Origin: Aerococcaceae bacterium zg-252
GTDB lineage: Bacteria > Bacillota > Bacilli > Lactobacillales > Aerococcaceae
DNA: 64,000 nucleotides
Assembly: GCA_016237705.1 (NCBI GenBank)
Contig: CP066204.1
Coordinates: forward strand, 1,064,001-1,128,000
Direction: 5' to 3'
The position numbers were made by a program, and so were the translations under genes. Under the pieces are notes generated by a model that was not told where the DNA came from, did no database searches, and saw only the letters and a list, made by a program, of their open reading frames with translations. Position 1 is the first letter of the stretch. Each line of letters begins with the position of its first letter. Below are positions 1 through 64,000 of the stretch, piece by piece.

Positions 1-2168
1 TTCTGCATAACGTTAAACCATGCGTTTTTTTCTAAGAGAATACCCGAACCGTCTTTAACAACATTATTTCCGATAGCGAACACTGGCTTATTGCCCCATT
101 CGAATTGAAGTTGCCCTTTTGTCATCGTCAAAGACGTATTGTCAATTCCGTAAGTTTTAAACTCCGGTAATCCCGTCATACGTGCGTAATTTCCTGCATT
201 ATCTTTTGCATAGATTCCTGAACCGTCCAACTGAAGGCTAGCGTTCACTGCATTGAAACCGGCTGAAATCAACTCTGCTCGGTTACCCGTTATTTGATTC
301 GCATTCAATCGAATCGTATTCACAACCTCTGCACTTAACGAACCCGTCGTTATCTGATTGGCATTCAACCGAATTGCTTTCACAATTTCCGAACTTAAAC
401 TTCCAGACGTTATTTGATTGGCATTTAAACGAATCGCATTCACAATTCTTGTATTTAAATTACCTGTTGTGATATTCGCAGCATCCAAATTAATCACACG
501 GACATTTGCTGCATTCAACGTGCCTGTTGTAATCTTACTAGCATCCAACGTATCAATCATTGCGGACTTAATCGTCCCATTTTGAATAAAGGTAGTCGTT
601 GGTGTTACCATGAGCTTGTTATCACCAGAACGAATCAACGTGCCACCTGTCGTCACATTAATCGCATTGATGATTTCTCTACCGCTCATTTTTGAGTTAC
701 CTGCTGCAGTGGTTACTCTATCACGAACTGCTAACCAAATCGAATCACCGCTGTTGCGAATGATACCTTCTAAATCGCCACGTGCAACTTTCTGGTCAAT
801 CAAACCTGCCAATTGCGTGATACGGCTGGTCATATTTTTTTGATTATTATTAACGGTAGATTCCAAACCACTAACCGTTTGCGCTAACTGAGAATGATTC
901 TTTTCCGCATCTTGAACAAGTCGTTTAAACCCATTGATGTTCTGGGTCATCTCACTAAGACTATCGTCTACAGAACTTTTAATTTCACGTTTAACGCCAT
1001 TCACAGTTTCAATCACAGTATTAATCCTACCAGTTACCGAATTCGTAATCTCACGTTTAAAGCCGTCTACAGTTTCAGTAATTTGATTCACACGACCGTC
1101 TGTCGCTTCAATACGTCTTGTGAGCCCCTCGGCTGTTTCTGTGACTTCGTTTTTGTATGTAGTGAAATCACTACCACTCACTAAGTCTTCTGGTGCTGGT
1201 GTCCAGTCAGTCGCGATACTGCCACGCTCCAATTTCAATCCAGCAACCCATATCGTCCCCTCGTTGGTCCGTTCAAGGCGCGGTGAGATATTTCCTGATT
1301 TCGTCACTTTGAACGTCACATTGACACGTTGCCATTCATCTGAAACAGGCAAAATCTTAGTAGAAACATCTGTCGTTGCTGGATTTCCTGTGCCGTTATG
1401 AGTTGAATAAAATCTAATTGTTTCATCTGTTTTATCCGTTTTTACATAGGTACTAAAAGTGTATACTTCGCCCACTTTCACTGGCACAGCCTGCGAAATC
1501 CCCTGCCACAAGCCACTACGTTTTTTAACAACCAATCCTTGATACGTTTCTGCATCGATTGTCCAATCGCCTTTGTTAAACCATTCTCCGCCGAAATCTT
1601 TCGTTTTAAGAAACAGATTCCGTCCACCAATCTTCAGATTATCGACTTTCGCTTGCGTGCTGATTAATGTTTGCTTGTACCCATCTACGGTCGAAGTCAC
1701 CGAATTAATCCGCCCGTCAACGTTTGTTAAATCTCTACGTATTCCGTCCGCTGTGGAAGTAAAACGATTTTCCGACTGCGATAACGCATTACGCAGCCGT
1801 TGTTCAATACCACTCGCCGTTTTCATAAATTCAGCTGACAACGTCCCGTTATGATATTCTTCTAACATTCCTCGTGCATTCAGTTTAATCTTGCCCCAAA
1901 AATCACTCTCGGTGTCTTTCATCTCAAGATTAATTTCTTTTAAATCTTTAAAGATTCCCGACAAATTTCCTTCATAAACTTCAGGCGGCGCAAAGCTCGT
2001 CATCTCTGAACTCTTCTCAATCTGGATCTTCTTGAATTGAGTATCTCCCAAGCAATCGGAAAAAATATCCACACTCGATGTTTCTTCTGTTGCTGTGAAC
2101 GTATAATAATAGCGCCCGTCTTTAAATTCTAAAGCAGGCGCATCTCGTTGATTAATTTTTATTTGCAT
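1..2168 (-). CDS. Phage tail fibre / receptor-binding structural protein (3'-truncated by window edge)
   Basis: This is an open frame of about 722 codons that runs off the left edge, so the C-terminus is missing. ATG at 2168 is preceded by AAGAGGTGATT. The N-terminal part has helical heptad-like stretches with repeated 'VDGF/KRxI' patterns (about residues 290-400), and a jelly-roll-like segment beginning 'GGRNLF' near residue 180 resembles a carbohydrate-binding module. The last visible third is a 20-residue repeat (LNANQITTGSLS type) typical of trimeric beta-helical shafts. It is the last gene of the visible tail module, downstream of the fibre and Tal genes, so a gp58-like baseplate or fibre role fits. 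The exact receptor is unknown. Confidence 0.75.
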   Translation of the reverse strand, partial: MQIKINQRDAPALEFKDGRYYYTFTATEETSSVDIFSDCLGDTQFKKIQIEKSSEMTSFAPPEVYEGNLSGIFKDLKEINLEMKDTESDFWGKIKLNARGMLEEYHNGTLSAEFMKTASGIEQRLRNALSQSENRFTSTADGIRRDLTNVDGRINSVTSTVDGYKQTLISTQAKVDNLKIGGRNLFLKTKDFGGEWFNKGDWTIDAETYQGLVVKKRSGLWQGISQAVPVKVGEVYTFSTYVKTDKTDETIRFYSTHNGTGNPATTDVSTKILPVSDEWQRVNVTFKVTKSGNISPRLERTNEGTIWVAGLKLERGSIATDWTPAPEDLVSGSDFTTYKNEVTETAEGLTRRIEATDGRVNQITETVDGFKREITNSVTGRINTVIETVNGVKREIKSSVDDSLSEMTQNINGFKRLVQDAEKNHSQLAQTVSGLESTVNNNQKNMTSRITQLAGLIDQKVARGDLEGIIRNSGDSIWLAVRDRVTTAAGNSKMSGREIINAINVTTGGTLIRSGDNKLMVTPTTTFIQNGTIKSAMIDTLDASKITTGTLNAANVRVINLDAANITTGNLNTRIVNAIRLNANQITSGSLSSEIVKAIRLNANQITTGSLSAEVVNTIRLNANQITGNRAELISAGFNAVNASLQLDGSGIYAKDNAGNYARMTGLPEFKTYGIDNTSLTMTKGQLQFEWGNKPVFAIGNNVVKDGSGILLEKNAWFNVMQ
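289..560 (-). repeat. 60-bp tandem coding repeat in the tail fibre gene
   Basis: Five copies of a degenerate 60-bp unit (20 residues, core LNANQIT followed by TGSLS) recur with an exact 60-base period; the core starts near 301, 361, 421, 481 and 541. The first three copies are closest. The two more N-terminal ones have diverged to LDAANIT and LDASKIT. Such in-phase repeats fit a beta-helical shaft whose length can change by recombination. Confidence 0.8.
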
Positions 2169-2180
2169 TTAATCACCTCT

Positions 2181-2540
2181 TCATTTCGGTAAACCTTTGA
2201 CAATTGTTGTGCCAGAACCGCCATCTACGACCAAACCACTTGACGTACGTGAAACATAGTAACGAGAATCTCCAACTTCAATAGTTTTATCATCTGTTCC
2301 TTGCATATCAAAATCTTGACGTTCACCGTTCGAGTCGATAATCATAAAGCGAGAATAATTTTGTGGTAAACGCGTTACTAACGAACCTGCAAACGACAAC
2401 GTGCCGTTAAATAGTTCTTCCCACGCGCCGTTATCTTCTTCTGGCTTCTCCCAAATCTTTTCACCACGATACCAAACAGCTCCAATTTCATTCCCACCAT
2501 AAAACACTTGCTTCGTATTTCTAAAATCTGCCATCGTCAT
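2181..2540 (-). CDS. Hypothetical phage tail/baseplate-associated protein
   Basis: 119 residues, no family recognised with confidence. The N-terminus reads MTMADFRNTKQVFYGGNEI and is followed by a 'VWYRGEKIWE' segment, a pattern common in small baseplate or fibre accessory proteins of Firmicutes phages that display a short beta-rich domain. No signal peptide or membrane segment is visible. It sits 3 bases downstream of the collagen-like fibre gene and 12 bases before the next fibre gene, so it is co-translated with the receptor-binding module. A second in-frame ATG six bases in is an equally possible start. Confidence 0.6.
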   Translation of the reverse strand: MTMADFRNTKQVFYGGNEIGAVWYRGEKIWEKPEEDNGAWEELFNGTLSFAGSLVTRLPQNYSRFMIIDSNGERQDFDMQGTDDKTIEVGDSRYYVSRTSSGLVVDGGSGTTIVKGLPK

Positions 2541-2543
2541 CGC

Positions 2544-3863
2544 TTACGCCCTCACTAAATACAATGTGTTCTCCGCTTGTGTCGTAGGAGGAGCCGTCAC
2601 TACTTGCACATTAATCGATGTCCCGTCTGCCCCTTTGGGTCCAGGTGTACTTTGAACATTACGCAATTCTTGTTTCGTGGCATAAGTAGTGTTAGCAGTG
2701 GACTGAGTGAGGTAATTTTTACTGTTAAGAATAGTTTGAGTGACATAGCCTTTATTGTTCAAAGTAGTATTGGTGACGTAGCCCTTGTTGTTTAAGGACG
2801 TTTCCGTAACGTAGCCCTTACTGTTTAAGGTGGCATTTGTGACGTAATCACCAGTAGGTTGTTTACCTGCTAAAGCTTGTGTTAGACCTGTTATCTGATT
2901 AATTACATGTGTATGTTCCCTTTCAGCATATGATAATGGATTAATCAATTCAGTAATTCCTACTTCTTTTCGCATAACACCAACGCTTGTGACCGTACCA
3001 AATTTACCATTATCATCTAAAAAATAATCAATATTCGGACGTATCTTATCGTATCCAACTTTTTCAGCTAATGCACTCGTATACACAACGGGTACATTAC
3101 GCAACTCTTCCTTCGTCGCATACCCCGATAAATCAACATTTTGCGCTCTGATTTGATTGATTTGTTCTGGTGTTAAATCCTCAAATCTCAATGGGTCGCC
3201 TTTTTGACCACGCTCCCCTCGTTCCCCGCGCTCACCTCTTGCTCCTTGAGCACCCTGAACTCGAATCCAAGTATAGCGTGAAGCGTCCGTACTGCCCGAC
3301 TCAACATTATCGTTATAGATACCAATATGCGTTCTATTCGTACTGTCCGTTAGCGAAAAGTTTTGAATACTTTGAATTTCTTTAGTAATAGTAACTGCTG
3401 GGTCTTCTCCAAACAATCGTAAATTCAATTGATGTGTCCCAGCTGCAAGTTCTTTGTATAACCACTTATCACCTTTGCCAAAACGCACGAGCGTTTTAGC
3501 CTGTAATGTTACACTCGAATTTTCTTGAGCTAGATAGGTAATAGTCGCATAAGCAATATGAACGTATTGACTATCTCCTTTATCACCCTTCGGACCAGAT
3601 ACGCCACGTTCACCTGTCGCCCCTTGCGGACCAATTGAACCTGTTGCACCCGTCGCACCCGTCAAGCCGCGTTCACCACGTTCACCTTGGGGACCCGTTA
3701 AATACTTCAACGCACTAAACCGATTCGTACCGTCACCGACCTTTAAAAAACCAGTGTCCGTTTCAACACCAATCTCGCCCTCAAGTAAAATCACCTCACT
3801 TGCTTGCCATTGCGCTTTTGTCATTCGCTTATGTTGTACTCGCATTGGTACTGTTTCTACCAT
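2544..3863 (-). CDS. Collagen-like phage tail fibre / hyaluronidase-like receptor-binding protein
   Basis: 439 residues. I chose ATG at 3863 because it has GGAGGTG upstream and overlaps the TAA of the preceding gene by one base (TAATG); an upstream frame extension exists but lacks support. The N-terminus (VQHKRMTKAQW..., 'GEIGVETDTGFLKVGDG') matches the phage hyaluronidase/Mtd-type N-terminal domain that anchors fibres to the baseplate. Gly-X-Y collagen-like blocks follow at about residues 57-96, 210-232 and near the C-terminus. Residues of about 350-400 hold a short repeat (LNNKGYVTxT) in four or more copies. It is probably a trimeric receptor-binding fibre. Confidence 0.8.
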   Translation of the reverse strand: MVETVPMRVQHKRMTKAQWQASEVILLEGEIGVETDTGFLKVGDGTNRFSALKYLTGPQGERGERGLTGATGATGSIGPQGATGERGVSGPKGDKGDSQYVHIAYATITYLAQENSSVTLQAKTLVRFGKGDKWLYKELAAGTHQLNLRLFGEDPAVTITKEIQSIQNFSLTDSTNRTHIGIYNDNVESGSTDASRYTWIRVQGAQGARGERGERGERGQKGDPLRFEDLTPEQINQIRAQNVDLSGYATKEELRNVPVVYTSALAEKVGYDKIRPNIDYFLDDNGKFGTVTSVGVMRKEVGITELINPLSYAEREHTHVINQITGLTQALAGKQPTGDYVTNATLNSKGYVTETSLNNKGYVTNTTLNNKGYVTQTILNSKNYLTQSTANTTYATKQELRNVQSTPGPKGADGTSINVQVVTAPPTTQAENTLYLVRA

Positions 3864-5914
3864 TAACTTACACCTCCGTCTAATATTAATTCTGGATTTT
3901 CTGACCACTCGCCTTGATACGCCATAGTTCGATTTCCTTCGGCTATTTCACGATACTCTGTTAAAATATCAATCGTAGTATCTTTTTCAATTCGCACCTC
4001 TTGCGAATATCGTTTATACCAGCCTGACGTCATCAAAACAGTGTAGTCACCAGGCAATACATCAACCGTCTTACTGCCTGTTTGAACAGTCGTCAGCTTG
4101 CTTGAACTTGGCGTTAACGTTATCGTCACACCACGCACTGCTTCTCGACCAAAGTTAAAGTTAACTTTCGCTTTCGCTAACAATTCACACAACGCTTCAA
4201 ACGATATCGTATACGTCTGTCCCTTCTTAAATCCACCGTCATTAGCCTCTATCGTAATATGGTCATCTGTAAATAATAATTTACGGTCAACCTCTCCGAT
4301 AAGAATATTCTTACTGTAACGAGGCTTTCCGTCATTACCAATCATTTCAGCATTGACACGACTGGACTCTCTCACCGATTCGATTTGTGATTTCAACGCA
4401 TCAAAATCTAGTAACTCCAAATTGATTTTCTTAGTGATTGCTTCAATTTTTTCTTCTGATAAGTCCAACGATTTCAATTCTTCACGGAACTTTTCTAACT
4501 CTTCTTCGTTACGTGCGTGGATTTTCTCTATTTCGGCTTCGGTGGTTTTTAGGTGGTCTTCGACTTGTTTAAATTTCTTAGCTAGTTCAAGTTCGAATGT
4601 TTCAGTATCTATAAGGACTTCCCACATCTCTCCGTTCCAGCGTTTCATTCGAGTATACTTACCGTTTTGTTCAAACCAAATATCATCAACTTTATGCTCC
4701 ATATTAGGATCTGGTGTGCTAAACCAAATACGATTTCCTTTACCGTTAATTAAATAAGGCGGTAGCTCCGCCTGCGATTGCTTCTTCACGCTATTCTCAA
4801 TCTGATTTAGTCGAGTTGCCACGTCATCTGCAATCGCACTTCGTAAACTTGTGCCCACTGAACCAATCTCAACAGAAATATTGCGTTCAAGCAATACGTC
4901 ATATTCAATCGTATTTACTTTTGCATTATCAGACGTAATCCCAATTGTTGGATAATAAATTGGTAATCTGTCACACAGTTCGACTTCTTCCATAATCTTC
5001 ATATCTGCATAATCTAAGGTAGTTGATAAATCGATATAAGAAATTTTCGTCTTAATCTTAGGCTCACCAATACGATTATTTTTAACATATCGCTGCGCTA
5101 ACTTCCGTAGCTTCTCTTCAGTAGGTGTTTCGTTTTCTTTGAAACTTGTTGAGAAGTCAACAGTTAAAATACGTTTATTAGCAAAATTATTCGCAAAAGC
5201 CCCTTCGATAATCAATTCTGGCAAAGTAATGATTTTCTCTTCGTTACTTTCTTGAGTCGTATAAATAGTGTAAGGATAGATAGCGGTATAGGTTGATTCG
5301 ATATCAATATCCGCTTCAGCAGAAAGAATATTCCGTCCATACTCCAATACAGTCGGTGTTTTTCTTCCTAATTCTTTATGAAGTTTAATCGTCGTATTAT
5401 CAAATTCATACTCGCCACCCCATACATCAAGGATAGAACCCGATGCACCACCTAGGGCTAATCGAGCGTTTTGAATGTTTTGAACATTCCACTGCGTACT
5501 ATTAACCGTTGTAATATCTGACCATACATCAAACTGAAAATCACCAATTAAATTATTTTTCCACGCTACTAAAGCAGCCGTTGCATCACCATTCACTTTT
5601 GCATTCACTTTTACCGCTAAATGTTCTGTCTTATGACTGATATGTTTAGCGTGTATCTTGATTTTACGGCTAGAAGTATCTTTGATAATCCGGCTGATTT
5701 CGAACGTTTGATTCTTCGTACGAACTCCCGCATCGGCTTTAACTTTCATCTCTTTTTCGAAAATACTCGCCATTTCACCATTAATCGGATACTCCATATA
5801 GAGTGAATAATTACCGTTTCGTTCTCTCGTAACGACTGCAGAAATCGCATCTATTTCGCCTAAGCCATACGTAGTAAATGTTTTTTCATTAGCATTGAAT
5901 AAGATAGGTTTCAT
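3863..5914 (-). CDS. Phage tail-associated (Tal/prophage endopeptidase-type) baseplate protein
   Basis: 683 residues. The first ~350 residues (start MKPILFNANEKTFTTYGLGEI) match the phage minor structural / prophage tail endopeptidase N-terminal region that forms the tail-tip hub below Dit. A glutamate- and lysine-rich predicted coiled coil spans about residues 430-510, followed by a beta-rich C-terminal part that may bind carbohydrate ('GGFKKGQTYTISFEAL'). No lytic transglycosylase or NlpC/P60 domain is visible, so this version is probably structural rather than lytic. ATG overlaps the stop of dit (ATGA), which indicates coupled translation. Confidence 0.82.
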   Translation of the reverse strand: MKPILFNANEKTFTTYGLGEIDAISAVVTRERNGNYSLYMEYPINGEMASIFEKEMKVKADAGVRTKNQTFEISRIIKDTSSRKIKIHAKHISHKTEHLAVKVNAKVNGDATAALVAWKNNLIGDFQFDVWSDITTVNSTQWNVQNIQNARLALGGASGSILDVWGGEYEFDNTTIKLHKELGRKTPTVLEYGRNILSAEADIDIESTYTAIYPYTIYTTQESNEEKIITLPELIIEGAFANNFANKRILTVDFSTSFKENETPTEEKLRKLAQRYVKNNRIGEPKIKTKISYIDLSTTLDYADMKIMEEVELCDRLPIYYPTIGITSDNAKVNTIEYDVLLERNISVEIGSVGTSLRSAIADDVATRLNQIENSVKKQSQAELPPYLINGKGNRIWFSTPDPNMEHKVDDIWFEQNGKYTRMKRWNGEMWEVLIDTETFELELAKKFKQVEDHLKTTEAEIEKIHARNEEELEKFREELKSLDLSEEKIEAITKKINLELLDFDALKSQIESVRESSRVNAEMIGNDGKPRYSKNILIGEVDRKLLFTDDHITIEANDGGFKKGQTYTISFEALCELLAKAKVNFNFGREAVRGVTITLTPSSSKLTTVQTGSKTVDVLPGDYTVLMTSGWYKRYSQEVRIEKDTTIDILTEYREIAEGNRTMAYQGEWSENPELILDGGVS

Positions 5915-6627
5915 AATTTCACTCCTACATACGTCGTCATTTCAACCGTAAAATTTCCAGTCCAAGAAATAGTGTTACTTCCTACATCCAAGTAAGGCAG
6001 CGTATATTCTGGAGAACGTACCACTTTATCCCAAGCAGCAGTGACCGCTCCGGAATACACCATATTTTTCTGCATATCTAGTACCAAATTATTTTGAACA
6101 TTAATCACTTTCGTCTTACGATTATTAATCGTTAACACACATTCTCCATTACCAACTAACTTAATAATCGGCTTAGCTTTCATATTACCTGAATTATTGA
6201 TGACTTCACCATTTCGAACGCTCTTTGACACCAAGCTAGTCTTCAAAAACTTAACCGGATAAACTAAAAAATTAAGCTTTACTTCACCGAATTGTCGCAA
6301 TATCTCTTCAATCGCAAAGGTTTCAATAAAAGCTGCTTTATATAAATAATTAGCATCCCAAGACAATTCAAGGTCTTTATAACCATCAACAAGTAACCAC
6401 TGGCTGATTTTTTCACCAGCCACGGTTAAGTTATCTTTGACAATTAATTTGCAGGGAAAGGACTTTTCAACCGACTTTAGACGATTATTACTTAATAACA
6501 GGTCGCCATCTCTTCCCGGCACCTGGACTCGTTCGATGTCACGGCCAGTTGATTCACTAACCACTTGATTCATGATTCTCAGTCCCATATCCTTGCTTGA
6601 AACGCCATTAAATTTAAAATATGCCAT
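5911..6627 (-). CDS. Distal tail protein (Dit, siphovirus tail component family)
   Basis: 238 residues with the Dit N-terminal signature 'FKFNGVSSKDMGLRI' and 'VPGRDGDLL' near residue 37. Dit forms the hexameric ring joining the tail tube to the baseplate. The order tape measure, Dit, Tal is standard for siphophages of Gram-positive bacteria. The gene overlaps its neighbours by one base upstream and four bases downstream (ATGA). The length is close to the short Dit class without an inserted carbohydrate-binding module. Confidence 0.88.
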   Translation of the reverse strand: MAYFKFNGVSSKDMGLRIMNQVVSESTGRDIERVQVPGRDGDLLLSNNRLKSVEKSFPCKLIVKDNLTVAGEKISQWLLVDGYKDLELSWDANYLYKAAFIETFAIEEILRQFGEVKLNFLVYPVKFLKTSLVSKSVRNGEVINNSGNMKAKPIIKLVGNGECVLTINNRKTKVINVQNNLVLDMQKNMVYSGAVTAAWDKVVRSPEYTLPYLDVGSNTISWTGNFTVEMTTYVGVKL

Positions 6628-9600
6628 TAAGCCATTCTGCCCCCTTCCTGTGTTGTATAATAAGCTAATTCACGAATTAACCGTTTCATGTTTTCCGGTG
6701 TAAAGAAATCATCTCGGTTCCCACCATTTGCATTTAATGTATAGCTGTTGTAATTGGTCGTTCCAGAACCAACTCCATTTAACTGCATACCGTTGCCTCG
6801 AATACTTCCGCTAAGTTTCGCATTACCAACACCAATTAAATCTTCAACTTTATAATGTGAAACAGAATCAATCATATTCCCCATACTCTTTTCCAATTTA
6901 TCAGTATGTTGATTAACCCCCATTGCGACCCCCTCCGGGATATAGCGACCAACAGTTTTAGCAAATAATCGTGAAGGCGAATGAATCATCGCCCTTGCTC
7001 GTGCTGCACGATTAGCTTGCGCAATCATTGCATTAGCGGCTGCTGTTATAGCACCTAGTGCCGAATACATACCCTGCGCTAAACCATTGGCAATCTGTGC
7101 ACCAATACTCACAAACATCCCAACTGCCCCTCTAGCTACATTTGCCGCACTATTCAATACGCTACGCATTGCACTTGATACTTGACCTTGTCCACTTTGA
7201 ATCGCACTCGATAAATTCTGCATACTCTTTGTTCCAGCTTCTCGTCCAATACGTGCCATATCGTCACTTGCACGTTGGAATGTTTGTTTAACTGAATTCA
7301 TCCCCGATGTCACTGCTTGATTAATTCCAGTCATCGCTTGTGTAAATACCTGTTTAACCATATTTAATGCAGCAGTCGTTACCGTACGCATTGTATTCAA
7401 GGCAGTTTGCCACGTCGAAGTAATTTTAGTAACTGTCGTTGTAACATTTGTACCAATTGCGGTCATGGCAGATGTAAAAGCATTTTTAAGCTGCGTAATA
7501 GCAATTCCTAGCATGTTTAACGCTGTAGCAGCTGTTGTCGCATTCGTGCCAATCTCCGTTAGATTTGTCTTAATCTTACCTAAATTACTACCGATAGTAG
7601 CTAAATCTGGTAACTCCGATAATGATGTCTTCACAGCAGATAATCCCGTACTAGCGTTATCTGCGTTATCTTTAATCCCAGCTAAACCGTCTTTAATTGC
7701 AGTGAAATCAGCACCTAATGTCGAAATATCAGGCAATTCACCTAGAGCACTTGCTAGTTTGCTGACACTCTCAGCGAAACCACCGACATTAGCCGTCAAA
7801 TTGATCCCCGTTAATGCTGCACCTATCGCTGTTAAACCAGCACCAATTCCTAATAAATCAACACCATCTAAACTAGCCAATGCATCCGCAATCGTTTGAA
7901 ATGCTTCGCCAATTTCTTTGGCAGTATCACCAATTTCATCAATGATGCCTCGAATACTTTCACCTAAACGAGAAAATGAATCAATCACCTTTTCAATGGT
8001 TTCACCGAATGTCTTAATTAATCCGGAAATCTTCTCTACAAAACCAGAGAACTTCTCAACAACATTGCCAACACCTTTAGACACAGCGTTCACGATTTTT
8101 ACAAAACCATTACTAACCGCTGTGACAATCTGTGATATAGCCGTTCCTACTTTTAGTGCAATATTGCCTATCTCTTTAGCAAGTGGTACTAAAGCAGTAA
8201 TAACATTTGCTACGCCTTCACTAATCGCTGCAACAACTTGAGCTAGGCCATTTGCAACCGCCGTCACGATTTGCGAAATCGCCGAACCAACTTTCAAAGC
8301 AGTGTTTCCGAATTCAGCCACTAACGGAACCAAGGCTGCGATAATGTTAGCGGCACCTTCACTAATTGCCGTTACGATATTTGCAATAGCCGTTCCTACA
8401 GAATCGACTAACCCACTAAAAGCCGTAATAATCTCTGGTAGTCGACTAACAACCACTTCAACCATATGTGTAATCGCTGGAATAAATGGTGCAATCGCTT
8501 GAACAATTTGAACAACAGCATCTGCAATAATTTTCACAACACTTATAAAAACATTACCGATGATTTCAGCTAATGGTAATACCGCTGTAATGATTGTTGC
8601 TACTGCCGTTCCAATGGCTAATGCGAGTTCAGCAAATGCACTACCGAGCGCTGTAATAATTGTCGCTAAGCCATTCCCTAAACTTTCCACAATCACTGCC
8701 ACAGCTTCGCCTAAGCCCTCAAGAACGAGTTTAACCCCTTCACCTTGAGTACCGAGCAACGCTAAACCAGCACAGACTAGTGCAATCGCTGCACCTAATG
8801 CCAACACGTTTGCGACCGGAATGCTTGCTATCGCAGACCCTAAACCTTTAAATGCAGTCGCTAAACCAGTTCCGATTCCTTTCGACGCTGTCGCAATACC
8901 TGAACCTAGGCTCTTAAAAGTAGCGGCAAGTCCTGTCCCTATACCTTTTGCAGCCGACGCAATCGACGGTCCTAATGTTTTAATGACACCACTAACTCCT
9001 TGAAGCACTGTTTTTATTGCTGTTCCTGTCGATTTAATCACATTGCCGATTCCGGTAAACACATTTTTAATCACAGAGGCCAGTTTAGAACTTGATTTCC
9101 CAACTTTCCCTAATGCGCTCTCAGCACCTTTTTTAAATAATCCAAACGGATTGAATGCTTTAAGAAAATTAAATGCCTTAAATCCAACTATAATCGCTTT
9201 AATACCAGCAACTAAACTGACAAAACCAATCGCAATGCCTTTAATTGTTCCCGGACTTAAACTAGCTATGAATTTAGCCACTGCGCTAACCGCTTTCGAT
9301 ATAGCTGCTACAACATCCCCAATGACCTTACCAAGACCAGCAAAATTTGTTTCTCCACCTTTAAAAGCAGAAAACACATGTTTAAGGGCACCACCCAAAT
9401 CTTTTAAAGCATTCACAAACGCAATAACTGCACCACTATCCGTAAAACCTTTGACAAACTGCTGAACTTTTTGCGCGACCTTGCCGATAGTTTCGCCAAT
9501 TTTTCCGATGATTTTTTCAACATCGATTTTTGCTAAAAATTTTCCTAGTCCCTCTGCGATTTTAGTAAAGTCGATTTTTTCTAATGCATTGGATAACGCA

Positions 9601-10403
9601 ACTACTGTTTTAATCCCAAAATCATTTAGTTTATCAAAAACTGGCATTAATTGATTTGACAAGCCCTCTTTCAAACCATCGACTGCTTGGTCAACAGTTT
9701 TAAATTCCGTTGCTAATTTTTGAAACCCTTTTGAATTCCCAACCTTTTGAACAGCTTCAAAGAAGTCTTCTGTTTTGATTCTTCCGTTTTGCACAGCCAT
9801 AATCATTTCATCTGTGGATAATCCCATTTCTCTAGCAACCGCTGAAATCCCAGCTGGTGTTTGCTCTAACATCAATTTAAAATCTTGCCATGAAACCATC
9901 GGCTTAGCAGCCATTTGAACACCTTGTTGGCTTAATGTTTTCATCGCTTGGGCTGGATTTTCTGCTGCAGCTGCTAACCCACCAAACCCTTTTACTAGTT
10001 CTGATGTATTCTTCGTACCAACTGCTGCTAACTGACCATAAGTGTTGGCCATATCTGATGCAGAGTACACTGTTTGTGTAGCGTAATCTTGCATTGATTT
10101 TTTTGCAGCCTGTATCTCGCTATCTGTTTTACCAATAATTTGCATGTTCCCCTCAAACGTAGACCACGCTTTTTTAGAACCCGTAAGTTCACCATAAAGT
10201 TCTGAAACACCGTTGGTGATAGTACCAATCCCCTTACTAATCGCAGAACTCACAAGATTAGCACCCAAAACAGACTTGAACACACTACCAACTTTTGAAA
10301 CACCGCCACCTAAACCAGACAAAAGCCCCTTCAGCCTACCAACGCCAGCTTCTGCCTTATCACCATCTAAGTCTACCTTTATCAATACTGAACCGTCTGC
10401 CAC
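6627..10403 (-). CDS. Tail tape measure protein (TP901 family)
   Basis: 1258 residues, the largest gene in the window. The N-terminal ~250 residues contain the TP901 core (region around 'STFEGNMQIIGKTDSEIQ' and 'AMKTLSQQGVQ'). The middle is rich in Ala, Gly, Val and Ile with many hydrophobic helices. Two 47-residue near-identical repeats lie at about residues 680-726 and 727-773 (ISEGAANII.../ISEGVANVI...), and shorter Gly-Ile-Gly-Thr-Gly repeats occur near residues 480-525. The protein sets tail length and passes through the host envelope during DNA entry. At about 0.15 nm per residue the tail would be about 190 nm, which is an inference. Confidence 0.93.
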   Translation of the reverse strand: MADGSVLIKVDLDGDKAEAGVGRLKGLLSGLGGGVSKVGSVFKSVLGANLVSSAISKGIGTITNGVSELYGELTGSKKAWSTFEGNMQIIGKTDSEIQAAKKSMQDYATQTVYSASDMANTYGQLAAVGTKNTSELVKGFGGLAAAAENPAQAMKTLSQQGVQMAAKPMVSWQDFKLMLEQTPAGISAVAREMGLSTDEMIMAVQNGRIKTEDFFEAVQKVGNSKGFQKLATEFKTVDQAVDGLKEGLSNQLMPVFDKLNDFGIKTVVALSNALEKIDFTKIAEGLGKFLAKIDVEKIIGKIGETIGKVAQKVQQFVKGFTDSGAVIAFVNALKDLGGALKHVFSAFKGGETNFAGLGKVIGDVVAAISKAVSAVAKFIASLSPGTIKGIAIGFVSLVAGIKAIIVGFKAFNFLKAFNPFGLFKKGAESALGKVGKSSSKLASVIKNVFTGIGNVIKSTGTAIKTVLQGVSGVIKTLGPSIASAAKGIGTGLAATFKSLGSGIATASKGIGTGLATAFKGLGSAIASIPVANVLALGAAIALVCAGLALLGTQGEGVKLVLEGLGEAVAVIVESLGNGLATIITALGSAFAELALAIGTAVATIITAVLPLAEIIGNVFISVVKIIADAVVQIVQAIAPFIPAITHMVEVVVSRLPEIITAFSGLVDSVGTAIANIVTAISEGAANIIAALVPLVAEFGNTALKVGSAISQIVTAVANGLAQVVAAISEGVANVITALVPLAKEIGNIALKVGTAISQIVTAVSNGFVKIVNAVSKGVGNVVEKFSGFVEKISGLIKTFGETIEKVIDSFSRLGESIRGIIDEIGDTAKEIGEAFQTIADALASLDGVDLLGIGAGLTAIGAALTGINLTANVGGFAESVSKLASALGELPDISTLGADFTAIKDGLAGIKDNADNASTGLSAVKTSLSELPDLATIGSNLGKIKTNLTEIGTNATTAATALNMLGIAITQLKNAFTSAMTAIGTNVTTTVTKITSTWQTALNTMRTVTTAALNMVKQVFTQAMTGINQAVTSGMNSVKQTFQRASDDMARIGREAGTKSMQNLSSAIQSGQGQVSSAMRSVLNSAANVARGAVGMFVSIGAQIANGLAQGMYSALGAITAAANAMIAQANRAARARAMIHSPSRLFAKTVGRYIPEGVAMGVNQHTDKLEKSMGNMIDSVSHYKVEDLIGVGNAKLSGSIRGNGMQLNGVGSGTTNYNSYTLNANGGNRDDFFTPENMKRLIRELAYYTTQEGGRMA

Positions 10404-10417
10404 CTAATCACTCCTTT

Positions 10418-11014
10418 CTAATAAGAATCATCAGGCAACCCATATTGATTTTGAAGCTTTCGCATCTCCTCTTTGTACTTAGCATCATCATGCTTCGACG
10501 GTTTCCAAGAACGAATACGCAACACATTCATGAATTTTGTATTATCAGGCAACCCATTTAACAATGCATTAAATTTTCGCCAGTGAAGATTATCTTGCTT
10601 ATCAATTAAATCAATACCATATGCCTGCATAAAACTCGCATAAATATAATCACTATCGTGCTTAAAACTAAATAAAGGACGCTCATCTCCGATATCATCC
10701 TCTTCCTCTTGCTTGAGTTGCGGTAATGGATTCCCCATTAAATCATATTCAATCGGCTTCACCTTGTCCGTTTTCGGTTGAATATGCTCTTCGATTACCA
10801 ACTGCAACACTTCTAGTGCCTCTTGTGGTGCTAATACTTCTTCAAAGTTAACATCCGTCAATATCATCAAACCAACATAGCCTTTAATAATTGGAAATAC
10901 CTCTTTGTCCGACAACATTTCAATTAATTTAAAAACACGGTTAAACGATAAATCTAAAGCATACGTACCACAATCCAGCACCAGCTCATCTTTTAATGGT
11001 CTTGATAAATCCAT
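10418..11014 (-). CDS. Bacteriophage Gp15 family protein (tail assembly chaperone partner)
   Basis: 198 residues that resemble the Gp15 family: N-terminal 'CGTYALDLSFNRVFKL', then 'ALEVLQLVIEEHIQ', and a C-terminal 'SYIYASFMQAYGIDLID'-like helix pair ('SDYIYASFMQAYGIDL') with 'LHWRKFNALLNGLPD'. Gp15 sits between the tail tube and the tape measure in many Firmicutes siphophages and acts in tail assembly, probably as the second tail chaperone. The start codon overlaps the upstream stop by one base (TAATG), so translation is probably coupled by reinitiation. Confidence 0.82.
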   Translation of the reverse strand: MDLSRPLKDELVLDCGTYALDLSFNRVFKLIEMLSDKEVFPIIKGYVGLMILTDVNFEEVLAPQEALEVLQLVIEEHIQPKTDKVKPIEYDLMGNPLPQLKQEEEDDIGDERPLFSFKHDSDYIYASFMQAYGIDLIDKQDNLHWRKFNALLNGLPDNTKFMNVLRIRSWKPSKHDDAKYKEEMRKLQNQYGLPDDSY

Positions 11015-11376
11015 TAGGATAAATACTTAGACAAGGTATTATGCGTAGTTTCCGTTTGTGCTTTATACTCATCTACAATGCCAAAAAACATTTCTAAAAA
11101 GATATTCAACGCTTGTACTGTGGATTCGCCAGCAAACGCATAAATCTTATCAAACGCTTCTGCATCAAATAATTCTGTGATAGCCACTTTCAAATCTGAT
11201 TTAATCTCTTCAACAATCTTTATATCTTGTCTTTCAGCATATTCTTCGCCACGGTCTTTAAAACTATTCGCACTATTTTCAAATCGCTTTAAACTCTCAT
11301 CGTTTGCCACAAATTCAAGTTGAAACTCTCCAAAATCTACTGGAATAACATTTCGACGCTTTATAAATTTAACCAT
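11014..11376 (-). CDS. Tail assembly chaperone (DUF6673-like)
   Basis: 120 residues, acidic and helical. Its place directly after the tail tube gene and before Gp15/tape measure is the position of the G-type tail chaperone. Motif-level resemblance is to DUF6673 proteins ('VDFGEFQLEFVANDESLKRF'). No slippery heptamer is visible at its 3' end, so a programmed frameshift into the next gene is not supported; the two genes meet at TAATG instead. It starts after a terminator that separates it from the tail tube gene, so it may be expressed at a lower level. Confidence 0.7.
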   Translation of the reverse strand: MVKFIKRRNVIPVDFGEFQLEFVANDESLKRFENSANSFKDRGEEYAERQDIKIVEEIKSDLKVAITELFDAEAFDKIYAFAGESTVQALNIFLEMFFGIVDEYKAQTETTHNTLSKYLS

Positions 11377-11401
11377 TAATGATTCACTCCTTTATCAAAA
11401 C

Positions 11402-11424
11402 AAAAAGGGAGCGTAATGCCCCCC
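11402..11424 (-). terminator. Rho-independent terminator after the tail tube gene
   Basis: On the minus strand a GGGGGC/GCTCCC stem (11418-11423 with 11407-11412, one G-T pair) with loop ATTAC is followed by TTTTT. It lies just after the major tail protein stop. Partial termination here would give more tail tube than chaperone and tape measure transcript, as known in other siphophages. Confidence 0.75.
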
Positions 11425-11433
11425 ATAACACTT

Positions 11434-11883
11434 TTATCCACCAACAACGGCACTTTCTTTTGGCAACTTAATCCAACGAATGGTGCACTCGAATTTTTCA
11501 TATTCCGTTGCATCGCCGTCTCCAGCTTTAATTCCAGAAACATTGGCTACACCGACATGTTGCATTTTACCGTCGGATGATACAACCTTAAACCAAACGC
11601 GTCGGTCATCTCCGATTTTGTATCGCATGCCTGCAATAATTTTTTGTGCTTCATCTTCAGGGTCATACACACCTTCAAACGAATACCCTGCTGAAACACT
11701 AATAACCGTTTCTTCAGGTGTTCCGTCACCGTCATAATACCCCGTATCATCCGTATCTTCATCGGTTTCATCATTAGCCGTTGCGATATACTTAGCTAAT
11801 AACTTAAATTCAATTGATTCTGCATTTTCTTCACCTTTGTAAGGCGCAATATAATGTTTGCGTAAGGCATTTTTTCTTCTCAT
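11434..11883 (-). CDS. Major tail (tube) protein
   Basis: 149 residues. Position between the Minor_capsid_3-like tail terminator gene and the tail chaperones, and followed by its own terminator, is diagnostic. The sequence has the Asp/Gly-rich 'GYYDGDGTPE' loop, then 'VSAGYSFEGVYDPEDEAQ', typical of TP901-1-like tail tube proteins, which stack as hexamers. It would be one of the most abundant virion proteins. The protein starts MRRKNALRKHYIAPYKGE one base upstream of the preceding gene's stop codon region. Confidence 0.85.
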   Translation of the reverse strand: MRRKNALRKHYIAPYKGEENAESIEFKLLAKYIATANDETDEDTDDTGYYDGDGTPEETVISVSAGYSFEGVYDPEDEAQKIIAGMRYKIGDDRRVWFKVVSSDGKMQHVGVANVSGIKAGDGDATEYEKFECTIRWIKLPKESAVVGG

Positions 11884-12288
11884 TTAATTTATTCCTCCAT
11901 TAATTTCTAATTTTGCTGTTACATCCACCACATAGACAAAAAAGCCCTGTTCGTCTTTCTCATTCAAGAAAGGCTTATCTACCGTCAATCCTAAGAAGAG
12001 ATAGGCATTCTGTTCACTTGGCAATTCTAAAAAAGGGTCAGACAACGCAGATTCAATCAACCATAAGGTCGCATCACATGTCTTTTGGTCTTTAGATTTA
12101 ATCGCAATTTCAAACGGCAAACTCATCTCAGTGGTGCCGTCCATATACGATTTTTCAACCTTTCCCCCTGGCAGTGAATACACAACCAAGTCTTCCTGGT
12201 CAGATAAAAAATCTAGCCGAGCCACTAACGGTAGCGACAAAGTATTTAAATGTTGAATCAACATTAATTGAAAATCATTCTTTTTCAA
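11884..12288 (-). CDS. Tail terminator / minor capsid protein (Minor_capsid_3-like)
   Basis: 134 residues with a TTG start at 12288. I prefer this over the ATG at 12327 because GGGGGTG lies 5 bases upstream of the TTG and the start overlaps the preceding stop (TTGA), while the ATG would overlap that gene by 43 bases. The N-terminus 'KKNDFQLMLIQHLNTLSLPL' and the C-terminal 'FVYVVDVTAKLEI' fit the phage minor capsid 3 / tail terminator fold that caps the tail tube at the head end. Confidence 0.7.
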   Translation of the reverse strand: MKKNDFQLMLIQHLNTLSLPLVARLDFLSDQEDLVVYSLPGGKVEKSYMDGTTEMSLPFEIAIKSKDQKTCDATLWLIESALSDPFLELPSEQNAYLFLGLTVDKPFLNEKDEQGFFVYVVDVTAKLEINGGIN

Positions 12289-12677
12289 GGATTCACCCCC
12301 ATTGCCCTCAATGCCACGATACCCCACTGCTTCTTAGTTTCAGCAGGAACTTTTTTATCCCACCTAGCACTTGTGCCCGGTGTCTTTTTATACTTTTTAA
12401 TCTCTTCCAAATTTGCAAAAAAACAACGCCGTTGTTTGTCCGTGTAAAACAAATCATTCTTCTTACCATAATAGACACGTCTAGCATATACCGCTGAATA
12501 TTTTACACCCTCTTTAGTAGCACTAGCGGATGCCCTTAAATCGCCACGATAGCGTGGTACATAACGGTCCATATCTAACAACGCCTGATTAATCATCGCA
12601 ATTCGCCCACGAACAACTGCAGCAGGTCCCACTTTAGCTTCTAACTTTTTTAAATCCACTTTAACTTCAACGCCCAT
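12285..12677 (-). CDS. Phage minor capsid protein (Minor_capsid_2-like head closure/joining)
   Basis: 130 residues resembling Minor_capsid_2: 'VRGRIAMINQALLDMDRYVP' followed by 'GDLRASA' and a 'YARRVYYG' segment, then a C-terminal 'ARWDKKVPAETKKQW' helix. HK97 gp10-type proteins share this pattern and work at the head-tail interface. It sits between Minor_capsid_1-like and tail terminator genes, overlapping the downstream one by four bases and meeting the upstream one at 12677, which is the usual order. Confidence 0.75.
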   Translation of the reverse strand: MGVEVKVDLKKLEAKVGPAAVVRGRIAMINQALLDMDRYVPRYRGDLRASASATKEGVKYSAVYARRVYYGKKNDLFYTDKQRRCFFANLEEIKKYKKTPGTSARWDKKVPAETKKQWGIVALRAMGVNP

Positions 12678-13009
12678 TACACTACCTCCAGTTCATAGCT
12701 AAACACTTTCGGTTGAAACGGATGCATATTTATTTGAAACCCAGTTACTTTGTATTCACGTTGCCCATCAATAATAATGGCATGTAGCCAATCATAATCC
12801 AAGTCAATCGATACATATTCCGGATAAATAAAAATCACTCCTTGATGTGAGCGTGTACTATTTTTAACATAATGCTGAACAGATACACTCCGGTCAAAAC
12901 GAACAGGAGAAAGGTCAAACGGTTCACCGTAAGATTCCTTCCCCCACTCATCTCTCCCCACTAGCAACTTCACTTTTAAACTATCTACTAACCAACGTTT
13001 ATCGATCAT
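12677..13009 (-). CDS. Putative minor capsid protein (Minor_capsid_1-like)
   Basis: 110 residues from ATG at 13009 (GGGGTG upstream). A further in-frame extension to 13039 exists but would deepen the overlap with the upstream connector gene, which already overlaps by 11 bases. The central 'RFDRSVSVQHYVKNSTRSHQGVIF' and 'GQREYKVTGFQ' segments fit Minor_capsid_1, a head completion protein found with portal-MuF-scaffold clusters. Confidence 0.72.
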   Translation of the reverse strand: MIDKRWLVDSLKVKLLVGRDEWGKESYGEPFDLSPVRFDRSVSVQHYVKNSTRSHQGVIFIYPEYVSIDLDYDWLHAIIIDGQREYKVTGFQINMHPFQPKVFSYELEVV

Positions 13010-13385
13010 AAGACACCCCAGAATAGCCAAAACCAGCAAGTTTCAGCAAGTTTTCAGCATCAGCTGATAAATTATACCGTCCACCCATAAAATCGCTAGA
13101 ACGGTCACTCAGCGTCACAATCGTGCGTCCGATATTAAAGTGAGACGCTACAATTCTATCTTCAACTGATGTAACACCCGTTTTATCCAGATATGCCATT
13201 TGAACTGCTAGCGCTCGCTTAAAAAGCTCCTTACGTTCCGGAACATCTGTCTCAAAATCGACATGATTGTAGAAATTGTTTGTGTATAAAATTAAGGATG
13301 TTTCAGCAGGTAAATACAATTGGCTAAACGTTTGAGATAACTCAACCCCAAACCTTTCCAACTCTTCTTCAGTTAAATAGACCAT
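12999..13385 (-). CDS. Phage head-tail connector protein
   Basis: 128 residues from ATG at 13385, with GGGAGG upstream. The helical protein starts 'VYLTEEELERFGVEL' and ends with 'DAENLLKLAGFGYSGVSYDR', a layout seen in gp6-like connectors ('GxxLS..A...L..AGL.yrGV'). Connectors form the ring under the portal. Synteny with the capsid gene upstream and the minor capsid genes downstream supports the role; the sequence match alone is modest. Confidence 0.68.
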   Translation of the reverse strand: MVYLTEEELERFGVELSQTFSQLYLPAETSLILYTNNFYNHVDFETDVPERKELFKRALAVQMAYLDKTGVTSVEDRIVASHFNIGRTIVTLSDRSSDFMGGRYNLSADAENLLKLAGFGYSGVSYDR

Positions 13386-13406
13386 AAATAATCCTCCCCT
13401 CAATGC

Positions 13407-13433
13407 AAAAAGGGCGGATTATTCATCTGCCCC
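13407..13433 (-). terminator. Possible rho-independent terminator after the capsid-side genes
   Basis: Minus strand GGGCAGAT/ATCCGCCC stem (one A-C mismatch) with loop GAATA, followed by TTTTT. It overlaps the 3' end and stop of the 75-residue gene and precedes the connector gene. Confidence 0.55.
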
Positions 13434-13646
13434 TTCAACTTCTTTTTTAACTTTACGGCTTGGTTTCTTTTGCTTTTCTTCCGGTTCTTCTAGTGCCGTC
13501 AGAAACTTACCTAAAGTCGGATGGATGGCTTCAGCACGGACATTAATATCATCTGCTTTCACTTTCTCCATTTCCACCACATCACCAGCCGTGTACTCTT
13601 CTTTTTCTTTCTCCAAGAAAAAGTTAACGTTCACTTTATGCTTCAT
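13419..13646 (-). CDS. Small hypothetical phage head protein
   Basis: 75 residues, very charged, with a Lys/Glu-rich tail ending 'EVEGADE'. No family recognised. It lies between the major capsid protein and the connector, a slot that in related phages holds a small head or Rho-termination-like accessory protein. AGAGGTGATTAA precedes the ATG. No membrane segment or catalytic motif is visible. Confidence 0.6.
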   Translation of the reverse strand: MKHKVNVNFFLEKEKEEYTAGDVVEMEKVKADDINVRAEAIHPTLGKFLTALEEPEEKQKKPSRKVKKEVEGADE

Positions 13647-13657
13647 TTAATCACCTC

Positions 13658-14539
13658 TTATAATCCGGCAGAGGTTACTTTAACAACGGCTTTTTTGTTG
13701 TCATCTAACATAAACGTACCACCTTTAGCAGCTGCTTGTAATTGAACACCATCAAAGTCAATGGCTTCAATTGTTCGAGCTGTCGTAATACCAATGAATG
13801 GAATCACGATACCATTAGGTGAGAAGATTGCTGCTACTCCTGTTTCAAAGTATTGCGCTGGTGTTTCCTCCAACGTAAAGCCTTTGTATTTTAATAAGCC
13901 ATTGTTATCTAATGACACTGATGACCCTTTAGCCGTTGTGTTAGCAGGCATATCAATAATCGCATTATACAATTCTGGACGTAAATACACCGTGATTGGC
14001 GCTGTCACCTCGTTATTCACATAATAAGCATTAATATCATTGAATAACTTCTTAACATTCGCTTCAGTAAAATCAGCTAACGTCTCAGTCTTACCAGCAT
14101 TATCCGATAAATATTTACCAATACGCTTATTAATTTTTCGTGTTTGTGCTTCTGATTGTAATTTGAAACGGTCAGCAACTGCCGCATCTAAGTTGTTGTT
14201 AACCGTGTAGCGGTCAATTCCTTCATGGATTGCTAAAGTATAGTCATACTCCACATCCGTATCCGCATAGATTACCTCAACTAAATTACCAAAACGGGTA
14301 GACTTTGCTGTTCCTGTTCCCATACCAGTATTAGCATCCGTACTATATTCACCAATAACCACTGGTGTGTTGTTTGTCTTAACAGAAAAAGCTTTCGCAT
14401 TCATTTGAACACCGTCCAAAATTTGAATCGCTGATGTTGCACCAGAGAACGCTTTTCTTACTTCGAATACCGTTGATAATACACCTTTATATTGTTTTTG
14501 ATACGTACGTACCGCTAAATTTTGATTTGTATTTGTCAT
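13658..14539 (-). CDS. Major capsid protein
   Basis: 293 residues, directly after the scaffold gene. The protein begins 'TNTNQNLAVRTYQKQYKG' and contains an E-loop-like region and 'VYLRPELYNAIIDMPA', with 'FSPNGIVIPFIGITTART' near the C-terminus, matching capsid proteins of Lactococcus and Streptococcus siphophages with HK97-like fold. No N-terminal cleaved delta domain is apparent; a separate scaffold gene is present instead. It would be the most abundant head protein. Confidence 0.85.
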   Translation of the reverse strand: MTNTNQNLAVRTYQKQYKGVLSTVFEVRKAFSGATSAIQILDGVQMNAKAFSVKTNNTPVVIGEYSTDANTGMGTGTAKSTRFGNLVEVIYADTDVEYDYTLAIHEGIDRYTVNNNLDAAVADRFKLQSEAQTRKINKRIGKYLSDNAGKTETLADFTEANVKKLFNDINAYYVNNEVTAPITVYLRPELYNAIIDMPANTTAKGSSVSLDNNGLLKYKGFTLEETPAQYFETGVAAIFSPNGIVIPFIGITTARTIEAIDFDGVQLQAAAKGGTFMLDDNKKAVVKVTSAGL

Positions 14540-14554
14540 TGTTTTACTCCTGTT

Positions 14555-15106
14555 CTATTTGTAATTGTCTATAACATCCTGGAATGGGTCTTTTGCCTTA
14601 ACCCCCATATCCACCGATGGATTACCCTTTGCTGAAAAGGTCGGCTTCACTTCTTCTTGGCCACCACTAAAGTGTGGATATTTCTCTAGCACTTTTTGAA
14701 TCGCTTGGTCAATCGTTGTTTCATCACTCACCAAACGTTCCGCTAGCGCCACCACATCTTCAACAGAATCAGCAATCACCCCTTGTTTTAAAGCAGCATT
14801 TTCTGCTTCTAAGGATTTAATACGGCTATCCGCATTCGATAATGCCTCTTCTTTTGATTTTAAAGCCTCACTTTGCTTTTCAGCTTCCGACTTTTGCGAC
14901 TCCTGCCAATCTTGATAGGCTTTCAAAGCATTTTTAGCCGCTTCTGCATCTTCAAAGCCTAGGTCTCTGATCGCTTTAGAATAACCACTATTATGCTCTT
15001 TAGTCCCAATACGATTGACATCTTCTTGAGTAAACACCTTTGTTTCCTCAACTTCCAAGTTATTTTGATTGGTTGCTTGGTCAACACTTGTTTGTTCTTC
15101 TGCCAT
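14555..15106 (-). CDS. Phage scaffold protein (DUF4355-type)
   Basis: 183 residues, acidic, with a long predicted coiled coil at about residues 65-120 (repeated 'SEAEKQ', 'SKEEAL', 'SLEAEN') and the 'FTQEDVNRI' motif near residue 25 typical of phage scaffold proteins. The C-terminal 'DPFQDVIDNYK' may be the capsid-binding end. It lies immediately upstream of the major capsid gene in the transcription direction, as expected. It would be lost during head maturation. Confidence 0.83.
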   Translation of the reverse strand: MAEEQTSVDQATNQNNLEVEETKVFTQEDVNRIGTKEHNSGYSKAIRDLGFEDAEAAKNALKAYQDWQESQKSEAEKQSEALKSKEEALSNADSRIKSLEAENAALKQGVIADSVEDVVALAERLVSDETTIDQAIQKVLEKYPHFSGGQEEVKPTFSAKGNPSVDMGVKAKDPFQDVIDNYK

Positions 15107-15186
15107 TCTAGGCCCTCCTATATAGCGATAGGTCGCTTATTTCTGTTCTTTAACGTCTGCAGATAAAGACATAAAATTGCGTACAC

Positions 15187-15219
15187 AAAAAGCACCTAAC
15201 TGTTATAGTTACGTGCTTT
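15187..15219 (-). terminator. Strong rho-independent terminator after the MuF/candidate immunity pair
   Basis: A 7-bp AAAGCAC/GTGCTTT stem continues, after one C-C mismatch, into TAACT/AGTTA with loop ATAAC on the minus strand, and is followed by TTTTTGTG. It begins two bases after the stop of the 91-residue gene and separates it from the scaffold-capsid genes. Confidence 0.8.
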
Positions 15220-15221
15220 AA

Positions 15222-15497
15222 TTAATCATTATCTCCATAAATGATAGAATCGTAAATTTTATACAGCTCAATCCCAACATCATTAACGACATCTTGGTTT
15301 ATCATTCCATCGTGCACAATCGCTAAATCCAGCGCATTCATAAAATCGTCATATGTATCTATGTCATTAAAATGAAAAATAACAAATCCATCCACAATAT
15401 CAATAGAGTAATTAGTGCTCACCGCAAACTCAACTTTAAAAGAAGGTGCTTTTTCATTAATAAAATTATATTGTTTTTCTGTTATTTTGATTTCCAT
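15222..15497 (-). CDS. Small acidic protein, candidate immunity protein for the MuF C-terminal toxin
   Basis: 91 residues from ATG at 15497, where GGAGGT lies 7 bases upstream; a GTG at 15503 would be 1 base from it. The protein is acidic (DDFMNALD, YGDND C-terminus), soluble and not recognised as a phage structural family. It is placed directly after the MuF gene and before a strong terminator. In MuF polymorphic toxin systems the immunity gene commonly sits here, so I infer immunity. It could instead be an unrelated cargo gene. Confidence 0.55.
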   Translation of the reverse strand: MEIKITEKQYNFINEKAPSFKVEFAVSTNYSIDIVDGFVIFHFNDIDTYDDFMNALDLAIVHDGMINQDVVNDVGIELYKIYDSIIYGDND

Positions 15498-15502
15498 TAA
15501 CA

Positions 15503-17179
15503 CTACCTCCTTTTTGTTTGCGGAACAGTTTGTATCAATTGTCCAGTAATATTATTTACTGTCACCTTTGCATATTCTCCGTAGTACACAGTTACCGTTG
15601 AGTCGCTATTACTAGGACGTACTCTACCATTTTTTAGTGCATCAATAACGTGTTCTACTTCAACACCACTCCTAAACTTACCAGTTTTAGGGTCTGCATT
15701 AGTCCCTAACAACCGTTCAATAAAATGTTTACTCTGAGATTTAATCACAATACCGTCTGAAGTTGTTTGCCCTACTATTTCTTTTTCTACCCGATTCTTA
15801 TACTTTACATAGTCACCAAAACTAGAAAATGCTGAAATCATATTGGATTTCCGGCTAGTAAAATAGTCTTTCAAGAATCCATATCTCTCACTATCATTAT
15901 ACTTCATTTTAATCAAATCATCGAGTGATTTCGGCACATTTTTATCACCCAGGACATCTTTATAACGTTTGTATCGCTTAGCCATTCGCTCATATTCAGC
16001 TTCAGGAATAACATTCTTATAGTCAGCTTTAACTCCTGACTTATGATACTTCACACGTTCCATATCATACCGCAAGAAATCATGTTTCTTAATCCAGCTA
16101 TCCAAAGCACCACGCAACTTAATATCATTCAACTTATATTTTTGAATCAAGCCTTTATCACCTAATTGCTCAGCGACATGTAACATCTCTTTGTTATAAC
16201 GAATCTGTCTTTCTAACGCCCGTTGCTTGGCTTCCACATTCGCATTTTGTATCGCTTGTTCTTCGGTTAAATTTTTCAACTCATCGGGTAATTCGGGTTT
16301 GTAGTTAACACCAGGTATAAACGGTGTCATCACATGGCCACAGTTGATACCTAGACATCCACCAGGCTCACCATAACCATAATCAAGCAAGGATAATATT
16401 CTTTCTCCTGCTTCCGTTCTCGCAAGTCCTTTGGTCACGATTTGCCCCTGCAAAGGCGCACACATTTCTCTAGCGCTTGCTTTAACAGAATAATAAAAAG
16501 TATCGATGCCAACTTCTTCAGCAGGTTTCTCTCGCATTTCACGGTACGTACGATACACGGTTGATTTAATGACATTCCTTGCATAAACATCTGCTTTCCA
16601 ACGCTTACCACCCCTATCCGTAAAACCAGTAAATCCACGTTTAAACATTGACATCGTCGCTTCGGATATCGCTTGTTCAGCTGATTTCGTACCCGTCACG
16701 ACACTTGCGACGGATTGCGTGACAATGTCTTGATACATCGCTCTTGACGCTTGTGGCAGTGACGTATTAATTAAGTTATCCACTTCTCTAAACGACTGAC
16801 TTGCTAGTGCTTGTAAAGCTCGTTGAACTTCATAATTATCAACATTTGTACCGTCTCTGCCCATATCTTCTAACAACTGCTGCTTAGTATCCTGATAGAT
16901 TTTATACCCTTCATCTGCAATGATTTCACGGAACTTGGCTTCAGCAATACCACTAGCACGAACAATCAACTTCACATTAGCTTCATTCAACAAATGCAAA
17001 GCATTCAACTTCTCCAGTTGCCAAATATAGGGTGTCTTATTAAGATTTGCAGTCCCTCTGGCTCGCAACTTCTTAATAATTTCATCGAATAAATCCAACG
17101 TCAGTTGATGGTAAACATCCGCAATTTGATTAACGAATGCATCCAACTGTTCATCATTTTGAATAAAATCCCATTTCAT
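15503..17179 (-). CDS. MuF-type phage minor head protein with C-terminal BECR-fold-like nuclease (toxin) domain
   Basis: 558 residues. The first ~400 residues are a phage minor capsid 2 / MuF protein: it contains 'KSAEQAISEATMSMFKRG', 'YARNVIKSTVYRTYREM', 'SAREMCAPLQGQIV' and 'GGCLGINCGHVMTPFIPGV'. These proteins line the portal and can be ejected with DNA. The last ~89 residues (470-558) form a separate compact domain with H485, 'GVEVEHVIDALKNGRV' (H510), 'TVTVYYGEYAKVTVNNITG' and a terminal 'IQTVP', the strand order expected for phage Barnase-EndoU-ColicinE5/D-RelE-like (PBECR) nucleases. Family assignment of the tail domain is from memory of motif layout, not a search. Confidence 0.78.
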   Translation of the reverse strand: MKWDFIQNDEQLDAFVNQIADVYHQLTLDLFDEIIKKLRARGTANLNKTPYIWQLEKLNALHLLNEANVKLIVRASGIAEAKFREIIADEGYKIYQDTKQQLLEDMGRDGTNVDNYEVQRALQALASQSFREVDNLINTSLPQASRAMYQDIVTQSVASVVTGTKSAEQAISEATMSMFKRGFTGFTDRGGKRWKADVYARNVIKSTVYRTYREMREKPAEEVGIDTFYYSVKASAREMCAPLQGQIVTKGLARTEAGERILSLLDYGYGEPGGCLGINCGHVMTPFIPGVNYKPELPDELKNLTEEQAIQNANVEAKQRALERQIRYNKEMLHVAEQLGDKGLIQKYKLNDIKLRGALDSWIKKHDFLRYDMERVKYHKSGVKADYKNVIPEAEYERMAKRYKRYKDVLGDKNVPKSLDDLIKMKYNDSERYGFLKDYFTSRKSNMISAFSSFGDYVKYKNRVEKEIVGQTTSDGIVIKSQSKHFIERLLGTNADPKTGKFRSGVEVEHVIDALKNGRVRPSNSDSTVTVYYGEYAKVTVNNITGQLIQTVPQTKRR

Positions 17180-17181
17180 GA

Positions 17182-18684
17182 TTATTCACCATAAACGTCA
17201 ATATCTTCTTCACTTCTAACGTTGTTGGATTGCTGAACCATTTCGTTTTTAATTTCATTCAACATCTCAAGTGCTTTTTCTTCCGTCACTCCGTGCAACT
17301 TCATAATTGCTGTCTTAGAACTAGCAAAACCACTAGCCACCATTTGCGACCAATATTCTAATTCTTTGGATTTATCAGTAAAGACACCATCATCTAAATT
17401 GATTGAAATATCATCAAAGTTAGGAATCACACCATGATATAGCCCATACAAACTACCTAACTCACAGATAGAAATAATCAACTCTTTCAGTGAATGTTCA
17501 ACCAGTGACACAATACTATTTCGCATTTGATAGGTATCCGAGTTTTCAGACACTACTTCAGTGGCTGTCTTCATCGATTTACCATCAAACGTAAACATAC
17601 CAGCAGATACACCAATCTGCATTTCAAATAATGATAAGCCCTCATTAATCGCTTGAATATAACTTTCTGAACGGATTGGAGTTGTTAAATCCGTGATACC
17701 AATTTGCTTATCAATATCACCGCCACCAATTTGAACAAAGACGTTTTGGTCAGGGTCAAAGTGTTTTCTCAATACTTTCTGATTACCAAAATGGTCAACC
17801 ACCGTCTTAACCGTTTGCTCAGGCACCGCCACACGACGTTGTCCCATGCGAACTTCCCAAGTAAATTCATCAAACGTTCGATTCAAAAAATCAATCGTTG
17901 ATTTAGCATTATCAAATAACGACAATCCCAGTGGACTGTTGATATTTTTGTTATTCATCCCAGGTGTTTTCAGATACGTAAACAGTGGACGTGATAACTT
18001 GCTCAATGGCACTTCGTCTTTCAAGCCTTCGTACAACTCAGACAATGGCACGCGCTCACCGACTCTATCTTCTGTATCGGACTTATAAAGTTCATTCGTC
18101 ACAATATAACTATCCTCTTGCCACTCGTGAAACTCAATCAGTGAGTAGTACTTTTGCTTACTGCCTTCTGACTTCACCGACCGCATAATAATCGCTGCGC
18201 TTGATACATCTTGTGTATTAGACTGCAGCGGTAAAAACACCGGTGCTTGAATAAAAGCCACTTTAATATCCTTGCCGTCCACATAAGGCCGCATTGCCAT
18301 ACCGCCTAGCGCTAACGCACTTTCAAGATACCGTTCAAAGTTTTTATTAAATCGGTCATTCTTCAATACCTGATTAATAAACTCATTGGCTCCCTCATCG
18401 TCAATTTTAAACTCTGCTTGTTCGTTGAATACTAGGCTTGCTATCTTCTTACAAGCAGTACGCCCAATTGGCAAATGATGAAATTTACGTGTATGCGCAT
18501 CGCCGTCCGAGTTCAAGAATTTAACATCATCAAAGCTACTTTTGTAGTACTTTAAGTTATTCAATATTCGGTTATATTCTTCCGACGTCACTGCAATTTT
18601 CGGATGGTCAATAAAAGTATTTAATGTCGTCACTGTCTCACCTCCATATCTAAAAAAGTTCATTATTTTATTCCACAATCCCAT
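17182..18684 (-). CDS. Portal protein (SPP1 Gp6 / A118 family)
   Basis: 500 residues. ATG at 18684 with AGGAGGTG 8 bases upstream. The N-terminus MGLWNKIMNFFRYGGE and the conserved 'GRTACKKIASLVFNEQAEF' (about residue 68) match the phage portal family of SPP1 Gp6 and Listeria A118. The central 'SPLGLSLFDNAKSTIDFLN' segment and the acidic C-terminus also fit. It forms the dodecameric DNA channel at the unique capsid vertex. It stands between terL and muF as usual for pac-type phages. Confidence 0.92.
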   Translation of the reverse strand: MGLWNKIMNFFRYGGETVTTLNTFIDHPKIAVTSEEYNRILNNLKYYKSSFDDVKFLNSDGDAHTRKFHHLPIGRTACKKIASLVFNEQAEFKIDDEGANEFINQVLKNDRFNKNFERYLESALALGGMAMRPYVDGKDIKVAFIQAPVFLPLQSNTQDVSSAAIIMRSVKSEGSKQKYYSLIEFHEWQEDSYIVTNELYKSDTEDRVGERVPLSELYEGLKDEVPLSKLSRPLFTYLKTPGMNNKNINSPLGLSLFDNAKSTIDFLNRTFDEFTWEVRMGQRRVAVPEQTVKTVVDHFGNQKVLRKHFDPDQNVFVQIGGGDIDKQIGITDLTTPIRSESYIQAINEGLSLFEMQIGVSAGMFTFDGKSMKTATEVVSENSDTYQMRNSIVSLVEHSLKELIISICELGSLYGLYHGVIPNFDDISINLDDGVFTDKSKELEYWSQMVASGFASSKTAIMKLHGVTEEKALEMLNEIKNEMVQQSNNVRSEEDIDVYGE

Positions 18685-18698
18685 GTGTCCATCACCTC

Positions 18699-20000
18699 CT
18701 AAGCTTTCAAGCCTAGCAATTTAGCGTTATCTAGGATTACATACTGAAACTCGTCACACGTGTGGTCATTTTCTTTAACGACTTTAGGGTCATCTGTATG
18801 AATCGTTTTCTCATCAAAACGATACGTCTTATGTTCTTCAATAAACACCTTATTACTTTCAGTATCCAAATAATAAAAGCGTCCTTCTGCTAGAAGACTA
18901 ATCACCGTGTCAACCATCGTGATTTTCTTCTTCTTAGCCACCGGATGCCACCGTTCTTGATAATCATGGAAATATTGATTACGTAACGCCCCTTCAGCGC
19001 TATCAATCGTCTTATTCACTTCCGGAACACCCGCATATCGCTTCAACACTGATAATCTAAACTCATGAATCATCTTAGATAATTCACTCGGTGCTTTCTT
19101 AATCGATTGTCCTAGTGGTGAATAATAAAACGTATCTAACCGTATCAAATTTCCTTTACTGGTATAGCCGTAAGCACCACAAGCCGTTGCTGATTGTTGA
19201 TGTCCGCCATCTAAACTAAACATAATACCGATTAAAGGGTCGTCCGACGGTAAGGATTCAAGCGGTTGAAACATCTGTATGTTGTACACATTCGTTCCCA
19301 TTCCGATGACTTCACCAAGATACATCCATCGATAATATTCAATATCCGTTTCTTTGTATTTTTCAATCTTCCGCTTCATCTGCTTAGATAAAAAGTTAAG
19401 TTCATCATCTAAGTAAGTACTGTGATGTATTAAATATTCATCGTCTAGTTCCTTTTCTGTTATCCATTCATTTATCCAATCAAATGGATTCCTTGGCGGA
19501 TTATAACTAAAATATACTTTAACTTGCTTATCATCTGGTAATTCTTGTCGAATAAACGTATCTTCTACCACGTCAATATCTTCACGTCCTGCAAACTCCG
19601 CTAGCTCCTCAAACCACACCGCATGAACATAGCCATTTGCGATAATCTGCGATTTTAGCTTCATCGGGTCATCAACACCATAGAAATAAAAACCCGTTTG
19701 TGTTCGCTTATGAATAATCTGCAAAGGTGATTTTTTAAACTCAAACTGACGTTCTTGTTTCAACGCATAAATTGCCCATTTAATTTGCTCGTAAACTGAC
19801 ATTCGCAAATATTTTCCAACTTTACGCAAAACAATCACATTCGCTTTGTCATCACTCAAAAATTCGCATACTAACTGAATAGAAATGACCGATGATTTAG
19901 TTGAACCGCGCCCACCTTTTAAAACTTTGTGCGTTTTAGGTGAGAACAACACCTCATCAAAAGTCGGATTAACCAAAGCGGCTAAATTAAGTTCGCTCAT
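18699..20000 (-). CDS. Terminase large subunit (PBSX / Terminase_3 family)
   Basis: 433 residues from ATG at 20000 (AGAGGTG 6 bases upstream; overlaps terS by 14 bases). Walker A is GGRGSTKSS at residues 29-37, Walker B 'VHAVWFEE' about 125-132, and a coupling segment 'KVYFSYNPPRNPFDWI' follows. The C-terminal RNase H-like nuclease shows 'MFSLDGGHQQSAT', 'TIDSAEGALRN' and a terminal 'NDHTCDEFQYVI' acidic motif. It packages DNA through the portal. The PBSX-type terminase with a MuF and Gp6-like portal suggests headful (pac) packaging, which is an inference. Confidence 0.93.
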   Translation of the reverse strand: MSELNLAALVNPTFDEVLFSPKTHKVLKGGRGSTKSSVISIQLVCEFLSDDKANVIVLRKVGKYLRMSVYEQIKWAIYALKQERQFEFKKSPLQIIHKRTQTGFYFYGVDDPMKLKSQIIANGYVHAVWFEELAEFAGREDIDVVEDTFIRQELPDDKQVKVYFSYNPPRNPFDWINEWITEKELDDEYLIHHSTYLDDELNFLSKQMKRKIEKYKETDIEYYRWMYLGEVIGMGTNVYNIQMFQPLESLPSDDPLIGIMFSLDGGHQQSATACGAYGYTSKGNLIRLDTFYYSPLGQSIKKAPSELSKMIHEFRLSVLKRYAGVPEVNKTIDSAEGALRNQYFHDYQERWHPVAKKKKITMVDTVISLLAEGRFYYLDTESNKVFIEEHKTYRFDEKTIHTDDPKVVKENDHTCDEFQYVILDNAKLLGLKA

Positions 20001-20475
20001 CAATCGCACCTCTATCAAACACAAAGCCTGTGATAGTCATTTCATCCTCTTGATTTTCAGCTTGTAATTTTTCAATTTCCAATTTGAGTTTCTTATCAGC
20101 AAGTTCAATATCTCTAAAGGCCATATTATTCATACCCTCAATCGCACCTAAAAAGGCGTTAGAGTTTGCTTGTCTAACACCTTGTTCTTCAATATCTGAT
20201 TTTGCTTGGTTTTTTAACCATTCATATTCACTGAAAGCCTGTTCCCTAGACCATATCGCCATGTTTGATGCAGCGTCTTTTGCTTGCTTTAACAAGTCGC
20301 GATACCTAGCCTGAACCTCATCACTATTAAACAATTTAGAAGCCCTATTATCAACGGTTGTTTCTTTCCACCTTGTAGCTTGTTTAAAAGCTTTTAGATA
20401 TGCTTGTCTCTGTGTATCACCAGCGACTAAAAAAGCCACAAAGTCTTGTTCTTGTTTATTCAATTCTCTATCCAC
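19987..20475 (-). CDS. Terminase small subunit
   Basis: 162 residues from a GTG at 20475, placed about 9 bases after GAGGTG. An upstream TTG at 20514 keeps the frame open but lies inside a terminator stem, so it is unlikely. The N-terminal helix-turn-helix region 'LNKQEQDFVAFLVAGDTQRQAYLKAF' and 'SKLFNSDEVQARYRDLL' fit the Terminase_2 family, which recognises the packaging site and feeds DNA to TerL. Start choice is the main uncertainty. Confidence 0.85.
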   Translation of the reverse strand: MDRELNKQEQDFVAFLVAGDTQRQAYLKAFKQATRWKETTVDNRASKLFNSDEVQARYRDLLKQAKDAASNMAIWSREQAFSEYEWLKNQAKSDIEEQGVRQANSNAFLGAIEGMNNMAFRDIELADKKLKLEIEKLQAENQEDEMTITGFVFDRGAIDERT

Positions 20476-20500
20476 CCATTTAGTCACCTCGTTTCCAAAA

Positions 20501-20522
20501 TAAAAAGCCGACAAAGTCGACT
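20501..20522 (-). terminator. Rho-independent terminator upstream of terS
   Basis: Minus strand AGTCGAC/GTCGGCT (7 bp, one T-G pair) with a 3-base loop followed by TTTTATTTT. It would stop early transcripts before the packaging genes, so late expression must start or read through here under control of the RinA-type activator encoded just upstream. Confidence 0.75.
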
Positions 20523-20660
20523 TGAAAAATATATACTACACCCAAGGTGCACCCGTCGAATACGTTCCTGCGCTTATAGACGACGGGAATTAAAAAGGAA
20601 GTCAGCGGAACTCTTCAACGTTCCACAATACTATAATAACATTTTTTTTAATGCTCTGAG
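20523..20660 (-). other. Structured non-coding segment between the late regulator and terS
   Basis: This gap has no convincing gene. A perfect 7-bp inverted repeat (CCCGTCG at 20552-20558, CGACGGG at 20581-20587) encloses 22 bases, and a GGAAC/GTTCC pair lies at 20607-20625. The GC-richer core stands out from AT-rich flanks. It could hold the packaging site, a late-activator binding site or a leader RNA; I cannot decide which. Confidence 0.45.
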
Positions 20661-20677
20661 TCCGTTTTTCGTCCGTT

Positions 20678-21094
20678 TTATTTATCTAACCTCAAATCGT
20701 CCGCAACATTCTCAAAAAATCTATCTCTTAACTGGAACCCCTTAGTTCTCCCGCAGTTAATAAGCATATTATCAACTAATCCTTGCATCTTATATCGTGG
20801 ATATCGCTCAATATATAATTCCTCGATAATTTTTTTAGTATCGCTATCACAATTATTTAGATTATCTTCAATCACTCGCTTATTGCGTTCCAAAGCCGAT
20901 AGGCGACGGTCTTGTTCTATCGTGATTAACATATTTGTCATACTGTCTGACACTCGATTACCACGAATACCTGAATTTAAATCATCCTGCTTACTCGGAA
21001 TACGTAACTCCAATTCTCGCTCTTTGATATATCTGTCTATATTCGGATAATCTTTTAGAATGTCTTTTATATAATTAAATGTGCTTTTCTTCAA
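20678..21094 (-). CDS. RinA/ArpU-type late transcription activator
   Basis: 138 residues with TTG start at 21094 (AGGTGG 7 bases upstream). The central 'MTNMLITIEQDRRLSALERNKRVIEDNL' and C-terminal 'TKKIIEELYIERYPRYKMQGLVDN' resemble the sigma-region-4-like RinA/ArpU regulators that switch on late operons in Gram-positive phages. The place, last early gene just before the terS terminator and the packaging/head genes, supports this. Identification rests on pattern and synteny. Confidence 0.72.
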   Translation of the reverse strand: MKKSTFNYIKDILKDYPNIDRYIKERELELRIPSKQDDLNSGIRGNRVSDSMTNMLITIEQDRRLSALERNKRVIEDNLNNCDSDTKKIIEELYIERYPRYKMQGLVDNMLINCGRTKGFQLRDRFFENVADDLRLDK

Positions 21095-21108
21095 ATAACC
21101 ACCACCTG

Positions 21109-21462
21109 TTAATTACAAATCTTCAATACTTCTTCATTCAGCATTTCATTTATCTCTAAAATTGATGCTTCCTCTGCCCTTCCACGTCTTAAAATCACAG
21201 TCAAATAATCTCTGTTCCTACCTAACATTAAAGATATTTCAACTTTAGTGAGTTTCAGTTTCGAAATCAAACTATCTAAACGTTCTCTATCACATTCAAA
21301 TTGCACATACCGAGTTCGTTCAGCCCTGCTGTCATCCTCACTTTCTTTATAAAAAATATCTCTCAACATTATTACTCTCGGACTGTAATCAATTTCTTCA
21401 ACTGGTAGACTTGACAGATGCAAAACTTCCCACCACAAATCCACTTTTTCTTTCGCTCTCAT
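21109..21462 (-). CDS. Hypothetical phage protein with a helix-turn-helix-like segment
   Basis: 117 residues. The C-terminal half contains 'SKLKLTKVEISLMLGRNRDYL' (about residues 67-87), which has the spacing of a helix-turn-helix, so DNA binding is possible. No family recognised. It lies between a small membrane protein gene and the RinA-like gene. Its ribosome binding site is weak, and its ATG is one base from the upstream stop, so translation may be coupled. Confidence 0.6.
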   Translation of the reverse strand: MRAKEKVDLWWEVLHLSSLPVEEIDYSPRVIMLRDIFYKESEDDSRAERTRYVQFECDRERLDSLISKLKLTKVEISLMLGRNRDYLTVILRRGRAEEASILEINEMLNEEVLKICN

Positions 21463-21463
21463 T

Positions 21464-21736
21464 TTATCTACGCCCTTTTTGCTTTCGTGGAAATGGGCGA
21501 CGTTGTTCTAAACGTTGGATTCGATTACCTAACGAACTGATAATCCCTCTAACTCTTAATTGTTCATGGTATAAATCATCGAGTGTTTGTTTTGATTGAA
21601 ATATATTATAAGCGTTATGTTCCATTGTTTTTTCAATCTTTTCTATTTTATTTCGTAACATAGTCACATGAACAATTGTTAGATACAACGCCACCGCTAA
21701 CAGTAGATATATTATTAAAATAAAAATCAATTCCAT
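21464..21736 (-). CDS. Small membrane-anchored coiled-coil phage protein
   Basis: 90 residues: one N-terminal membrane segment (residues 2-25, MELIFILIIYLLLAVALYL...) then a charged predicted coiled coil and a very basic C-terminus ('RRPFPRKQKGRR'). No family recognised. Topology suggests an inner-face protein tethered to the membrane. It belongs to the cluster of small early genes upstream of the late regulator. Confidence 0.6.
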   Translation of the reverse strand: MELIFILIIYLLLAVALYLTIVHVTMLRNKIEKIEKTMEHNAYNIFQSKQTLDDLYHEQLRVRGIISSLGNRIQRLEQRRPFPRKQKGRR

Positions 21737-21745
21737 TTACTCACC

Positions 21746-22177
21746 TTAATATCTTTCATGTTGCAAGTGTGAAATCATCTCTTTTATTTCTGCTGTCGTT
21801 TTATCCTGTTTCGCTTCAAGAGTAGCCACTCGACACGCTAATTTATTTACCATAGGATTAGTAATTGTTTTAAAAGAGATACCGCTTTTGATACCGCTTA
21901 TTTTATTTGCGTCAAGCGTAATACTTCTTACATCACTCGCATTAATTTCACTGACTGTATATTCAGCTTCAACTTTAACAATTTCAGTGTTGAACGCTTT
22001 CGCTAATGAGTCGTAATGTTCCCTATTTGGTTCATAATCTTTTAGTGGCAACTTCAACGCACACCCTATAGAATTAACCCATTTACCATAACTTGCTAAA
22101 GTGCCATTATTATTCTGATATTCCGCTAAAAACATTTTACCGCTGCGGTCTCTAAATACTATAAACGTTTCTTTCAT
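21746..22177 (-). CDS. Hypothetical phage protein
   Basis: 143 residues from ATG at 22177; a TTG six bases upstream is only 3 bases from the AGGAG and less likely. The protein starts 'KETFIVFRDRSGKMFLAEY' and ends with a short helical segment 'VATLEAKQDKTTAEIKEMI' that may form a coiled coil. I do not recognise a family. It is downstream of the methyltransferase gene in the same run of early genes. Confidence 0.6.
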   Translation of the reverse strand: MKETFIVFRDRSGKMFLAEYQNNNGTLASYGKWVNSIGCALKLPLKDYEPNREHYDSLAKAFNTEIVKVEAEYTVSEINASDVRSITLDANKISGIKSGISFKTITNPMVNKLACRVATLEAKQDKTTAEIKEMISHLQHERY

Positions 22178-22197
22178 TTTCAATTTCTCCTTTAAAT

Positions 22198-22986
22198 CTA
22201 TTCGAGTTTAAACAATTTTTCTGTTACAGCTATTTCAGCAAGCATTTTTTCCTTTGCCAAATTATAAAAATCTTTTTTAATTTCAAAGCCATAACTAGGT
22301 CTACCCAATTCTGCACTCGCTCGCAAAGTTGTACCACTACCAGCACATGGGTCTATAACGACATCTCCTTCATCTGTAAAAATTTCAATCAATTCTTTTA
22401 ACATCGCAACAGGTTTTTGTGTTGGATGAATTTTTGGTATTTCCTTTCTATTATCCGTTTTCCATTCGAACCAGTTTTTTATCATTCTTCCTTTCTCAGT
22501 TTCAGTTTTACCATTTCTAAATTTAGGTAGTTTATCACGATATAAAACCACTGCATATTCTGTCGCCCCAACAATTTTCATGTTCGCTTTCAAAACTTGA
22601 GAAGAACTTTTTTTTACAAAAATCAACGGGTAACTATTGTTGAATCCATACTGCTTGCCATATTCAATAACCATTTGCATTTGCTGAAATGCACAGAACA
22701 CAATCATAGCTGGTGCTTGATTCTTTTCTTTAGGCTCTTTTTTTAACATTTTTGAGCAGAAGTGCATAAATTCAGCGATTCTAAAATCATGGTCTGTATC
22801 AAAGAACGCTTTACCAGCTAATTCACTCTCTCCGTTCTTGTTGTCCCCGTCTTTATACCACATGGGGTTACTTGCGTACGCATTATTTCCCAAATTATAA
22901 GGAATATCAGCAATAACTAATTGCGCTTTCGGTATGTTGTACCGTTTAAAATTTTGGTGGTGGTCATTATATAATTCTACTTTCAT
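22198..22986 (-). CDS. Phage DNA methyltransferase (N6_N4 type, beta class)
   Basis: 262 residues from ATG at 22986 (AAGGAG 8 bases upstream). Motif IV is DIPYN (residues 27-31, a variant of DPPY), and motif I follows near the C-terminus as 'VVIDPCAGSGTT', so the order is beta class. 'KIHPTQKPVAMLKELIEIF' is the usual segment before motif I. It would methylate adenine N6 or cytosine N4. No restriction endonuclease gene is adjacent, so it is probably an orphan used to evade host restriction. The target sequence cannot be read from the protein. Confidence 0.88.
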   Translation of the reverse strand: MKVELYNDHHQNFKRYNIPKAQLVIADIPYNLGNNAYASNPMWYKDGDNKNGESELAGKAFFDTDHDFRIAEFMHFCSKMLKKEPKEKNQAPAMIVFCAFQQMQMVIEYGKQYGFNNSYPLIFVKKSSSQVLKANMKIVGATEYAVVLYRDKLPKFRNGKTETEKGRMIKNWFEWKTDNRKEIPKIHPTQKPVAMLKELIEIFTDEGDVVIDPCAGSGTTLRASAELGRPSYGFEIKKDFYNLAKEKMLAEIAVTEKLFKLE

Positions 22987-22998
22987 TGCACTCACTCC

Positions 22999-23277
22999 TT
23001 AATCAACTTCCGTCCAACAATAAATCTGATTATCTTCAATATGCCGTTTAAACGGCAACAGCTGACAATACGTCTGCGCATAATGCGGTTTAACATCGTC
23101 ACCGTATTTCACTGTGGAAACCAAAACAGGCTTACCGTTAGCTTCCGTGATTTGTTCTACTAGCGGGTCACGTTCTGGTGCTGGCTGTTGTTCGTGTTTA
23201 AAAATTTCAGTAATCGTAACACAAATAATAGCAACTATCATAAATATAAACGACCATTTGTAATATTTATCGCTCAT
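22999..23277 (-). CDS. Small single-pass membrane phage protein
   Basis: 92 residues with one hydrophobic segment at about 8-25 (YKWSFIFMIVAIICVTITEIF) and an outward-facing or cytoplasmic polar part with two cysteines (C70, C85 region). No family recognised. Its stop is one base downstream-adjacent to the next gene region and it is part of the early gene run. Confidence 0.55.
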   Translation of the reverse strand: MSDKYYKWSFIFMIVAIICVTITEIFKHEQQPAPERDPLVEQITEANGKPVLVSTVKYGDDVKPHYAQTYCQLLPFKRHIEDNQIYCWTEVD

Positions 23278-23526
23278 CTATTCCACCACTTCCAATCGCT
23301 TTGTCGTTGTATATCTGCGACAATCAAGCTCGATAGATTCAAGATAGCTTTTACCGCATTCACAACATTGCGTTTCATCTTCAAAAGTTTCGTGCCAATC
23401 TTCACAATCCAATTCATGAGCATATCCACAATAAGGACAATAAGAAATACCATCGTCGTATTCTTCGATTTTTCCCCATTCCTCAATCTGCTCATTAACA
23501 TATTCTACGCTTAATGCTTTGCACAT
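23278..23526 (-). CDS. Small zinc-ribbon-like phage protein
   Basis: 82 residues from ATG at 23526 (GGAGGGG upstream). Two cysteine pairs, 'YCPYCGY' and 'QCCECGKSY', lie about 23 residues apart and would bind one zinc ion as a zinc ribbon. Such small proteins are common in early regions of Firmicutes phages with unknown roles. It overlaps the preceding XRE gene by 32 bases. Confidence 0.62.
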   Translation of the reverse strand: MCKALSVEYVNEQIEEWGKIEEYDDGISYCPYCGYAHELDCEDWHETFEDETQCCECGKSYLESIELDCRRYTTTKRLEVVE

Positions 23527-23764
23527 TCCGTTTCCCCTCCACAAACTTCAATAATTCTTCTGACGGCTCTGGTACACGTCTATCAATCAATTCATCAATC
23601 GTGATGCCGAATAAATCGCAAATCTTGATTGCTGTATCTATATTAAAGCTCCTCTTCCCTGTTTCAATACGGAAGATAGCACTTTCGGACATTCCTGTTA
23701 ACTTTGCTATGTCCTGTTGCGTCATTCCAAATTCTTCTCTAATTTCTTTTAAACAATTTTTCAT
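23495..23764 (-). CDS. XRE-family helix-turn-helix regulator
   Basis: 89 residues from ATG at 23764 with GAGGAG upstream. The HTH_3 domain fills residues 5-58: 'LKEIREEFGMTQQDIAKL', 'SESAIFRIETGKRSFNIDTA' and 'ICDLFGITIDELI'. The C-terminal tail is basic. It sits far from the CI/Cro switch, inside the early run, so it may regulate a middle or late step. The target is unknown. Confidence 0.82.
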   Translation of the reverse strand: MKNCLKEIREEFGMTQQDIAKLTGMSESAIFRIETGKRSFNIDTAIKICDLFGITIDELIDRRVPEPSEELLKFVEGKRNVQSIKRRIC

Positions 23765-23768
23765 CGTT

Positions 23769-24323
23769 TTACTTCTCCTCAATCAGCCAGTTAATATTCT
23801 TTACTGCTTTTTTCAAATCTTCCACACCATTTTTTTCATAAGCACGCAATAAATATTCAACAGCCGAACACCAGCGATGTGCTGTTATCCCCGTTAAAGA
23901 TTTAACGAAACCCTCCAACACATCTTTAACTTCAATACCATTACTACCAACGTAGTGTTGTGGACTATTCACGTTATCCTGTTGTTTAATATCATGCTCT
24001 GTCTCGCTTTGTCCTACCTTGTCCGCTTTCTGTGCCTTCTTCTCACTGATATTCTTGCCCCAGCATTCCGTACAAATGTTACGTAGCTTATTACCTCTCT
24101 GCCGTGAAAATTCATCAGGTAGTTTAATCTGATTGCACTTTTTACAAACTTGCAGCGTTCTAACATCCGTATTAGAATCACGACTTAATATTCGTACTTC
24201 ACTTAACCGAACCGTCTTGCGATGGTCGTTTACCTGTATCACGCACGTATTCACCAACACCGATATAACCTTTGCTGGCTCGTTCTTATATTCAACGATA
24301 TATCCAGTCTTTACTTCTTCCAT
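23769..24323 (-). CDS. DUF3310 protein with N-terminal zinc-finger module
   Basis: 184 residues. A CKKC...CTEC pair of cysteines (about residues 60-87) with 'LPDEFSRQRGNKLRNICTEC' looks like a small zinc finger of the HNH-associated type. The C-terminal ~65 residues, from 'VNSPQHYVG' through 'HRWCSAVEYLLRAYEKNG' to 'KAVKNINWLIEE', are a clear DUF3310 domain, described in phages as a nucleotide-kinase-related protein of uncertain activity. It overlaps the downstream end of the NrdH-like gene by 13 bases. Confidence 0.8.
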   Translation of the reverse strand: MEEVKTGYIVEYKNEPAKVISVLVNTCVIQVNDHRKTVRLSEVRILSRDSNTDVRTLQVCKKCNQIKLPDEFSRQRGNKLRNICTECWGKNISEKKAQKADKVGQSETEHDIKQQDNVNSPQHYVGSNGIEVKDVLEGFVKSLTGITAHRWCSAVEYLLRAYEKNGVEDLKKAVKNINWLIEEK

Positions 24324-24556
24324 TGCTCCACCAATTCTTTCAAGCGGTCAGGCTGAAACCCAGCCCACGCTTTATCAAACGACCCAGGCACCACCACTGG
24401 CACACTGCCAAATTTGTGCTCTTTCAAATCATTTTTCACCGCTTCATCATTTGTCACGTTAATCAAACTGTACGGAATCTCATTATCATCCAGAAACTTT
24501 TTCGTATGATAACACTGGATACAATTATCTTTTGTATAAACGGTTATTTTTTTCAT
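24311..24556 (-). CDS. Glutaredoxin-like NrdH redoxin
   Basis: 81 residues with the thioredoxin-fold layout: 'ITVYTKDNCIQCYHTKKFLD' with active-site CIQC (residues 12-15), then the conserved 'GSVPVVVPG' (cis-Pro) and 'WAGFQPDRLKEL'. This is the NrdH pattern, an electron donor for class Ib ribonucleotide reductase. The phage copy would support dNTP supply during replication. Its start overlaps the preceding MazG-like stop by one base, and both serve nucleotide metabolism. Confidence 0.85.
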   Translation of the reverse strand: MKKITVYTKDNCIQCYHTKKFLDDNEIPYSLINVTNDEAVKNDLKEHKFGSVPVVVPGSFDKAWAGFQPDRLKELVEQWKK

Positions 24557-25038
24557 TACGCTTCACCGTCCTTAATAAACACACCGTCAACCGTCTTACC
24601 TGTACGCTTTGAAATCACATCATAAGCTGACTGCAGGCATTCTTTAAGATTTAAATCTAAAGATAAGGCGATACCGCGCAAATCTTTCAAGAATTTGTTT
24701 AAAAAAGCATCGGGACAGCCTTGCGTTAGCACTACATTACCCACTTGAATACTGCTCAATGTGTTAGTACCAAATGCAATCCGCTCATTCGGACTTAATG
24801 CTGGAAGAACCCTATCTAATTCCAATTCCCAATCCAACTCATTACCCGTCCAGTGCGCCAAACCAATCAGCACCACCAACGTATCACCAAGCCCGTCAAT
24901 CATCTCTGCTCTATCATTTTTCAGATAAGCCCCCACGAACTCGCCAAATTCAGCGACTAAATATAATGACTGTTTTTCAATATCATTCGTCTGTTTTTCT
25001 TCATGCCATTCAATGACTTTTTTTACTAAATCGTTCAT
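24556..25038 (-). CDS. MazG-like nucleotide pyrophosphohydrolase-type protein
   Basis: 160 residues from ATG at 25038 (AGGAGTG 6 bases upstream). 'QSLYLVAEFGEFVGAYLKND' followed by 'EMIDGLGDTLVVLIGLA' is the MazG/dUTPase all-alpha motif (ExxE...DxxxD), which coordinates magnesium for NTP pyrophosphate removal. The C-terminal half is less conserved. The phage may use it to clean the nucleotide pool or lower alarmone levels. The substrate is not evident from the sequence. Confidence 0.75.
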   Translation of the reverse strand: MNDLVKKVIEWHEEKQTNDIEKQSLYLVAEFGEFVGAYLKNDRAEMIDGLGDTLVVLIGLAHWTGNELDWELELDRVLPALSPNERIAFGTNTLSSIQVGNVVLTQGCPDAFLNKFLKDLRGIALSLDLNLKECLQSAYDVISKRTGKTVDGVFIKDGEA

Positions 25039-25054
25039 TTGTTTCACTCCTGTT

Positions 25055-25267
25055 CTAATAATACCGTCCACACTTCTTCACACACTGAACACGATAAATG
25101 CTAGGTAATCCTCTGTACCCCTCGCCGTTCCTTGCGTTCTTTAACCACTTTTCCAGCGACTTGATGAACTGAAATGCTAATCCCTCTGTTTCAAAAAATC
25201 CCATAATCTCTCGGCTGATTGAATCTTCAACCATGTACTCGTAATCTTTCTTTAATCTAACTTTCAT
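25055..25267 (-). CDS. Small hypothetical phage protein
   Basis: 70 residues, basic, beginning 'KVRLKKDYEYMVEDSIS' and ending 'VQCVKKCGRYY'. No recognised family, no membrane segment. It sits between ssb and the MazG-like gene with normal early-operon spacing (15 and 17 bases). The mix of basic residues allows nucleic-acid binding, but nothing proves it. Confidence 0.5.
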   Translation of the reverse strand: MKVRLKKDYEYMVEDSISREIMGFFETEGLAFQFIKSLEKWLKNARNGEGYRGLPSIYRVQCVKKCGRYY

Positions 25268-25281
25268 GCAAGCACCTATTT

Positions 25282-25734
25282 TTAAAATGGCAAATCATCT
25301 TCCTGAATATCAATCGAACCACCTTCAAAATCGCTAAAATAGCCATTATTTGACGTGTTAGCAGTTGGCTGATAATTTATTATATTACCCACACTGTTTT
25401 CACCCCTAGATTTTGATTTAGCGTTGTCTAGGAAGTAGATTTCAGATACTACCACCTGCGTAACATAAACACGCTGCCCTTGTTGGTTTTCATAATTATG
25501 TGTTTGAATACGACCAACCACTCCAATTTGTGACCCCTTGCTCGTATACTTCTCTAACACTTCAGCAGTCTTTCGCCACGCTTGACACTGAATAAAATCA
25601 GCTTCCCTTTCACCATTTTGATTTTTCACACTACGATTGACTGCTAAAGTAAAATTAGCTGTTGCTAGCCCTGATTGCGTATAACGTAATTCAATATCCT
25701 TCGTCAACCGTCCAATTAATTCCACTTGATTCAT
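25282..25734 (-). CDS. ssb: Single-stranded DNA-binding protein
   Basis: 150 residues. The second ATG (25734) is used here because GGAGG lies 6 bases upstream of it, while the first ATG abuts the GGAGG. The OB fold is clear: 'NQVELIGRLTKDIELRYTQS', 'FTLAVNR', 'DFIQCQAWRKTAEVLEKYTS' and 'GVVGRIQTHNYENQQGQRVY'. The C-terminus ends in the acidic tip 'IQEDDLPF', the docking peptide for replication partners. It is the phage-encoded copy next to recombination genes. Confidence 0.93.
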   Translation of the reverse strand: MNQVELIGRLTKDIELRYTQSGLATANFTLAVNRSVKNQNGEREADFIQCQAWRKTAEVLEKYTSKGSQIGVVGRIQTHNYENQQGQRVYVTQVVVSEIYFLDNAKSKSRGENSVGNIINYQPTANTSNNGYFSDFEGGSIDIQEDDLPF

Positions 25735-25736
25735 AG

Positions 25737-26105
25737 TCATCCTCCAATCACTTCAATCTCCACCCTTGGATTTGCTTTATCCAACACAAACTCATCCACA
25801 AACCCAATAATGTGTTTTTGATTGTCATTCTCTATCAATTTCGCCTTTACCATTCCGTCCAAAATGAATTTCTTAGCAAAAGCGATGTTATCTGCGTCTT
25901 TGCGTTTATTTTTCGAGTACCAAGTAAATTTCAACTTTGCAGGAGTCGATATAATCAAACCGCTATTTTTCGCACTTCTAGCATAAAGTGCACATAAATT
26001 CGTCTGTTTCTTTTTAGCTTTAGCTGCCAAATGACGATTCGCTCTTTCGATGCTAATATACTCGTTTAACGACATCAATTCACCCGGTATAACGAGCTTA
26101 TCCAT
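25737..26105 (-). CDS. RusA-family Holliday junction resolvase
   Basis: 122 residues from ATG at 26105; earlier in-frame starts lack ribosome binding sites. The RusA signature is 'KNKRKDADNIAFAKKFILDGM' with 'KAKLIENDNQKHI' and the C-terminal 'PRVEIEVIG'. Catalytic aspartates (D in 'RKDADN' and 'ENDN') are present. It would cut four-way junctions and branched DNA made by RecT recombination and help prepare concatemers for packaging. It overlaps the replication gene by eight bases. Confidence 0.88.
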   Translation of the reverse strand: MDKLVIPGELMSLNEYISIERANRHLAAKAKKKQTNLCALYARSAKNSGLIISTPAKLKFTWYSKNKRKDADNIAFAKKFILDGMVKAKLIENDNQKHIIGFVDEFVLDKANPRVEIEVIGG

Positions 26106-27096
26106 CGCTATCATCTCCACTCATTTCGAACAACTCAGCTAGACGATTACGTAGCTCTTCTTCTCTTTCGGCACTAAGTTTCTCAACTGGATTTTCTGCG
26201 TTATCCGGTAATTCTTTAGCCCAAGACGGAACTACTTCCTCCCGTTGATGCTTACCGAACTTGCTTTTATTCCGCTTACGGTTTAGTTCATACGCTCGTG
26301 CTTGCTCAATCGTTGTAATGTTTTGATTTGCCCAATTATTTAAAACGGCTTTAGCATAACTAAACTGAGCTTTGTTATCTAACGCAATTTTCATAGCTGC
26401 AATCACTAATTCATGTGATAAACCACCCACCCATTGCATGATTTGGTCAATCAAATAAGAATTTGCTACTCCAAAATTTTGTTGATAAAACGCAATCGCA
26501 TTTTGCTCCACCGCCGCCACATTTTGCTTTTGAACATCATTGTGCGACTCCCCTATATTTAAATTATTATTTATAGTGGTGGTACTATTATTTACTTTAT
26601 TTTCCTTTACTTTACTTTCCTTTACTTTACTTTGTTGCATTAATTCCGACTTTTTGGGGGTTTCTTCCGAATTAATCCCCATTTCTTCCGAATTAATGTG
26701 CTTTTCTTCCGAATTTATTCGATGTTCTGCTTTGACAACCGTTTTTCGTTTCGTCTGCCGAACCATCTCTTCAAATTGTTCTTGAATCCCTTTTGAAGTT
26801 AAAATTCCGTATTTTTGGAAGCTGTACTGGTCGAATAAATCGAGCTTCAAGCAATACTTTAAAATTTCGTGAACGGCACCCTCAGACACAGCAACCTTGT
26901 CACCAATATCGAAGCACATATCATCGTCAAATTTTAAATAGTATCCTTTATCTCCATAAATCATCTGCATTGCCACAACCCACACAGCATACCCCGTACA
27001 CCCATGTGCATGCAGCAAGCGTCTGATTTTTCGATTTCCATACGCATCCGTATCAAGTGGAAAGTAATCAAAGCCTTCTCTTATCGCTCTGGCCAC
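26098..27096 (-). CDS. Phage replication initiation protein (DUF4373 / Lin1244-type N-terminus, DnaD-like C-terminus)
   Basis: 332 residues with a GTG start at 27096 (AGGTG 8 bases upstream). Residues 1-115 form the winged-helix Lin1244/DUF4373 domain ('GFDYFPLDTDAYGNRKIRRL', 'HGCTGYAVWVVAMQMIYG'). A low-complexity linker with repeats of 'INSEE' and 'SKVKE' covers about 126-175. The C-terminal part ('FYQQNFGVANSYLIDQI', 'WVGGLSHELVIAAMKIAL', 'FSYAKAVLNNWANQ') is a DnaD/DnaB_2-like helicase-loader domain. The phage origin is probably inside or near this gene. Confidence 0.85.
   Translation of the reverse strand: MARAIREGFDYFPLDTDAYGNRKIRRLLHAHGCTGYAVWVVAMQMIYGDKGYYLKFDDDMCFDIGDKVAVSEGAVHEILKYCLKLDLFDQYSFQKYGILTSKGIQEQFEEMVRQTKRKTVVKAEHRINSEEKHINSEEMGINSEETPKKSELMQQSKVKESKVKENKVNNSTTTINNNLNIGESHNDVQKQNVAAVEQNAIAFYQQNFGVANSYLIDQIMQWVGGLSHELVIAAMKIALDNKAQFSYAKAVLNNWANQNITTIEQARAYELNRKRNKSKFGKHQREEVVPSWAKELPDNAENPVEKLSAEREEELRNRLAELFEMSGDDSDG
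26601..26718 (-). repeat. Iteron-like repeats inside the replication gene (candidate phage origin)
   Basis: Two perfect tandem 15-bp units (TTTCCTTTACTTTAC, 26601-26615 and 26616-26630) are followed by three copies of a 16-bp unit TTTCTTCCGAATTAAT with exact 21-bp spacing (26661, 26682, 26703; the last varies by a base). They encode the SKVKE and INSEE repeats of the linker. Iterons inside the initiator gene are known from phage lambda O. Origin function is inferred. Confidence 0.5.
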
Positions 27097-27112
27097 TTGC
27101 TTACACCTGCTT

Positions 27113-28048
27113 TTATAATTTTGATTTTACCTTAGTTGGAAACAACTCCTCTTGTTCCCCAATAATTTCACCTGTTGCTTCATCCACTTCAATATGATTA
27201 ATCGCTTCTGCTGGGTCAAATGGCGCTTCAATTACTTCAGCTTCCGCAATCTCTTCTGGAGTAACATCCTTAAAGATGCCATTTCCATTATCATCAAAAT
27301 CTTCTAACACCTGTTCATCATTGACGACACCTTTTTGATATTCAATGGATAAAATACCCCATTTACTAATCATATTTCTAAGCACCGTTTTTTGAGCCAT
27401 AGCATCATAATCCGATGCCCACACATTTGTTAATTTCGCCTTATCTTTTGCTTTATTGTTGCGAATACGGTGCCGTTCCATTTGTTCTTTCGTCCAGTAA
27501 ACAGATTTTTTGAACCCGTTTAACAGTTCAAAATACCCAAAGTACCCAATTGCAACTTCTGATTCTTGAGCTTCAAAATCAAGCACCAGTTCTTCTGTTA
27601 ATGGATTCCAGGACTTTAATTGCCCTTCATACACCGTCCCCACATTAATATGCTTATATTGCCCACTACGTTGTGCCAATTGCACATAGCCTTTATACCC
27701 TAATACAAATTGCGCTTTTTTAACCCATTGCCCTGTAACTTTATCTTTTTCATTGAATGGCACTAAATAAGCAAAGCCAAATTGCTTTTCAAGTGGCAAA
27801 TCTAACTGTGCCGCTTGCATCGCTCCAGCAATAATTGACATCGGCTGACTATCTGCTAAATAGGCATCATTATTCACTAACGTGAGTAACGAACTCGTAA
27901 ATTGCGCCGATTTATCTTTTAGTATTTCCTTGAACTTATTTTGAATTACTGGATTGTCTAACAATCCTTTCACTGAGTTATTCTTTGCTGCTACCATGCC
28001 TGATTTCTTTTCTGCTAAGGCATTCTTAATCGAATCTGTTGTTGCCAT
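27113..28048 (-). CDS. recT: RecT-family single-strand annealing protein
   Basis: 311 residues. RecT signature segments are 'QPMSIIAGAMQAAQLDLPLE', 'FGFAYLVPFN', 'AQFVLGYKGYVQLAQRSGQY' and 'AQKTVLRNMISKWGILS'. The C-terminus is acidic, as in other members. It anneals single strands produced by the exonuclease encoded immediately upstream; the start overlaps that gene's stop by one base, so the pair is co-translated. This is a typical phage two-gene recombination system like RecE/RecT. Confidence 0.93.
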   Translation of the reverse strand: MATTDSIKNALAEKKSGMVAAKNNSVKGLLDNPVIQNKFKEILKDKSAQFTSSLLTLVNNDAYLADSQPMSIIAGAMQAAQLDLPLEKQFGFAYLVPFNEKDKVTGQWVKKAQFVLGYKGYVQLAQRSGQYKHINVGTVYEGQLKSWNPLTEELVLDFEAQESEVAIGYFGYFELLNGFKKSVYWTKEQMERHRIRNNKAKDKAKLTNVWASDYDAMAQKTVLRNMISKWGILSIEYQKGVVNDEQVLEDFDDNGNGIFKDVTPEEIAEAEVIEAPFDPAEAINHIEVDEATGEIIGEQEELFPTKVKSKL

Positions 28049-28983
28049 TATTTAAGCTCCTTTACTGTAAATCTCTTGCTTGTTGATGTTTTACTATACT
28101 TATCATAGATTTCAGGCATTTCTTTTTTTAACGCCTTAGAATCAATGGATGTTCGATTATATTCTTTCCATGTGACGATAAATTTACTTGATTCTAGCCC
28201 TTCTGCTTCTTGTTCCACCATGTAGCCTTTAATCTTGTTTTCTAGCTCTGTCTGCAAGGTAGAAAGTTCTTCAATTTGCGATTTAATCACCGTTATTTGT
28301 TCCAACTGTTCTTCCTGTGCTTTAAACATAGGCAATGTATTAACTGGCTCATACTCCACAAGATTTAACGCACTCTTAGTAACCGACAAACCGTCAATCT
28401 CAGGCGCTGCATTTTTTAACACATGCTCATTCCAAAACGTTTCTGCCTCTTTGGTATACATATCAATTAGCTCTTGGTCTCGCTCGATTTCTTTCCAAAT
28501 AAAGTCATGGTTACCAATGATAACCGCAATATAGGCTTTATCATAATCCAGAACATTCAAATAATGTTGCACCTGCATAATATAACTAGCGGGAATTTCA
28601 TCATCTTCCCACTGCGCTTTATTAAAAGCCGATGTGGTTTTACATTCTAATAATGCTTTCTGACCGATAATTTTACGGTCAATGTTCGCTAACAAAAATG
28701 GATAATCTTTATGAAAATATGTTTTATTATCCTTTTGAACTTGTAACCCCGTCTCTTGCATAAAAAGCCTTGCGACAAGATTCTCTAATTCATTCCCAAT
28801 TTGAACCGCAACATTACTGCCAATATCTGGTGCTTCTAATTGTCCTGTTTTCTCAAGCCACAGCTGATACTTAGACTTAAAAGGATTCAAACCTAATAAT
28901 GTTCCAACGTCAGAACCACCAATACCCTTACTTCGGATAGTCAACCATTCAGCATGATTACTAGCTATTTGATAACTTTTCAT
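28048..28983 (-). CDS. YqaJ-family viral exonuclease
   Basis: 311 residues. N-terminal 'RSKGIGGSDVGTLLGLNPFK' and 'WLEKTGQ' are the YqaJ signatures; the nuclease core includes 'IGNELENLVARLF', 'LLANIDRKIIG' and 'ALLECKTTSAFN' with the D...E-x-K triad. A predicted coiled coil near residues 218-255 precedes the end. It resects double-stranded ends to give single strands for RecT. Its start overlaps the upstream small gene by four bases (ATGA). Confidence 0.92.
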   Translation of the reverse strand: MKSYQIASNHAEWLTIRSKGIGGSDVGTLLGLNPFKSKYQLWLEKTGQLEAPDIGSNVAVQIGNELENLVARLFMQETGLQVQKDNKTYFHKDYPFLLANIDRKIIGQKALLECKTTSAFNKAQWEDDEIPASYIMQVQHYLNVLDYDKAYIAVIIGNHDFIWKEIERDQELIDMYTKEAETFWNEHVLKNAAPEIDGLSVTKSALNLVEYEPVNTLPMFKAQEEQLEQITVIKSQIEELSTLQTELENKIKGYMVEQEAEGLESSKFIVTWKEYNRTSIDSKALKKEMPEIYDKYSKTSTSKRFTVKELK

Positions 28984-29174
28984 ACATAATCACCCGCTAC
29001 ATAAATTGACGAAAATATGTATTCTTTAGCGTAATATGCCATGTCATCTAACAAGATTTTTTCTCCGTCATATTCGACATACTCGTCGCCTTCATAAATA
29101 GGCTCGCCGCTGAAATCATAGTGTATAATTTTAGGTTCATCTGGAAAAAACTGCATTTCATTTTTGTCGTACAT
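28980..29174 (-). CDS. Small acidic hypothetical phage protein
   Basis: 64 residues, very acidic and aromatic ('PIYEGDEYVEYDGEKIL'). No family recognised; such short acidic proteins resemble DNA mimics but this is only a compositional remark. It is translationally coupled to the exonuclease gene downstream (ATGA overlap) and overlaps the previous gene by 17 bases. Confidence 0.55.
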   Translation of the reverse strand: MYDKNEMQFFPDEPKIIHYDFSGEPIYEGDEYVEYDGEKILLDDMAYYAKEYIFSSIYVAGDYV

Positions 29175-29379
29175 ATGTTATACTCTCCTTGAAAGTGTTT
29201 TTTATAGTCCGCATTGCCGTGCGGACTTTTTCTTTTGCCCACTCTACTATTTCTATCATTACGGCATCTCGCCGTGTATATGCCAATATATTCCAACTGT
29301 CAACGATATGTTGAAAGTTGCCAGTTTTGTTATACAAGTCCATACACTTGTGTAATTCATGTTTCTGCCATTGTTTCAT
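29158..29379 (-). CDS. Small hypothetical phage protein
   Basis: 73 residues from ATG at 29379, chosen because GAGGA is 6-7 bases upstream and the start overlaps the preceding stop as ATGA. The sequence is basic and helical ('KQWQKHELHKCMDLYNKTGN', 'EIVEWAKEKVRTAMRTIK'). No family recognised. Confidence 0.5.
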   Translation of the reverse strand: MKQWQKHELHKCMDLYNKTGNFQHIVDSWNILAYTRRDAVMIEIVEWAKEKVRTAMRTIKNTFKESITYVRQK

Positions 29380-29558
29380 TCGCATTCCTCGTCACTGTAT
29401 AATAGTTTGCACATTCGTATGTCCATTGTGTTTTTACGATATTCATGCCAAAATCGTTCCTGTTCTGCTTGTCTGTGGTTTTCGATGACCGCACCGATTG
29501 CGCACCCAAGCAATAACCCACAGATTATCGTTAGCACATATTTTAGTAATTCTTTCAT
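29376..29558 (-). CDS. Small membrane protein or lipoprotein of the early region
   Basis: 60 residues from ATG at 29558 (AAGGG upstream). One hydrophobic segment (residues 5-25) contains 'LLLGCAIG', close to a lipobox with Cys near residue 19, followed by a charged tail with 'ENHRQAEQERFWHEYRKN'. It may be a lipoprotein or a single-pass membrane protein. No function can be assigned; superinfection exclusion by small phage lipoproteins is one known possibility. Confidence 0.5.
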   Translation of the reverse strand: MKELLKYVLTIICGLLLGCAIGAVIENHRQAEQERFWHEYRKNTMDIRMCKLLYSDEECE

Positions 29559-29587
29559 CGTTATCATCCCTTCACGCTGGCAGGCGT

Positions 29588-29851
29588 TTATACTTTTATT
29601 AAATCGATAACTGCTTCAATATCTCTACGGTCATACATCCAACGAGTTCCATGACGGAACTTCTTCAATCCCGCTTCTTCCCAACGTTTAAGAAGTACAC
29701 TACTGCATTCATATTCGTCATAAACTTCTTTCTGCATTAGATAGCGTTTCTCTTTTTGTTGCATCCGTTTTTCAACTTCTCGTTCAACCAAGTCAGCCAG
29801 TTTATCTACCAATTGTTGACTGGCTTCTTCGGATAGTAATGTTAGCTCCAT
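29588..29851 (-). CDS. Excisionase/DUF771-like DNA-binding protein
   Basis: 87 residues. The N-terminal half is a charged helix ('LVDKLADLVEREVEKRMQQ'), and the C-terminal half 'LMQKEVYDEYECSSVLLKRW...GLKKFRHGTRWMYDRRDIEAVID' is a winged-helix MerR/excisionase-type fold with the usual 'G.......W.Y...D' pattern. Such proteins act as phage excisionases or DUF771 regulators. It is about 4.5 kb from the integrase, so an Xis role is possible but unproven. Confidence 0.65.
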   Translation of the reverse strand: MELTLLSEEASQQLVDKLADLVEREVEKRMQQKEKRYLMQKEVYDEYECSSVLLKRWEEAGLKKFRHGTRWMYDRRDIEAVIDLIKV

Positions 29852-29857
29852 TAGTTA

Positions 29858-30052
29858 TCACTCCCTTTCTCTAAAAACATTCACATCTACTTCTAGTGCG
29901 TCTGCTAATTTAAATGCATTTTTTAAACTTAAATTCTCTGCCCTGCCATCTCGCAAAGCATAGATACCTTGCCGTCTTACTCCAGCTTTTTTCGCTAACT
30001 CATAGACCGTCATATTTTTTTCTTTCAAATACTTTTGAATAATATCCCACAT
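29858..30052 (-). CDS. XRE/Cro-like helix-turn-helix protein
   Basis: 64 residues, a minimal HTH: 'MTVYELAKKAGVRRQGIYAL' with 'LKNAFKLADALEVDVNVF'. Size fits a Cro-like or phage-encoded regulator. AAGAGGTGAATTATC precedes the ATG. Two perfect palindromes lie just upstream (30076-30119) and could be its operators. It is the second of four small DNA-binding proteins in the early region. Confidence 0.8.
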   Translation of the reverse strand: MWDIIQKYLKEKNMTVYELAKKAGVRRQGIYALRDGRAENLSLKNAFKLADALEVDVNVFRERE

Positions 30053-30075
30053 GATAATTCACCTCTTCCTAAACA

Positions 30076-30119
30076 CAATATATTGTTTTCCAACCATGCG
30101 TTATGCACTATATATAGTA
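30076..30119. promoter_or_regulatory. Two 12-bp palindromes upstream of the small HTH gene
   Basis: ACAATATATTGT (30076-30087) and ACTATATATAGT (30108-30119) are perfect palindromes 32 bases apart, centre to centre. They lie between the divergent starts of the HTH gene (left) and the rightward 90-residue gene. They may be operators for one of the nearby HTH proteins; AT-rich palindromes also arise by chance, so confidence is low. Confidence 0.35.
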
Positions 30120-30126
30120 TTATTTA

Positions 30127-30155
30127 TTGACTATATAAAAACTAATTGTTATAAT
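30127..30155 (+). promoter_or_regulatory. Sigma-A promoter for the rightward 90-residue gene
   Basis: TTGACT (30127-30132), a 17-base spacer, then TATAAT (30150-30155). Predicted transcription start is near 30162, about 58 bases ahead of the ATG at 30220. It directs transcription against the surrounding leftward early operon. Confidence 0.75.
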
Positions 30156-30219
30156 TTTCTTTGAATAAGAACCCTCGACCTTTCTTATTCAGAACCTACA
30201 CTGAAAGAAGGTGAAAAGT

Positions 30220-30492
30220 ATGGACTTCGAAAATATTAAAGAGTATGAAGACCGCGTTGATAAAATTGTAAGTGACACTATTCATAATTTTTTGTCGCCA
30301 GACAAATTTGCAGCAGTTTTTGCATTAGTCGCCGAAGACTTAGATAAATATAATCCGCATAATATATCTCAACACGATTTTGAAAAAATCTGCACAGTCA
30401 CATCAGGTTTGATTCAAGGTATGTCTAAGAATATTGTTTACGCAACTTTAGAATCGCTGTATCTGATAAATCAATTGACTTCAGCCGATTAA
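30220..30492 (+). CDS. Hypothetical 90-residue protein transcribed against the early operon
   Basis: 90 residues from ATG at 30220, with AGAAGGTGA upstream and a consensus promoter at 30127-30155. The protein is acidic and helical ('KEYEDRVDKIVSDTIHNFLS', 'FAAVFALVAEDLDKY'). I do not recognise a family. Its 3' end overlaps the leftward 61-residue gene by 68 bases, so the two transcripts are partly complementary. Possible roles include lysogen-expressed cargo or regulation of the early operon by antisense transcription; both are inference. Confidence 0.65.
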   Translation: MDFENIKEYEDRVDKIVSDTIHNFLSPDKFAAVFALVAEDLDKYNPHNISQHDFEKICTVTSGLIQGMSKNIVYATLESLYLINQLTSAD

Positions 30493-30610
30493 TATCGATT
30501 AAGATTGGTTGGATACCATAGCTATATTTCTTCTTCCCCACTCGCTTTATCACTACACCGACTACCAATCCTGTAGTGACTAAGGCGAGTGCTTTTAATG
30601 TTTTATTCAT
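30425..30610 (-). CDS. Small membrane protein, early phage region
   Basis: 61 residues from ATG at 30610 (AAAGGAG 8 bases upstream). An N-terminal hydrophobic segment (about residues 4-24, 'LKALALVTTGLVVGVVI') is followed by basic residues and a polar tail with no family match. The 3' 68 bases overlap the rightward gene ending at 30492. The good ribosome binding site supports expression. Confidence 0.5.
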   Translation of the reverse strand: MNKTLKALALVTTGLVVGVVIKRVGKKKYSYGIQPILIDINRLKSIDLSDTAILKLRKQYS

Positions 30611-30625
30611 TTTCGTCACTCCTTT

Positions 30626-30763
30626 CTACGATGTATGTTTTTGATTAAAATACTTACTGATAATCATTCTTACCAAGTCCGTTACCGATATTTTCAACTG
30701 TTCCGCTTCTTTTTTTAATTGGTCATGTTGTTCCTTATCAGTCCGAATGTGTAACATCTTCAT
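30626..30763 (-). CDS. Ribbon-helix-helix (CopG/Arc-type) repressor-like small protein
   Basis: 45 residues. ATG at 30763 follows GGAGG by 8 bases. The translation 'MKMLHIRTDKEQHDQLKKEA' begins with a short beta strand, then two helices ('EQHDQLKKEAEQL' and 'VTDLVRMIISKYF'), the layout of CopG/Arc RHH proteins, which bind DNA as dimers. Two strong inverted repeats lie just upstream (30789-30833), fitting autoregulation. It may also be the antitoxin-like half of a module, but no toxin partner is seen. Confidence 0.72.
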   Translation of the reverse strand: MKMLHIRTDKEQHDQLKKEAEQLKISVTDLVRMIISKYFNQKHTS

Positions 30764-30788
30764 GGCTTGCGCCTCCTTTCATTAGGTT

Positions 30789-30833
30789 ACTTGTTGATGA
30801 ATGTCAACAAGTATTGTATCTGTATGATACAAT
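30789..30833. promoter_or_regulatory. Two adjacent perfect inverted repeats, probable operators for the RHH gene
   Basis: ACTTGTTGA/TCAACAAGT (9-bp arms, 30789-30797 and 30804-30812) and ATTGTATC/GATACAAT (8-bp arms, 30813-30820 and 30826-30833) abut each other directly. They lie 26 bases upstream of the RHH start codon. RHH proteins bind such repeats, so autoregulation is the likely use. The two repeats differ in sequence, so two proteins may bind. Confidence 0.55.
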
Positions 30834-30872
30834 CGCAAATTTGCAGCTCATTTTCGGTAGGTTTGTTCTGTA

Positions 30873-30887
30873 ATCTCAATTTGAGAT
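30873..30887. promoter_or_regulatory. Repressor operator O1 (ATCTCA-ATT-TGAGAT)
   Basis: Perfect 15-bp palindrome of the same family as the three others at 31141, 31600 and 31634. It lies just after the 74-residue HTH gene and upstream of the RHH gene, so the repressor may act on a second promoter here. Confidence 0.7.
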
Positions 30888-30895
30888 ATTTTGTT

Positions 30896-31120
30896 TTAAA
30901 AAAATAATTCTGTTTCTGACATACCAAATTCTTTAGCTAAAATCTGCATTTCATAATCGTGAAAAGGATATTCTCCAGCTTCTTTTTTCTCATACTGTCT
31001 TCTTTCTAAACCGATTAAATTAGCAACATAAGCTGTACTCAGCTCATTTTTTCTTCTTTCTGCTCTCAATCTACTTTTGGGTTTAAGTATTTTTTTTCTT
31101 AGCTTTTGCTTACTTGTCAT
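30896..31120 (-). CDS. Cro-like helix-turn-helix regulator
   Basis: 74 residues. 'RLRAERRKNELSTAYVANLIGLERRQYEKKEAGEYPF' followed by 'MQILAKEFGMSETELFF' is an HTH_3/XRE domain, with a basic N-terminal arm. It is in the leftward transcript opposite CI, flanked by two copies of the ATCTCA-TGAGAT operator (O1 and O2), so it is the best candidate for the Cro-type lytic regulator. TAAGGAGAG precedes the ATG by about 11 bases, a little long. Confidence 0.8.
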   Translation of the reverse strand: MTSKQKLRKKILKPKSRLRAERRKNELSTAYVANLIGLERRQYEKKEAGEYPFHDYEMQILAKEFGMSETELFF

Positions 31121-31140
31121 TTATACTTTCACTCTCCTTA

Positions 31141-31155
31141 ATCTCATAATGAGAT
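31141..31155. promoter_or_regulatory. Repressor operator O2 (ATCTCA-TAA-TGAGAT)
   Basis: Perfect palindrome 20 bases upstream of the Cro-like start codon and directly before its ribosome binding site. Binding here would block entry into, or expression of, the Cro-like gene. Confidence 0.7.
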
Positions 31156-31171
31156 ATTTTATTTTTAAAGT

Positions 31172-31193
31172 TATGCTGCTGAAAAGCAGCATA
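31172..31193. other. 9-bp hairpin with GAAA loop between two early genes
   Basis: TATGCTGCT / AGCAGCATA (31172-31180 and 31185-31193) encloses GAAA. No T-tract follows directly on either strand, so it is not a standard terminator. It may be an RNA-stabilising or pausing element in the early leftward transcript. Confidence 0.5.
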
Positions 31194-31201
31194 TAGACCT
31201 C

Positions 31202-31351
31202 TTAGAATATTCTTGTTATAAGCCAAACAATACCTACAACAAATGCTATCGGCAATAACCCGATGTAAATACTAACTTTGATTTTTTTATTATCATTATC
31301 ATTGTTATTGAAATAATACCAATCTCCTAACAGAATCTTTTTCCAGTTCAT
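31202..31351 (-). CDS. Small single-pass membrane protein, early phage region
   Basis: 49 residues from ATG at 31351, preceded by GGGAGGTG. The protein begins 'MNWKKILLGDWYYFNNNDND' and ends with a membrane helix ('SIYIGLLPIAFVVGIVWLI'). The polar, Asn/Asp-rich N-terminal part would face the cytoplasm. No family recognised. It is too short for most gene callers but has a good ribosome binding site and a membrane topology. Confidence 0.6.
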   Translation of the reverse strand: MNWKKILLGDWYYFNNNDNDNKKIKVSIYIGLLPIAFVVGIVWLITRIF

Positions 31352-31409
31352 TTTTTTCACCTCCCAATGCACGCTTGAAAGGAGTACTCTAAAATGGTAA
31401 AATTTGTAT

Positions 31410-31454
31410 AAGGTTACACCCCCTTTCGGGGAGGGCTTTCGCCCTCGTGACCTT
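31410..31454 (-). other. Three-way-junction RNA/DNA structure in the early leader
   Basis: An 8-bp outer stem (31410-31417 with 31447-31454, one T-G pair) encloses two short hairpins: CCCC/GGGG (31420-31431) and AGGGC/GCCCT (31432-31445). Read on the minus strand, both have GAAA loops, a stable GNRA class, which suggests the leftward RNA is the functional one. It lies right at the stop of the 36-residue gene. Attenuation, RNA stability or protein binding are possible roles. Confidence 0.6.
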
Positions 31455-31563
31455 AGCGATTGAAACTAAATTCAATTTCAATTCCTATTCCAAGAACCTT
31501 GATTTTGAATTTAAAGGAGAAGCTTTTCAAAGGCTTCTTCTTTTTTTCGTTCGTTTTTACCAT
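31453..31563 (-). CDS. Small basic beta-pattern protein, first gene of the early leftward operon
   Basis: 36 residues; ATG at 31563 follows GGAGG by 7 bases, about 30 bases after the strong leftward promoter. The translation is 'MVKTNEKKKKPLKSFSFKFK' then 'IKVLGIGIEIEFSFNR', a lysine-rich head and alternating hydrophobic/polar strands. No family recognised, but such small proteins often open the early operon of Firmicutes phages and could be a leader peptide or a regulator. Confidence 0.6.
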   Translation of the reverse strand: MVKTNEKKKKPLKSFSFKFKIKVLGIGIEIEFSFNR

Positions 31564-31594
31564 TTCATTTCCTCCTTTCTTAATTTCTATATTC

Positions 31595-31623
31595 ATTATA
31601 TCTCAATTTGAGATAAAAGTCAA
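31595..31623 (-). promoter_or_regulatory. Leftward early promoter (PR) with embedded operator O3
   Basis: On the minus strand TTGACT (31618-31623), a 17-base spacer and TATAAT (31595-31600). The operator ATCTCA-ATT-TGAGAT (31600-31614) fills most of the spacer, so bound repressor would block polymerase. This is the switch promoter for lytic genes. Confidence 0.88.
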
Positions 31624-31633
31624 CACTTTTTAT

Positions 31634-31684
31634 ATCTCTTTTTGAGATATTTTTATTGTTTTTTATTTCCCTTTATTTTATACT
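31634..31684 (+). promoter_or_regulatory. Operator O4 and rightward repressor promoter (PRM)
   Basis: Operator ATCTCT-TTT-TGAGAT (31634-31648, one arm mismatch) lies 7 bases upstream of a weak -35 TTGTTT (31656-31661), with a 17-base spacer and -10 TATACT (31679-31684). A weaker -35 and an adjacent upstream operator fit activation by bound repressor, as in lambda PRM; this mode is inferred. Confidence 0.72.
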
Positions 31685-31715
31685 TATACTATCAATAAGA
31701 AAGGAAACGATTATT

Positions 31716-32438
31716 ATGAATATATTAGGTAGTGTAATTAGAGAAATAAGAAAATCTAAAAGAATGACACAAGCTGATTTAGCGAAAAAAACTGGATTTA
31801 AACAAAACACTATTTCAAATCACGAAAATGGTAATCGTTCATTAGATGAACTAGATATAGCAAAATATGCTGAGGCTTTAGATTTAACACCTCAAGCCTT
31901 ATTTGATTATGGCACTAAATCCCCCACCTCCACCCTAACCCTCATCAACGACACCGCAAGCCAATTAAACGAAGATAGGCAAGTGAATGTTTTAGAGTAT
32001 GCAGAAGACCAACTGGAAGAACAGAATAAAATAATTCATCTTGATGAGATAAGAGAACTTTACGCAGATTATCAAACACAGTATGAAGATGTAGATTTAT
32101 ACGGTGGAGCAAGTGCTGGTACAGGTGTCGAACTTTTCGATGAAGTCATTGAAACAATCAAATATCCTGCACCAGTACCAGTACACGATATTGCTTTGAA
32201 AGTATTAGGTGATAGTATGACACCATTATTCCAAGACGGCGAAGTGATTTTTATAAAAAAGAAACAAGACATCAACAACGGACAAATCGGTGTGTTCATC
32301 GTCAACGGACAAGGCTATGTCAAAAAGCTTTATAAAGGACCAAATGAAGTAAAATTAATATCACTCAATTCTCACTACAAAGACATTGTACTAACAGAAC
32401 ATGACGATATTCATATTGTTGGTTTAGTGGTTATGTAA
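31716..32438 (+). CDS. CI-like repressor with S24 (LexA-type) self-cleavage domain
   Basis: 240 residues from ATG at 31716 (AAAGGA upstream). The N-terminal HTH ('VIREIRKSKRMTQADLAKKT', 'KQNTISNHENGNRSLDELDI') covers about residues 5-62. The C-terminal S24 domain has a candidate cleavage site Ala134-Gly135 in 'GGASAGTG', catalytic S167 in 'LGDSMTPLF' and Lys203 or Lys204 in 'GYVKKLY'. It maintains lysogeny by binding the four ATCTCA-TGAGAT sites, and RecA-stimulated cleavage would induce the prophage. Confidence 0.93.
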   Translation: MNILGSVIREIRKSKRMTQADLAKKTGFKQNTISNHENGNRSLDELDIAKYAEALDLTPQALFDYGTKSPTSTLTLINDTASQLNEDRQVNVLEYAEDQLEEQNKIIHLDEIRELYADYQTQYEDVDLYGGASAGTGVELFDEVIETIKYPAPVPVHDIALKVLGDSMTPLFQDGEVIFIKKKQDINNGQIGVFIVNGQGYVKKLYKGPNEVKLISLNSHYKDIVLTEHDDIHIVGLVVM

Positions 32439-32504
32439 AATAGTTTTACGCTGGTACATTAATTTAGTCATCAATACATTTATTTTAGAATGGAGAGAAA
32501 AAAT

Positions 32505-32855
32505 ATGAATACAGAAACAAATCAAATTTCAGTCCCTGAAGATGTACAAGGATTTAAAACAGGAAAATTTGCAAAAAGATTATTAAAAATTTATTGCGTA
32601 CTTCACTTAATCGGAACAATCATTGGAGCATCAATACTTTCTTATGACCCCTCTAGATATAATTCATCTGAGATTAATTGGGCAATATGTATAACTTACA
32701 TGTTCGTAGGAATTGGAACATTAGTCATTATCTATACGATTGCAAATTTATTAATTCAACAATACAACAACACAGTTGCTACTCGTGAAGCGTTATATTT
32801 CTATATCAATCATCAGTTGGAAAAAGAAAAACAAGATATAACAGAAAATAATTAA
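32505..32855 (+). CDS. Small membrane protein of the lysogeny block
   Basis: 116 residues from ATG at 32505 (GGAGAG upstream). Two membrane segments at about residues 28-50 and 66-90 ('LHLIGTIIGASILSY', 'ICITYMFVGIGTLVIIYTIA') flank a short polar loop, and the C-terminus is charged. No family recognised. Rightward expression with the repressor means it should be made in the lysogen; a superinfection-exclusion role is plausible but untested. Confidence 0.6.
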   Translation: MNTETNQISVPEDVQGFKTGKFAKRLLKIYCVLHLIGTIIGASILSYDPSRYNSSEINWAICITYMFVGIGTLVIIYTIANLLIQQYNNTVATREALYFYINHQLEKEKQDITENN

Positions 32856-32905
32856 TGAGTTTTATGCTGGTGGTGTAGCGGATTGAATAGAAAGGAGATG
32901 ATGAG

Positions 32906-33658
32906 ATGGAAGAAAAAAACAGATTAATAAATGAAGCATGTAAAATCTTTAAACAAGAAGCTCATTCGAATTTTAAAAAATTTAAGTTTTTAGCAGAATG
33001 GGTCAATTCCGAAGCGAAATATTTCAATGACGATAGAATTAACTTTAATAGAAATCATAAAGTATATCAACGGGGGGCTTTGGTAATGGTTGATTTTGGT
33101 GTAAATGTAGGAAATGAATTGAGTGGCAACCATTTCGCTGTTGTCTTAAATAAAAATGATTCACCTAAAAACGGTGTATTAACAGTAGCACCTATTACAT
33201 CAAAAGGAAATAAATTTACAGTACAAATAGATGGATTAATATCTGATAAATCACACAAAATACTTGAATCCGAATTTCATGAATCTGCAGTAAATCATTA
33301 TTTCATGCAAAAAAGAATTGTTAAAGACGGCTTAACTGATGAAGAAAAAGCATTCATTGAAGAGGAGTATAATACGGAAGGAAGATTGATAGCCCAATAT
33401 TCAAAATATATTACACCTGAAGAATATATAATTTTTTATGAGAAAAACATCTTTAAACTAAAATGTTTGTTGGAATTATTGGAGCATTACATGAAATATA
33501 ATAAGATTTCACACGCAAAAATACTTGATATTAAAACTATTAGCAAAAAAAGGATTAAGTTTCTAAATGAATATGACCCTTGTGGGAGAATTAAAGTTTC
33601 AAATGAAACATTGGATAAAATAGATGACGGTATCAAAAAGAATTTTCTTAACTCTTGA
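32906..33658 (+). CDS. PemK/MazF-like toxin-family protein (extended, 250 residues)
   Basis: 250 residues; AAAGGAG is 8 bases upstream. The core at about residues 55-140 has the PemK/MazF pattern: 'GALVMVDFGVNVGNELSGNH', 'FAVVLNK', 'NGVLTVAPITSK', typical of the SH3-like RNase fold. Unlike small MazF toxins it has a helical N-terminal arm of about 50 residues and a long C-terminal extension. No small antitoxin gene sits upstream; the preceding gene is a membrane protein. It is in the lysogenic transcript, so a defence or abortive-infection role is likely. Toxicity is inferred. Confidence 0.75.
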   Translation: MEEKNRLINEACKIFKQEAHSNFKKFKFLAEWVNSEAKYFNDDRINFNRNHKVYQRGALVMVDFGVNVGNELSGNHFAVVLNKNDSPKNGVLTVAPITSKGNKFTVQIDGLISDKSHKILESEFHESAVNHYFMQKRIVKDGLTDEEKAFIEEEYNTEGRLIAQYSKYITPEEYIIFYEKNIFKLKCLLELLEHYMKYNKISHAKILDIKTISKKRIKFLNEYDPCGRIKVSNETLDKIDDGIKKNFLNS

Positions 33659-33683
33659 CACTGAAATACTTATATGCAATAAT
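33655..33683 (+). promoter_or_regulatory. Strong promoter overlapping the PemK-like stop codon
   Basis: TTGACA (33655-33660) overlaps the TGA stop of the PemK-like gene. A 17-base spacer and AATAAT (33678-33683) follow, with TGC directly before the -10 (extended -10). The predicted start is near 33690. No gene follows, so the product should be a short RNA. Confidence 0.72.
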
Positions 33684-33689
33684 ATAGTT

Positions 33690-33784
33690 ACTGAGGGATT
33701 TACTCCCACCCATAAAAACTGAGTGCATTACGCACACAAGTCCATGAAAAGTAGCTGTATCATTAAGATATGGCTACTTTTTTA
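33690..33784 (+). ncRNA. Candidate structured small RNA with repeated hairpin units
   Basis: From the predicted start to the terminator the RNA would be about 95 bases. Two related units follow each other, each with ACTGAG, a short hairpin with ATTAC/TTTAC loop (GGGA/TCCC at 33695-33707; GTGC/GCAC at 33723-33735) and a CCAT.AAAA end. Stem bases differ but pairing is kept. The last hairpin is the terminator. It could be an RNA partner of the upstream PemK-like gene, as in type III systems, but there the RNA is upstream of the toxin, so this is speculative. Confidence 0.5.
33747..33784 (+). terminator. Rho-independent terminator (PemK-like gene and candidate sRNA)
   Basis: AAAAGTAGC ... GCTACTTTT with an inner TGTATC/GATATG stem (wobble pairs) and loop ATTAA, followed by a T-tract. 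It ends both the lysogeny transcript and the candidate small RNA. Confidence 0.85.
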
Positions 33785-34156
33785 TTTATTAGCATTAAAA
33801 GTGATTATTTCCAAAATGGAAATAGTGCAAAGACCCAGTAAATTTTGTTAGTAACTTAAAAAAAGTATAAAAAAATAAGGTAACCCCAGGCACATGTGAA
33901 TTCTCGTCCATTGACTTACTCCCATTCGAGAACACAGCGTTTATCCTTCTCAAGTTATCCTTACAACTACATTATAATAAATATATTTTCGAAAAACAAG
34001 AGCCAAATAAAAAATCCCACACCCTCCCCGACCAAAGCGAAGGTGTGAGATACATACACAAATAAGGTATATTTGCTATACCTAATTCTAGCACATCAAA
34101 GGAGATGATGCCACACCTTTTTACGCTGGCAGGCAAAACGGAAAGGAAGAATAAAC
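33785..34156. other. 372-base non-coding region upstream of the integrase gene (probable attP arm/regulatory DNA)
   Basis: No gene seen. It is AT-rich with a TTCTCG/CGAGAA inverted repeat (33898-33938 region) and short direct motifs, as expected for integrase arm-binding sites. A leftward terminator lies at 34006-34050. GGAAAGGAAG lies just before the integrase ATG. Confidence 0.45.
34006..34050 (-). terminator. Leftward rho-independent terminator in the integrase upstream region
   Basis: TCCCACACC (34015-34023) pairs with GGTGTGAGA (34042-34050) with one mismatch, and the minus strand continues into TTTTTTATTT. No leftward gene is visible upstream of it on this strand, so it may end an antisense transcript of the integrase gene or insulate the lysogeny block. 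Confidence 0.65.
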
Positions 34157-35290
34157 ATGATAAAAGAATATACGAAAAAAGACGGCTCTAAGGCTTATAT
34201 GTTCGTTGCCTACTTAGGAGTCGACCCAATCACTGGAAAGCAAAAACGAACAACTAGACGTGGATTTAAAACGAAACGAGAAGCAAAGATTGCCGAAGCA
34301 AAGCTGCAAGCTGAGGTTGAAGAAAATGGATTCAACATTAAGGAGAAAGTTAAATTTCAAGAAGTATATGAATCGTGGTTAGTAGAACATAAAGCTACCG
34401 TCAAACCAGCATCATTTAGAGCAACTATGAACTACGCAAGGTTACACATATTGCCTATATTCGGTCACATACACATTGATAAAATCGATATATTTTTCTG
34501 CCAAAAAGTTGTACATAAATGGGCAGAAAAATATGAAAGTACCAGTCACATGAAAATTGTTGTTCAACAAGTCTTGGATTATGCGATTAAAATTCGACTA
34601 ATAAAAGATAATCCGATGAGATTAGTCAAATTACCTAAGATTCATCGCAGAGAAAAGAACAACCGATTCTATACCAAGGAAGAATTAAAAACTTTTCTAG
34701 ACTGTGCGAAAGTCTATAATGACGGTCAATACCTTCCCTTTTTCAGATTATTAAGTTTCACCGGTATGCGTAAAGGTGAAGCACTTGCTTTAACGTGGGA
34801 TGATATAAACCTTAAAGAACAAACCATTTCTATCAACAAAGGTTTGTCTTTAGATGAAACAGGACGCCCTATGATATCCACTACCAAAACAAAAGCTTCA
34901 GTCAGAACAATAAGTATCGATACAGAAACATTAAAGATACTCAGCGAATGGAAAATCAAACAGCGAAAACAATTGCTATATTTAGGTTATAATGCTATGA
35001 GTAAAACACAACTCGTTTTTTCAAACAATAATAATCAACTTTACTATCCAATGGTTGCTAATGAATGGCTAAACAAGATTATTAAATGTTACAACTTAAA
35101 ACGAATAACCGTGCACGGTTTTAGGCATACTCATTGTTCTCTTTTGTTTGATATTGATACCCCACTTCAAATTGTACAAGAACGACTGGGACATTCTGAT
35201 ATTAAAATAACCATGAATATTTACACGCACGTAACCGAACGCAAACGTGATGAATATGCAGATAAATTCGCAAGCTACATCAATTTTTAA
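34157..35290 (+). CDS. int: Phage integrase (tyrosine recombinase)
   Basis: 377 residues. The N-terminal arm-binding domain ('YLGVDPITGKQKRTTRRGFK') is followed by a core-binding region ('YESWLVEHKATVKPASF') and the catalytic domain. R205 ('FTGMRKGE'), H320-x-x-R323 ('VHGFRHTH'), H346 ('ERLGHSDI') and the nucleophile Y356 ('NIYTHV') are all present, so the protein should be active. It recombines attP with attB and, with a directionality factor, excises the prophage. It faces rplS, and its stop is about 85 bases from the rplS stop. Confidence 0.95.
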   Translation: MIKEYTKKDGSKAYMFVAYLGVDPITGKQKRTTRRGFKTKREAKIAEAKLQAEVEENGFNIKEKVKFQEVYESWLVEHKATVKPASFRATMNYARLHILPIFGHIHIDKIDIFFCQKVVHKWAEKYESTSHMKIVVQQVLDYAIKIRLIKDNPMRLVKLPKIHRREKNNRFYTKEELKTFLDCAKVYNDGQYLPFFRLLSFTGMRKGEALALTWDDINLKEQTISINKGLSLDETGRPMISTTKTKASVRTISIDTETLKILSEWKIKQRKQLLYLGYNAMSKTQLVFSNNNNQLYYPMVANEWLNKIIKCYNLKRITVHGFRHTHCSLLFDIDTPLQIVQERLGHSDIKITMNIYTHVTERKRDEYADKFASYINF

Positions 35291-35293
35291 CAG

Positions 35294-35315
35294 AACGTAT
35301 TCAAAACGTATTCAA
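35294..35315. other. Tandem 11-bp repeat near the integrase end: candidate att region
   Basis: AACGTATTCAA is repeated twice without a gap (35294-35304, 35305-35315), directly after the integrase stop and before the rplS terminator. Tyrosine integrases often bind repeats at their att core, and the host-phage junction must lie near here. The left att site is outside the window, so the core cannot be confirmed. Confidence 0.4.
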
Positions 35316-35317
35316 AT

Positions 35318-35361
35318 AAAAAAACACAAGCTACAAACCCTATTAAATCAAGGTTTGTAGC
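35318..35361 (-). terminator. rplS terminator at the prophage boundary
   Basis: GCTACAAACC/GGTTTGTAGC (35330-35339 and 35352-35361), a perfect 10-bp stem, followed on the minus strand by TTGTGTTTTTTT. It ends the rplS transcript and lies between rplS and the integrase, so integration keeps it intact or rebuilds it. Confidence 0.88.
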
Positions 35362-35377
35362 CTGTATAAGTAGCTGA

Positions 35378-35725
35378 TTATCTACCACGTTCTTTGATAC
35401 GTGCAGCTTTACCAGATAATTTACGGATATAGTAAAGTTTAGCACGACGTACACGACCTTTACGTACTACTTCTAATTTAGCAACACGTGGAGTATGTAC
35501 TGGGAAAGTACGCTCTACACCAACACCGTTTGAAATTTTACGAACAGTGTAAGTCTCGCTGATGCCTGCACCACGACGTTTAATTACTAAACCTTCGAAA
35601 ATTTGCACACGTTCACGTTCACCCTCAACGATTAAGGCATGAACACGCACTGTATCTCCAGGGCGGAACTCAGGAACATCGCTACGTAATTGTGATGAAG
35701 TAATTTTTTCGATTAATTTACTCAT
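35378..35725 (-). CDS. rplS: 50S ribosomal protein L19
   Basis: 115 residues from ATG at 35725 (GAGGAG upstream), the usual L19 length; a longer frame upstream is not real. Diagnostic segments are '[20 protein letters not shown]', '[20 protein letters not shown]', '[13 protein letters not shown]' and '[20 protein letters not shown]'. L19 sits at the 30S-50S interface. It is the last host gene before the prophage on this side and appears intact. Confidence 0.98.
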
Positions 35726-35814
35726 ACTTTTTTCTCCTCTTCTGACAAACATTCTTAAATAAATTAACTTATTCAGCGGAATATCGTGATTTGGGGTCAA
35801 TGACCACTTTTATT
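35726..35814 (-). promoter_or_regulatory. rplS 5' leader (possible L19 leader RNA)
   Basis: About 90 bases lie between the -10 and the rplS start codon, longer than needed for translation, and hold a small GGTC/GACC hairpin and an 'ATTCCGCTG' segment. L19 leaders with autoregulatory function are known in Firmicutes. I could not confirm the consensus by eye, so this is tentative. Confidence 0.3.
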
Positions 35815-35842
35815 ATTATACCGTAAAATCAACAGATGTAAA
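35815..35842 (-). promoter_or_regulatory. rplS promoter
   Basis: Minus strand TTTACA (35837-35842), a 16-base spacer and TATAAT (35815-35820). Confidence 0.65.
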
Positions 35843-35916
35843 GTATCGATTGAAAAAAAGTTGAAAAATTCTACCGAAATGATGCCCCTTGCTTATGATA
35901 CACAATTACACTTAAC

Positions 35917-35945
35917 TAGACATCAGCAAAAATCATCGCTATAAT
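35917..35945 (+). promoter_or_regulatory. Promoter of the MurG-like gene
   Basis: TAGACA (35917-35922), a 17-base spacer and TATAAT (35940-35945), about 36 bases before the ATG at 35982. It is divergent from the rplS promoter. Confidence 0.7.
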
Positions 35946-35981
35946 TACTTATACACTATCCATTAGCAAGGAGAAACTTGA

Positions 35982-37049
35982 ATGAAACGTATAGCATTTA
36001 CTGGTGGTGGCTCAATCGGTCATGTTGCCGTCAATGTCGCACTAATTCCTTATTTTCAACAAAAAGGTTATGAAACTTTCTACATCGGTTCAAAAAATGG
36101 GATTGAAAAAGAAATGATTAGCGAACTCGATAATGTGCCCTACTATGCGATAAGTAGTGGTAAGCTGCGTCGTTATTTTGATTTAAAAAACTTTTCAGAC
36201 CCTTTTAAAGTGATGAAAGGAATTGCTGACGCTGTTCACATCTTAAAGCGTGAGAAACCAGACTTTGTCTTTTCTAAAGGTGGTTTTGTCAGTGTACCGG
36301 TTGCTATCGCTGCAAAATTATTAAAAATCCCAATTGTGTTACACGAATCTGATGTCACACCTGGTTTGGCAAACAAAATTAGTATTCGTTTTGCAAATCA
36401 TATTTTTACAACCTTTGAGCAAACGGCAGAGCATTTACCAGCTAATCAAGCAACACCGATTGGAGCAATTATTCGTGATAATTTATTTAGTGGTGATAAG
36501 GATAAAGGATTACAATGGAGTGGCTTTTCAACTGAAAAACCGATATTACTCGTAATGGGTGGCTCACTTGGTTCCAAAGCAATTAATGATGCGATTCGCT
36601 CTAATTTAGATGAATTGCTATTGAAATATCAAATTATTCATTTAACTGGCAAAGGATTACTGGATACTCACTATCAACGTGCTGGCTACCAACAATATGA
36701 ATTTATCACTAATGAATTGAATGATATTTTAGCCATGACAGATTTTGTCGTATCACGAGCTGGTTCAAATTCAATTTTTGAATTTTTAGCCTTGAAAATT
36801 CCAATGTTATTAATTCCATTATCCAACCAAGCAAGTCGTGGTGACCAAATACTAAATGCTGCTTATTTTGAAAAACAAGGCTATGCACTGGTACTAAATG
36901 AAGAAGATGTTACATCTCAAACATTAATGGAACAATTATCAAACCTTGAACAACAAGCACCAACCATTAAAGAAACAATGGCTACCTATAAAATGCAAAC
37001 ATCATTGGAAGATTTTTATCAACTTATTTTACAACATACAAATAACTAA
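35982..37049 (+). CDS. MurG-like UDP-GlcNAc:lipid glycosyltransferase (MurG2 type)
   Basis: 355 residues with AAGGAG upstream. It has the two-domain GT-B layout: N-terminal loop 'TGGGSIGHVAVNVALIPYF' (canonical MurG has GGTGGH), 'DFVFSKGGFVSVPVAIAAKL' and 'HESDVTPGLANK'; then 'LLVMGGSLGSKAIND' and the acceptor/donor segment 'DFVVSRAGSNSIFEFLALK'. MurG adds GlcNAc to lipid I at the inner membrane face. The altered first loop and stand-alone location, not in a division cluster, fit the second MurG-like paralog found in many Firmicutes, so its exact substrate is uncertain. Confidence 0.8.
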   Translation: MKRIAFTGGGSIGHVAVNVALIPYFQQKGYETFYIGSKNGIEKEMISELDNVPYYAISSGKLRRYFDLKNFSDPFKVMKGIADAVHILKREKPDFVFSKGGFVSVPVAIAAKLLKIPIVLHESDVTPGLANKISIRFANHIFTTFEQTAEHLPANQATPIGAIIRDNLFSGDKDKGLQWSGFSTEKPILLVMGGSLGSKAINDAIRSNLDELLLKYQIIHLTGKGLLDTHYQRAGYQQYEFITNELNDILAMTDFVVSRAGSNSIFEFLALKIPMLLIPLSNQASRGDQILNAAYFEKQGYALVLNEEDVTSQTLMEQLSNLEQQAPTIKETMATYKMQTSLEDFYQLILQHTNN

Positions 37050-37050
37050 A

Positions 37051-37092
37051 AAAATCCGAGAGTTAGTAGGAATGCTAACTCTCGGTTATTTA
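37051..37092. terminator. Bidirectional terminator between the MurG-like gene and queA
   Basis: Perfect 11-bp stem CCGAGAGTTAG/CTAACTCTCGG (37056-37066, 37075-37085) with A-tract on the left and T-rich tail on the right, so it can serve both convergent genes. Confidence 0.88.
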
Positions 37093-37114
37093 TTATTTTA
37101 TGGCACCACTATCT

Positions 37115-38149
37115 TTACTTTATTAACATAGCATCGCCAAAGCTAAAGAATCGGTATTCTTCTTTAACGGCATGTTCATAAGCTGCTAAAATATGTTCAC
37201 GGTCATAAAAAGCACTGACTAACATCACTAATGTTGATTGTGGCAAATGGAAATTAGTAATCAACTGGTCGACAACTTTAAATTCAAATCCCGGTGAAAT
37301 AAAAATATCTGTCCAACCAGATGAAGCAACAACTTTTCCGTCATTATCTCGGGCAATGGTTTCCAATGTCCGAACACTCGTTGTACCCACTGCCGTTATT
37401 TTACCACCTTTTGCTTTTACTACATTAATGCGTTCAGCAGATTCTTCAGACAAATGATAATATTCTGCATGCATTTCATGGTCTTCTAAACGCTCAACCG
37501 ATACTGGTCGAAATGTCCCTAATCCGACATGGAGTGTCAGTGGAATAATGTCAATTCCCTTTGCTTTAGCTGCCTCAAGTAAGGCTGGTGTAAAATGAAG
37601 CCCAGCCGTTGGAGCTGCTGCTGAGCCATTTTCTTTGGCATAGACCGTTTGATAACGTTCAGCATCTTCCAATCGTTCCTTAATATACGGTGGCAATGGC
37701 ATTTGTCCTAATGATTCTAAAATTTCTAAAAAGACACCGTCATAATGAAACTCAATAATCCGTCCACCATGGTTTAATTCTTCTTTGACAACTGCTTTTA
37801 AACGAGCATCTTCACCAAAATGAATTTCAGTTCCTACTTTTGCACGACGAGCTGGTTTAATTAAGCATTCCCACTCATTATCATGGGTATTCGTCAATAA
37901 CAAGACTTCTAAATGCCCACCTGTATCTGGTTTCACACCAAAAATTCTAGCTGGAATCACTCGTGTTTCATTGACAACTATGGCATCACCAGCATTCAAT
38001 TCATCTAAGATTGTATGAAAATGTGTATCCGTTAGTTGATGTGTTTGTCGGTCTACGACTAATAATTTTGATGCACTACGATCCTTTAATGGTGTCTGTG
38101 CAATCAAGTTTTCTGGTAAATGGTAATCAAAATCTTTTGTCGTTAACAT
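37115..38149 (-). CDS. queA: tRNA preQ1(34) S-adenosylmethionine ribosyltransferase-isomerase
   Basis: 344 residues from ATG at 38149 (GAGGA upstream; a TTG 12 bases earlier is less likely). Family motifs: '[20 protein letters not shown]', '[15 protein letters not shown]', '[20 protein letters not shown]', '[13 protein letters not shown]', '[13 protein letters not shown]' and '[12 protein letters not shown]'. QueA converts preQ1 in the tRNA wobble position to epoxyqueuosine using SAM. It is the last gene of the mutS-mutL-msrB-ruvA-ruvB-queA run, an order common in Lactobacillales. Confidence 0.97.
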
Positions 38150-38150
38150 T

Positions 38151-39164
38151 TTATTCCTCAATTTCTGATTGTATATAGGGGTAGCCTAAATGTAAATAGG
38201 CAAGTTCGGTCGCAACACGTCCTCTCGGTGTCCGTCTGATAAAACCATTTTGCAATAGAAAAGGTTCATACATATCTTCTACTGTATCACTATCTTCACT
38301 AATATTAATGGCTAAAGTTCCAATACCAACAGGGCCACCATTGTATTCTTCAATTAATGTTCGCAATAATTTACGGTCAATCGCATCTAAACCACGTTCA
38401 TCAATCGCAAGCACCTTTAAGGCTCGTTGAGTTAGGCTACGAGTAATGTGACCATTGCCCTCAACTTGAGCAAAATCTCGTACACGTTTTAAAATACGGT
38501 TCGCAATACGTGGCGTGCCTCGACTTCTTAGTGCAATTTCTAATGAGCCGTCCGATTCAATGCCAGTTTGAAATAACTCGGCATTGCGTCGCACAATTAA
38601 ATCTAATTCTTCGGTTTCATAATACTTCATATGTGAAATAATACCAAAACGGTCACGCAATGGTTGTGTCAGCATTCCGGCACGAGTTGTCGCACCAATT
38701 AATGTAAATGGTGGTAATTCAAAATGAACTGGATGTGCAGTTGTTCCTTGCCCAATTATTATATCAACATAGTAATCTTCCATAGCAGAATATAAAACTT
38801 CTTCGACTAGACGTGGCATACGATGAATTTCATCAATAAAAAGGACATCACCAGGGCTTAATTCATTTAACAATGCCAACAAATCACCGGGACGTTCAAT
38901 TGCTGGGCCACTTGTCGTTTTTATGCCAACATTTAACTCATTTGCGATAACCATTGCCATAGTCGTTTTACCTAACCCTGGTGGTCCATACAATAACACA
39001 TGGTCCAAGGCTTCTTGACGTTGTTTAGCCGCTTGAATATAGATTGATAATTCTTCCTTTAAAGCTGATTGTCCGATATATTCACGTAAATACTGTGGTC
39101 GCAAACTAAGATTACTTACATCTTCTTCTAATTCTTCACTTGAAATAAATCGTTTATCTGTCAT
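38151..39164 (-). CDS. ruvB: Holliday junction branch migration helicase RuvB
   Basis: 337 residues from the second of two adjacent ATG codons (39164), which gives a 6-base spacing from AAAGGAG. AAA+ motifs: Walker A 'GPPGLGKTT', Walker B 'VLFIDEIHR', sensor 'LIGATTRAG', and 'RDRFGI' arginine finger region; a C-terminal winged helix carries 'RTPRGRVAT'. RuvB hexamers drive branch migration with RuvA. It is one base upstream-adjacent to queA and 24 bases after ruvA. Confidence 0.98.
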
Positions 39165-39188
39165 CATCTGCTCCTTTCAGTACTCATG

Positions 39189-39791
39189 TTATTTATTCAA
39201 TAATAATTTAAAGGCTAAACTCAACGCATCTTGAGTCGAAGTAAGTTGTGCATCTTTCAAAGGTTTTTCGATACGTTTAATCTCTCTAGCAGAATAGCCT
39301 AATCCCATTAATGCCTCAAATACCTCTGGTAATAAATCCATTTTCGCAGTATTAGCAGTTGAAACGGCAGTAGTTTCAGTTCCCATAAAATCACCTAACT
39401 CGCCTTTTAAGTCTAAAACCATTTGTTGAGCCGTTTTTTTACCGACACCAGGAAACTTAGTCAAATATTGACTATCACCTGATTCAATCGCTTGAACGAG
39501 CCCTTCATGGTCATCAGCTGCCAAAATCGACAAAGCACTCTTAGGACCAATGCCAGATACTTTATTTAAGGTTAAAAATAAGCCTTTTTCTTCTAATGTT
39601 TTAAATCCATACAAAGTTTGACTATCTTCACGTACCACTTGCTCGACATATAATTTTATCGCAGTTTGGTGCATTAATTCTTGAAAACGAAATGGATTCG
39701 GCACTAATACACGATAACCAATTTGATTGACTTCTATGACTAAATAAGTCGGTGCAATATGCGTGACTTGTCCAATTAAATATTCAAACAT
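39189..39791 (-). CDS. ruvA: Holliday junction DNA-binding protein RuvA
   Basis: 200 residues, the usual length. The OB-fold N-terminus ('MFEYLIGQVTHIAPTYLVIE'), two helix-hairpin-helix motifs ('VSGIGPKSALSIL', 'FPGVGKKTAQQMVLDLKGEL') and a C-terminal RuvB-binding three-helix domain ('VFEALMGLGYSAREIKRI') are all visible. It binds four-way junctions and targets RuvB to them. RuvC is not encoded in the window, as usual in Firmicutes that use RecU. Confidence 0.97.
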   Translation of the reverse strand: MFEYLIGQVTHIAPTYLVIEVNQIGYRVLVPNPFRFQELMHQTAIKLYVEQVVREDSQTLYGFKTLEEKGLFLTLNKVSGIGPKSALSILAADDHEGLVQAIESGDSQYLTKFPGVGKKTAQQMVLDLKGELGDFMGTETTAVSTANTAKMDLLPEVFEALMGLGYSAREIKRIEKPLKDAQLTSTQDALSLAFKLLLNK

Positions 39792-39795
39792 TTAA

Positions 39796-40233
39796 CTACT
39801 CCACGTATTGAATGTAATCTTCATAGCCAAGAGCAGCCATTTCTTCTAATGGAATGAATTTTAATGCTGCTGAGTTAATGCAGTAACGCAATCCACCTAA
39901 TTCAGCCGGACCGTCTTCAAATACGTGACCTAAATGTGAATCAGCTTGACTACTTCTTACTTCCGTACGAGTTCGTGCCAATGAATTATCAACATGCTCT
40001 GTAATGGTTTCTGCTTGAATTGGTTTAGAAAACGCAGGCCAGCCACATCCAGCATCGTATTTTGCAGCACTTGAAAATAATGGTTCGCCACTCACGATGT
40101 CTACATAAATTCCTTTTTCATAGAAATCATCATATTCCCCTGTAAATGGACGTTCCGTCGCATTTTCTTGTGTTACTTTGTATTGTAATTCTGTTAATTC
40201 AGATAAACGTTCATTAAATTGTTCTTTTGCCAT
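39796..40233 (-). CDS. msrB: Peptide methionine (R)-S-oxide reductase
   Basis: 145 residues. MsrB signature: '[20 protein letters not shown]', '[10 protein letters not shown]', '[19 protein letters not shown]' and the catalytic Cys in '[12 protein letters not shown]'. The zinc-binding CxxC pairs of many MsrB proteins are absent, as in many Firmicutes enzymes. It repairs oxidised methionine with thioredoxin. It is embedded in the DNA repair run between mutL and ruvA, four bases from ruvA's region. Confidence 0.96.
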
Positions 40234-40267
40234 AATAGTATTCTCCTTTTTCTAGCTCAGATTAGCT

Positions 40268-42145
40268 TTATACTTGATGCCCACCTTGGTGAGAATCTTG
40301 AATTCGTTTAAATAATTTTTCCAATGTTTTTTGATTAAACTCCACAAACACAGGTCGTCCGTGTGGGCAATGATACGGGTCGTCCAAAAGTGCCATATCT
40401 TGTATGAGTGCCTTAGCTTGTACATCACTCAAATAGTGATTGGCTTTTATCGCTCCACGACAACTTTGCATAATAATCGACTTTTCTCGTAATTCATTGA
40501 CCGTTAAATTCGGATTGTCCTGTAATAATTCTAACAAGTCATAGACTGTTTTTTCAACCTCATTGCTCTCTAACCAATTTGGATAACTATCCATTTGATA
40601 GGTGCAAGGTCCGAAACTACTTAACTCTAATCCTAATTGATGAAATTTCGGCATTAATTCTTCCATTTGTGCTGCATCACTCGCTGAAAAGGTAAAGACA
40701 AATGGCATTAACACATGTTGTTGGTCATAAGTCATTACTTCAGCTTTCATTAAATTTTCATAACGAATACGTTCTTGTGCTGCATGCTGGTCAATTAAAT
40801 AAAATCCTTGTTCACTTTCAGCAATCAAATACGTTCCATGAATTTGTCCGACATAACGTAAATCATAAAATGGCACTTTGTTTTCATCAATGTGAATCAC
40901 TTGAGCACGCGTTTGATTTGGCGGTGTTTCGACCAAAGTTTCTTCGTTTTGCTCGAACACCATTTCCGTCTCATCATCTAATGGTTCGTGCTCAATTGGC
41001 ACTACTACTTCTTGAATAACAGGTATCTCTTTTGGCGGTTCAACAAATCGCTCCTGTTTCGGTGCAGCCGATAAATCGAGTGGAATCGGCTCACTAACTA
41101 CTGGTTCATTAGAAAATGAAAGACCTAAATCACTCGGCTCGAAACTCGGAACAGGATTAACCACTCCTAATGCTTGTTGAACAGCCTCAAATAATAATGT
41201 ATTTAATTCTGTTTCTTTACTCAACCTTACTGTCTGCTTAGTTGGGTGCACATTCACATCTACTAATTGTGGGTCTAATGTAATATCAATAATCGCAATC
41301 GGATAGCGTCCAATCATCAATTGCCGTCCATACGCTTTTAAAAGCATTTGTGTTAACACAAAACTTTGTACAACTCGTCCATTGATTAACCAATGAATAT
41401 AGTGCTTAGACGTTCGTGTCAATTGTGGTGGCGAAATAAAGCCTTTCAATTGGAAATCATTATCGCTCGCCTCAATTGCAATCAACTGTCTTGCTAATCC
41501 TGCTTGATATACATTCGCAATTGTTTGTCTCAAGTCTCCTGTTCCATAAGACGAAAATAGCATGGACTGGTCATTAACTAATGTAAAGCGAATATGGGGA
41601 TAAGCGAGTGCAATTTGCTGCACAAAATTCAAACTATGTCGCAATTCCGTTTTAATACTGCTCAAATGTTTTAGACGAGCCGGCGTATTATAGAAAAGAC
41701 TCTCGACTGTCATCACCGTTCCTGGCTTGGGTGGTGTCACGCCTTTTTCAATAATTTGTGAGCCGGCGACTTTTATAAAATTACCTTGTGTCGCATCATT
41801 GACAGTCGATTCAATCGTCATTTTGGAAACAGACGCAATACTCGCTAATGCCTCACCACGAAAACCAAGGGATTGAATACGAAATAAATCATGAATATCA
41901 TAAATTTTACTGGTTGCATGTGGCAAAATAGCCATTGATAAATCGGTTTCGTCCATACCACTGCCGTCATCAGAGATACGAATTGATTGGATACCGGCCT
42001 CAACTAATTCAATCCGAATATTAGTGCTGCCAGCATCGATCGCATTTTCAACCAATTCTTTGACAACTGATGCTGGACGTTCAACTACTTCACCAGCAGC
42101 AATTTGATTGGCTAAATGCTCTGACATTTGCTTTATTTTTCCCAT
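40268..42145 (-). CDS. mutL: DNA mismatch repair protein MutL
   Basis: 625 residues. The GHKL ATPase motifs are present: 'AAGEVVERPASVVKELVENAIDAG', with 'DDGSGMDETDL' and 'TSKI...GFRGEALASI'. The C-terminal dimerisation/endonuclease domain shows 'LIDQHAAQERIRYE', the DQHA(x)2E(x)4E metal site, plus 'SCRGAIKANHYLS' and 'CPHGRPVFVEF'. MutL links MutS mismatch recognition to nicking. It is downstream of mutS in the same direction with 91 bases between them. Confidence 0.97.
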   Translation of the reverse strand: MGKIKQMSEHLANQIAAGEVVERPASVVKELVENAIDAGSTNIRIELVEAGIQSIRISDDGSGMDETDLSMAILPHATSKIYDIHDLFRIQSLGFRGEALASIASVSKMTIESTVNDATQGNFIKVAGSQIIEKGVTPPKPGTVMTVESLFYNTPARLKHLSSIKTELRHSLNFVQQIALAYPHIRFTLVNDQSMLFSSYGTGDLRQTIANVYQAGLARQLIAIEASDNDFQLKGFISPPQLTRTSKHYIHWLINGRVVQSFVLTQMLLKAYGRQLMIGRYPIAIIDITLDPQLVDVNVHPTKQTVRLSKETELNTLLFEAVQQALGVVNPVPSFEPSDLGLSFSNEPVVSEPIPLDLSAAPKQERFVEPPKEIPVIQEVVVPIEHEPLDDETEMVFEQNEETLVETPPNQTRAQVIHIDENKVPFYDLRYVGQIHGTYLIAESEQGFYLIDQHAAQERIRYENLMKAEVMTYDQQHVLMPFVFTFSASDAAQMEELMPKFHQLGLELSSFGPCTYQMDSYPNWLESNEVEKTVYDLLELLQDNPNLTVNELREKSIIMQSCRGAIKANHYLSDVQAKALIQDMALLDDPYHCPHGRPVFVEFNQKTLEKLFKRIQDSHQGGHQV

Positions 42146-42236
42146 TGGTCTTCCTCCTCGTGATAAATAGTATAATAAATTAAAATGATGTCTACTTCAA
42201 AATATTATTTAAGCCCATACACTCTATATTTGTCGC

Positions 42237-44795
42237 TTAAAGTTGTGACTGCATCTGCATTAATACTTGTAGTGCTTCAATTGGGGTAGTTTGATTCAAA
42301 TCAACAGAACGTAATTTTTGAATAATCGCATCATACTGATTCACTCTATCCATTTTATCTAGTTGAGTAGTATCAAATAAAGTAACTTCTTGCTCCCCAT
42401 TACGAACGGGCGATTGACGTTCCAGTTCCTCTAATACATGTTGGCTTTGAATAATCAAAGATTTAGGCAGACCTGCTAATTCAGCCACATGGATTCCGTA
42501 ACTCTTATCTGCTGGGCCATCTAATATTTTATGTAAGAACACAACTTTACCGTTCTGTTCACTCGCTCCAACATGAATATTTTTCAACATTGGCAATCGT
42601 TCAACCAAAGTCGTCAATTCGTGATAATGCGTTGAAAAAATCGTTGTCGCTTTTACTTCATGTGCAATGTAATCAATAATCGCCTCAGCCAGTGCCATTC
42701 CGTCATAAGTAGCTGTTCCACGTCCTAATTCATCAAATAACAGTAAACTGCGTGGTGTTGCTTGTCGTATCGCTGTATTAGTTTCCATCATTTCGACCAT
42801 AAAGGTACTTTGACCACTTGAAATATCGTCAGCACTTCCAATACGTGTAAATATTTTATCGACTAATGGTAGGCGAGCAAATTTTGCTGGAACAAAACAA
42901 CCAATTTGGTTTAAAATCACACAATATGCTACTTGACGCATATAGGTACTCTTACCGGACATATTTGGCCCGGTTAATAGCAACATAAACTGCTCTGGCA
43001 CAATTGTTAAGTCATTCGCAACAAAATTTGTTGCTCCAATTAAACGCTCCACCACTGGATGACGACTTTGACTTAATTCAAAGTCCCCTACTTGTTCACT
43101 AATAATTGCTCTCGTGTACGCTTCTTGCTCACTAATCGTCGCAAAATTAGCTAGTACATCTAGTGCTGCGACTTGATGTGCTAATGCTTGTAAGGCTGGA
43201 ATAAATGGTAAGATTTCTTGCCTTAATTGTGTGAATATCTGATATTCTAATGATTCTGATTTTTCTTGAGCCGATAAAATCGTCCGTTCTAGTTCTTTTA
43301 ACTCTTCAGTTATAAATCGTTCGTTATTTGCTAATGTTTGTTTACGTTCATAACGAGAATCATTTAATTGAGCTGCTTGCATTCGGCTAATTTCAATATA
43401 GTAGCCAAACACTTTATTGTACCCAACTTTTAAACTTTTTAGCCCTGTCTTTTCACGTTCTTTCTGCTGCAATTCTGCTAACCATTGATGACCATTCGTT
43501 AACGCATCTCGGTAATGGTCTAACGTTTCATTGACACCGTGACGAATAATGTTCCCCTCTGTTATCGAAAGGGGTGGTTCGTCCACTAATAAATGGTCAA
43601 TCTGTTCATATAAATCATCAAAACATGGCAGCAACTCAAAAATTGGAGTAACTTGTTGTTGCTGCATCGTTTCCAGCACTTGATTAATTGGATTAATTTG
43701 ACTTAGTGAATAGCGTAATTGATCAATATCACGAGCATTCGCATGCCCCAAACTAATCTTCGTTACTAAACGTTCTAAATCATAGATATTCGTTAAATAA
43801 TTCAACAATTCCACACGTTCAAAATACGCATCTTTTAATAATTGAACTTTTTGATGTCGTTTTTCCAGTGCATTTTTGCTAAGGAGTGGTTTATCGAGCC
43901 AACGTTGTAGCATTCGTCCCCCCATAGCCGTTTTCGTTTGGTCTAATAACCATAATAAACTACCCTTTTTGCGATGTGTCCGCAATGATGTTGTTAACTC
44001 TAATTGCGATTTCGTATAGTGATTCATCTGTAAAAAGTCGCTAATTTCATACCGGTCGACCGGCTGGACATAATCATTTTCTGTTTTTTGAACGCTACGT
44101 AAATAACTGAATAAATAATCTAATACCTGTATCTCGGCAGTACTGATTTCATCTAATTGCCAACGTGGTGACGATTGAACAGAATCATCTGATTCAAATA
44201 TTGAATAATAACTCGGAACGCTCTCTTTTAGTTTGGCTAAATAAATCGCTGCTAAAGCTGGTGTTAATACTGTTTCTCGAGCTTGAATAGCCCGTAATTC
44301 ATTAAAGAACAGAGTGTCGTCCGAAGTAGAAGTCAAACGAATTTCACCGGTTGTGACATCGACATAAGCTAAATAGTACACACCATTCAAATAAGAAAAT
44401 GTCGCTAAATAATGATTTTCTTTCCCAGTCAATGCACTTTCTTCCATAATCGTACCTGGTGTGACAACACGCACCACATCACGACGCACCATGCCTTTGG
44501 TTACTTTTGGGTCATCTAATTGCTCGCAAATCGCCACTTTATGACCCGCTTCAACGAGCCTACGAATATAGTCATTCGCAGAATGATGTGGTACTCCACA
44601 CATCGGTGTTGGATTATCCGCATTTTTATTGCGAGATGTTAAAGTAATTTCAAGAATTTTGGCTGCTTCTAAGGCATCTTCATTGAATAATTCGTAAAAA
44701 TCACCCAATCTAAAGAAAAGAAAAGCATCGGGATATTGTGCTTTTAACTGCATATATTGTTGCATCATCGGTGTTTGTTTGGCTGAATGTGTCAT
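42237..44795 (-). CDS. mutS: DNA mismatch repair protein MutS
   Basis: 852 residues. The mismatch-binding N-terminus 'TPMMQQYMQLKAQYPDAFLFFRLGDFYELF' holds the Phe-x-Glu wedge (in the later part of that motif), and the ATPase has Walker A 'TGPNMSGKSTYMRQ', Walker B 'LLLFDELGRGT' and 'STHYHELT'. The length is standard for MutS1. It recognises mispairs and small loops and recruits MutL encoded just downstream. Confidence 0.98.
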   Translation of the reverse strand: MTHSAKQTPMMQQYMQLKAQYPDAFLFFRLGDFYELFNEDALEAAKILEITLTSRNKNADNPTPMCGVPHHSANDYIRRLVEAGHKVAICEQLDDPKVTKGMVRRDVVRVVTPGTIMEESALTGKENHYLATFSYLNGVYYLAYVDVTTGEIRLTSTSDDTLFFNELRAIQARETVLTPALAAIYLAKLKESVPSYYSIFESDDSVQSSPRWQLDEISTAEIQVLDYLFSYLRSVQKTENDYVQPVDRYEISDFLQMNHYTKSQLELTTSLRTHRKKGSLLWLLDQTKTAMGGRMLQRWLDKPLLSKNALEKRHQKVQLLKDAYFERVELLNYLTNIYDLERLVTKISLGHANARDIDQLRYSLSQINPINQVLETMQQQQVTPIFELLPCFDDLYEQIDHLLVDEPPLSITEGNIIRHGVNETLDHYRDALTNGHQWLAELQQKEREKTGLKSLKVGYNKVFGYYIEISRMQAAQLNDSRYERKQTLANNERFITEELKELERTILSAQEKSESLEYQIFTQLRQEILPFIPALQALAHQVAALDVLANFATISEQEAYTRAIISEQVGDFELSQSRHPVVERLIGATNFVANDLTIVPEQFMLLLTGPNMSGKSTYMRQVAYCVILNQIGCFVPAKFARLPLVDKIFTRIGSADDISSGQSTFMVEMMETNTAIRQATPRSLLLFDELGRGTATYDGMALAEAIIDYIAHEVKATTIFSTHYHELTTLVERLPMLKNIHVGASEQNGKVVFLHKILDGPADKSYGIHVAELAGLPKSLIIQSQHVLEELERQSPVRNGEQEVTLFDTTQLDKMDRVNQYDAIIQKLRSVDLNQTTPIEALQVLMQMQSQL

Positions 44796-44810
44796 TTTTT
44801 CCTCCTTACA

Positions 44811-45620
44811 TTAAACATGACGATAACGTTTAGTTTTCGTTGCATTCGTTAAATAAATGGGTTCAATTGATAGGCAACGTCCAGTTTTAGGGTCTAGCTC
44901 TATAAAACACCCACTAATAACCATTGAGTCACTCATTGATTGCTCTAAGCGTGTCGGTAAATGTGTTTTAAATTTATTGACTACTTGTTGGGGATTAAAC
45001 CCAATCACGCTTTCCATTGCTCCTGTCATGCCAACATCAGTCATAAAACCTGTGCCTTGAGGCAAAATGCGTGCATCATTCGTTTGAACATGCGTATGTG
45101 TTCCGACAACGGCAGACACTTCTCCGTCTAGGAAATATCCTAATGCTTGTTTTTCACTCGTTGCTTCAGCATGGAAATCAACAAAAATGAATGGTGTACG
45201 CTGCCGAATTTCAGAAATTTTTTCTTGAAAATAATTAAAGGGTTCGATACAAGAACCCATAAATACACTCCCCAATGCATTTATTACTGCTAATTCATAT
45301 TGATTCACTTTGATAAAATGAACCCCTTTTCCAGGAGTTCCCTCTGGTAAATTAATCGGACGTACTAATGATTTTGCTGATTCAATAAAATCATAAATCT
45401 CTCGATTATCCCACGCGTGATTACCAAGAGTGACCACATCTGCTCCAGTAGATAATAACCACTTATACCATTTTTCAGAAATACCTTTCCCATTATCAAT
45501 ATTTTCTCCATTAACAATTGTCACTTGCGGTCGATAGTTTTGTTTTAATTGCGGTAAGTATTGGCTCAATGCCTCTTGACCTTTTTTACCTACTACATCA
45601 CCGATAAACAGTAATCTCAT
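44811..45620 (-). CDS. ymdB: YmdB-type metallophosphoesterase (2',3'-cyclic nucleotide phosphodiesterase)
   Basis: 269 residues from ATG at 45620 (GAGGAAAA upstream). Metal-binding motifs: 'LLFIGDVVGKKG', 'NGENIDNGKGIS', 'TLGNHAWD', 'VDFHAEATSEKQALG' and 'GTHTHVQTND'. B. subtilis YmdB hydrolyses 2',3'-cAMP and influences biofilm and motility gene expression. In many Firmicutes it follows rny (RNase Y); that gene is not adjacent here. It lies 15 bases upstream of mutS and is probably co-transcribed. Confidence 0.92.
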   Translation of the reverse strand: MRLLFIGDVVGKKGQEALSQYLPQLKQNYRPQVTIVNGENIDNGKGISEKWYKWLLSTGADVVTLGNHAWDNREIYDFIESAKSLVRPINLPEGTPGKGVHFIKVNQYELAVINALGSVFMGSCIEPFNYFQEKISEIRQRTPFIFVDFHAEATSEKQALGYFLDGEVSAVVGTHTHVQTNDARILPQGTGFMTDVGMTGAMESVIGFNPQQVVNKFKTHLPTRLEQSMSDSMVISGCFIELDPKTGRCLSIEPIYLTNATKTKRYRHV

Positions 45621-45810
45621 TATTTTCCTCTTTCTAATCCATGCCAATACAATAAATTTTGTCTCTTTATTTTATCAGTCTTTTCATAAAAAATAAAGAA
45701 AACCAATTAGATAGCTATTATTTTCTCGCCTTATCAGCAATCTACTCGAAATTTTAGTTAAAACGCTTTATAATAGAGTTATCGTATTCAATGAGAGAGA
45801 AGGAAAAAAG

Positions 45811-46788
45811 ATGATTAATGTTGGAATTATTGGTGCTGGAAAAATTGCTGCTAAAATGGCAAAAACGATACACGGTGTAGATAAAGCAAATGCGTATGCA
45901 ATCGCCTCACGTGATGCTGAACGTGCCCTTTCATTTGCTGAGACTCATGGATTTAAAAAAGCTTATCATTCCTATGAAGCCTTAGTTCGTGATGAAAATG
46001 TCGATTTAGTATATGTTGCGACACCACATAATTTTCATTTCAAGCACGCAAAATTAGCGTTGGAAAATGGCAAGCATGTGCTATGCGAAAAAGCGATTAC
46101 GCTTAATGCAAAAGAATTAACTGAATTGATTGCGATTGCTACTGAGCGTCAATTAACATTTGTTGAAGCCATTTGGTCACGCTTTATGCCATTACATCTT
46201 CAGCTTAAATCTCTACTAGACACTGGTGCAATCGGTGAACCACAAATACTCTATGGTAATTTAAGTTATTATTTAGAGCACGTGGAACGCATGTATAATC
46301 CTCATTTAGCTGGGGGTGCTTTATTAGACTTAGGTGTTTATCCTGTTCATTATGCCCTATCTTTATTTGGTAATGACTATCAAAGTATTCAATCAACTAT
46401 GATGAAAACCGAACTTGGAGTTGACCGTCACACTGCAATTACTTTACAATATGCTGACGGTAAAATTGCTCAATTAATGTGCTCGATGAATGCCTTTGAA
46501 CAATCGAGTAAAATTTATGGAACGAATGGTCGTATCGAAACGACGGGTATTCATCATATCGAAGAAATTAGAGTGTACGATAAGGAAAATAATTGTACGC
46601 AAGTAATAAAACGTCCAAATGATATTGGTGGCTTTGAATTTGAATTAGCCGAAACCATTAAGATGATTGAAGAACACAAAATTGAAAGTGACATTGTAAC
46701 TCATGCAGATTCCCTTGCTGTTATGCAAGTACTGGATACTGTCCGTCAACAAAATGATTTTATTTATCCAAATGAAAAGGTAGGCTAA
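45811..46788 (+). CDS. Gfo/Idh/MocA-family NAD(P)-dependent oxidoreductase
   Basis: 325 residues. The Rossmann N-terminus 'VGIIGAGKIAAKMAKTI' is followed by 'DLVYVATPHNFHFKHAKLAL' and the family signature 'GKHVLCEKAITLN' (usually EKP). The C-terminal domain has 'GGALLDLGVYPVHYALSLFG' with the Asp/His pair expected in trans-dihydrodiol dehydrogenase-like members. The substrate is unknown, probably a sugar or cyclic polyol. nth follows after 2 bases, so the two are one operon. Confidence 0.9.
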   Translation: MINVGIIGAGKIAAKMAKTIHGVDKANAYAIASRDAERALSFAETHGFKKAYHSYEALVRDENVDLVYVATPHNFHFKHAKLALENGKHVLCEKAITLNAKELTELIAIATERQLTFVEAIWSRFMPLHLQLKSLLDTGAIGEPQILYGNLSYYLEHVERMYNPHLAGGALLDLGVYPVHYALSLFGNDYQSIQSTMMKTELGVDRHTAITLQYADGKIAQLMCSMNAFEQSSKIYGTNGRIETTGIHHIEEIRVYDKENNCTQVIKRPNDIGGFEFELAETIKMIEEHKIESDIVTHADSLAVMQVLDTVRQQNDFIYPNEKVG

Positions 46789-46790
46789 AA

Positions 46791-47408
46791 ATGCTTTCTA
46801 AAAAAAGAGCGAGAAAAGTAATCGAAGAAATTATTGCACTCTATCCTGATGTGCCACCCAGCTTGAATTTTACTAATACATTTGAGTTGGTAATAGCTGT
46901 CACATTGAGTGCTCAAACAACCGATGTCGCCGTTAACAAGGTAACCCCTGCTTTATTCAAACGATTTCCAACACCGTATGAACTAGCAGCAGCAACACCA
47001 AGTGACATTGAACCATATATTGCGACACTCGGGCTTTATCGTAATAAGGCGAAATTTTTGCAAAAATGTGCCCAACAATTAGTAGAAGAATTTGGTGGTA
47101 TTGTGCCACAAACACGAAAAGAACTGATGTCCTTAGCGGGAGTAGGTCGTAAAACTGCCAATGTTGTTCTCAGTGTGGGATTCGGTATTCCAGCCTTTGC
47201 AGTGGATACTCATGTAACACGCATTTGTAAACATCATAATATCGTCAAACAATCAGCCGATGCACTTGAAATTGAAGAACGTGTTTGTGCCGTCTTGCCA
47301 CCGGAATTATGGCTCAAAGCACATCAAGCGATGATTTATTTTGGTAGAGAAATCTGTCACCCAAAAGACCCACAATGTCACCTATATCCACAATTATATG
47401 AACAATAA
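46791..47408 (+). CDS. nth: Endonuclease III (DNA glycosylase/AP lyase)
   Basis: 205 residues. The helix-hairpin-helix 'LMSLAGVGRKTANVVLSVGF' with catalytic Lys (in 'GRKTAN') and Asp ('FAVDTHVTRI') is intact. The C-terminus 'GREICHPKDPQCHLYPQLYEQ' keeps only the first two of the four cysteines (C-x6-C) that hold the 4Fe-4S cluster in E. coli; the other two positions are not Cys. It removes oxidised pyrimidines from DNA. It probably lacks the cluster, a variation I believe occurs in some lactic acid bacteria. Confidence 0.95.
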   Translation: MLSKKRARKVIEEIIALYPDVPPSLNFTNTFELVIAVTLSAQTTDVAVNKVTPALFKRFPTPYELAAATPSDIEPYIATLGLYRNKAKFLQKCAQQLVEEFGGIVPQTRKELMSLAGVGRKTANVVLSVGFGIPAFAVDTHVTRICKHHNIVKQSADALEIEERVCAVLPPELWLKAHQAMIYFGREICHPKDPQCHLYPQLYEQ

Positions 47409-47409
47409 T

Positions 47410-47457
47410 AAAACTGGACAGCTAGTTTAAAACTTTTGACTTTCTGTCCAGTTTTTT
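47410..47457. terminator. Terminator between nth and the convergent methyltransferase gene
   Basis: AAAACTGGACAG (47410-47421) pairs with CTGTCCAGTTTT (47444-47455), a 12-bp perfect stem with a 22-base loop, T-tract after it and A-tract before it, so it can act on both convergent genes. Confidence 0.88.
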
Positions 47458-48061
47458 ATTTTAATTCATAAATAATAATTCTCTCTCGGGAGTCCTTTTG
47501 ATAGCCATCTAACATAATTTCTTGCTGTAGCTCAAATTGCGTTTGCTGCATAAACAATTCGACTTCTGCATCTGGATAGTAAAAAATACATTGAATCCGA
47601 CGTGGGCATTGTTCATATGAATCCATAACATTAAAAATGAACGGTCGCACTAATATAATCGTAAACGGATTAAAAAAGTAGAAAATACTATCTTCCGCCA
47701 TAATCGGATACGATTCAATTTTTTCCTGCCTAATTTGAATCGGTGTATCCACGGAATGTTTCTTCATAAACTTTGCAATATTATCCTTAGCAATATTCAC
47801 TACTTCTTGCGAAAATTCAATCCCTTTTACAGCAATTTCTAGCCGTAAAGCTGAATAACAAAGTACTCTGCCTGTTCCAGCCCCCACGTCAACTAGCACA
47901 TCATCAGCATTCCAGTTCAAATGGTCAAACAAATTATCTAATACCTTATAATCAGTCGATTCTGTCCGATTGTAATACCATTTACCTTGTTTTAAATGCG
48001 ACTCGATGACATGATGCGTGTCAATCCCTAACCAATCGTCCATTCGCTTATTTGTTTCCAT
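47456..48061 (-). CDS. Class I SAM-dependent methyltransferase
   Basis: 201 residues. Motif I 'VLVDVGAGTGRVLCYSALRL' (about residues 55-75) and the acidic end of strand 2 ('VKGIEFSQEVVNIAKDN') define a Rossmann methyltransferase. 'DSIFYFFNPFTI' replaces the more usual NPPF catalytic loop and may contact the substrate. The target is unknown. Its start overlaps the DUF2786 gene end by 14 bases, so the two are co-expressed. Confidence 0.85.
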   Translation of the reverse strand: METNKRMDDWLGIDTHHVIESHLKQGKWYYNRTESTDYKVLDNLFDHLNWNADDVLVDVGAGTGRVLCYSALRLEIAVKGIEFSQEVVNIAKDNIAKFMKKHSVDTPIQIRQEKIESYPIMAEDSIFYFFNPFTIILVRPFIFNVMDSYEQCPRRIQCIFYYPDAEVELFMQQTQFELQQEIMLDGYQKDSRERIIIYELK

Positions 48062-48767
48062 TATCCAAAAAATTCCTTGTTAAGCTCATCTGAGTTCCTT
48101 TTTGATATCCCTCTAAATATGTCGCATCTTCTTTTGTAAATTGTGGAGAACGATACGTCAGTTTACGTCTGCCACTCACTTGCTGGTCAAATGCTGCTTT
48201 CACTTCATTGGGTACTTGTACCATAATTTCATAAGCGACATTTTCTGATTGCATTTCACGACGCTGTTGCTCGAATTTTTCGCTTAGTCCGTCAATAAAT
48301 CCCTTATAATAGGCTTTACGCAAATCTGCCAATGAAAAAGACTGATTTTCTTCTTGCAATGACTTTAAATGATAACTAGCATGATACTTCATACTTTCAG
48401 CAGCTAAATGAAATACTTCATAAGCCAACTCTGTATCTTCTGGATACCCCATATAGACAATTTTTCGCATGGTAGATGTTTGATACGGCATACGATTACT
48501 TTGGACATATAACATTACTCGAAAATTAGTCGCAATAATCGTAGCCAATGATTTTTCCCACCAAAATAAACGTTTATAAACCGATAATGATTTTAAGACA
48601 ATTTCATTTTGTCCTGTTTCATTCAACTCATTTTGTGAGATTTTATGTTTTAACATCAATTTTTGAGCCATTAATAGAGCCGTTTGACTTTCTTCATCAT
48701 TCGCTCCGTCTTCTGCCAACTTTAATAAATTTCGAATTTTATCGAGTATTTTATCATTGACACTCAT
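48048..48767 (-). CDS. DUF2786-domain protein
   Basis: 239 residues. The N-terminal 'DKILDKIRNLLKLAEDGAND' and 'TALLMAQKLMLKHKIS' are a clear DUF2786 segment; the rest has a helical middle and 'RRKLTYRSPQFTKEDATYLEGYQKG', resembling the domain that often follows DUF2786 in phage and mobile-element proteins. Function is unknown. In this genome it is chromosomal, between rluD and a methyltransferase, and may be a domesticated phage gene. Confidence 0.82.
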   Translation of the reverse strand: MSVNDKILDKIRNLLKLAEDGANDEESQTALLMAQKLMLKHKISQNELNETGQNEIVLKSLSVYKRLFWWEKSLATIIATNFRVMLYVQSNRMPYQTSTMRKIVYMGYPEDTELAYEVFHLAAESMKYHASYHLKSLQEENQSFSLADLRKAYYKGFIDGLSEKFEQQRREMQSENVAYEIMVQVPNEVKAAFDQQVSGRRKLTYRSPQFTKEDATYLEGYQKGTQMSLTRNFLDNGNK

Positions 48768-48778
48768 CGACTCCCTCC

Positions 48779-49723
48779 TTACGATTCAATTGAAGTTAAT
48801 GTTTTTAAGACATCGGTAAAATGTTCTGGTAACGGTACTTCAAACTGCAATAATTTATCAGTAATCGGGTGCTTAAATTGAATTGCTCGTGCATGCAGTA
48901 ACTGTCCCTCGCTCATACGAGTCAAAGGCCCTTTTAATTGCCCCACACCTACTCTGTACACTGGGTCACCTACTAGTGGATGCCCAATGTATTCCATATG
49001 AACCCGAATTTGATGTGTACGTCCTGTTTCTAATTTTAATTCTACTAAAGTGCTGTCTGAAAAACGTTCTAACACCTTAAAATGCGTAAGTGCATATTTG
49101 CCGTCTTGATGTGCTGACCAACGTAAACGATTATGTTGATCACGACGAATTGGCACTTCAATCGTTCCCTCTGGTTCTTTAATAATTCCATGAACTAAGG
49201 CAACATAAGTACGTCCCATAGAATGATTTTCTAATTGCTCACTCAATAATTGATGTGCAAAATTGTTTTTAGCCACTACCAGTAAACCAGATGTATCTTT
49301 ATCAATACGATGTACCAATCCCGGTCTGACACTGTCATCAGGAAAGGCTAAATTTTGATGCCCTAAATGATACAATAATCCATGAACCAATGTTCCTGAA
49401 TAATGTCCTTTTGACGGGTGGACTACCATTCCAGCTGGTTTATTGATGACAATCACATCATCATCTTCATATACAATATCTAACGGAATATTTTCTGCCA
49501 CTAATGCTGGTATTTCTTCAGTGACTTCTGCTTGATTCGCTTGTTGAACTTCAATCACTTCATCGCCAACTAATTGAAAATTAGCTTTTTCAGCTCGGCC
49601 ATTCACCGACACAAGCCCTTGCTTAATTAATTTTTGTATGGTTGAGCGACTTTCTCCTGGCATTAATTCTACTAATAATTTATCTAAACGTCCCGCTTGT
49701 CCCTCTAACTTAAATTCTGCCAT
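48779..49723 (-). CDS. RluD-family 23S rRNA pseudouridine synthase
   Basis: 314 residues. The N-terminal S4 domain ('GRLDKLLVELMPGESRSTIQ') is followed by the synthase core with catalytic Asp in 'GLVHRIDKDTSGLLVVAKN' and 'LKLETGRTHQIRVHMEYIGH'. It makes pseudouridine in 23S rRNA (helix 69 for RluD proper) or another large-RNA site. lspA overlaps its start by 14 bases, the usual lspA-rluD pairing in Firmicutes (ylyB). Confidence 0.92.
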   Translation of the reverse strand: MAEFKLEGQAGRLDKLLVELMPGESRSTIQKLIKQGLVSVNGRAEKANFQLVGDEVIEVQQANQAEVTEEIPALVAENIPLDIVYEDDDVIVINKPAGMVVHPSKGHYSGTLVHGLLYHLGHQNLAFPDDSVRPGLVHRIDKDTSGLLVVAKNNFAHQLLSEQLENHSMGRTYVALVHGIIKEPEGTIEVPIRRDQHNRLRWSAHQDGKYALTHFKVLERFSDSTLVELKLETGRTHQIRVHMEYIGHPLVGDPVYRVGVGQLKGPLTRMSEGQLLHARAIQFKHPITDKLLQFEVPLPEHFTDVLKTLTSIES

Positions 49724-50171
49724 TCACTTGCTCCTTATCTAAAATTAACATCAAAATCAACATCAGTACCCCAATTGTTAAGGCAATATCTGCCACATTA
49801 AAAATAGGGAAATTAATAAACAATAGACGAAACATATCAATTACATAACCATTAAGTAAACGGTCAATAAAATTACCGATAGCTCCACCAATTAACAAAC
49901 CATAAGCAATACGACTCATTCTTTGATTAGGTGCCGTTTTATAAAGTAAATAAAGTAAATATCCAACAATTAAAATCGTAACGATATAGAACAATTGAAA
50001 TTGTCCTGAAAAAATTCCCCAACTAGCCCCAGTATTTTGAATATAGAAAAAATCAAATACTTTCGGTATTCCAGGTAGAGATTGGTGCAATCCAATATGG
50101 TTAATCGTCCAAAATTTGACGAGTTGATCAATCAAAATGATAAAAAATGCCACACATAAACCGATAATCAT
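49710..50171 (-). CDS. lspA: Lipoprotein signal peptidase (SPase II)
   Basis: 153 residues with four predicted membrane helices. The catalytic aspartates lie in 'GGAIGNFIDRLLNGYVIDMF' and 'FNVADIALTIG', with 'NTGASWG' as the third conserved block. It cleaves prolipoproteins after lipid attachment. The two rightward genes just upstream encode lipoproteins with clear lipoboxes, which would be substrates. Confidence 0.97.
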   Translation of the reverse strand: MIIGLCVAFFIILIDQLVKFWTINHIGLHQSLPGIPKVFDFFYIQNTGASWGIFSGQFQLFYIVTILIVGYLLYLLYKTAPNQRMSRIAYGLLIGGAIGNFIDRLLNGYVIDMFRLLFINFPIFNVADIALTIGVLMLILMLILDKEQVNGRI

Positions 50172-50319
50172 AGCTTCCTCCTTGTGAAACTGCTTTAAAA
50201 TTTGGTATAATGAACATGTATAATGTTTATTATACTGAAATTTTATGGAAAAGTCATATTATCTATACTTTAATTATTGAATAAAATGATAACTCAATCA
50301 TTTTAAAAAAGGAGATTTC

Positions 50320-50961
50320 ATGAAAAAATTTAAACACATCATACTATGTTTGGCGATTCCATTGTTTATCGCAGCCTGTGATAACTCAATTGAACGTGCC
50401 AATAATGCGATCGGATTAATTCAAGATCAAATGACAAAACTGGTCAATGAATTATATGAAATGCAAAATTTAGAAAATCAACTTCAAGCTAATTTTGAAG
50501 ACGATTTAAAAAACTCGAATGATAATTTAGGCTACTTTAATCAAGAAAATCTATTAGTCATTCAAAATTCAGCTTTGCGTTTAGAGCATTTAACTAACAT
50601 GGAAAAAGCAATCACTGAAATAGAACGTTTAATGCCTGAATTAATCAATGGCAGAAAAAATAATGCCTTGCCAATGAATGATTTTGAGTCATTAGATAAA
50701 ATGATTCAATCAATGAAAGGTGATTTATCAACCTATATTACAGATTATCGCCAAAATATTTCATTAGAAACGCAGACATTCCATTCAATTGGTAATCCAG
50801 ATATTGATTATAGTAACTTTTTCAAAGTTTTTGATAATATCAATCAATTATCCGAAACGAATCTCTATAATTTAGACCGATTACTCGTACATTTTGAACC
50901 GATTAATCAATTGATTGTCGATACAAAAGTTAAAGTAGTCACGCTATTAGAAAGTAAGTAG
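50320..50961 (+). CDS. YkyA-type cell-wall-binding lipoprotein (putative)
   Basis: 213 residues. A signal peptide with lipobox 'FIAAC' puts the lipidated Cys near residue 20. The mature part is almost all helical with heptad-like spacing ('LYEMQNLENQLQANFEDDL', 'RLEHLTNMEKAITEIERLM'). The layout fits the YkyA/putative cell-wall-binding lipoprotein family. AAAGGAG precedes the ATG. The following DUF4015 gene starts 10 bases later, so the pair is an operon of surface lipoproteins. Confidence 0.72.
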   Translation: MKKFKHIILCLAIPLFIAACDNSIERANNAIGLIQDQMTKLVNELYEMQNLENQLQANFEDDLKNSNDNLGYFNQENLLVIQNSALRLEHLTNMEKAITEIERLMPELINGRKNNALPMNDFESLDKMIQSMKGDLSTYITDYRQNISLETQTFHSIGNPDIDYSNFFKVFDNINQLSETNLYNLDRLLVHFEPINQLIVDTKVKVVTLLESK

Positions 50962-50970
50962 GTGCATAAA

Positions 50971-52296
50971 ATGAAAAAACAAGCTATTTCACTCTCATTG
51001 GTCACACTACTCTTATCTGCTTGTACCTTTACACAAAAACCAACGGAAGAAAAACCAACCTATACCAACATTCCGAAAGTTGAAAGTAAATACGACCAAG
51101 ATGCATTAAATGAGTTTGACAGTCGCCGTAAGAAAGGCAAAGCTAATCGTTATGAGGGCTTAACTATTTTAAAAGGAAATCTACTCAATCGTCCTGATAA
51201 TCTACCCAATTCACTCTTTTATGATAGTGGAATTCACATTGAATATCCTAAAGACGGTGTAAAAGGTATCTATCTAAATTCTGATAGTGTCGCTGATCCC
51301 GAAACATTTAATCGCTTGCTACAAAAAATAGATGATACAGCGTTAAATACCATGGTATTGGACTTCAAAGACGATTACGGTAATGTTATCCCACTCGTTA
51401 ATACTGATAATGAACTGGTGCAAAAAGCATCACTTGGGTGGATTGATTATCCGGCTATTTTAAAAACGCTAGCTGAACATAATGTCTATCCAATCGCTCG
51501 TATCGTAACATTCAAAGATACCGTATTAGCGACGAATCACCCTGACTACGCATTCAAGACCAAAGACGGTGAAGTGTGGTCACCAGACGGTGAATCATTT
51601 GTCAATCCATTTTTAAAAGAAGTATGGGATTATAATATTGACATTGCGATTGCAGCAGCAAAAATGGGCTTTAAAGAAATTCAATTTGACTACATTCGTT
51701 TCTCAGATGCGTTCGTAGTAAATGAAGATGACTTAGTTTATTCTAAAGGAACATTTGAAAATTATGTATCAGAAAATCCAGATGATGCTGGGGAAGAACG
51801 TGTGGCTGCCATTACGCAATTTTTAACCTATGCAAAAGAACGTTTAGCCCCTTACGGTGTCAATGTAAGTGCCGATATTTTCGGTTATACGGCAGTCGCT
51901 AATAATAGTCCTGATGTTCGTGGTATTGGACAACATTTTGCTAGTATGGCTGAAAATGTGGATGTTATTTCATCAATGATTTATCCGTCTCACTGGGGTT
52001 CATCATTCTTCGGCATAGACTATCCAAATACACAACCATATAAAGTTGTAGATGAATATATGTACTCTGAAAAACAAGTACTATCAAATGTATCGAATTC
52101 TGTTACCTCAAGACCTTGGTTACAAGATTTTACAGATAGCGTAGCAGCAGGACCATATTATGAATACACCGCAGAAGATGTGCAAGCTCAAATCAATGCC
52201 CTTGCTAGTCATGGTATTCATGAATTCTTATTATGGAATGCAGCTGGTGAATATTCAGACGGTGTCGATTACGCACCAAAACCAGCAGCACAATAG
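50971..52296 (+). CDS. Lipoprotein with DUF4015 (putative glycoside hydrolase) domain
   Basis: 441 residues from ATG at 50971 (AGGTG 6 bases upstream). Lipobox 'LLLSAC' with Cys at about residue 18, then a polar linker. From about residue 85 the DUF4015 domain shows 'GVKGIYLNSDSVADPETF', 'VLDFKDDYGNV', 'PIARIVTFKDTVLA', 'IDIAIAAAKMGFKEIQFDYI' and 'SMIYPSHWGSSFFGID'. The TIM-barrel-like fold and acidic residues suggest a glycoside hydrolase acting on the cell surface. The substrate is unknown. Confidence 0.85.
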   Translation: MKKQAISLSLVTLLLSACTFTQKPTEEKPTYTNIPKVESKYDQDALNEFDSRRKKGKANRYEGLTILKGNLLNRPDNLPNSLFYDSGIHIEYPKDGVKGIYLNSDSVADPETFNRLLQKIDDTALNTMVLDFKDDYGNVIPLVNTDNELVQKASLGWIDYPAILKTLAEHNVYPIARIVTFKDTVLATNHPDYAFKTKDGEVWSPDGESFVNPFLKEVWDYNIDIAIAAAKMGFKEIQFDYIRFSDAFVVNEDDLVYSKGTFENYVSENPDDAGEERVAAITQFLTYAKERLAPYGVNVSADIFGYTAVANNSPDVRGIGQHFASMAENVDVISSMIYPSHWGSSFFGIDYPNTQPYKVVDEYMYSEKQVLSNVSNSVTSRPWLQDFTDSVAAGPYYEYTAEDVQAQINALASHGIHEFLLWNAAGEYSDGVDYAPKPAAQ

Positions 52297-52310
52297 TATC
52301 AATGTAAGAC

Positions 52311-52363
52311 AAAAGGATTGAAAATCACGTTCGTTGATGAACATGGATTTCCAATCCTTTTTG
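52311..52363 (+). terminator. Terminator after the DUF4015 gene
   Basis: AAAAGGATTG pairs with CAATCCTTTT, with inner AAATC/GATTT pairing, followed by a T-run; loop of about 19 bases. Confidence 0.85.
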
Positions 52364-52423
52364 ATTTATAGCCGTAAAAATATCCACCTAAACTTTACCT
52401 TTTTAAGTGTCTATTTATCCTAT

Positions 52424-53449
52424 TTATGCTTGTGCTGACAAAACATCTTTAATCAGACTATACATATATTGTTCTGCATCAAATTTCTGTAAATCAGTGG
52501 CTTTTTCACCTAAACCGATATATTTTACAGGAATATCTAATTCGTGACGAATTGATAGAACAACCCCACCCTTAGCTGTACCGTCTAATTTGGTTAAGAC
52601 CAATCCAGTAATTTCAGTCGCCTCATTGAATTGTTTCGCTTGAATTAACGCATTTTGACCAGTTGTTGCATCTAATGCTAAAAAGACTTCTTGTACCCCA
52701 TTTGGATTTTCACGCTCGATAATACGTTTAATTTTAGCTAATTCTTGCATTAAATTCGCTTTTGTTTGCAGACGACCAGCAGTATCAACTAATAAATAAT
52801 CATATTGTTCAGCATTCGCACGTTTTACTGCATCGAACACAACGGATGCTGGGTCACTCTGTGCTTTACCGGTTACCACTGGAATATTTAAACGTTCGCC
52901 CCACACATTCAATTGCTCAATCGCACCTGCTCTAAATGTATCGGCAGCAGCAAGTAACACTTTGTGCCCCTCTTGAGCTAATTGATAGCCTATTTTACCT
53001 ACTGATGTCGTTTTCCCAACGCCATTGACCCCAACAAATAAAATCACCGTTGGGCCGTCAGGATTTAAGTGAATATGTTCCTTTTGTTCGCCGTCTTTTT
53101 CATAGATTTGAACCATTTTTTCAAGCATTACTTGCTTGACATCTTCTGCTTTCGTAACACCACGTGTTTCCAATTCATCACGAATCGCATCTGTTAATGC
53201 CATTGTCATTTGAAAACCAACATCAGCTCCGATAAAAGCCTCTTCTAAATCTTCATAAAATTCTTCGTCTAATTCACGAAAACTGCTAAATAATTCATTA
53301 ATACGTTGTGAAAAGCTCTTACGAGTCTTTTCAAGTCCCTTATCATATGTATCAAAAACAATCTGCTCTTCCGATTGCTGTTTTTCAATTTCTTCGACAA
53401 CTTTGTCTTCGCCTGTAAACGCACGACGAATACGATCAAATAATCCCAT
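52424..53449 (-). CDS. ftsY: Signal recognition particle receptor FtsY
   Basis: 341 residues. A short acidic N-terminal A-domain is followed by the NG GTPase: G1 'VGVNGVGKTTSVGKIG', 'LLAAADTFRAGAIEQL', G3 'LLVDTAGRLQTKANLM', 'GLVLTKLDGTAKGGV' and the closing 'YIGLGEKATDLQKFD'. It docks ribosome-SRP complexes to the translocon. AAGGAGA is upstream. It lies downstream of a hairpin-repeat region and a HAD phosphatase gene in the same direction. Confidence 0.97.
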   Translation of the reverse strand: MGLFDRIRRAFTGEDKVVEEIEKQQSEEQIVFDTYDKGLEKTRKSFSQRINELFSSFRELDEEFYEDLEEAFIGADVGFQMTMALTDAIRDELETRGVTKAEDVKQVMLEKMVQIYEKDGEQKEHIHLNPDGPTVILFVGVNGVGKTTSVGKIGYQLAQEGHKVLLAAADTFRAGAIEQLNVWGERLNIPVVTGKAQSDPASVVFDAVKRANAEQYDYLLVDTAGRLQTKANLMQELAKIKRIIERENPNGVQEVFLALDATTGQNALIQAKQFNEATEITGLVLTKLDGTAKGGVVLSIRHELDIPVKYIGLGEKATDLQKFDAEQYMYSLIKDVLSAQA

Positions 53450-53465
53450 ATTTCTCTCTCCTTGT

Positions 53466-53699
53466 ATTTTGGTTCGTTCGGCTTGCCGTCCACTTCAAAA
53501 ACTTCCTTTGTGCGATTCTCGCACTCCGTCAGTTTTCTCCAGTGGTTCAAGCCAAAGCAGCCTCACTCACACTATGTTATATTTTGGTTTGTTCGGCTCG
53601 GCTTGCCGTCCACTTCAAAACTTTCTCTTTGCGATGCTCGCACTCCGTCAGTTTTCTCCAGTGGTTCAAGCAAGAGCAGCCTCACTCACACTATGTTAT
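53466..53699. repeat. Two tandem ~117-bp copies of a hairpin-forming intergenic repeat
   Basis: Copy A is 53466-53580 and copy B 53581-53699, about 90% identical, with a 5-base insertion in B. Each forms a long nested hairpin: in copy A GGCTTG/CAAGCC (53480-53485, 53548-53553), CCACT/AGTGG, AAAACT-type/AGTTTT and GTGCGA/TCGCAC (53510-53515, 53519-53524). Stems are kept in copy B apart from the outermost end. It carries no transposase and no likely gene, so it looks like a dispersed repeat (MITE/RUP/REP class). Confidence 0.82.
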
Positions 53700-53700
53700 A

Positions 53701-54510
53701 TTAGTTAATATAATGGTAAATAGCTTGAGCCACACCATTTTCATCATTGGTTGCTGTAATATATTGTGCAGCCTGTTTGACCGAATCAACTGCATTTCCC
53801 ATTGCGACACCAACACCAGCAACCTCAATCATCGTCAAATCATTTTCTTGGTCGCCAATTGCCATTAATTCGTCAGCAGCAATCTCTAAATGTTTTGCCA
53901 ATTCCAATAAAATATTTCCTTTAGTCACCGATTTTTCAACAATTTCTAATAAATTCGTCCGAGATTTAAAGACAGAATAATCTTCAAAAAACTCTTTTGG
54001 AATCAATTGAATTTGTTGGTCTAAATAATTCGGTTCGCAGCACACGACAAATTTATTAAATTCATGCTCAGAATCAAACGCATCATAATCCATAAAGCAT
54101 GTCGCAAGATTTTTACGTTCATCTAAGTAAATTGACGGGTGATTTTCGGGATATTGATGTGGCTCATAAACAAATGCTTGGTCAATTAAATTGAGTGGTA
54201 ACGCCAATTGTTGTGTTAGACTATCCCAACGCTTTAAATCACGTGGCGTTAACACATATTGCTTAATAATTTCGCCATTTGCTGCCTTTTGAACTAAACC
54301 ACCATTAAAAGTAATAATATAATCATCGTCCGAATTTAATCCAATTTCAGATACGAAATCTTTCATCGCAAAATAAGGTCGCCCAGTACATAAAACAATT
54401 TTTACACCCTGTTGGTGTGCAAAATACAATGCGTCAATATTTTCTTTTGTTATCATTCCTTGACTATTTAACAAAGTGCCGTCTAAATCGATAGCTATTA
54501 GTTTTATCAT
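53701..54510 (-). CDS. HAD-superfamily Cof-type phosphatase (YidA-like)
   Basis: 269 residues. Motif I 'LIAIDLDGTLLNS' (DxDGT), motif II 'IVLCTGRPYFAM', then a C2 cap domain and motif IV 'MAIGDQENDLTMIEVAGVGVAMGNA' with the motif III Lys in 'SVTKGNILLEL'. It is a cytosolic sugar-phosphate phosphatase of broad specificity by family. ftsY lies downstream across the hairpin repeat. Confidence 0.92.
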   Translation of the reverse strand: MIKLIAIDLDGTLLNSQGMITKENIDALYFAHQQGVKIVLCTGRPYFAMKDFVSEIGLNSDDDYIITFNGGLVQKAANGEIIKQYVLTPRDLKRWDSLTQQLALPLNLIDQAFVYEPHQYPENHPSIYLDERKNLATCFMDYDAFDSEHEFNKFVVCCEPNYLDQQIQLIPKEFFEDYSVFKSRTNLLEIVEKSVTKGNILLELAKHLEIAADELMAIGDQENDLTMIEVAGVGVAMGNAVDSVKQAAQYITATNDENGVAQAIYHYIN

Positions 54511-54607
54511 TTATTTTGTCCTTTCTACGCATTAGAGTCATTACTGCTCGTTAAATAGGCTGTCTATTCCGTTTGCTGCCCCTAATATCCTACTAGTCTG
54601 ATTATAA
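54511..54607. other. Short intergenic stretch upstream of the HAD gene
   Basis: It holds the ribosome binding site of the HAD gene (AGGACAAAAT) and AT-rich DNA that is probably its promoter; no other feature was seen. Confidence 0.4.
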
Positions 54608-54650
54608 CAAAAAAATACCACCACTTCCATTACGGAAATAGTGATAGTAT
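54608..54650 (-). terminator. Terminator after the decayed membrane-protein gene
   Basis: Minus strand ATACTATCACTATTTCC pairs imperfectly with GGAAGTGGTGGTAT around a GTAAT loop and is followed by TTTTTTTG. Confidence 0.65.
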
Positions 54651-54660
54651 GCTCTGCCCC

Positions 54661-55087
54661 TTATTTTCTGAAAAATGACAGTATGTGATACAAGAAACAG
54701 GCTAATAGTAATACAGTAACACCTAAACTGACGAAATATATGTATGCCTCGTTTGTATTCGACTTTATCCCCTCAAAGAACATCATCAGCATAAAATGCT
54801 TGGATTTTTTGACTACTATAATAGGAAAAGCCATTTATGGCATTTTGTAATTCATATTCTTTGCCGTTAAATAATACCTTTACTTTATATTCAAGATGTT
54901 CTCCTATTCCTTTTGGATAGATTGTTTCTACACTTTATACCATTGCCTCTACAGGTGCATATTCAAGTGCTACCTTTTGGGCTTTTGTTCATAAAGAAAT
55001 CGAAATGACGATACCTAGTAATAAAAGAATGCCACTAAGATAGACTGATGAAAAATGTTTTCTATTTCTGATGTCAGTACTACTCAT
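54661..55087 (-). pseudogene. Decayed small membrane-protein gene (DUF3592-like layout)
   Basis: Reading left from ATG at 55087 (AAGGAG upstream), one frame gives an N-terminal membrane helix ('FSSVYLSGILLLLGIVISIS'), a TGA, a further 17 residues, a TAA, then a beta-rich stretch ('HLEYKVKVLFNGKEYELQNA') and another TGA. A frameshift near 54770 then restores a second membrane helix and 'LSFFRK' before the stop at 54661. Three in-frame stops plus a frameshift show decay. The helix-domain-helix layout resembles DUF3592; the family call is tentative. Confidence 0.68.
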
Positions 55088-55102
55088 TCGATACTCTTCT
55101 CC

Positions 55103-55600
55103 TTATTTTAGACGCTCCATTTGCACTTGAACATGAACATCTAATTCTGCATTAAGCCCTATAATCGATACAAGAAATGCTTCTGCCCTTTCCGTTTCCC
55201 CAGTGTCAATTAAAACAGTCGCAAAATTTAATTTCCACACTGCCCATGCTTTATTTCCAGGTTTCAGATAGCTTAGAGAAAGTAGACCCTCCATCAATTG
55301 TTGTGCGTCATGATTTTGTTGATACGTATGAACAAAATCATTCATCGGTTGAAGAAATTGTTTTATCATTTGACGATGTTGATTAAGAGTATCTATCAAC
55401 ATAATGGCTATATCAGATACAACAACTAACAACGCATAGATGACAGTACTTTGAATAAATTTATCGGGAAAATGAACAAGAATGAATCCTAATATAACCG
55501 TTAAAAATACACTCCAAATAATGATAATCAGCACAACTTTTCTATAATGATGACTATCATTACCGTCTTTATCAATTAATTGTTTGTCATTATTTAACAT
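55103..55600 (-). CDS. Hypothetical membrane protein with helical (TPR-like) C-terminus
   Basis: 165 residues. Two membrane segments at about residues 22-44 and 50-70 are followed by a cytoplasmic helical part with 'AWAVWKLNFATVLIDTGETERAEAFL', which reads like a tetratricopeptide-type helix pair. No family recognised. Its stop is 15 bases from the start of the decayed gene, so the two once formed a unit. Terminator at 54608-54650 ends it. Confidence 0.65.
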   Translation of the reverse strand: MLNNDKQLIDKDGNDSHHYRKVVLIIIIWSVFLTVILGFILVHFPDKFIQSTVIYALLVVVSDIAIMLIDTLNQHRQMIKQFLQPMNDFVHTYQQNHDAQQLMEGLLSLSYLKPGNKAWAVWKLNFATVLIDTGETERAEAFLVSIIGLNAELDVHVQVQMERLK

Positions 55601-55754
55601 ATCGCAAATTCTCCTGTTCTGTGCACTAACTGAATACCTGCCTTTAAAGATTCAAAATCATGTTCTAAATCTTTCGTTTAGATTCAGAATAATTCGTTCA
55701 AATCACTTTTGATTGCCAAAATACTCTAACTTGCCCCTTTTCTGCCCCTTATAG

Positions 55755-55792
55755 ACAAAAAACAACATCTGAACCGAAGTCCAAATGCTGTT
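55755..55792 (-). terminator. Terminator of the rplU-prp-rpmA operon
   Basis: A fully paired 14-bp stem (55761-55774 with 55779-55792) with a TTCG loop on the minus strand, followed by TTTTGT. It lies 10 bases after rpmA. Confidence 0.9.
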
Positions 55793-55802
55793 ATCATCAT
55801 AA

Positions 55803-56093
55803 TTACGCTTCAGCTGCTACTGGATAAACTGAAACTTGTTTTTTGTTACGGCCTTTACGTTCGAAACGAACAACACCTTCAACTAATGCGAATAATGTGT
55901 CATCTCCACCACGACCTACATTGTTACCTGGGTGAATTTTTGTACCGCGTTGACGGTAAAGAATTGCGCCACCAGTAACTGTTTCACCGTCAGCCGCTTT
56001 AGCACCTAAACGTTTTGCGATTGAATCACGACCGTTTTGAGTAGAACCCCCACCCTTTTTAGTTGCGAATAATTGTAAATTTAATTTTAACAT
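55803..56093 (-). CDS. rpmA: 50S ribosomal protein L27 with cleavable N-terminal extension
   Basis: 96 residues. The N-terminus '[20 protein letters not shown]' carries the LNLQLFA motif; cleavage after Phe-Ala by Prp would expose TKKGGGS, the mature L27 end that reaches the peptidyl transferase centre. The core '[20 protein letters not shown]' and '[20 protein letters not shown]' is standard. It is the third gene of the operon. Confidence 0.98.
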
Positions 56094-56119
56094 GAGACAG
56101 CACCTCCTGTGGTATAGAA

Positions 56120-56455
56120 TTATTTATATTGAATTTTTACAAATTCAGAGTAAGAATCAGCAATCACTTCTAATGCAAAAGCCAAATGCTCTAGCAAAAG
56201 TTGTGTCTGTTCTTGTTTATGTTGGTGTTTAATTGCTTGCACCGTTACTTTAAGGTACCCACCATCAACATCGTTAACGACTGTTTCAACAGGCACATCA
56301 ATAAGTTTGTGCAAAGAATTTTCGACTGAAATTACTTGCGTCGATACAGCTGCACATACAATATCATAACCATTATCAGCATAACCAGCATGACCAGTTA
56401 GCTCATAGGCATATAATTGTTCAGCTTTATCACGAAAGAATGTTACCTTAATCAT
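56120..56455 (-). CDS. prp: Ribosomal-processing cysteine protease Prp
   Basis: 111 residues. '[24 protein letters not shown]' holds the catalytic His22 and Cys34, the Prp signature. It removes the N-terminal extension of L27, a step essential in S. aureus. Position between rplU and rpmA is conserved across Firmicutes. It starts two bases after rplU ends (rplU stop to prp start), so the stoichiometry is probably set by translation. Confidence 0.96.
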
Positions 56456-56457
56456 AA

Positions 56458-56766
56458 TTAAGCGTTGATAGCATCAATTGTTAATTTTGTATAAGGTTGA
56501 CGATGACCTTGTTTACGATGAGTATCTTTACGACGTTTGTATTTGAAAGTTACAACTTTTTTCTCACGACCTTGTTTTTCAACAGTCGCTTCAACAGTTG
56601 CTCCTTCAACTAATGGTGTACCAACTTTAGTTGTTTCTCCACCTACTAAAATTACCTCATCAAAAGTTACTTTGTCGCCTGCTTCTACGTCTAATTTCTC
56701 AACGAAAATTGATTGACCAACTTCAACACGTAATTGTTTTCCGCCAGTTTTGATAATTGCGTACAT
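56458..56766 (-). CDS. rplU: 50S ribosomal protein L21
   Basis: 102 residues, the usual length. '[18 protein letters not shown]', '[17 protein letters not shown]', '[23 protein letters not shown]' (spread over residues 70-94) and the terminal 'LTIDAI' are L21 hallmarks. AGGAGGTGC precedes the ATG. The operon rplU-prp-rpmA is driven by a consensus promoter and a structured leader. Confidence 0.98.
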
Positions 56767-56774
56767 TCAAGCAC

Positions 56775-56890
56775 CTCCTATAAAATATTTTTTCGGGTTT
56801 CCCCTACACTTAGACTCGCCATGTTAAGTGTCGATTGAACTTAAAACTTAACTTGTGCGGTTGCAGTTGTGGTGCTACACAAATACAACA
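56775..56890 (-). promoter_or_regulatory. L21 leader (ribosomal protein autoregulatory leader), putative
   Basis: A 120-base leader precedes rplU. On the minus strand ACACTTA pairs with TAAGTGT around a 12-base loop (in 56805-56832), and further pairings are possible upstream. Firmicutes rplU operons carry the L21 leader motif (Rfam 'L21_leader'), and the context fits. Covariance with the model was not tested. Confidence 0.6.
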
Positions 56891-56895
56891 ATACC

Positions 56896-56924
56896 ATATT
56901 AACATCCTTTATCTAATTTGTCAA
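56896..56924 (-). promoter_or_regulatory. rplU operon promoter
   Basis: Minus strand TTGACA (56919-56924), a 17-base spacer and TAATAT (56896-56901): near-consensus sigma-A promoter, as expected for a ribosomal protein operon. Confidence 0.85.
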
Positions 56925-56950
56925 AGAGAACTTGCGAATTAATTCAAATT

Positions 56951-56970
56951 AATTCAAATTAATTTGAATT
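56951..56970. repeat. 20-bp perfect palindrome with preceding direct repeat
   Basis: AATTCAAATTAATTTGAATT reads the same on both strands; a further partial copy (AATTAATTCAA) sits directly before it. It lies upstream of the rplU promoter and downstream of the isomerase gene. It may be an operator or only AT-rich sequence. Confidence 0.5.
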
Positions 56971-57012
56971 TAAAATTCGGGGTTCGGGGTCGGGATAAGT
57001 ATCTAGCTCTTA

Positions 57013-57954
57013 CTACACATGGTTAACAATCATTTCTATATTTCCATCAATACTCCACGAAAGTACATTATTCGGAATAATAAAATGCTGACCTTTAAAT
57101 AATGAATAACAACAATCTCTTGTCAATAAACTTCCATTTCCAGAAATAACTGAAACAAGTAAATACGGTGCAAATTGATTAAATGCCACTCTGCCTTGTA
57201 CTTTCCACTTGTACACTGTAAAAAATTCATTTGATACCAACAAAGTCTGCTCTAAACCATTGTGACAAATCGTATCATGCAACGTATTTTGTGGTGTGCC
57301 AATTTTTAATACTTCCAATGCTTGTTGAATATGTAACTCACGTTGAGTACCTTTGTCATTAATACGTTCAAAATCATAAATTCGATACGTAATATCACTC
57401 GATTGCTGTATTTCCAAAATCATAATTCCTGGACCAATCGCATGCATAGTACCACTCGGCACATAGAAAAAATCCCCTGCATTCACTTTAACACGTCGAA
57501 ATAATTTATTCCATGCTTTATCTTCAATCAACTGACACAATTCTTCTTTACTTTTCGCATGATGACCATAAATAATTTCAGCATTTTCATCGGTAGATAA
57601 AATATACCAACACTCCGTTTTTCCAAATTCATTTTCATTGTTTAGTGCGAAAGCATCATCTGGGTGAACTTGAACACTTAACCAGTTATTGGCATCAATT
57701 ATTTTGATTAAAAGTGGAAATTCATCATACTGATTTTCACCAAATAATTCTTTATGACCAGCATACAATTCGTCCAATTTATACCCTTTAAACGTTCCAT
57801 TAGCAATTATCGAAACACCTTTTTCATGTGCCGAAATCGCCCAATATTCACCTGTTTTATCACTCGGAATATCATATCCAAATTCAGACTTTAGACGACT
57901 ACCACCCCATATTTTTTCGTGCATAGTTGAAGTCAAAAATAATATTTCTTCCAT
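57013..57954 (-). CDS. manA: Mannose-6-phosphate isomerase, class I
   Basis: 313 residues from ATG at 57954 (a GTG 12 bases earlier is possible; ribosome binding site is weak). Zinc ligands: 'LSVQVHPDDAFAL' (Gln, His), 'GKTECWYIL' (Glu), 'GTMHAIGPGIMILEIQQ' (His). The enzyme interconverts mannose-6-P and fructose-6-P, linking mannose use and nucleotide-sugar synthesis to glycolysis. It is a single gene between its own promoter region and the rplU leader. Confidence 0.93.
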   Translation of the reverse strand: MEEILFLTSTMHEKIWGGSRLKSEFGYDIPSDKTGEYWAISAHEKGVSIIANGTFKGYKLDELYAGHKELFGENQYDEFPLLIKIIDANNWLSVQVHPDDAFALNNENEFGKTECWYILSTDENAEIIYGHHAKSKEELCQLIEDKAWNKLFRRVKVNAGDFFYVPSGTMHAIGPGIMILEIQQSSDITYRIYDFERINDKGTQRELHIQQALEVLKIGTPQNTLHDTICHNGLEQTLLVSNEFFTVYKWKVQGRVAFNQFAPYLLVSVISGNGSLLTRDCCYSLFKGQHFIIPNNVLSWSIDGNIEMIVNHV

Positions 57955-57990
57955 ATAAAGCACCACATTTCAGATAAGATGTAAAAACTC

Positions 57991-58019
57991 AAAAAGAGCT
58001 TATCAAAATGACAAGCTCT
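57991..58019 (-). terminator. Terminator after the LysM protein gene
   Basis: AGAGCTT/AAGCTCT (57995-58001, 58013-58019) with an inner TCA/TGA pair, followed on the minus strand by TTTTTGAGTTTTT. Confidence 0.85.
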
Positions 58020-58026
58020 AATTATT

Positions 58027-59091
58027 TTATGGGTAGAATGATACGTGAACATGGTCATAGTGGTTAGCCGTAATACTTCCACGGTCTTCCATCATTGTCC
58101 AAGCTAAATTCCAATCTCCATAGATTTGTTGTTTCCAAATAACATAAGATACTTTTCCAGTCCCAATTTGACTAATCGCATATTGAGCCACAGCATCTCC
58201 TAGTTCAGAACTAACTGGCACCATAAAGTCAACAGCTAAACCTTTTCCATGGTCACCAGGGTCACCAGGACGAAACGTACTGAATGATGTAATACCAAAT
58301 GCAGCTGCTACTTCTTCTTTAAATGCAGCAACATGTGCTTGTAATCCAGCATTTTCAGGATTTGCATATAAATCAGTAGTATTAGCACTTGGCACTTCTT
58401 CTACTGGGGCTTCCGTCACAACTGGCTCTTCAACAACTGTTTCAGACTCAGTTGATACTGTTGTTTCTTCTGTTACAACAGGTTCTGCAACTACAGATTC
58501 TTCTTGAGTTGTTTCTTCAACAGTCGGTGCTACAACTTCTGAAGTTGTTGTTTCCACTGCATTTGGAGTAGCCTGAACTGTACTGACAGCAGTAGTTTCA
58601 GTCGTTACCCACTCTTGAACTGGCTCAACTGGTGCAGTAGCAGTAGTTGAATTGTTAACTTCTTCTAATTCAACTGTTTTATCTTCTAATTTAACTTCGT
58701 TCTTTTCAAAATCTACTTCTGCTACTTTTGTCGGCTCTTCTCCTTTTTCTTCAGCTGGAGTTTCCACAACTAATTTCGCAACTTTATTTGCTTTATTATA
58801 TGTAGCCGTTAAAACAGTGTCTGGGAAGATTAAATCTAAGTCAATAATATCATTGATTTGACCTAAAACTTTTACGTCCATATCCAATGCTTCAGCAATT
58901 ACACTTAAAGTATCTCCATACTTAATTGTGTACTTCACTTCATTATGTTCATCTTTTTCTAAATCAGCCTTTACTTGTTCAACCGTTCTCGGCTTCCATT
59001 CAAGTTGTTGTGCTTCTACAAAATTGGTAGATAATGGTAAAACCAATAAAGCTACCGATGAAGCTAAAATTAATTTATTTTTTAAATTCAT
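58027..59091 (-). CDS. Secreted LysM cell-wall protein with C-terminal metallopeptidase-like domain
   Basis: 354 residues. Signal peptide 1-27 ('...NFVEA' then QQ). A LysM domain follows at about residues 54-98 ('YTIKYGDTLSVIAEAL...'), then a Thr/Val/Glu-rich linker (about 110-245) rich in 'VVTE' and 'VEE' repeats. The C-terminal ~105 residues contain 'FRPGDPGDHGKGLAVDFMVP' and 'HYDHVHVSFYP', with His-Asp-His spacing like ARB_07466/M15-type cell wall enzymes. It is probably a peptidoglycan-binding hydrolase or remodelling factor. A WalR-like box lies upstream. Confidence 0.82.
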   Translation of the reverse strand: MNLKNKLILASSVALLVLPLSTNFVEAQQLEWKPRTVEQVKADLEKDEHNEVKYTIKYGDTLSVIAEALDMDVKVLGQINDIIDLDLIFPDTVLTATYNKANKVAKLVVETPAEEKGEEPTKVAEVDFEKNEVKLEDKTVELEEVNNSTTATAPVEPVQEWVTTETTAVSTVQATPNAVETTTSEVVAPTVEETTQEESVVAEPVVTEETTVSTESETVVEEPVVTEAPVEEVPSANTTDLYANPENAGLQAHVAAFKEEVAAAFGITSFSTFRPGDPGDHGKGLAVDFMVPVSSELGDAVAQYAISQIGTGKVSYVIWKQQIYGDWNLAWTMMEDRGSITANHYDHVHVSFYP

Positions 59092-59180
59092 ATCTTTATC
59101 ACCTAATATTTTTCTTGATACTATTTATTCTAACACAAAATTTCATAAGAAAAAGTCAGTACAATCATTTGTATAAATAG

Positions 59181-59197
59181 TGTAATATTGCTGTAAC
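59181..59197 (+). promoter_or_regulatory. WalR (YycF)-type box upstream of the LysM gene
   Basis: TGTAAT-ATTGC-TGTAAC matches TGTWAH-N5-TGTWAH exactly. It is about 90 bases upstream of the start codon. WalR controls cell-wall hydrolase genes in Firmicutes. A weak -10 (TAGAAT, 59127-59132, minus strand) with poor -35 fits activator dependence. Confidence 0.6.
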
Positions 59198-59230
59198 AAA
59201 AAAGTTCTGTCATAGTGCCTAATAATCATT

Positions 59231-60076
59231 CTAATACCTATCTTGTTCACGAACGGTTTTCAATATATGCTCTATTACGGCATGTTGATTCGCTTCTCCA
59301 ATAATGACTTTCGCATTATTTAATGCAATGTCTTTGGCACTACTCGGTGCTACTGAATGTTTAAAGTATGCCAACATTTCTTCATCATTAGAGTCATTGC
59401 CGTACACTATTACTTGGTCTGGGTGAAGTGATAAATGCTTGATTAATTGCAGTGCACCTTTTCGTTTATTCACACCTTTACCAGTAATTTCAAAATGCAC
59501 TTCGTCATTATACGCATAAGAAAACTCATTGGAATGTGCATCTAAAAACTCAATAAGACGTTGTTTACTTTCTTCCGTATTTGTAATGCACTCTATTTTC
59601 AAAATTGAATGAGCTACTAACTCATCAATATTCATTTCATACTGATATTGTCCAAATAGCATATTAAGGAATGCTCGTAATATATTTTTGACACTCCATT
59701 GTTGCTTAAAGCCATGTACAAAATGCTGCCAACGCTTCGTCATAACATACGTCGTTTGCTCACTAAAATATTCAAAACTCAATTCTGGAAAGGCTGTGGT
59801 AAGCTCTCTCACTGCACTGGAGCTAATACTTGTCTTCGCTAGCACCTTTCCACTATTATCAGTCACTAATGCACCATTCATCGTAATAAAATACGCTGTA
59901 TCTTGCAGAAAAGCCAGTCCAAATCGCTGATGATGTCGCAAATGTCGTCCAGTTATCACTGCCAAATGATAGCCACGTTGTTTCACTTCTTTTACGCCTT
60001 GGTTAATCACCTTATCCGCTATATGCCATTTATTTAATAATGTTCCGTCCAAATCAGTTAAAAATAATTTAATCAT
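59231..60076 (-). CDS. HAD-superfamily Cof-type phosphatase
   Basis: 281 residues from ATG at 60076. Motif I 'LFLTDLDGTLLNKWH', motif II 'LAVITGRHLRHH', a C2 cap, Lys in 'GVNKRKGALQLIKHL' and motif IV 'IVYGNDSNDEEMLAYFKHSV'. Family members are broad sugar-phosphate phosphatases; the precise substrate is not evident. It is a different paralog from the one at 53701-54510 and has its own upstream region. Confidence 0.9.
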   Translation of the reverse strand: MIKLFLTDLDGTLLNKWHIADKVINQGVKEVKQRGYHLAVITGRHLRHHQRFGLAFLQDTAYFITMNGALVTDNSGKVLAKTSISSSAVRELTTAFPELSFEYFSEQTTYVMTKRWQHFVHGFKQQWSVKNILRAFLNMLFGQYQYEMNIDELVAHSILKIECITNTEESKQRLIEFLDAHSNEFSYAYNDEVHFEITGKGVNKRKGALQLIKHLSLHPDQVIVYGNDSNDEEMLAYFKHSVAPSSAKDIALNNAKVIIGEANQHAVIEHILKTVREQDRY

Positions 60077-60204
60077 TTGATATGAAATCCTTTCTATCCT
60101 AAAGGCAACCACAATTCTACTATCTACCATTTGCCTTTACTACCTACACCTAAAATCATATCATATTTATTATCAAATGCGTATGATAAAGTAGAAATTC
60201 AATC

Positions 60205-60252
60205 TAAAAAAATACATCTCACAAGCTAGCACATTGTCCAACTTATGAGATG
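60205..60252 (-). terminator. Terminator after the ABC exporter pair
   Basis: CATCTCA/TGAGATG (60215-60221, 60246-60252) with inner AAG/CTT pairing and a T-tract (TATTTTTTT) on the minus strand. Confidence 0.85.
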
Positions 60253-60269
60253 ATAATTGATAAACCTTT

Positions 60270-62066
60270 TTAATCTACATGTCCCATCGATTGCAATTGA
60301 TACATTTGGTAATAAGTTCCACCCAATGCAATCAATTCATCATGTGTCCCACGCTCAATGATACGACCTTTATCTAATACTAAAATTAAATTTGCATCTT
60401 TAATCGTACTTAAACGGTGTGCAATCGCAATAGTAGTACGACCTTTACGCATTTTCTGTAAACTATTTTGAATATGCATTTCAGTTTCAGTATCAATATT
60501 AGCCGTTGCCTCGTCCAAAATCAGTAATTTAGGATTACGTGCCATTGTTCGAGCAAAAGAAATTAATTGACGTTGACCACTCGAGTAACTTGCACCACGT
60601 TCAATCACTTTCTTTTGATACCCTTGCGGTTGACTCTCGATAAATGTATCAGCATTAACAAAACGTGCTGCTTCTTTGACTTGACGGTCACTAATCGACT
60701 GGTCTAATAAACGGATGTTTCGAGCAACATCACCATAAAATAAAAATGAATCTTGTAATACTAATCCTATTTGTTCACGCAGACGATCATAACTAAAATG
60801 TCGTAAACTATGTCCGTCTATTAGGACATCACCAGAGTGATATTCATAAAAACGCATTAGCACATTAATAATCGAGCTTTTCCCACTACCAGTATGCCCT
60901 ACTAATGCTACCGTTTCTCCTGGATTTACGGTAAAAGAAATATCTTTCAATACATCATGTTTGCCGTCGTATGAAAATGATACATTTTTAAATTCAACTT
61001 TGGCATCTGAAATCATCGCTTGGTCATCTACATCTTGCTCTGGAATAATCTCTTGATGATTCATTACACGTAAAATACGTGAACTCGATACCACACCGTC
61101 TTGTAGCTGACTTAAACTTTCCATCATCATTCCCATTGGTCTAAAGAATGTTGTACTATATTGCGTAAAAGCGTACACCATACCCACTTCCAACAAACCG
61201 TCAAAAAATTGATTTCCTAACACATAAAACACCAGTGCTAGTGAAATATTTTCCAGTAAATTAATAAAAGGATTCAACATCAAGGCATGCATATGAATCA
61301 TTGTCCGTCTACCACGATACTGTTCTTCATTATCAACATCAAATTCAGCAATCATACGCTCTTCTTGTCGGAAATGTTGTACTACTGACATACCTGTAAT
61401 GTTTTCATTTAATTTTGTATTTAACTTACTTAAATTTTCACGCATTGTCCGATAAACTCGTGAACTATATAATTGATAATACCAAATAATCCCAAACATG
61501 ATTGGAATAAATATTAAGAATAACAATGCCATTTTAGCATTTAACACATACATTCCAATAAATACCGAAACAGAAGTCACTATCCCCTCAAACAATGAGA
61601 AAAACACATTCCAAAAATCTTTTAATGTTTCCGTATCATTGGTGATACGAGATACAATCGAACCAGCTGGTGTTTGGTCAAAGTAACGCATTCCCAGTCC
61701 ATTCACCTTAGTATAAATTTGGTTACGGATTGACTCCACTGTTTTTTCAGATGCCATACGGAATAAATAGTTTGAAAAATAATTACTCACAGCTTGTAGT
61801 AAAATTAACACTAAGTAAATTCCAGCAAAGAGCAAGGCAATTTGAATGGTAGCTGACGCATTACCTAAGTATTGGTCAATATATGTTTGTATAATACGAG
61901 GCATAATAACCGTGATAAATGACGATACGGCACTAAATAGCATCGAAACAATAAATAGCCACTTAAATGGTAAGGTATAGCGAGTAATTTTCGTTGTCAC
62001 TTCAACTTGTTCTTTAATCGGCATTTTTTCAGCCCATTCTGATTTCGTCACTGGTTGTGAACTCAT
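60270..62066 (-). CDS. ABC exporter subunit, canonical ATPase half (YheH/BmrD type)
   Basis: 598 residues, six membrane helices then an ATPase. Walker A 'LVGHTGSGKSSIIN', Q-loop 'GLVLQDSFLFYG', signature 'SYSSGQRQL' (variant of LSGGQ), Walker B 'LLILDEATANID' with catalytic Glu, and H-loop 'AIAHRLSTI'. It pairs with the gene just upstream, whose stop overlaps its start by four bases. Heterodimeric exporters of this type expel hydrophobic drugs or lipids. Confidence 0.92.
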   Translation of the reverse strand: MSSQPVTKSEWAEKMPIKEQVEVTTKITRYTLPFKWLFIVSMLFSAVSSFITVIMPRIIQTYIDQYLGNASATIQIALLFAGIYLVLILLQAVSNYFSNYLFRMASEKTVESIRNQIYTKVNGLGMRYFDQTPAGSIVSRITNDTETLKDFWNVFFSLFEGIVTSVSVFIGMYVLNAKMALLFLIFIPIMFGIIWYYQLYSSRVYRTMRENLSKLNTKLNENITGMSVVQHFRQEERMIAEFDVDNEEQYRGRRTMIHMHALMLNPFINLLENISLALVFYVLGNQFFDGLLEVGMVYAFTQYSTTFFRPMGMMMESLSQLQDGVVSSSRILRVMNHQEIIPEQDVDDQAMISDAKVEFKNVSFSYDGKHDVLKDISFTVNPGETVALVGHTGSGKSSIINVLMRFYEYHSGDVLIDGHSLRHFSYDRLREQIGLVLQDSFLFYGDVARNIRLLDQSISDRQVKEAARFVNADTFIESQPQGYQKKVIERGASYSSGQRQLISFARTMARNPKLLILDEATANIDTETEMHIQNSLQKMRKGRTTIAIAHRLSTIKDANLILVLDKGRIIERGTHDELIALGGTYYQMYQLQSMGHVD

Positions 62067-63817
62067 TTCGCTACCTCCTCTTCTAATTCAGCTTCTAATT
62101 GTTGTTTGTCAAACATTTCTTTGTACCAACCATTTTGAGCAATTAATTCATCATGTGTCCCACGCTCAGCAATCGTACCATTATCAAGTACAATTATTTC
62201 ATCAGCATGCATAATACTACTCAATCGGTGTGCCGAAATAATTGTCGATTTATTCGCACGATATGATTTTACTGCATTTAAAATTGCTTCTTCCGTACGT
62301 GCATCCACTGCAGAAAGTGAATCATCTAAAATCAATAATTCTGGGTTCAAAATCATCGCTCTCGCAATTGAAATACGCTGCTTTTGTCCACCAGAAAGTG
62401 CTACCCCACGCTCCCCAACTAAAGTATCGTATCCATAACTAAATCCTTGAATATCATCATGGACACTTGTTAAACGAGCAGCTGCCTCAACATCTTCTTG
62501 CGTCGCACTTGGTACGGCAAAACGAATATTATCACGCACCGTTGTCGAAAATAGAAAATTATCTTGCGGCACGTAACCGATATTACTTAATAAAGCATTT
62601 AAACTATATTTTTCAATCTGATGATGATTAAACTGAATACTACCACGATAATCATCATAATCACGTAATAATAGTTTGAACAAAGTTGACTTTCCAGCAC
62701 CTGTTTTCCCTACAACACCTAAGGTTTGCCCTTGTTTAAGCTTAAAGTGAACATTTGTCAAAGTAGGCTGCTCGTCTTTCGGATAAGTAAACGAATCAAT
62801 ATTAAATTCAATATCCCCAGCAATACTATCGTGTAAAGCATTTTTGTCTTCCACGATATGACTGGTCGTTTTCAATAATGATTCAATACGGTCATAACTA
62901 ACAGAACCACGCTCTAAAATATTAAATAAATGTCCAATCGCAATCATTGGCCATCCCATACGTGTAACATAATTTAAAAAGGCTACTAAAAGCCCTACTG
63001 TTATTTCACCCTGAGAAACTAAATAACCACCATAAAACAATGAAATTACAGATGATAGCCCCATAACCGTTTGAATACTCGGCCTGAAAAAGGAATCAAA
63101 ACGGTAGGCTAATTTATTTTTCTTCACGACATTTTCAGTCATCTTTTTAAAGTCTTCAATATCACGTTCTTCTTCACCGAACGTTTTAATGACTTTCATA
63201 CCACTCATACTTTCTTGCACTTTATCATTCATTGATGAAAAGGCTTCTTGAGCAAAGCGGAAATAATAATGGACACGTTTTCCATTAAAACGGATAATAA
63301 TAGCTAACAAAGGTAAAGGTACAACCGCTGCTAAGGCAAGTCGCCAATCGACTGCCACAAACATCATAAAAATCGTCATCAACCCTTGTGATAATGCATC
63401 AACCAAGGTTAGAATACCCCCACCAGCAACCATACGAACAGTCGTCACATCATTAGTTGCATGTGCCATTAAATCACCTGTTCGATTTTCTTGAAAGAAT
63501 ATAGCGTCCATTTTCGTAAAATGAACGAATAAACGGCGACGTAATATCATCTCTAATTTAGCTGAAGTCCCAAAAATACTCATACGCCAATAATAACGCA
63601 TAATATATTGTGCAATTCCAATCAATAATATGACAATAATCCATTGCCACATCGCTTGACGTGTTAATGTCCCATTAGTCATACCGTCAATAATTGTTCC
63701 AATAATCATCGGTACAATCGCTGCTAATAAACTGACAATGAACAATAGCGAAACACCAATAAAATAGGCTTTCTTCTCTTGCCTAAAAAACCAACCTAAT
63801 TTTGAAAAAATATCCAA
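62063..63817 (-). CDS. ABC exporter subunit, degenerate ATPase half (YheI/BmrC type)
   Basis: 584 residues with a TTG start at 63817 (GGGGAG about 11 bases upstream; a stop codon lies just before, so no earlier start). Walker A 'VVGKTGAGKSTLFK', signature 'ALSGGQKQRISIAR', and Walker B 'LLILDDSLSAVD', where the catalytic Glu is Asp, so one of the two ATP sites of the heterodimer is weak, as in BmrCD and LmrCD. The gene pair is a multidrug or lipid exporter; the substrate is unknown. Confidence 0.9.
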   Translation of the reverse strand: MDIFSKLGWFFRQEKKAYFIGVSLLFIVSLLAAIVPMIIGTIIDGMTNGTLTRQAMWQWIIVILLIGIAQYIMRYYWRMSIFGTSAKLEMILRRRLFVHFTKMDAIFFQENRTGDLMAHATNDVTTVRMVAGGGILTLVDALSQGLMTIFMMFVAVDWRLALAAVVPLPLLAIIIRFNGKRVHYYFRFAQEAFSSMNDKVQESMSGMKVIKTFGEEERDIEDFKKMTENVVKKNKLAYRFDSFFRPSIQTVMGLSSVISLFYGGYLVSQGEITVGLLVAFLNYVTRMGWPMIAIGHLFNILERGSVSYDRIESLLKTTSHIVEDKNALHDSIAGDIEFNIDSFTYPKDEQPTLTNVHFKLKQGQTLGVVGKTGAGKSTLFKLLLRDYDDYRGSIQFNHHQIEKYSLNALLSNIGYVPQDNFLFSTTVRDNIRFAVPSATQEDVEAAARLTSVHDDIQGFSYGYDTLVGERGVALSGGQKQRISIARAMILNPELLILDDSLSAVDARTEEAILNAVKSYRANKSTIISAHRLSSIMHADEIIVLDNGTIAERGTHDELIAQNGWYKEMFDKQQLEAELEEEVAK

Positions 63818-64000
63818 AATTTAAACACTCCCCTCATATTAATCTTAGATAACAAAACTTACTATCATCAATTGATAATTATTCATTAGTTTAACAGAGA
63901 ATAGTTTACCATTCTATTATAATAAGTCAAATATTTAACCTTGTTAATGGTAATAGGAAAATGAATTGTCCAAATGAAAGTATGGCTGGGAATTCGGTGA
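63818..64000. other. AT-rich upstream region of the ABC exporter operon
   Basis: No gene seen up to the window edge. A leftward promoter is plausible here (TTAACA, 17 bases, TATTAT in about 63917-63945). Confidence 0.35.

Follow-up and report, generated by a model that had tools for sequence, protein, structure and literature searches.

The window analysed here, a stretch of 64,000 nucleotides from the genome of Aerococcaceae bacterium zg-252, contains a tandem repeat pair (53464-53699) between two ORFs on the minus strand. By the naming of the first-pass annotation, the upstream ORF (53701..54510, minus strand) is a HAD-type gene and the downstream ORF (52424..53449, minus strand) is ftsY; relatives of the latter were found by similarity. 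The stop of the upstream ORF is followed by 7 nt, the pair, another 15 nt and the ATG of the ftsY ORF at 53449. The pair consists of two direct copies with a start-to-start period of 119-120 nt, which are 93% identical across 86 nt and 84% identical across 38 nt. Unit 1, next to ftsY, occupies 53465..53574 and unit 2, next to the upstream gene, 53580..53693, both on the minus strand. As structured RNA repeats they matched the covariance model R1, described below, with 106.1 and 103.3 bits, respectively. In the alignment, 5 nt of the outer stem of unit 2 are missing from unit 1. The AT-rich linker between the units is TAACA (53575..53579, minus strand), and a second TAACA precedes unit 2 (row 1117465). 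The Shine-Dalgarno stretch of ftsY, AAGGAGAG (53456..53463, minus strand), starts after the 3′ end of unit 1 and one flanking base. The ORF list has four mechanical frames of 80-108 aa overlapping the pair, none of which was judged to be a gene. For the pair itself, the first-pass statement that there is no transposase holds.

The minimum free energies of copies 1 and 2 on the minus strand were -39.9 and -34.5 kcal/mol (z -4.5 and -2.8), and 0/200 and 2/200 shuffled sequences folded as well. On the plus strand the values were -31.9 and -27.8 kcal/mol (z -4.4 and -1.6); 14/200 shuffles equalled copy 2, which is therefore little above shuffles on this strand. The tandem pair of nested hairpin repeats described by the first-pass annotation is real and the stems that it named are present, but they had been written on the plus strand, the complement of the better-folding minus (mRNA) strand. 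The FtsY protein encoded in the window shares 90% identity with those of Globicatella sanguinis and G. sulfidifaciens. In 14 relatives compared, no unit was found upstream of ftsY; the corresponding sequence in G. sanguinis is TAAAAGGAGG. An effect of the pair on ftsY mRNA is plausible from its position.

R1 was built from 44 copies (alignment A1). In the zg-252 genome (G000; one contig, 2,098,780 bases), R1 found at least 142 copies at E ≤ 0.01, a lower bound because 150 of the 852 candidates were scored. BLASTN with copy 2 against the same genome, the check that had been proposed, gave 63 matches at E ≤ 1, the weakest with E 0.4. The copies group into 100 sites: 63 with a single unit, 32 with two units and 5 with three. 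They include two subfamilies of equal length with different outer and second stems. The sister species G002 has at least 150 copies. Two drafts of the same genus, G001 and G003, have one and two copies, so a high copy number is dispensable.

Within the family, R1 had matches in 35 of 76 genomes at E ≤ 0.01. All tallies in the larger samples are lower bounds, with few candidates scored per genome and strict filters. Under these terms the narrow model R1 matched 49 of 395 genomes of the order at E ≤ 1e-4, and 2 of 398 genomes of the class at the same threshold (zg-252 itself and G011). A second model, R2, built from alignment A2, matched 106 of 395 genomes in the order sample, from 35 of 80 genera, and one of 398 genomes in the phylum sample, that of zg-252. 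In Aerococcus tenax, 30 matches were found in the 300 kb examined, the weakest with 22.6 bits. Phage records gave no match to the family, and plasmid records gave one, in A. tenax. The 591-kb A. tenax replicon labelled "plasmid unnamed1" (CP127381; L225, L226 and L228) starts with dnaA and has rpoB and ribosomal protein operons; it looks like a chromosome.

RNAalifold predicted 35 pairs for A1, 24 of which show changes on both sides within the zg-252 genome. A1 has 241 double-change cells, compared with 71 ± 9 after shuffling, and 95.6% of its cells are paired, compared with at most 42% when the partner was slid. The same structure was then applied to 56 matches (42 distinct rows) at 29 loci of other genomes. 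These loci are mostly from other genera, and three matches (L131 twice and L132) are from the same genus. In this set there were 426 double-change cells compared with 115 ± 9 after shuffling, and 95.5% of the cells were paired compared with 31-42% with slid partners; the alignment was fitted to the model and leans towards it, which the slide control and the shuffles, which keep relatedness, answer. Double changes were seen in 32 of the 35 pairs. The nested hairpin is thus conserved by covariation both in zg-252 and in other genomes. The first-pass annotation had named, as grounds for giving up its reading, that only these two copies exist and that their pairing is not conserved in relatives; both are contradicted, and its observation is right but too modest.

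Matched arms can also be explained at the DNA level. If the element were a plain MITE, transposition or quasi-palindrome correction would keep the arms matched, the RNA would have no role, and the placement would reflect merely tolerated insertions or an AT-rich target. We consider this explanation rather unlikely. Correction templated by the opposite arm should erase internal loops, yet in the copies of other genomes the unpaired columns are the most invariant ones while the stems change. One internal loop has GA opposite GA (41/41 and 40/41; 39/41 and 40/41). Another has GGA opposite GA (41, 40 and 41 of 42; 42 and 42 of 42). In the bulge G-Y-U-Y, the G is kept in 39/40 and the third base is U in 38/41, and the A and G flanking a variable base are kept in 33/34 and 33/41. 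A correction at the DNA level is also at odds with the strand asymmetry of the pairs. Among paired cells read on the mRNA strand, G.U and A.C numbered 92 and 9 in A1, 64 and 14 in A2, 351 and 102 in A3 and 114 and 39 in A4. Because G.U exceeds A.C on the mRNA strand, the mRNA-sense strand is the folded strand.

The GGA module was compared with a kink-turn, in which a 3-nt bulge is followed by tandem G.A and A.G pairs. This candidate was rejected because the column after GGA pairs in the standard fashion (GU 29, AU 8 and GC 7 of 44), which leaves one bulged G and tandem GA only. In a further subfamily (L037 3273-3387, L041 5739-5853 and L053 3099-3213), the outer frame is the same and the apical part is different: GCAGAGGTC or GTAAAGGTC, a hairpin with a GAAGT stem, and GAGCTATGC.

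No Rfam 15 family reached its gathering score for the pair (window scan) or for L201, L210, L205 and L214. With E up to 10 there were three weak matches, none near its own gathering score. Elsewhere in the window, Rfam RF02895 (Staphylococcus sRNA S414) scored above its gathering score at 36507-36681 (minus strand), in this Globicatella-related genome. The matches at 35746-35787 and 56802-56872 (minus strand) are ordinary ribosomal protein L19 and L21 leaders.

We located the units relative to genes that were called by ORF length, so that single gaps may be off. In zg-252, 35 of 100 sites have a same-sense stop no more than 12 nt from their start, and 53 have a same-sense start with a Shine-Dalgarno stretch no more than 25 nt from their end. 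Taken together, 75 sites abut a same-sense stop or start and 25 abut neither. Where both edges were found, 59 of 67 sites were tight, compared with 33.7 expected under uniform placement. The distance from unit to start codon peaks at 12-14 nt (37/53), and in 39/53 the base right after the unit is the first of the Shine-Dalgarno stretch. When the edge test was run on the opposite strand, 0/100 sites abutted an antisense edge. In G002, 50 of 68 sites were tight in sense, 2 of them also touch an antisense edge, and none was antisense only. The sense orientation of the edge-abutting units in both genomes and the Shine-Dalgarno stretch at offset 0 argue against the plain MITE.

The direction of the sites relative to the genome was also considered. 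On each side of 990 kb, a boundary set from the data, the sites have a prevailing direction, which 89 of the 100 follow. Replication-oriented insertion was rejected as the cause: 7 of the 11 off-direction sites have a same-sense neighbour, and therefore the units follow genes.

Aerococcus breaks the rule of sense placement. In the annotated A. tenax sequence, 12 of 30 copies share the sense of both neighbouring genes, 4 that of the upstream gene only and 14 that of neither; for one of these 14 antisense copies the upstream neighbour is out of view. One of the antisense copies begins at a distance of 24 nt from an annotated start codon. Sense orientation is the only one seen among the 6 copies located no more than 10 nt from a stop on the same strand. 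Among 20 copies taken from 14 further genomes, ORF calls place 6 antisense to the genes on both sides, and G002 has one antisense array of five units. Because of these copies in A. tenax, in other genomes and in G002, a role in mRNA is not universal. Those in A. tenax and elsewhere favour the plain MITE.

Terminators follow the unit in some genomes. By eye, all nine copies in G201 are followed by about 25 nt and then by a hairpin with a T-run. A similar hairpin was seen by eye after most of the other 11 copies compared, with L210 and L215 lacking it. A strict script found a terminator hairpin after 4 of the 20 copies from the 14 further genomes and missed imperfect ones that are visible by eye. 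In G140 (L211 and L212), and also in G201 (L196-L204), the element's 5′ end (GAGTGGGACAAAAA in G140) appears by eye to complement the following terminator in its loop and 3′ arm. An alternative pairing is therefore possible in G140 and G201.

An amplified cis-regulatory leader that senses a ligand or a protein could account for part of this pattern. Nearly invariant internal-loop modules at fixed spacing, units just before Shine-Dalgarno stretches and, by eye, a terminator 3′ arm that partly complements the 5′ end of the unit in other genomes are all consistent with it. It is nevertheless improbable: the 100 sites lie by many different ORFs, some of them after stops with no same-sense gene downstream, and a single genus spans copy numbers of 1 to at least 150.

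Mobility was examined at orthologous junctions of zg-252 and G002, which share 77 reciprocal best genes at ≥ 60% identity (median 90.6%). Four of ten junctions compared are empty in zg-252 and filled in G002. The junction at 582234 has seven units in G002, that at 443853 three units and a duplicated gene, and that at 469052 five antisense units; the fourth is at 714313. The remaining junctions compared are either common to both genomes with unit turnover or hold remnants. In G201, nine dispersed copies are identical over 118 nt. In G002 (L246, ~3410-4378), a short gene is tandem-duplicated together with its flanking unit array, as if by recombination between arrays.

The arrays themselves are variable. 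Nested units were found in G002, with 10 matches at 8 of 40 loci, where one unit interrupts another after CACTGG or a degenerate form of it; none was found among the zg-252 loci examined. This pattern could also arise through slippage at A-runs. Recombination within arrays yields mismatched units, and because these arise and many sites hold remnants, broken units are tolerated. Array linkers often repeat the array's own flank, which fits either target duplication or local tandem growth. In some arrays, such as those at 1297182, 1408008 and 466893, 5-6 AT-rich nt are common to flank and linker; the flank repeat is not clean at the empty/filled junction pairs. Mobility and these repeated AT-rich flanks favour the plain MITE. 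By eye, no clear terminal inverted repeats were seen in the zg-252 copies, and elements of the G201 type have a 5′ end similar to the inverted terminator arm.

RUP elements have IS630-Spn1-like ends and a TA target. The first-pass annotation had suggested a lineage-specific MITE/RUP-like family. MITE-like mobility is supported, whereas "lineage-specific" is too narrow for a family that matched 35 of the 80 genera sampled in the order. The elements are short, present in many dispersed copies and, judging from the ORF list only, non-coding, and their classification as a MITE-like mobile repeat is well supported.

We also searched for an enzyme that could move the units. If they were repeats of the REP/BIME type, mobilised by a REP-associated tyrosine (Y1) transposase, Y1 genes should occur in the repeat-bearing genomes. 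High copy number, the hairpin and tandem arrays fit such a system, and Y1 genes gave 7 matches in zg-252 and were present in 36 of 76 family genomes. However, no Y1 match was found in five copy-rich genomes (G064, G065, G072, G073 and G074), in copy-rich G002 it occurs at one place only, with stops inside, and the units are ~119 nt and not 20-40. The REP/RAYT candidate was rejected; Y1 as a requirement is largely refuted and this explanation is extremely improbable.

RNA-mediated spread, by a SINE-like or ribozyme-bearing satellite, fits the strand constraint, the mRNA-sense placement, the tandem units, the AT-rich targets and the lack of clear terminal inverted repeats in zg-252. Reverse transcriptase (RVT_1) genes were found in 12 of 20 tested genomes, including zg-252 (5 matches) and G002. 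In its boldest form, which we hold to be very improbable, the RNA itself would be the mobile agent or guide: transcripts would be inserted mRNA-sense at stop/Shine-Dalgarno junctions in an RNA-directed manner, as a bacterial counterpart of SINEs, and the loops would serve that machinery or self-cleavage and not the host. RNA-mediated spread in general is just as doubtful. RVT_1 was not found in 8 of the 20 genomes, five of them single-contig and copy-bearing (G011, G028, G073, G074 and G075), and by eye the element ends look inverted in other genomes. Neither Y1 nor RVT_1 is required in every genome that now holds copies.

Several known repeats resemble the family, in each case by description only. 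Bacillus cereus bcr1-bcr3 are MITE-like and often lie in UTRs or between operon genes; bcr3 is tied to mRNA decay rate, and bcr10 and bcr18 are transcribed within 5′ UTRs and their secondary structure is conserved (PMC3446304). The bcr repeats are described there for the B. cereus group. BOX, RUP and SPRITE are small interspersed pneumococcal repeats with strong RNA structure, and BOX varies in size and is thought to affect co-transcribed genes (PMC3049150). Pneumococcal repeats and the present family both belong to Lactobacillales, but BOX, as described, is made of boxA, boxB and boxC parts, unlike the hairpin unit. Efa-1 of Enterococcus faecalis (163 bp, 65 copies) is a pair of adjacent stem-loops (PMC2267715); from its description it resembles the hairpin-plus-terminator form of G201 and may be the same family. 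Correia elements, which are likewise similar as described, are MITEs in mRNAs and reported RNase III targets (PMC10969869, PMC3049150). The family is large and apparently unnamed: none of the papers listed in literature searches names it, which is no proof that it is undescribed.

Our preferred reading, which we think probable, is a mobile MITE-like repeat that is transcribed as a conserved rod-like hairpin under selection and probably serves as an mRNA stabiliser, insulator or processing site. Covariation, strand asymmetry and loop invariance give good support to selection on the RNA fold. Placement at stops, Shine-Dalgarno stretches and terminators suggests a role in mRNA, at its ends, in its decay or in cistron insulation; similar effects have been reported for bcr3 and suggested for BOX. 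The rod would consist of nested helices parted by nearly invariant non-Watson-Crick modules. Units would spread at the DNA level by a putative transposase and multiply locally into tandem arrays, and their RNA fold would be retained because most of them lie within mRNAs. The most likely cis role would be that of a structured spacer that separates cistrons or precedes a terminator; it may shield or process mRNA segments and leave the following ribosome-binding site accessible. Long duplexes with imperfect pairing are natural targets of RNase III or of RNA-binding proteins.

Interspersed repeats in bacteria are commonly regarded as DNA parasites and their hairpins as by-products. Here, compensatory changes maintain a fold in different genera of one order, its loop modules hardly vary, and in two species the units adjoin gene edges directly and in a single sense. 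This adds a large structured-RNA family without an Rfam 15 match. These features also make it possible to test whether a mobile repeat has turned into, or is obliged to serve as, a functional RNA component of dozens of mRNAs at once.
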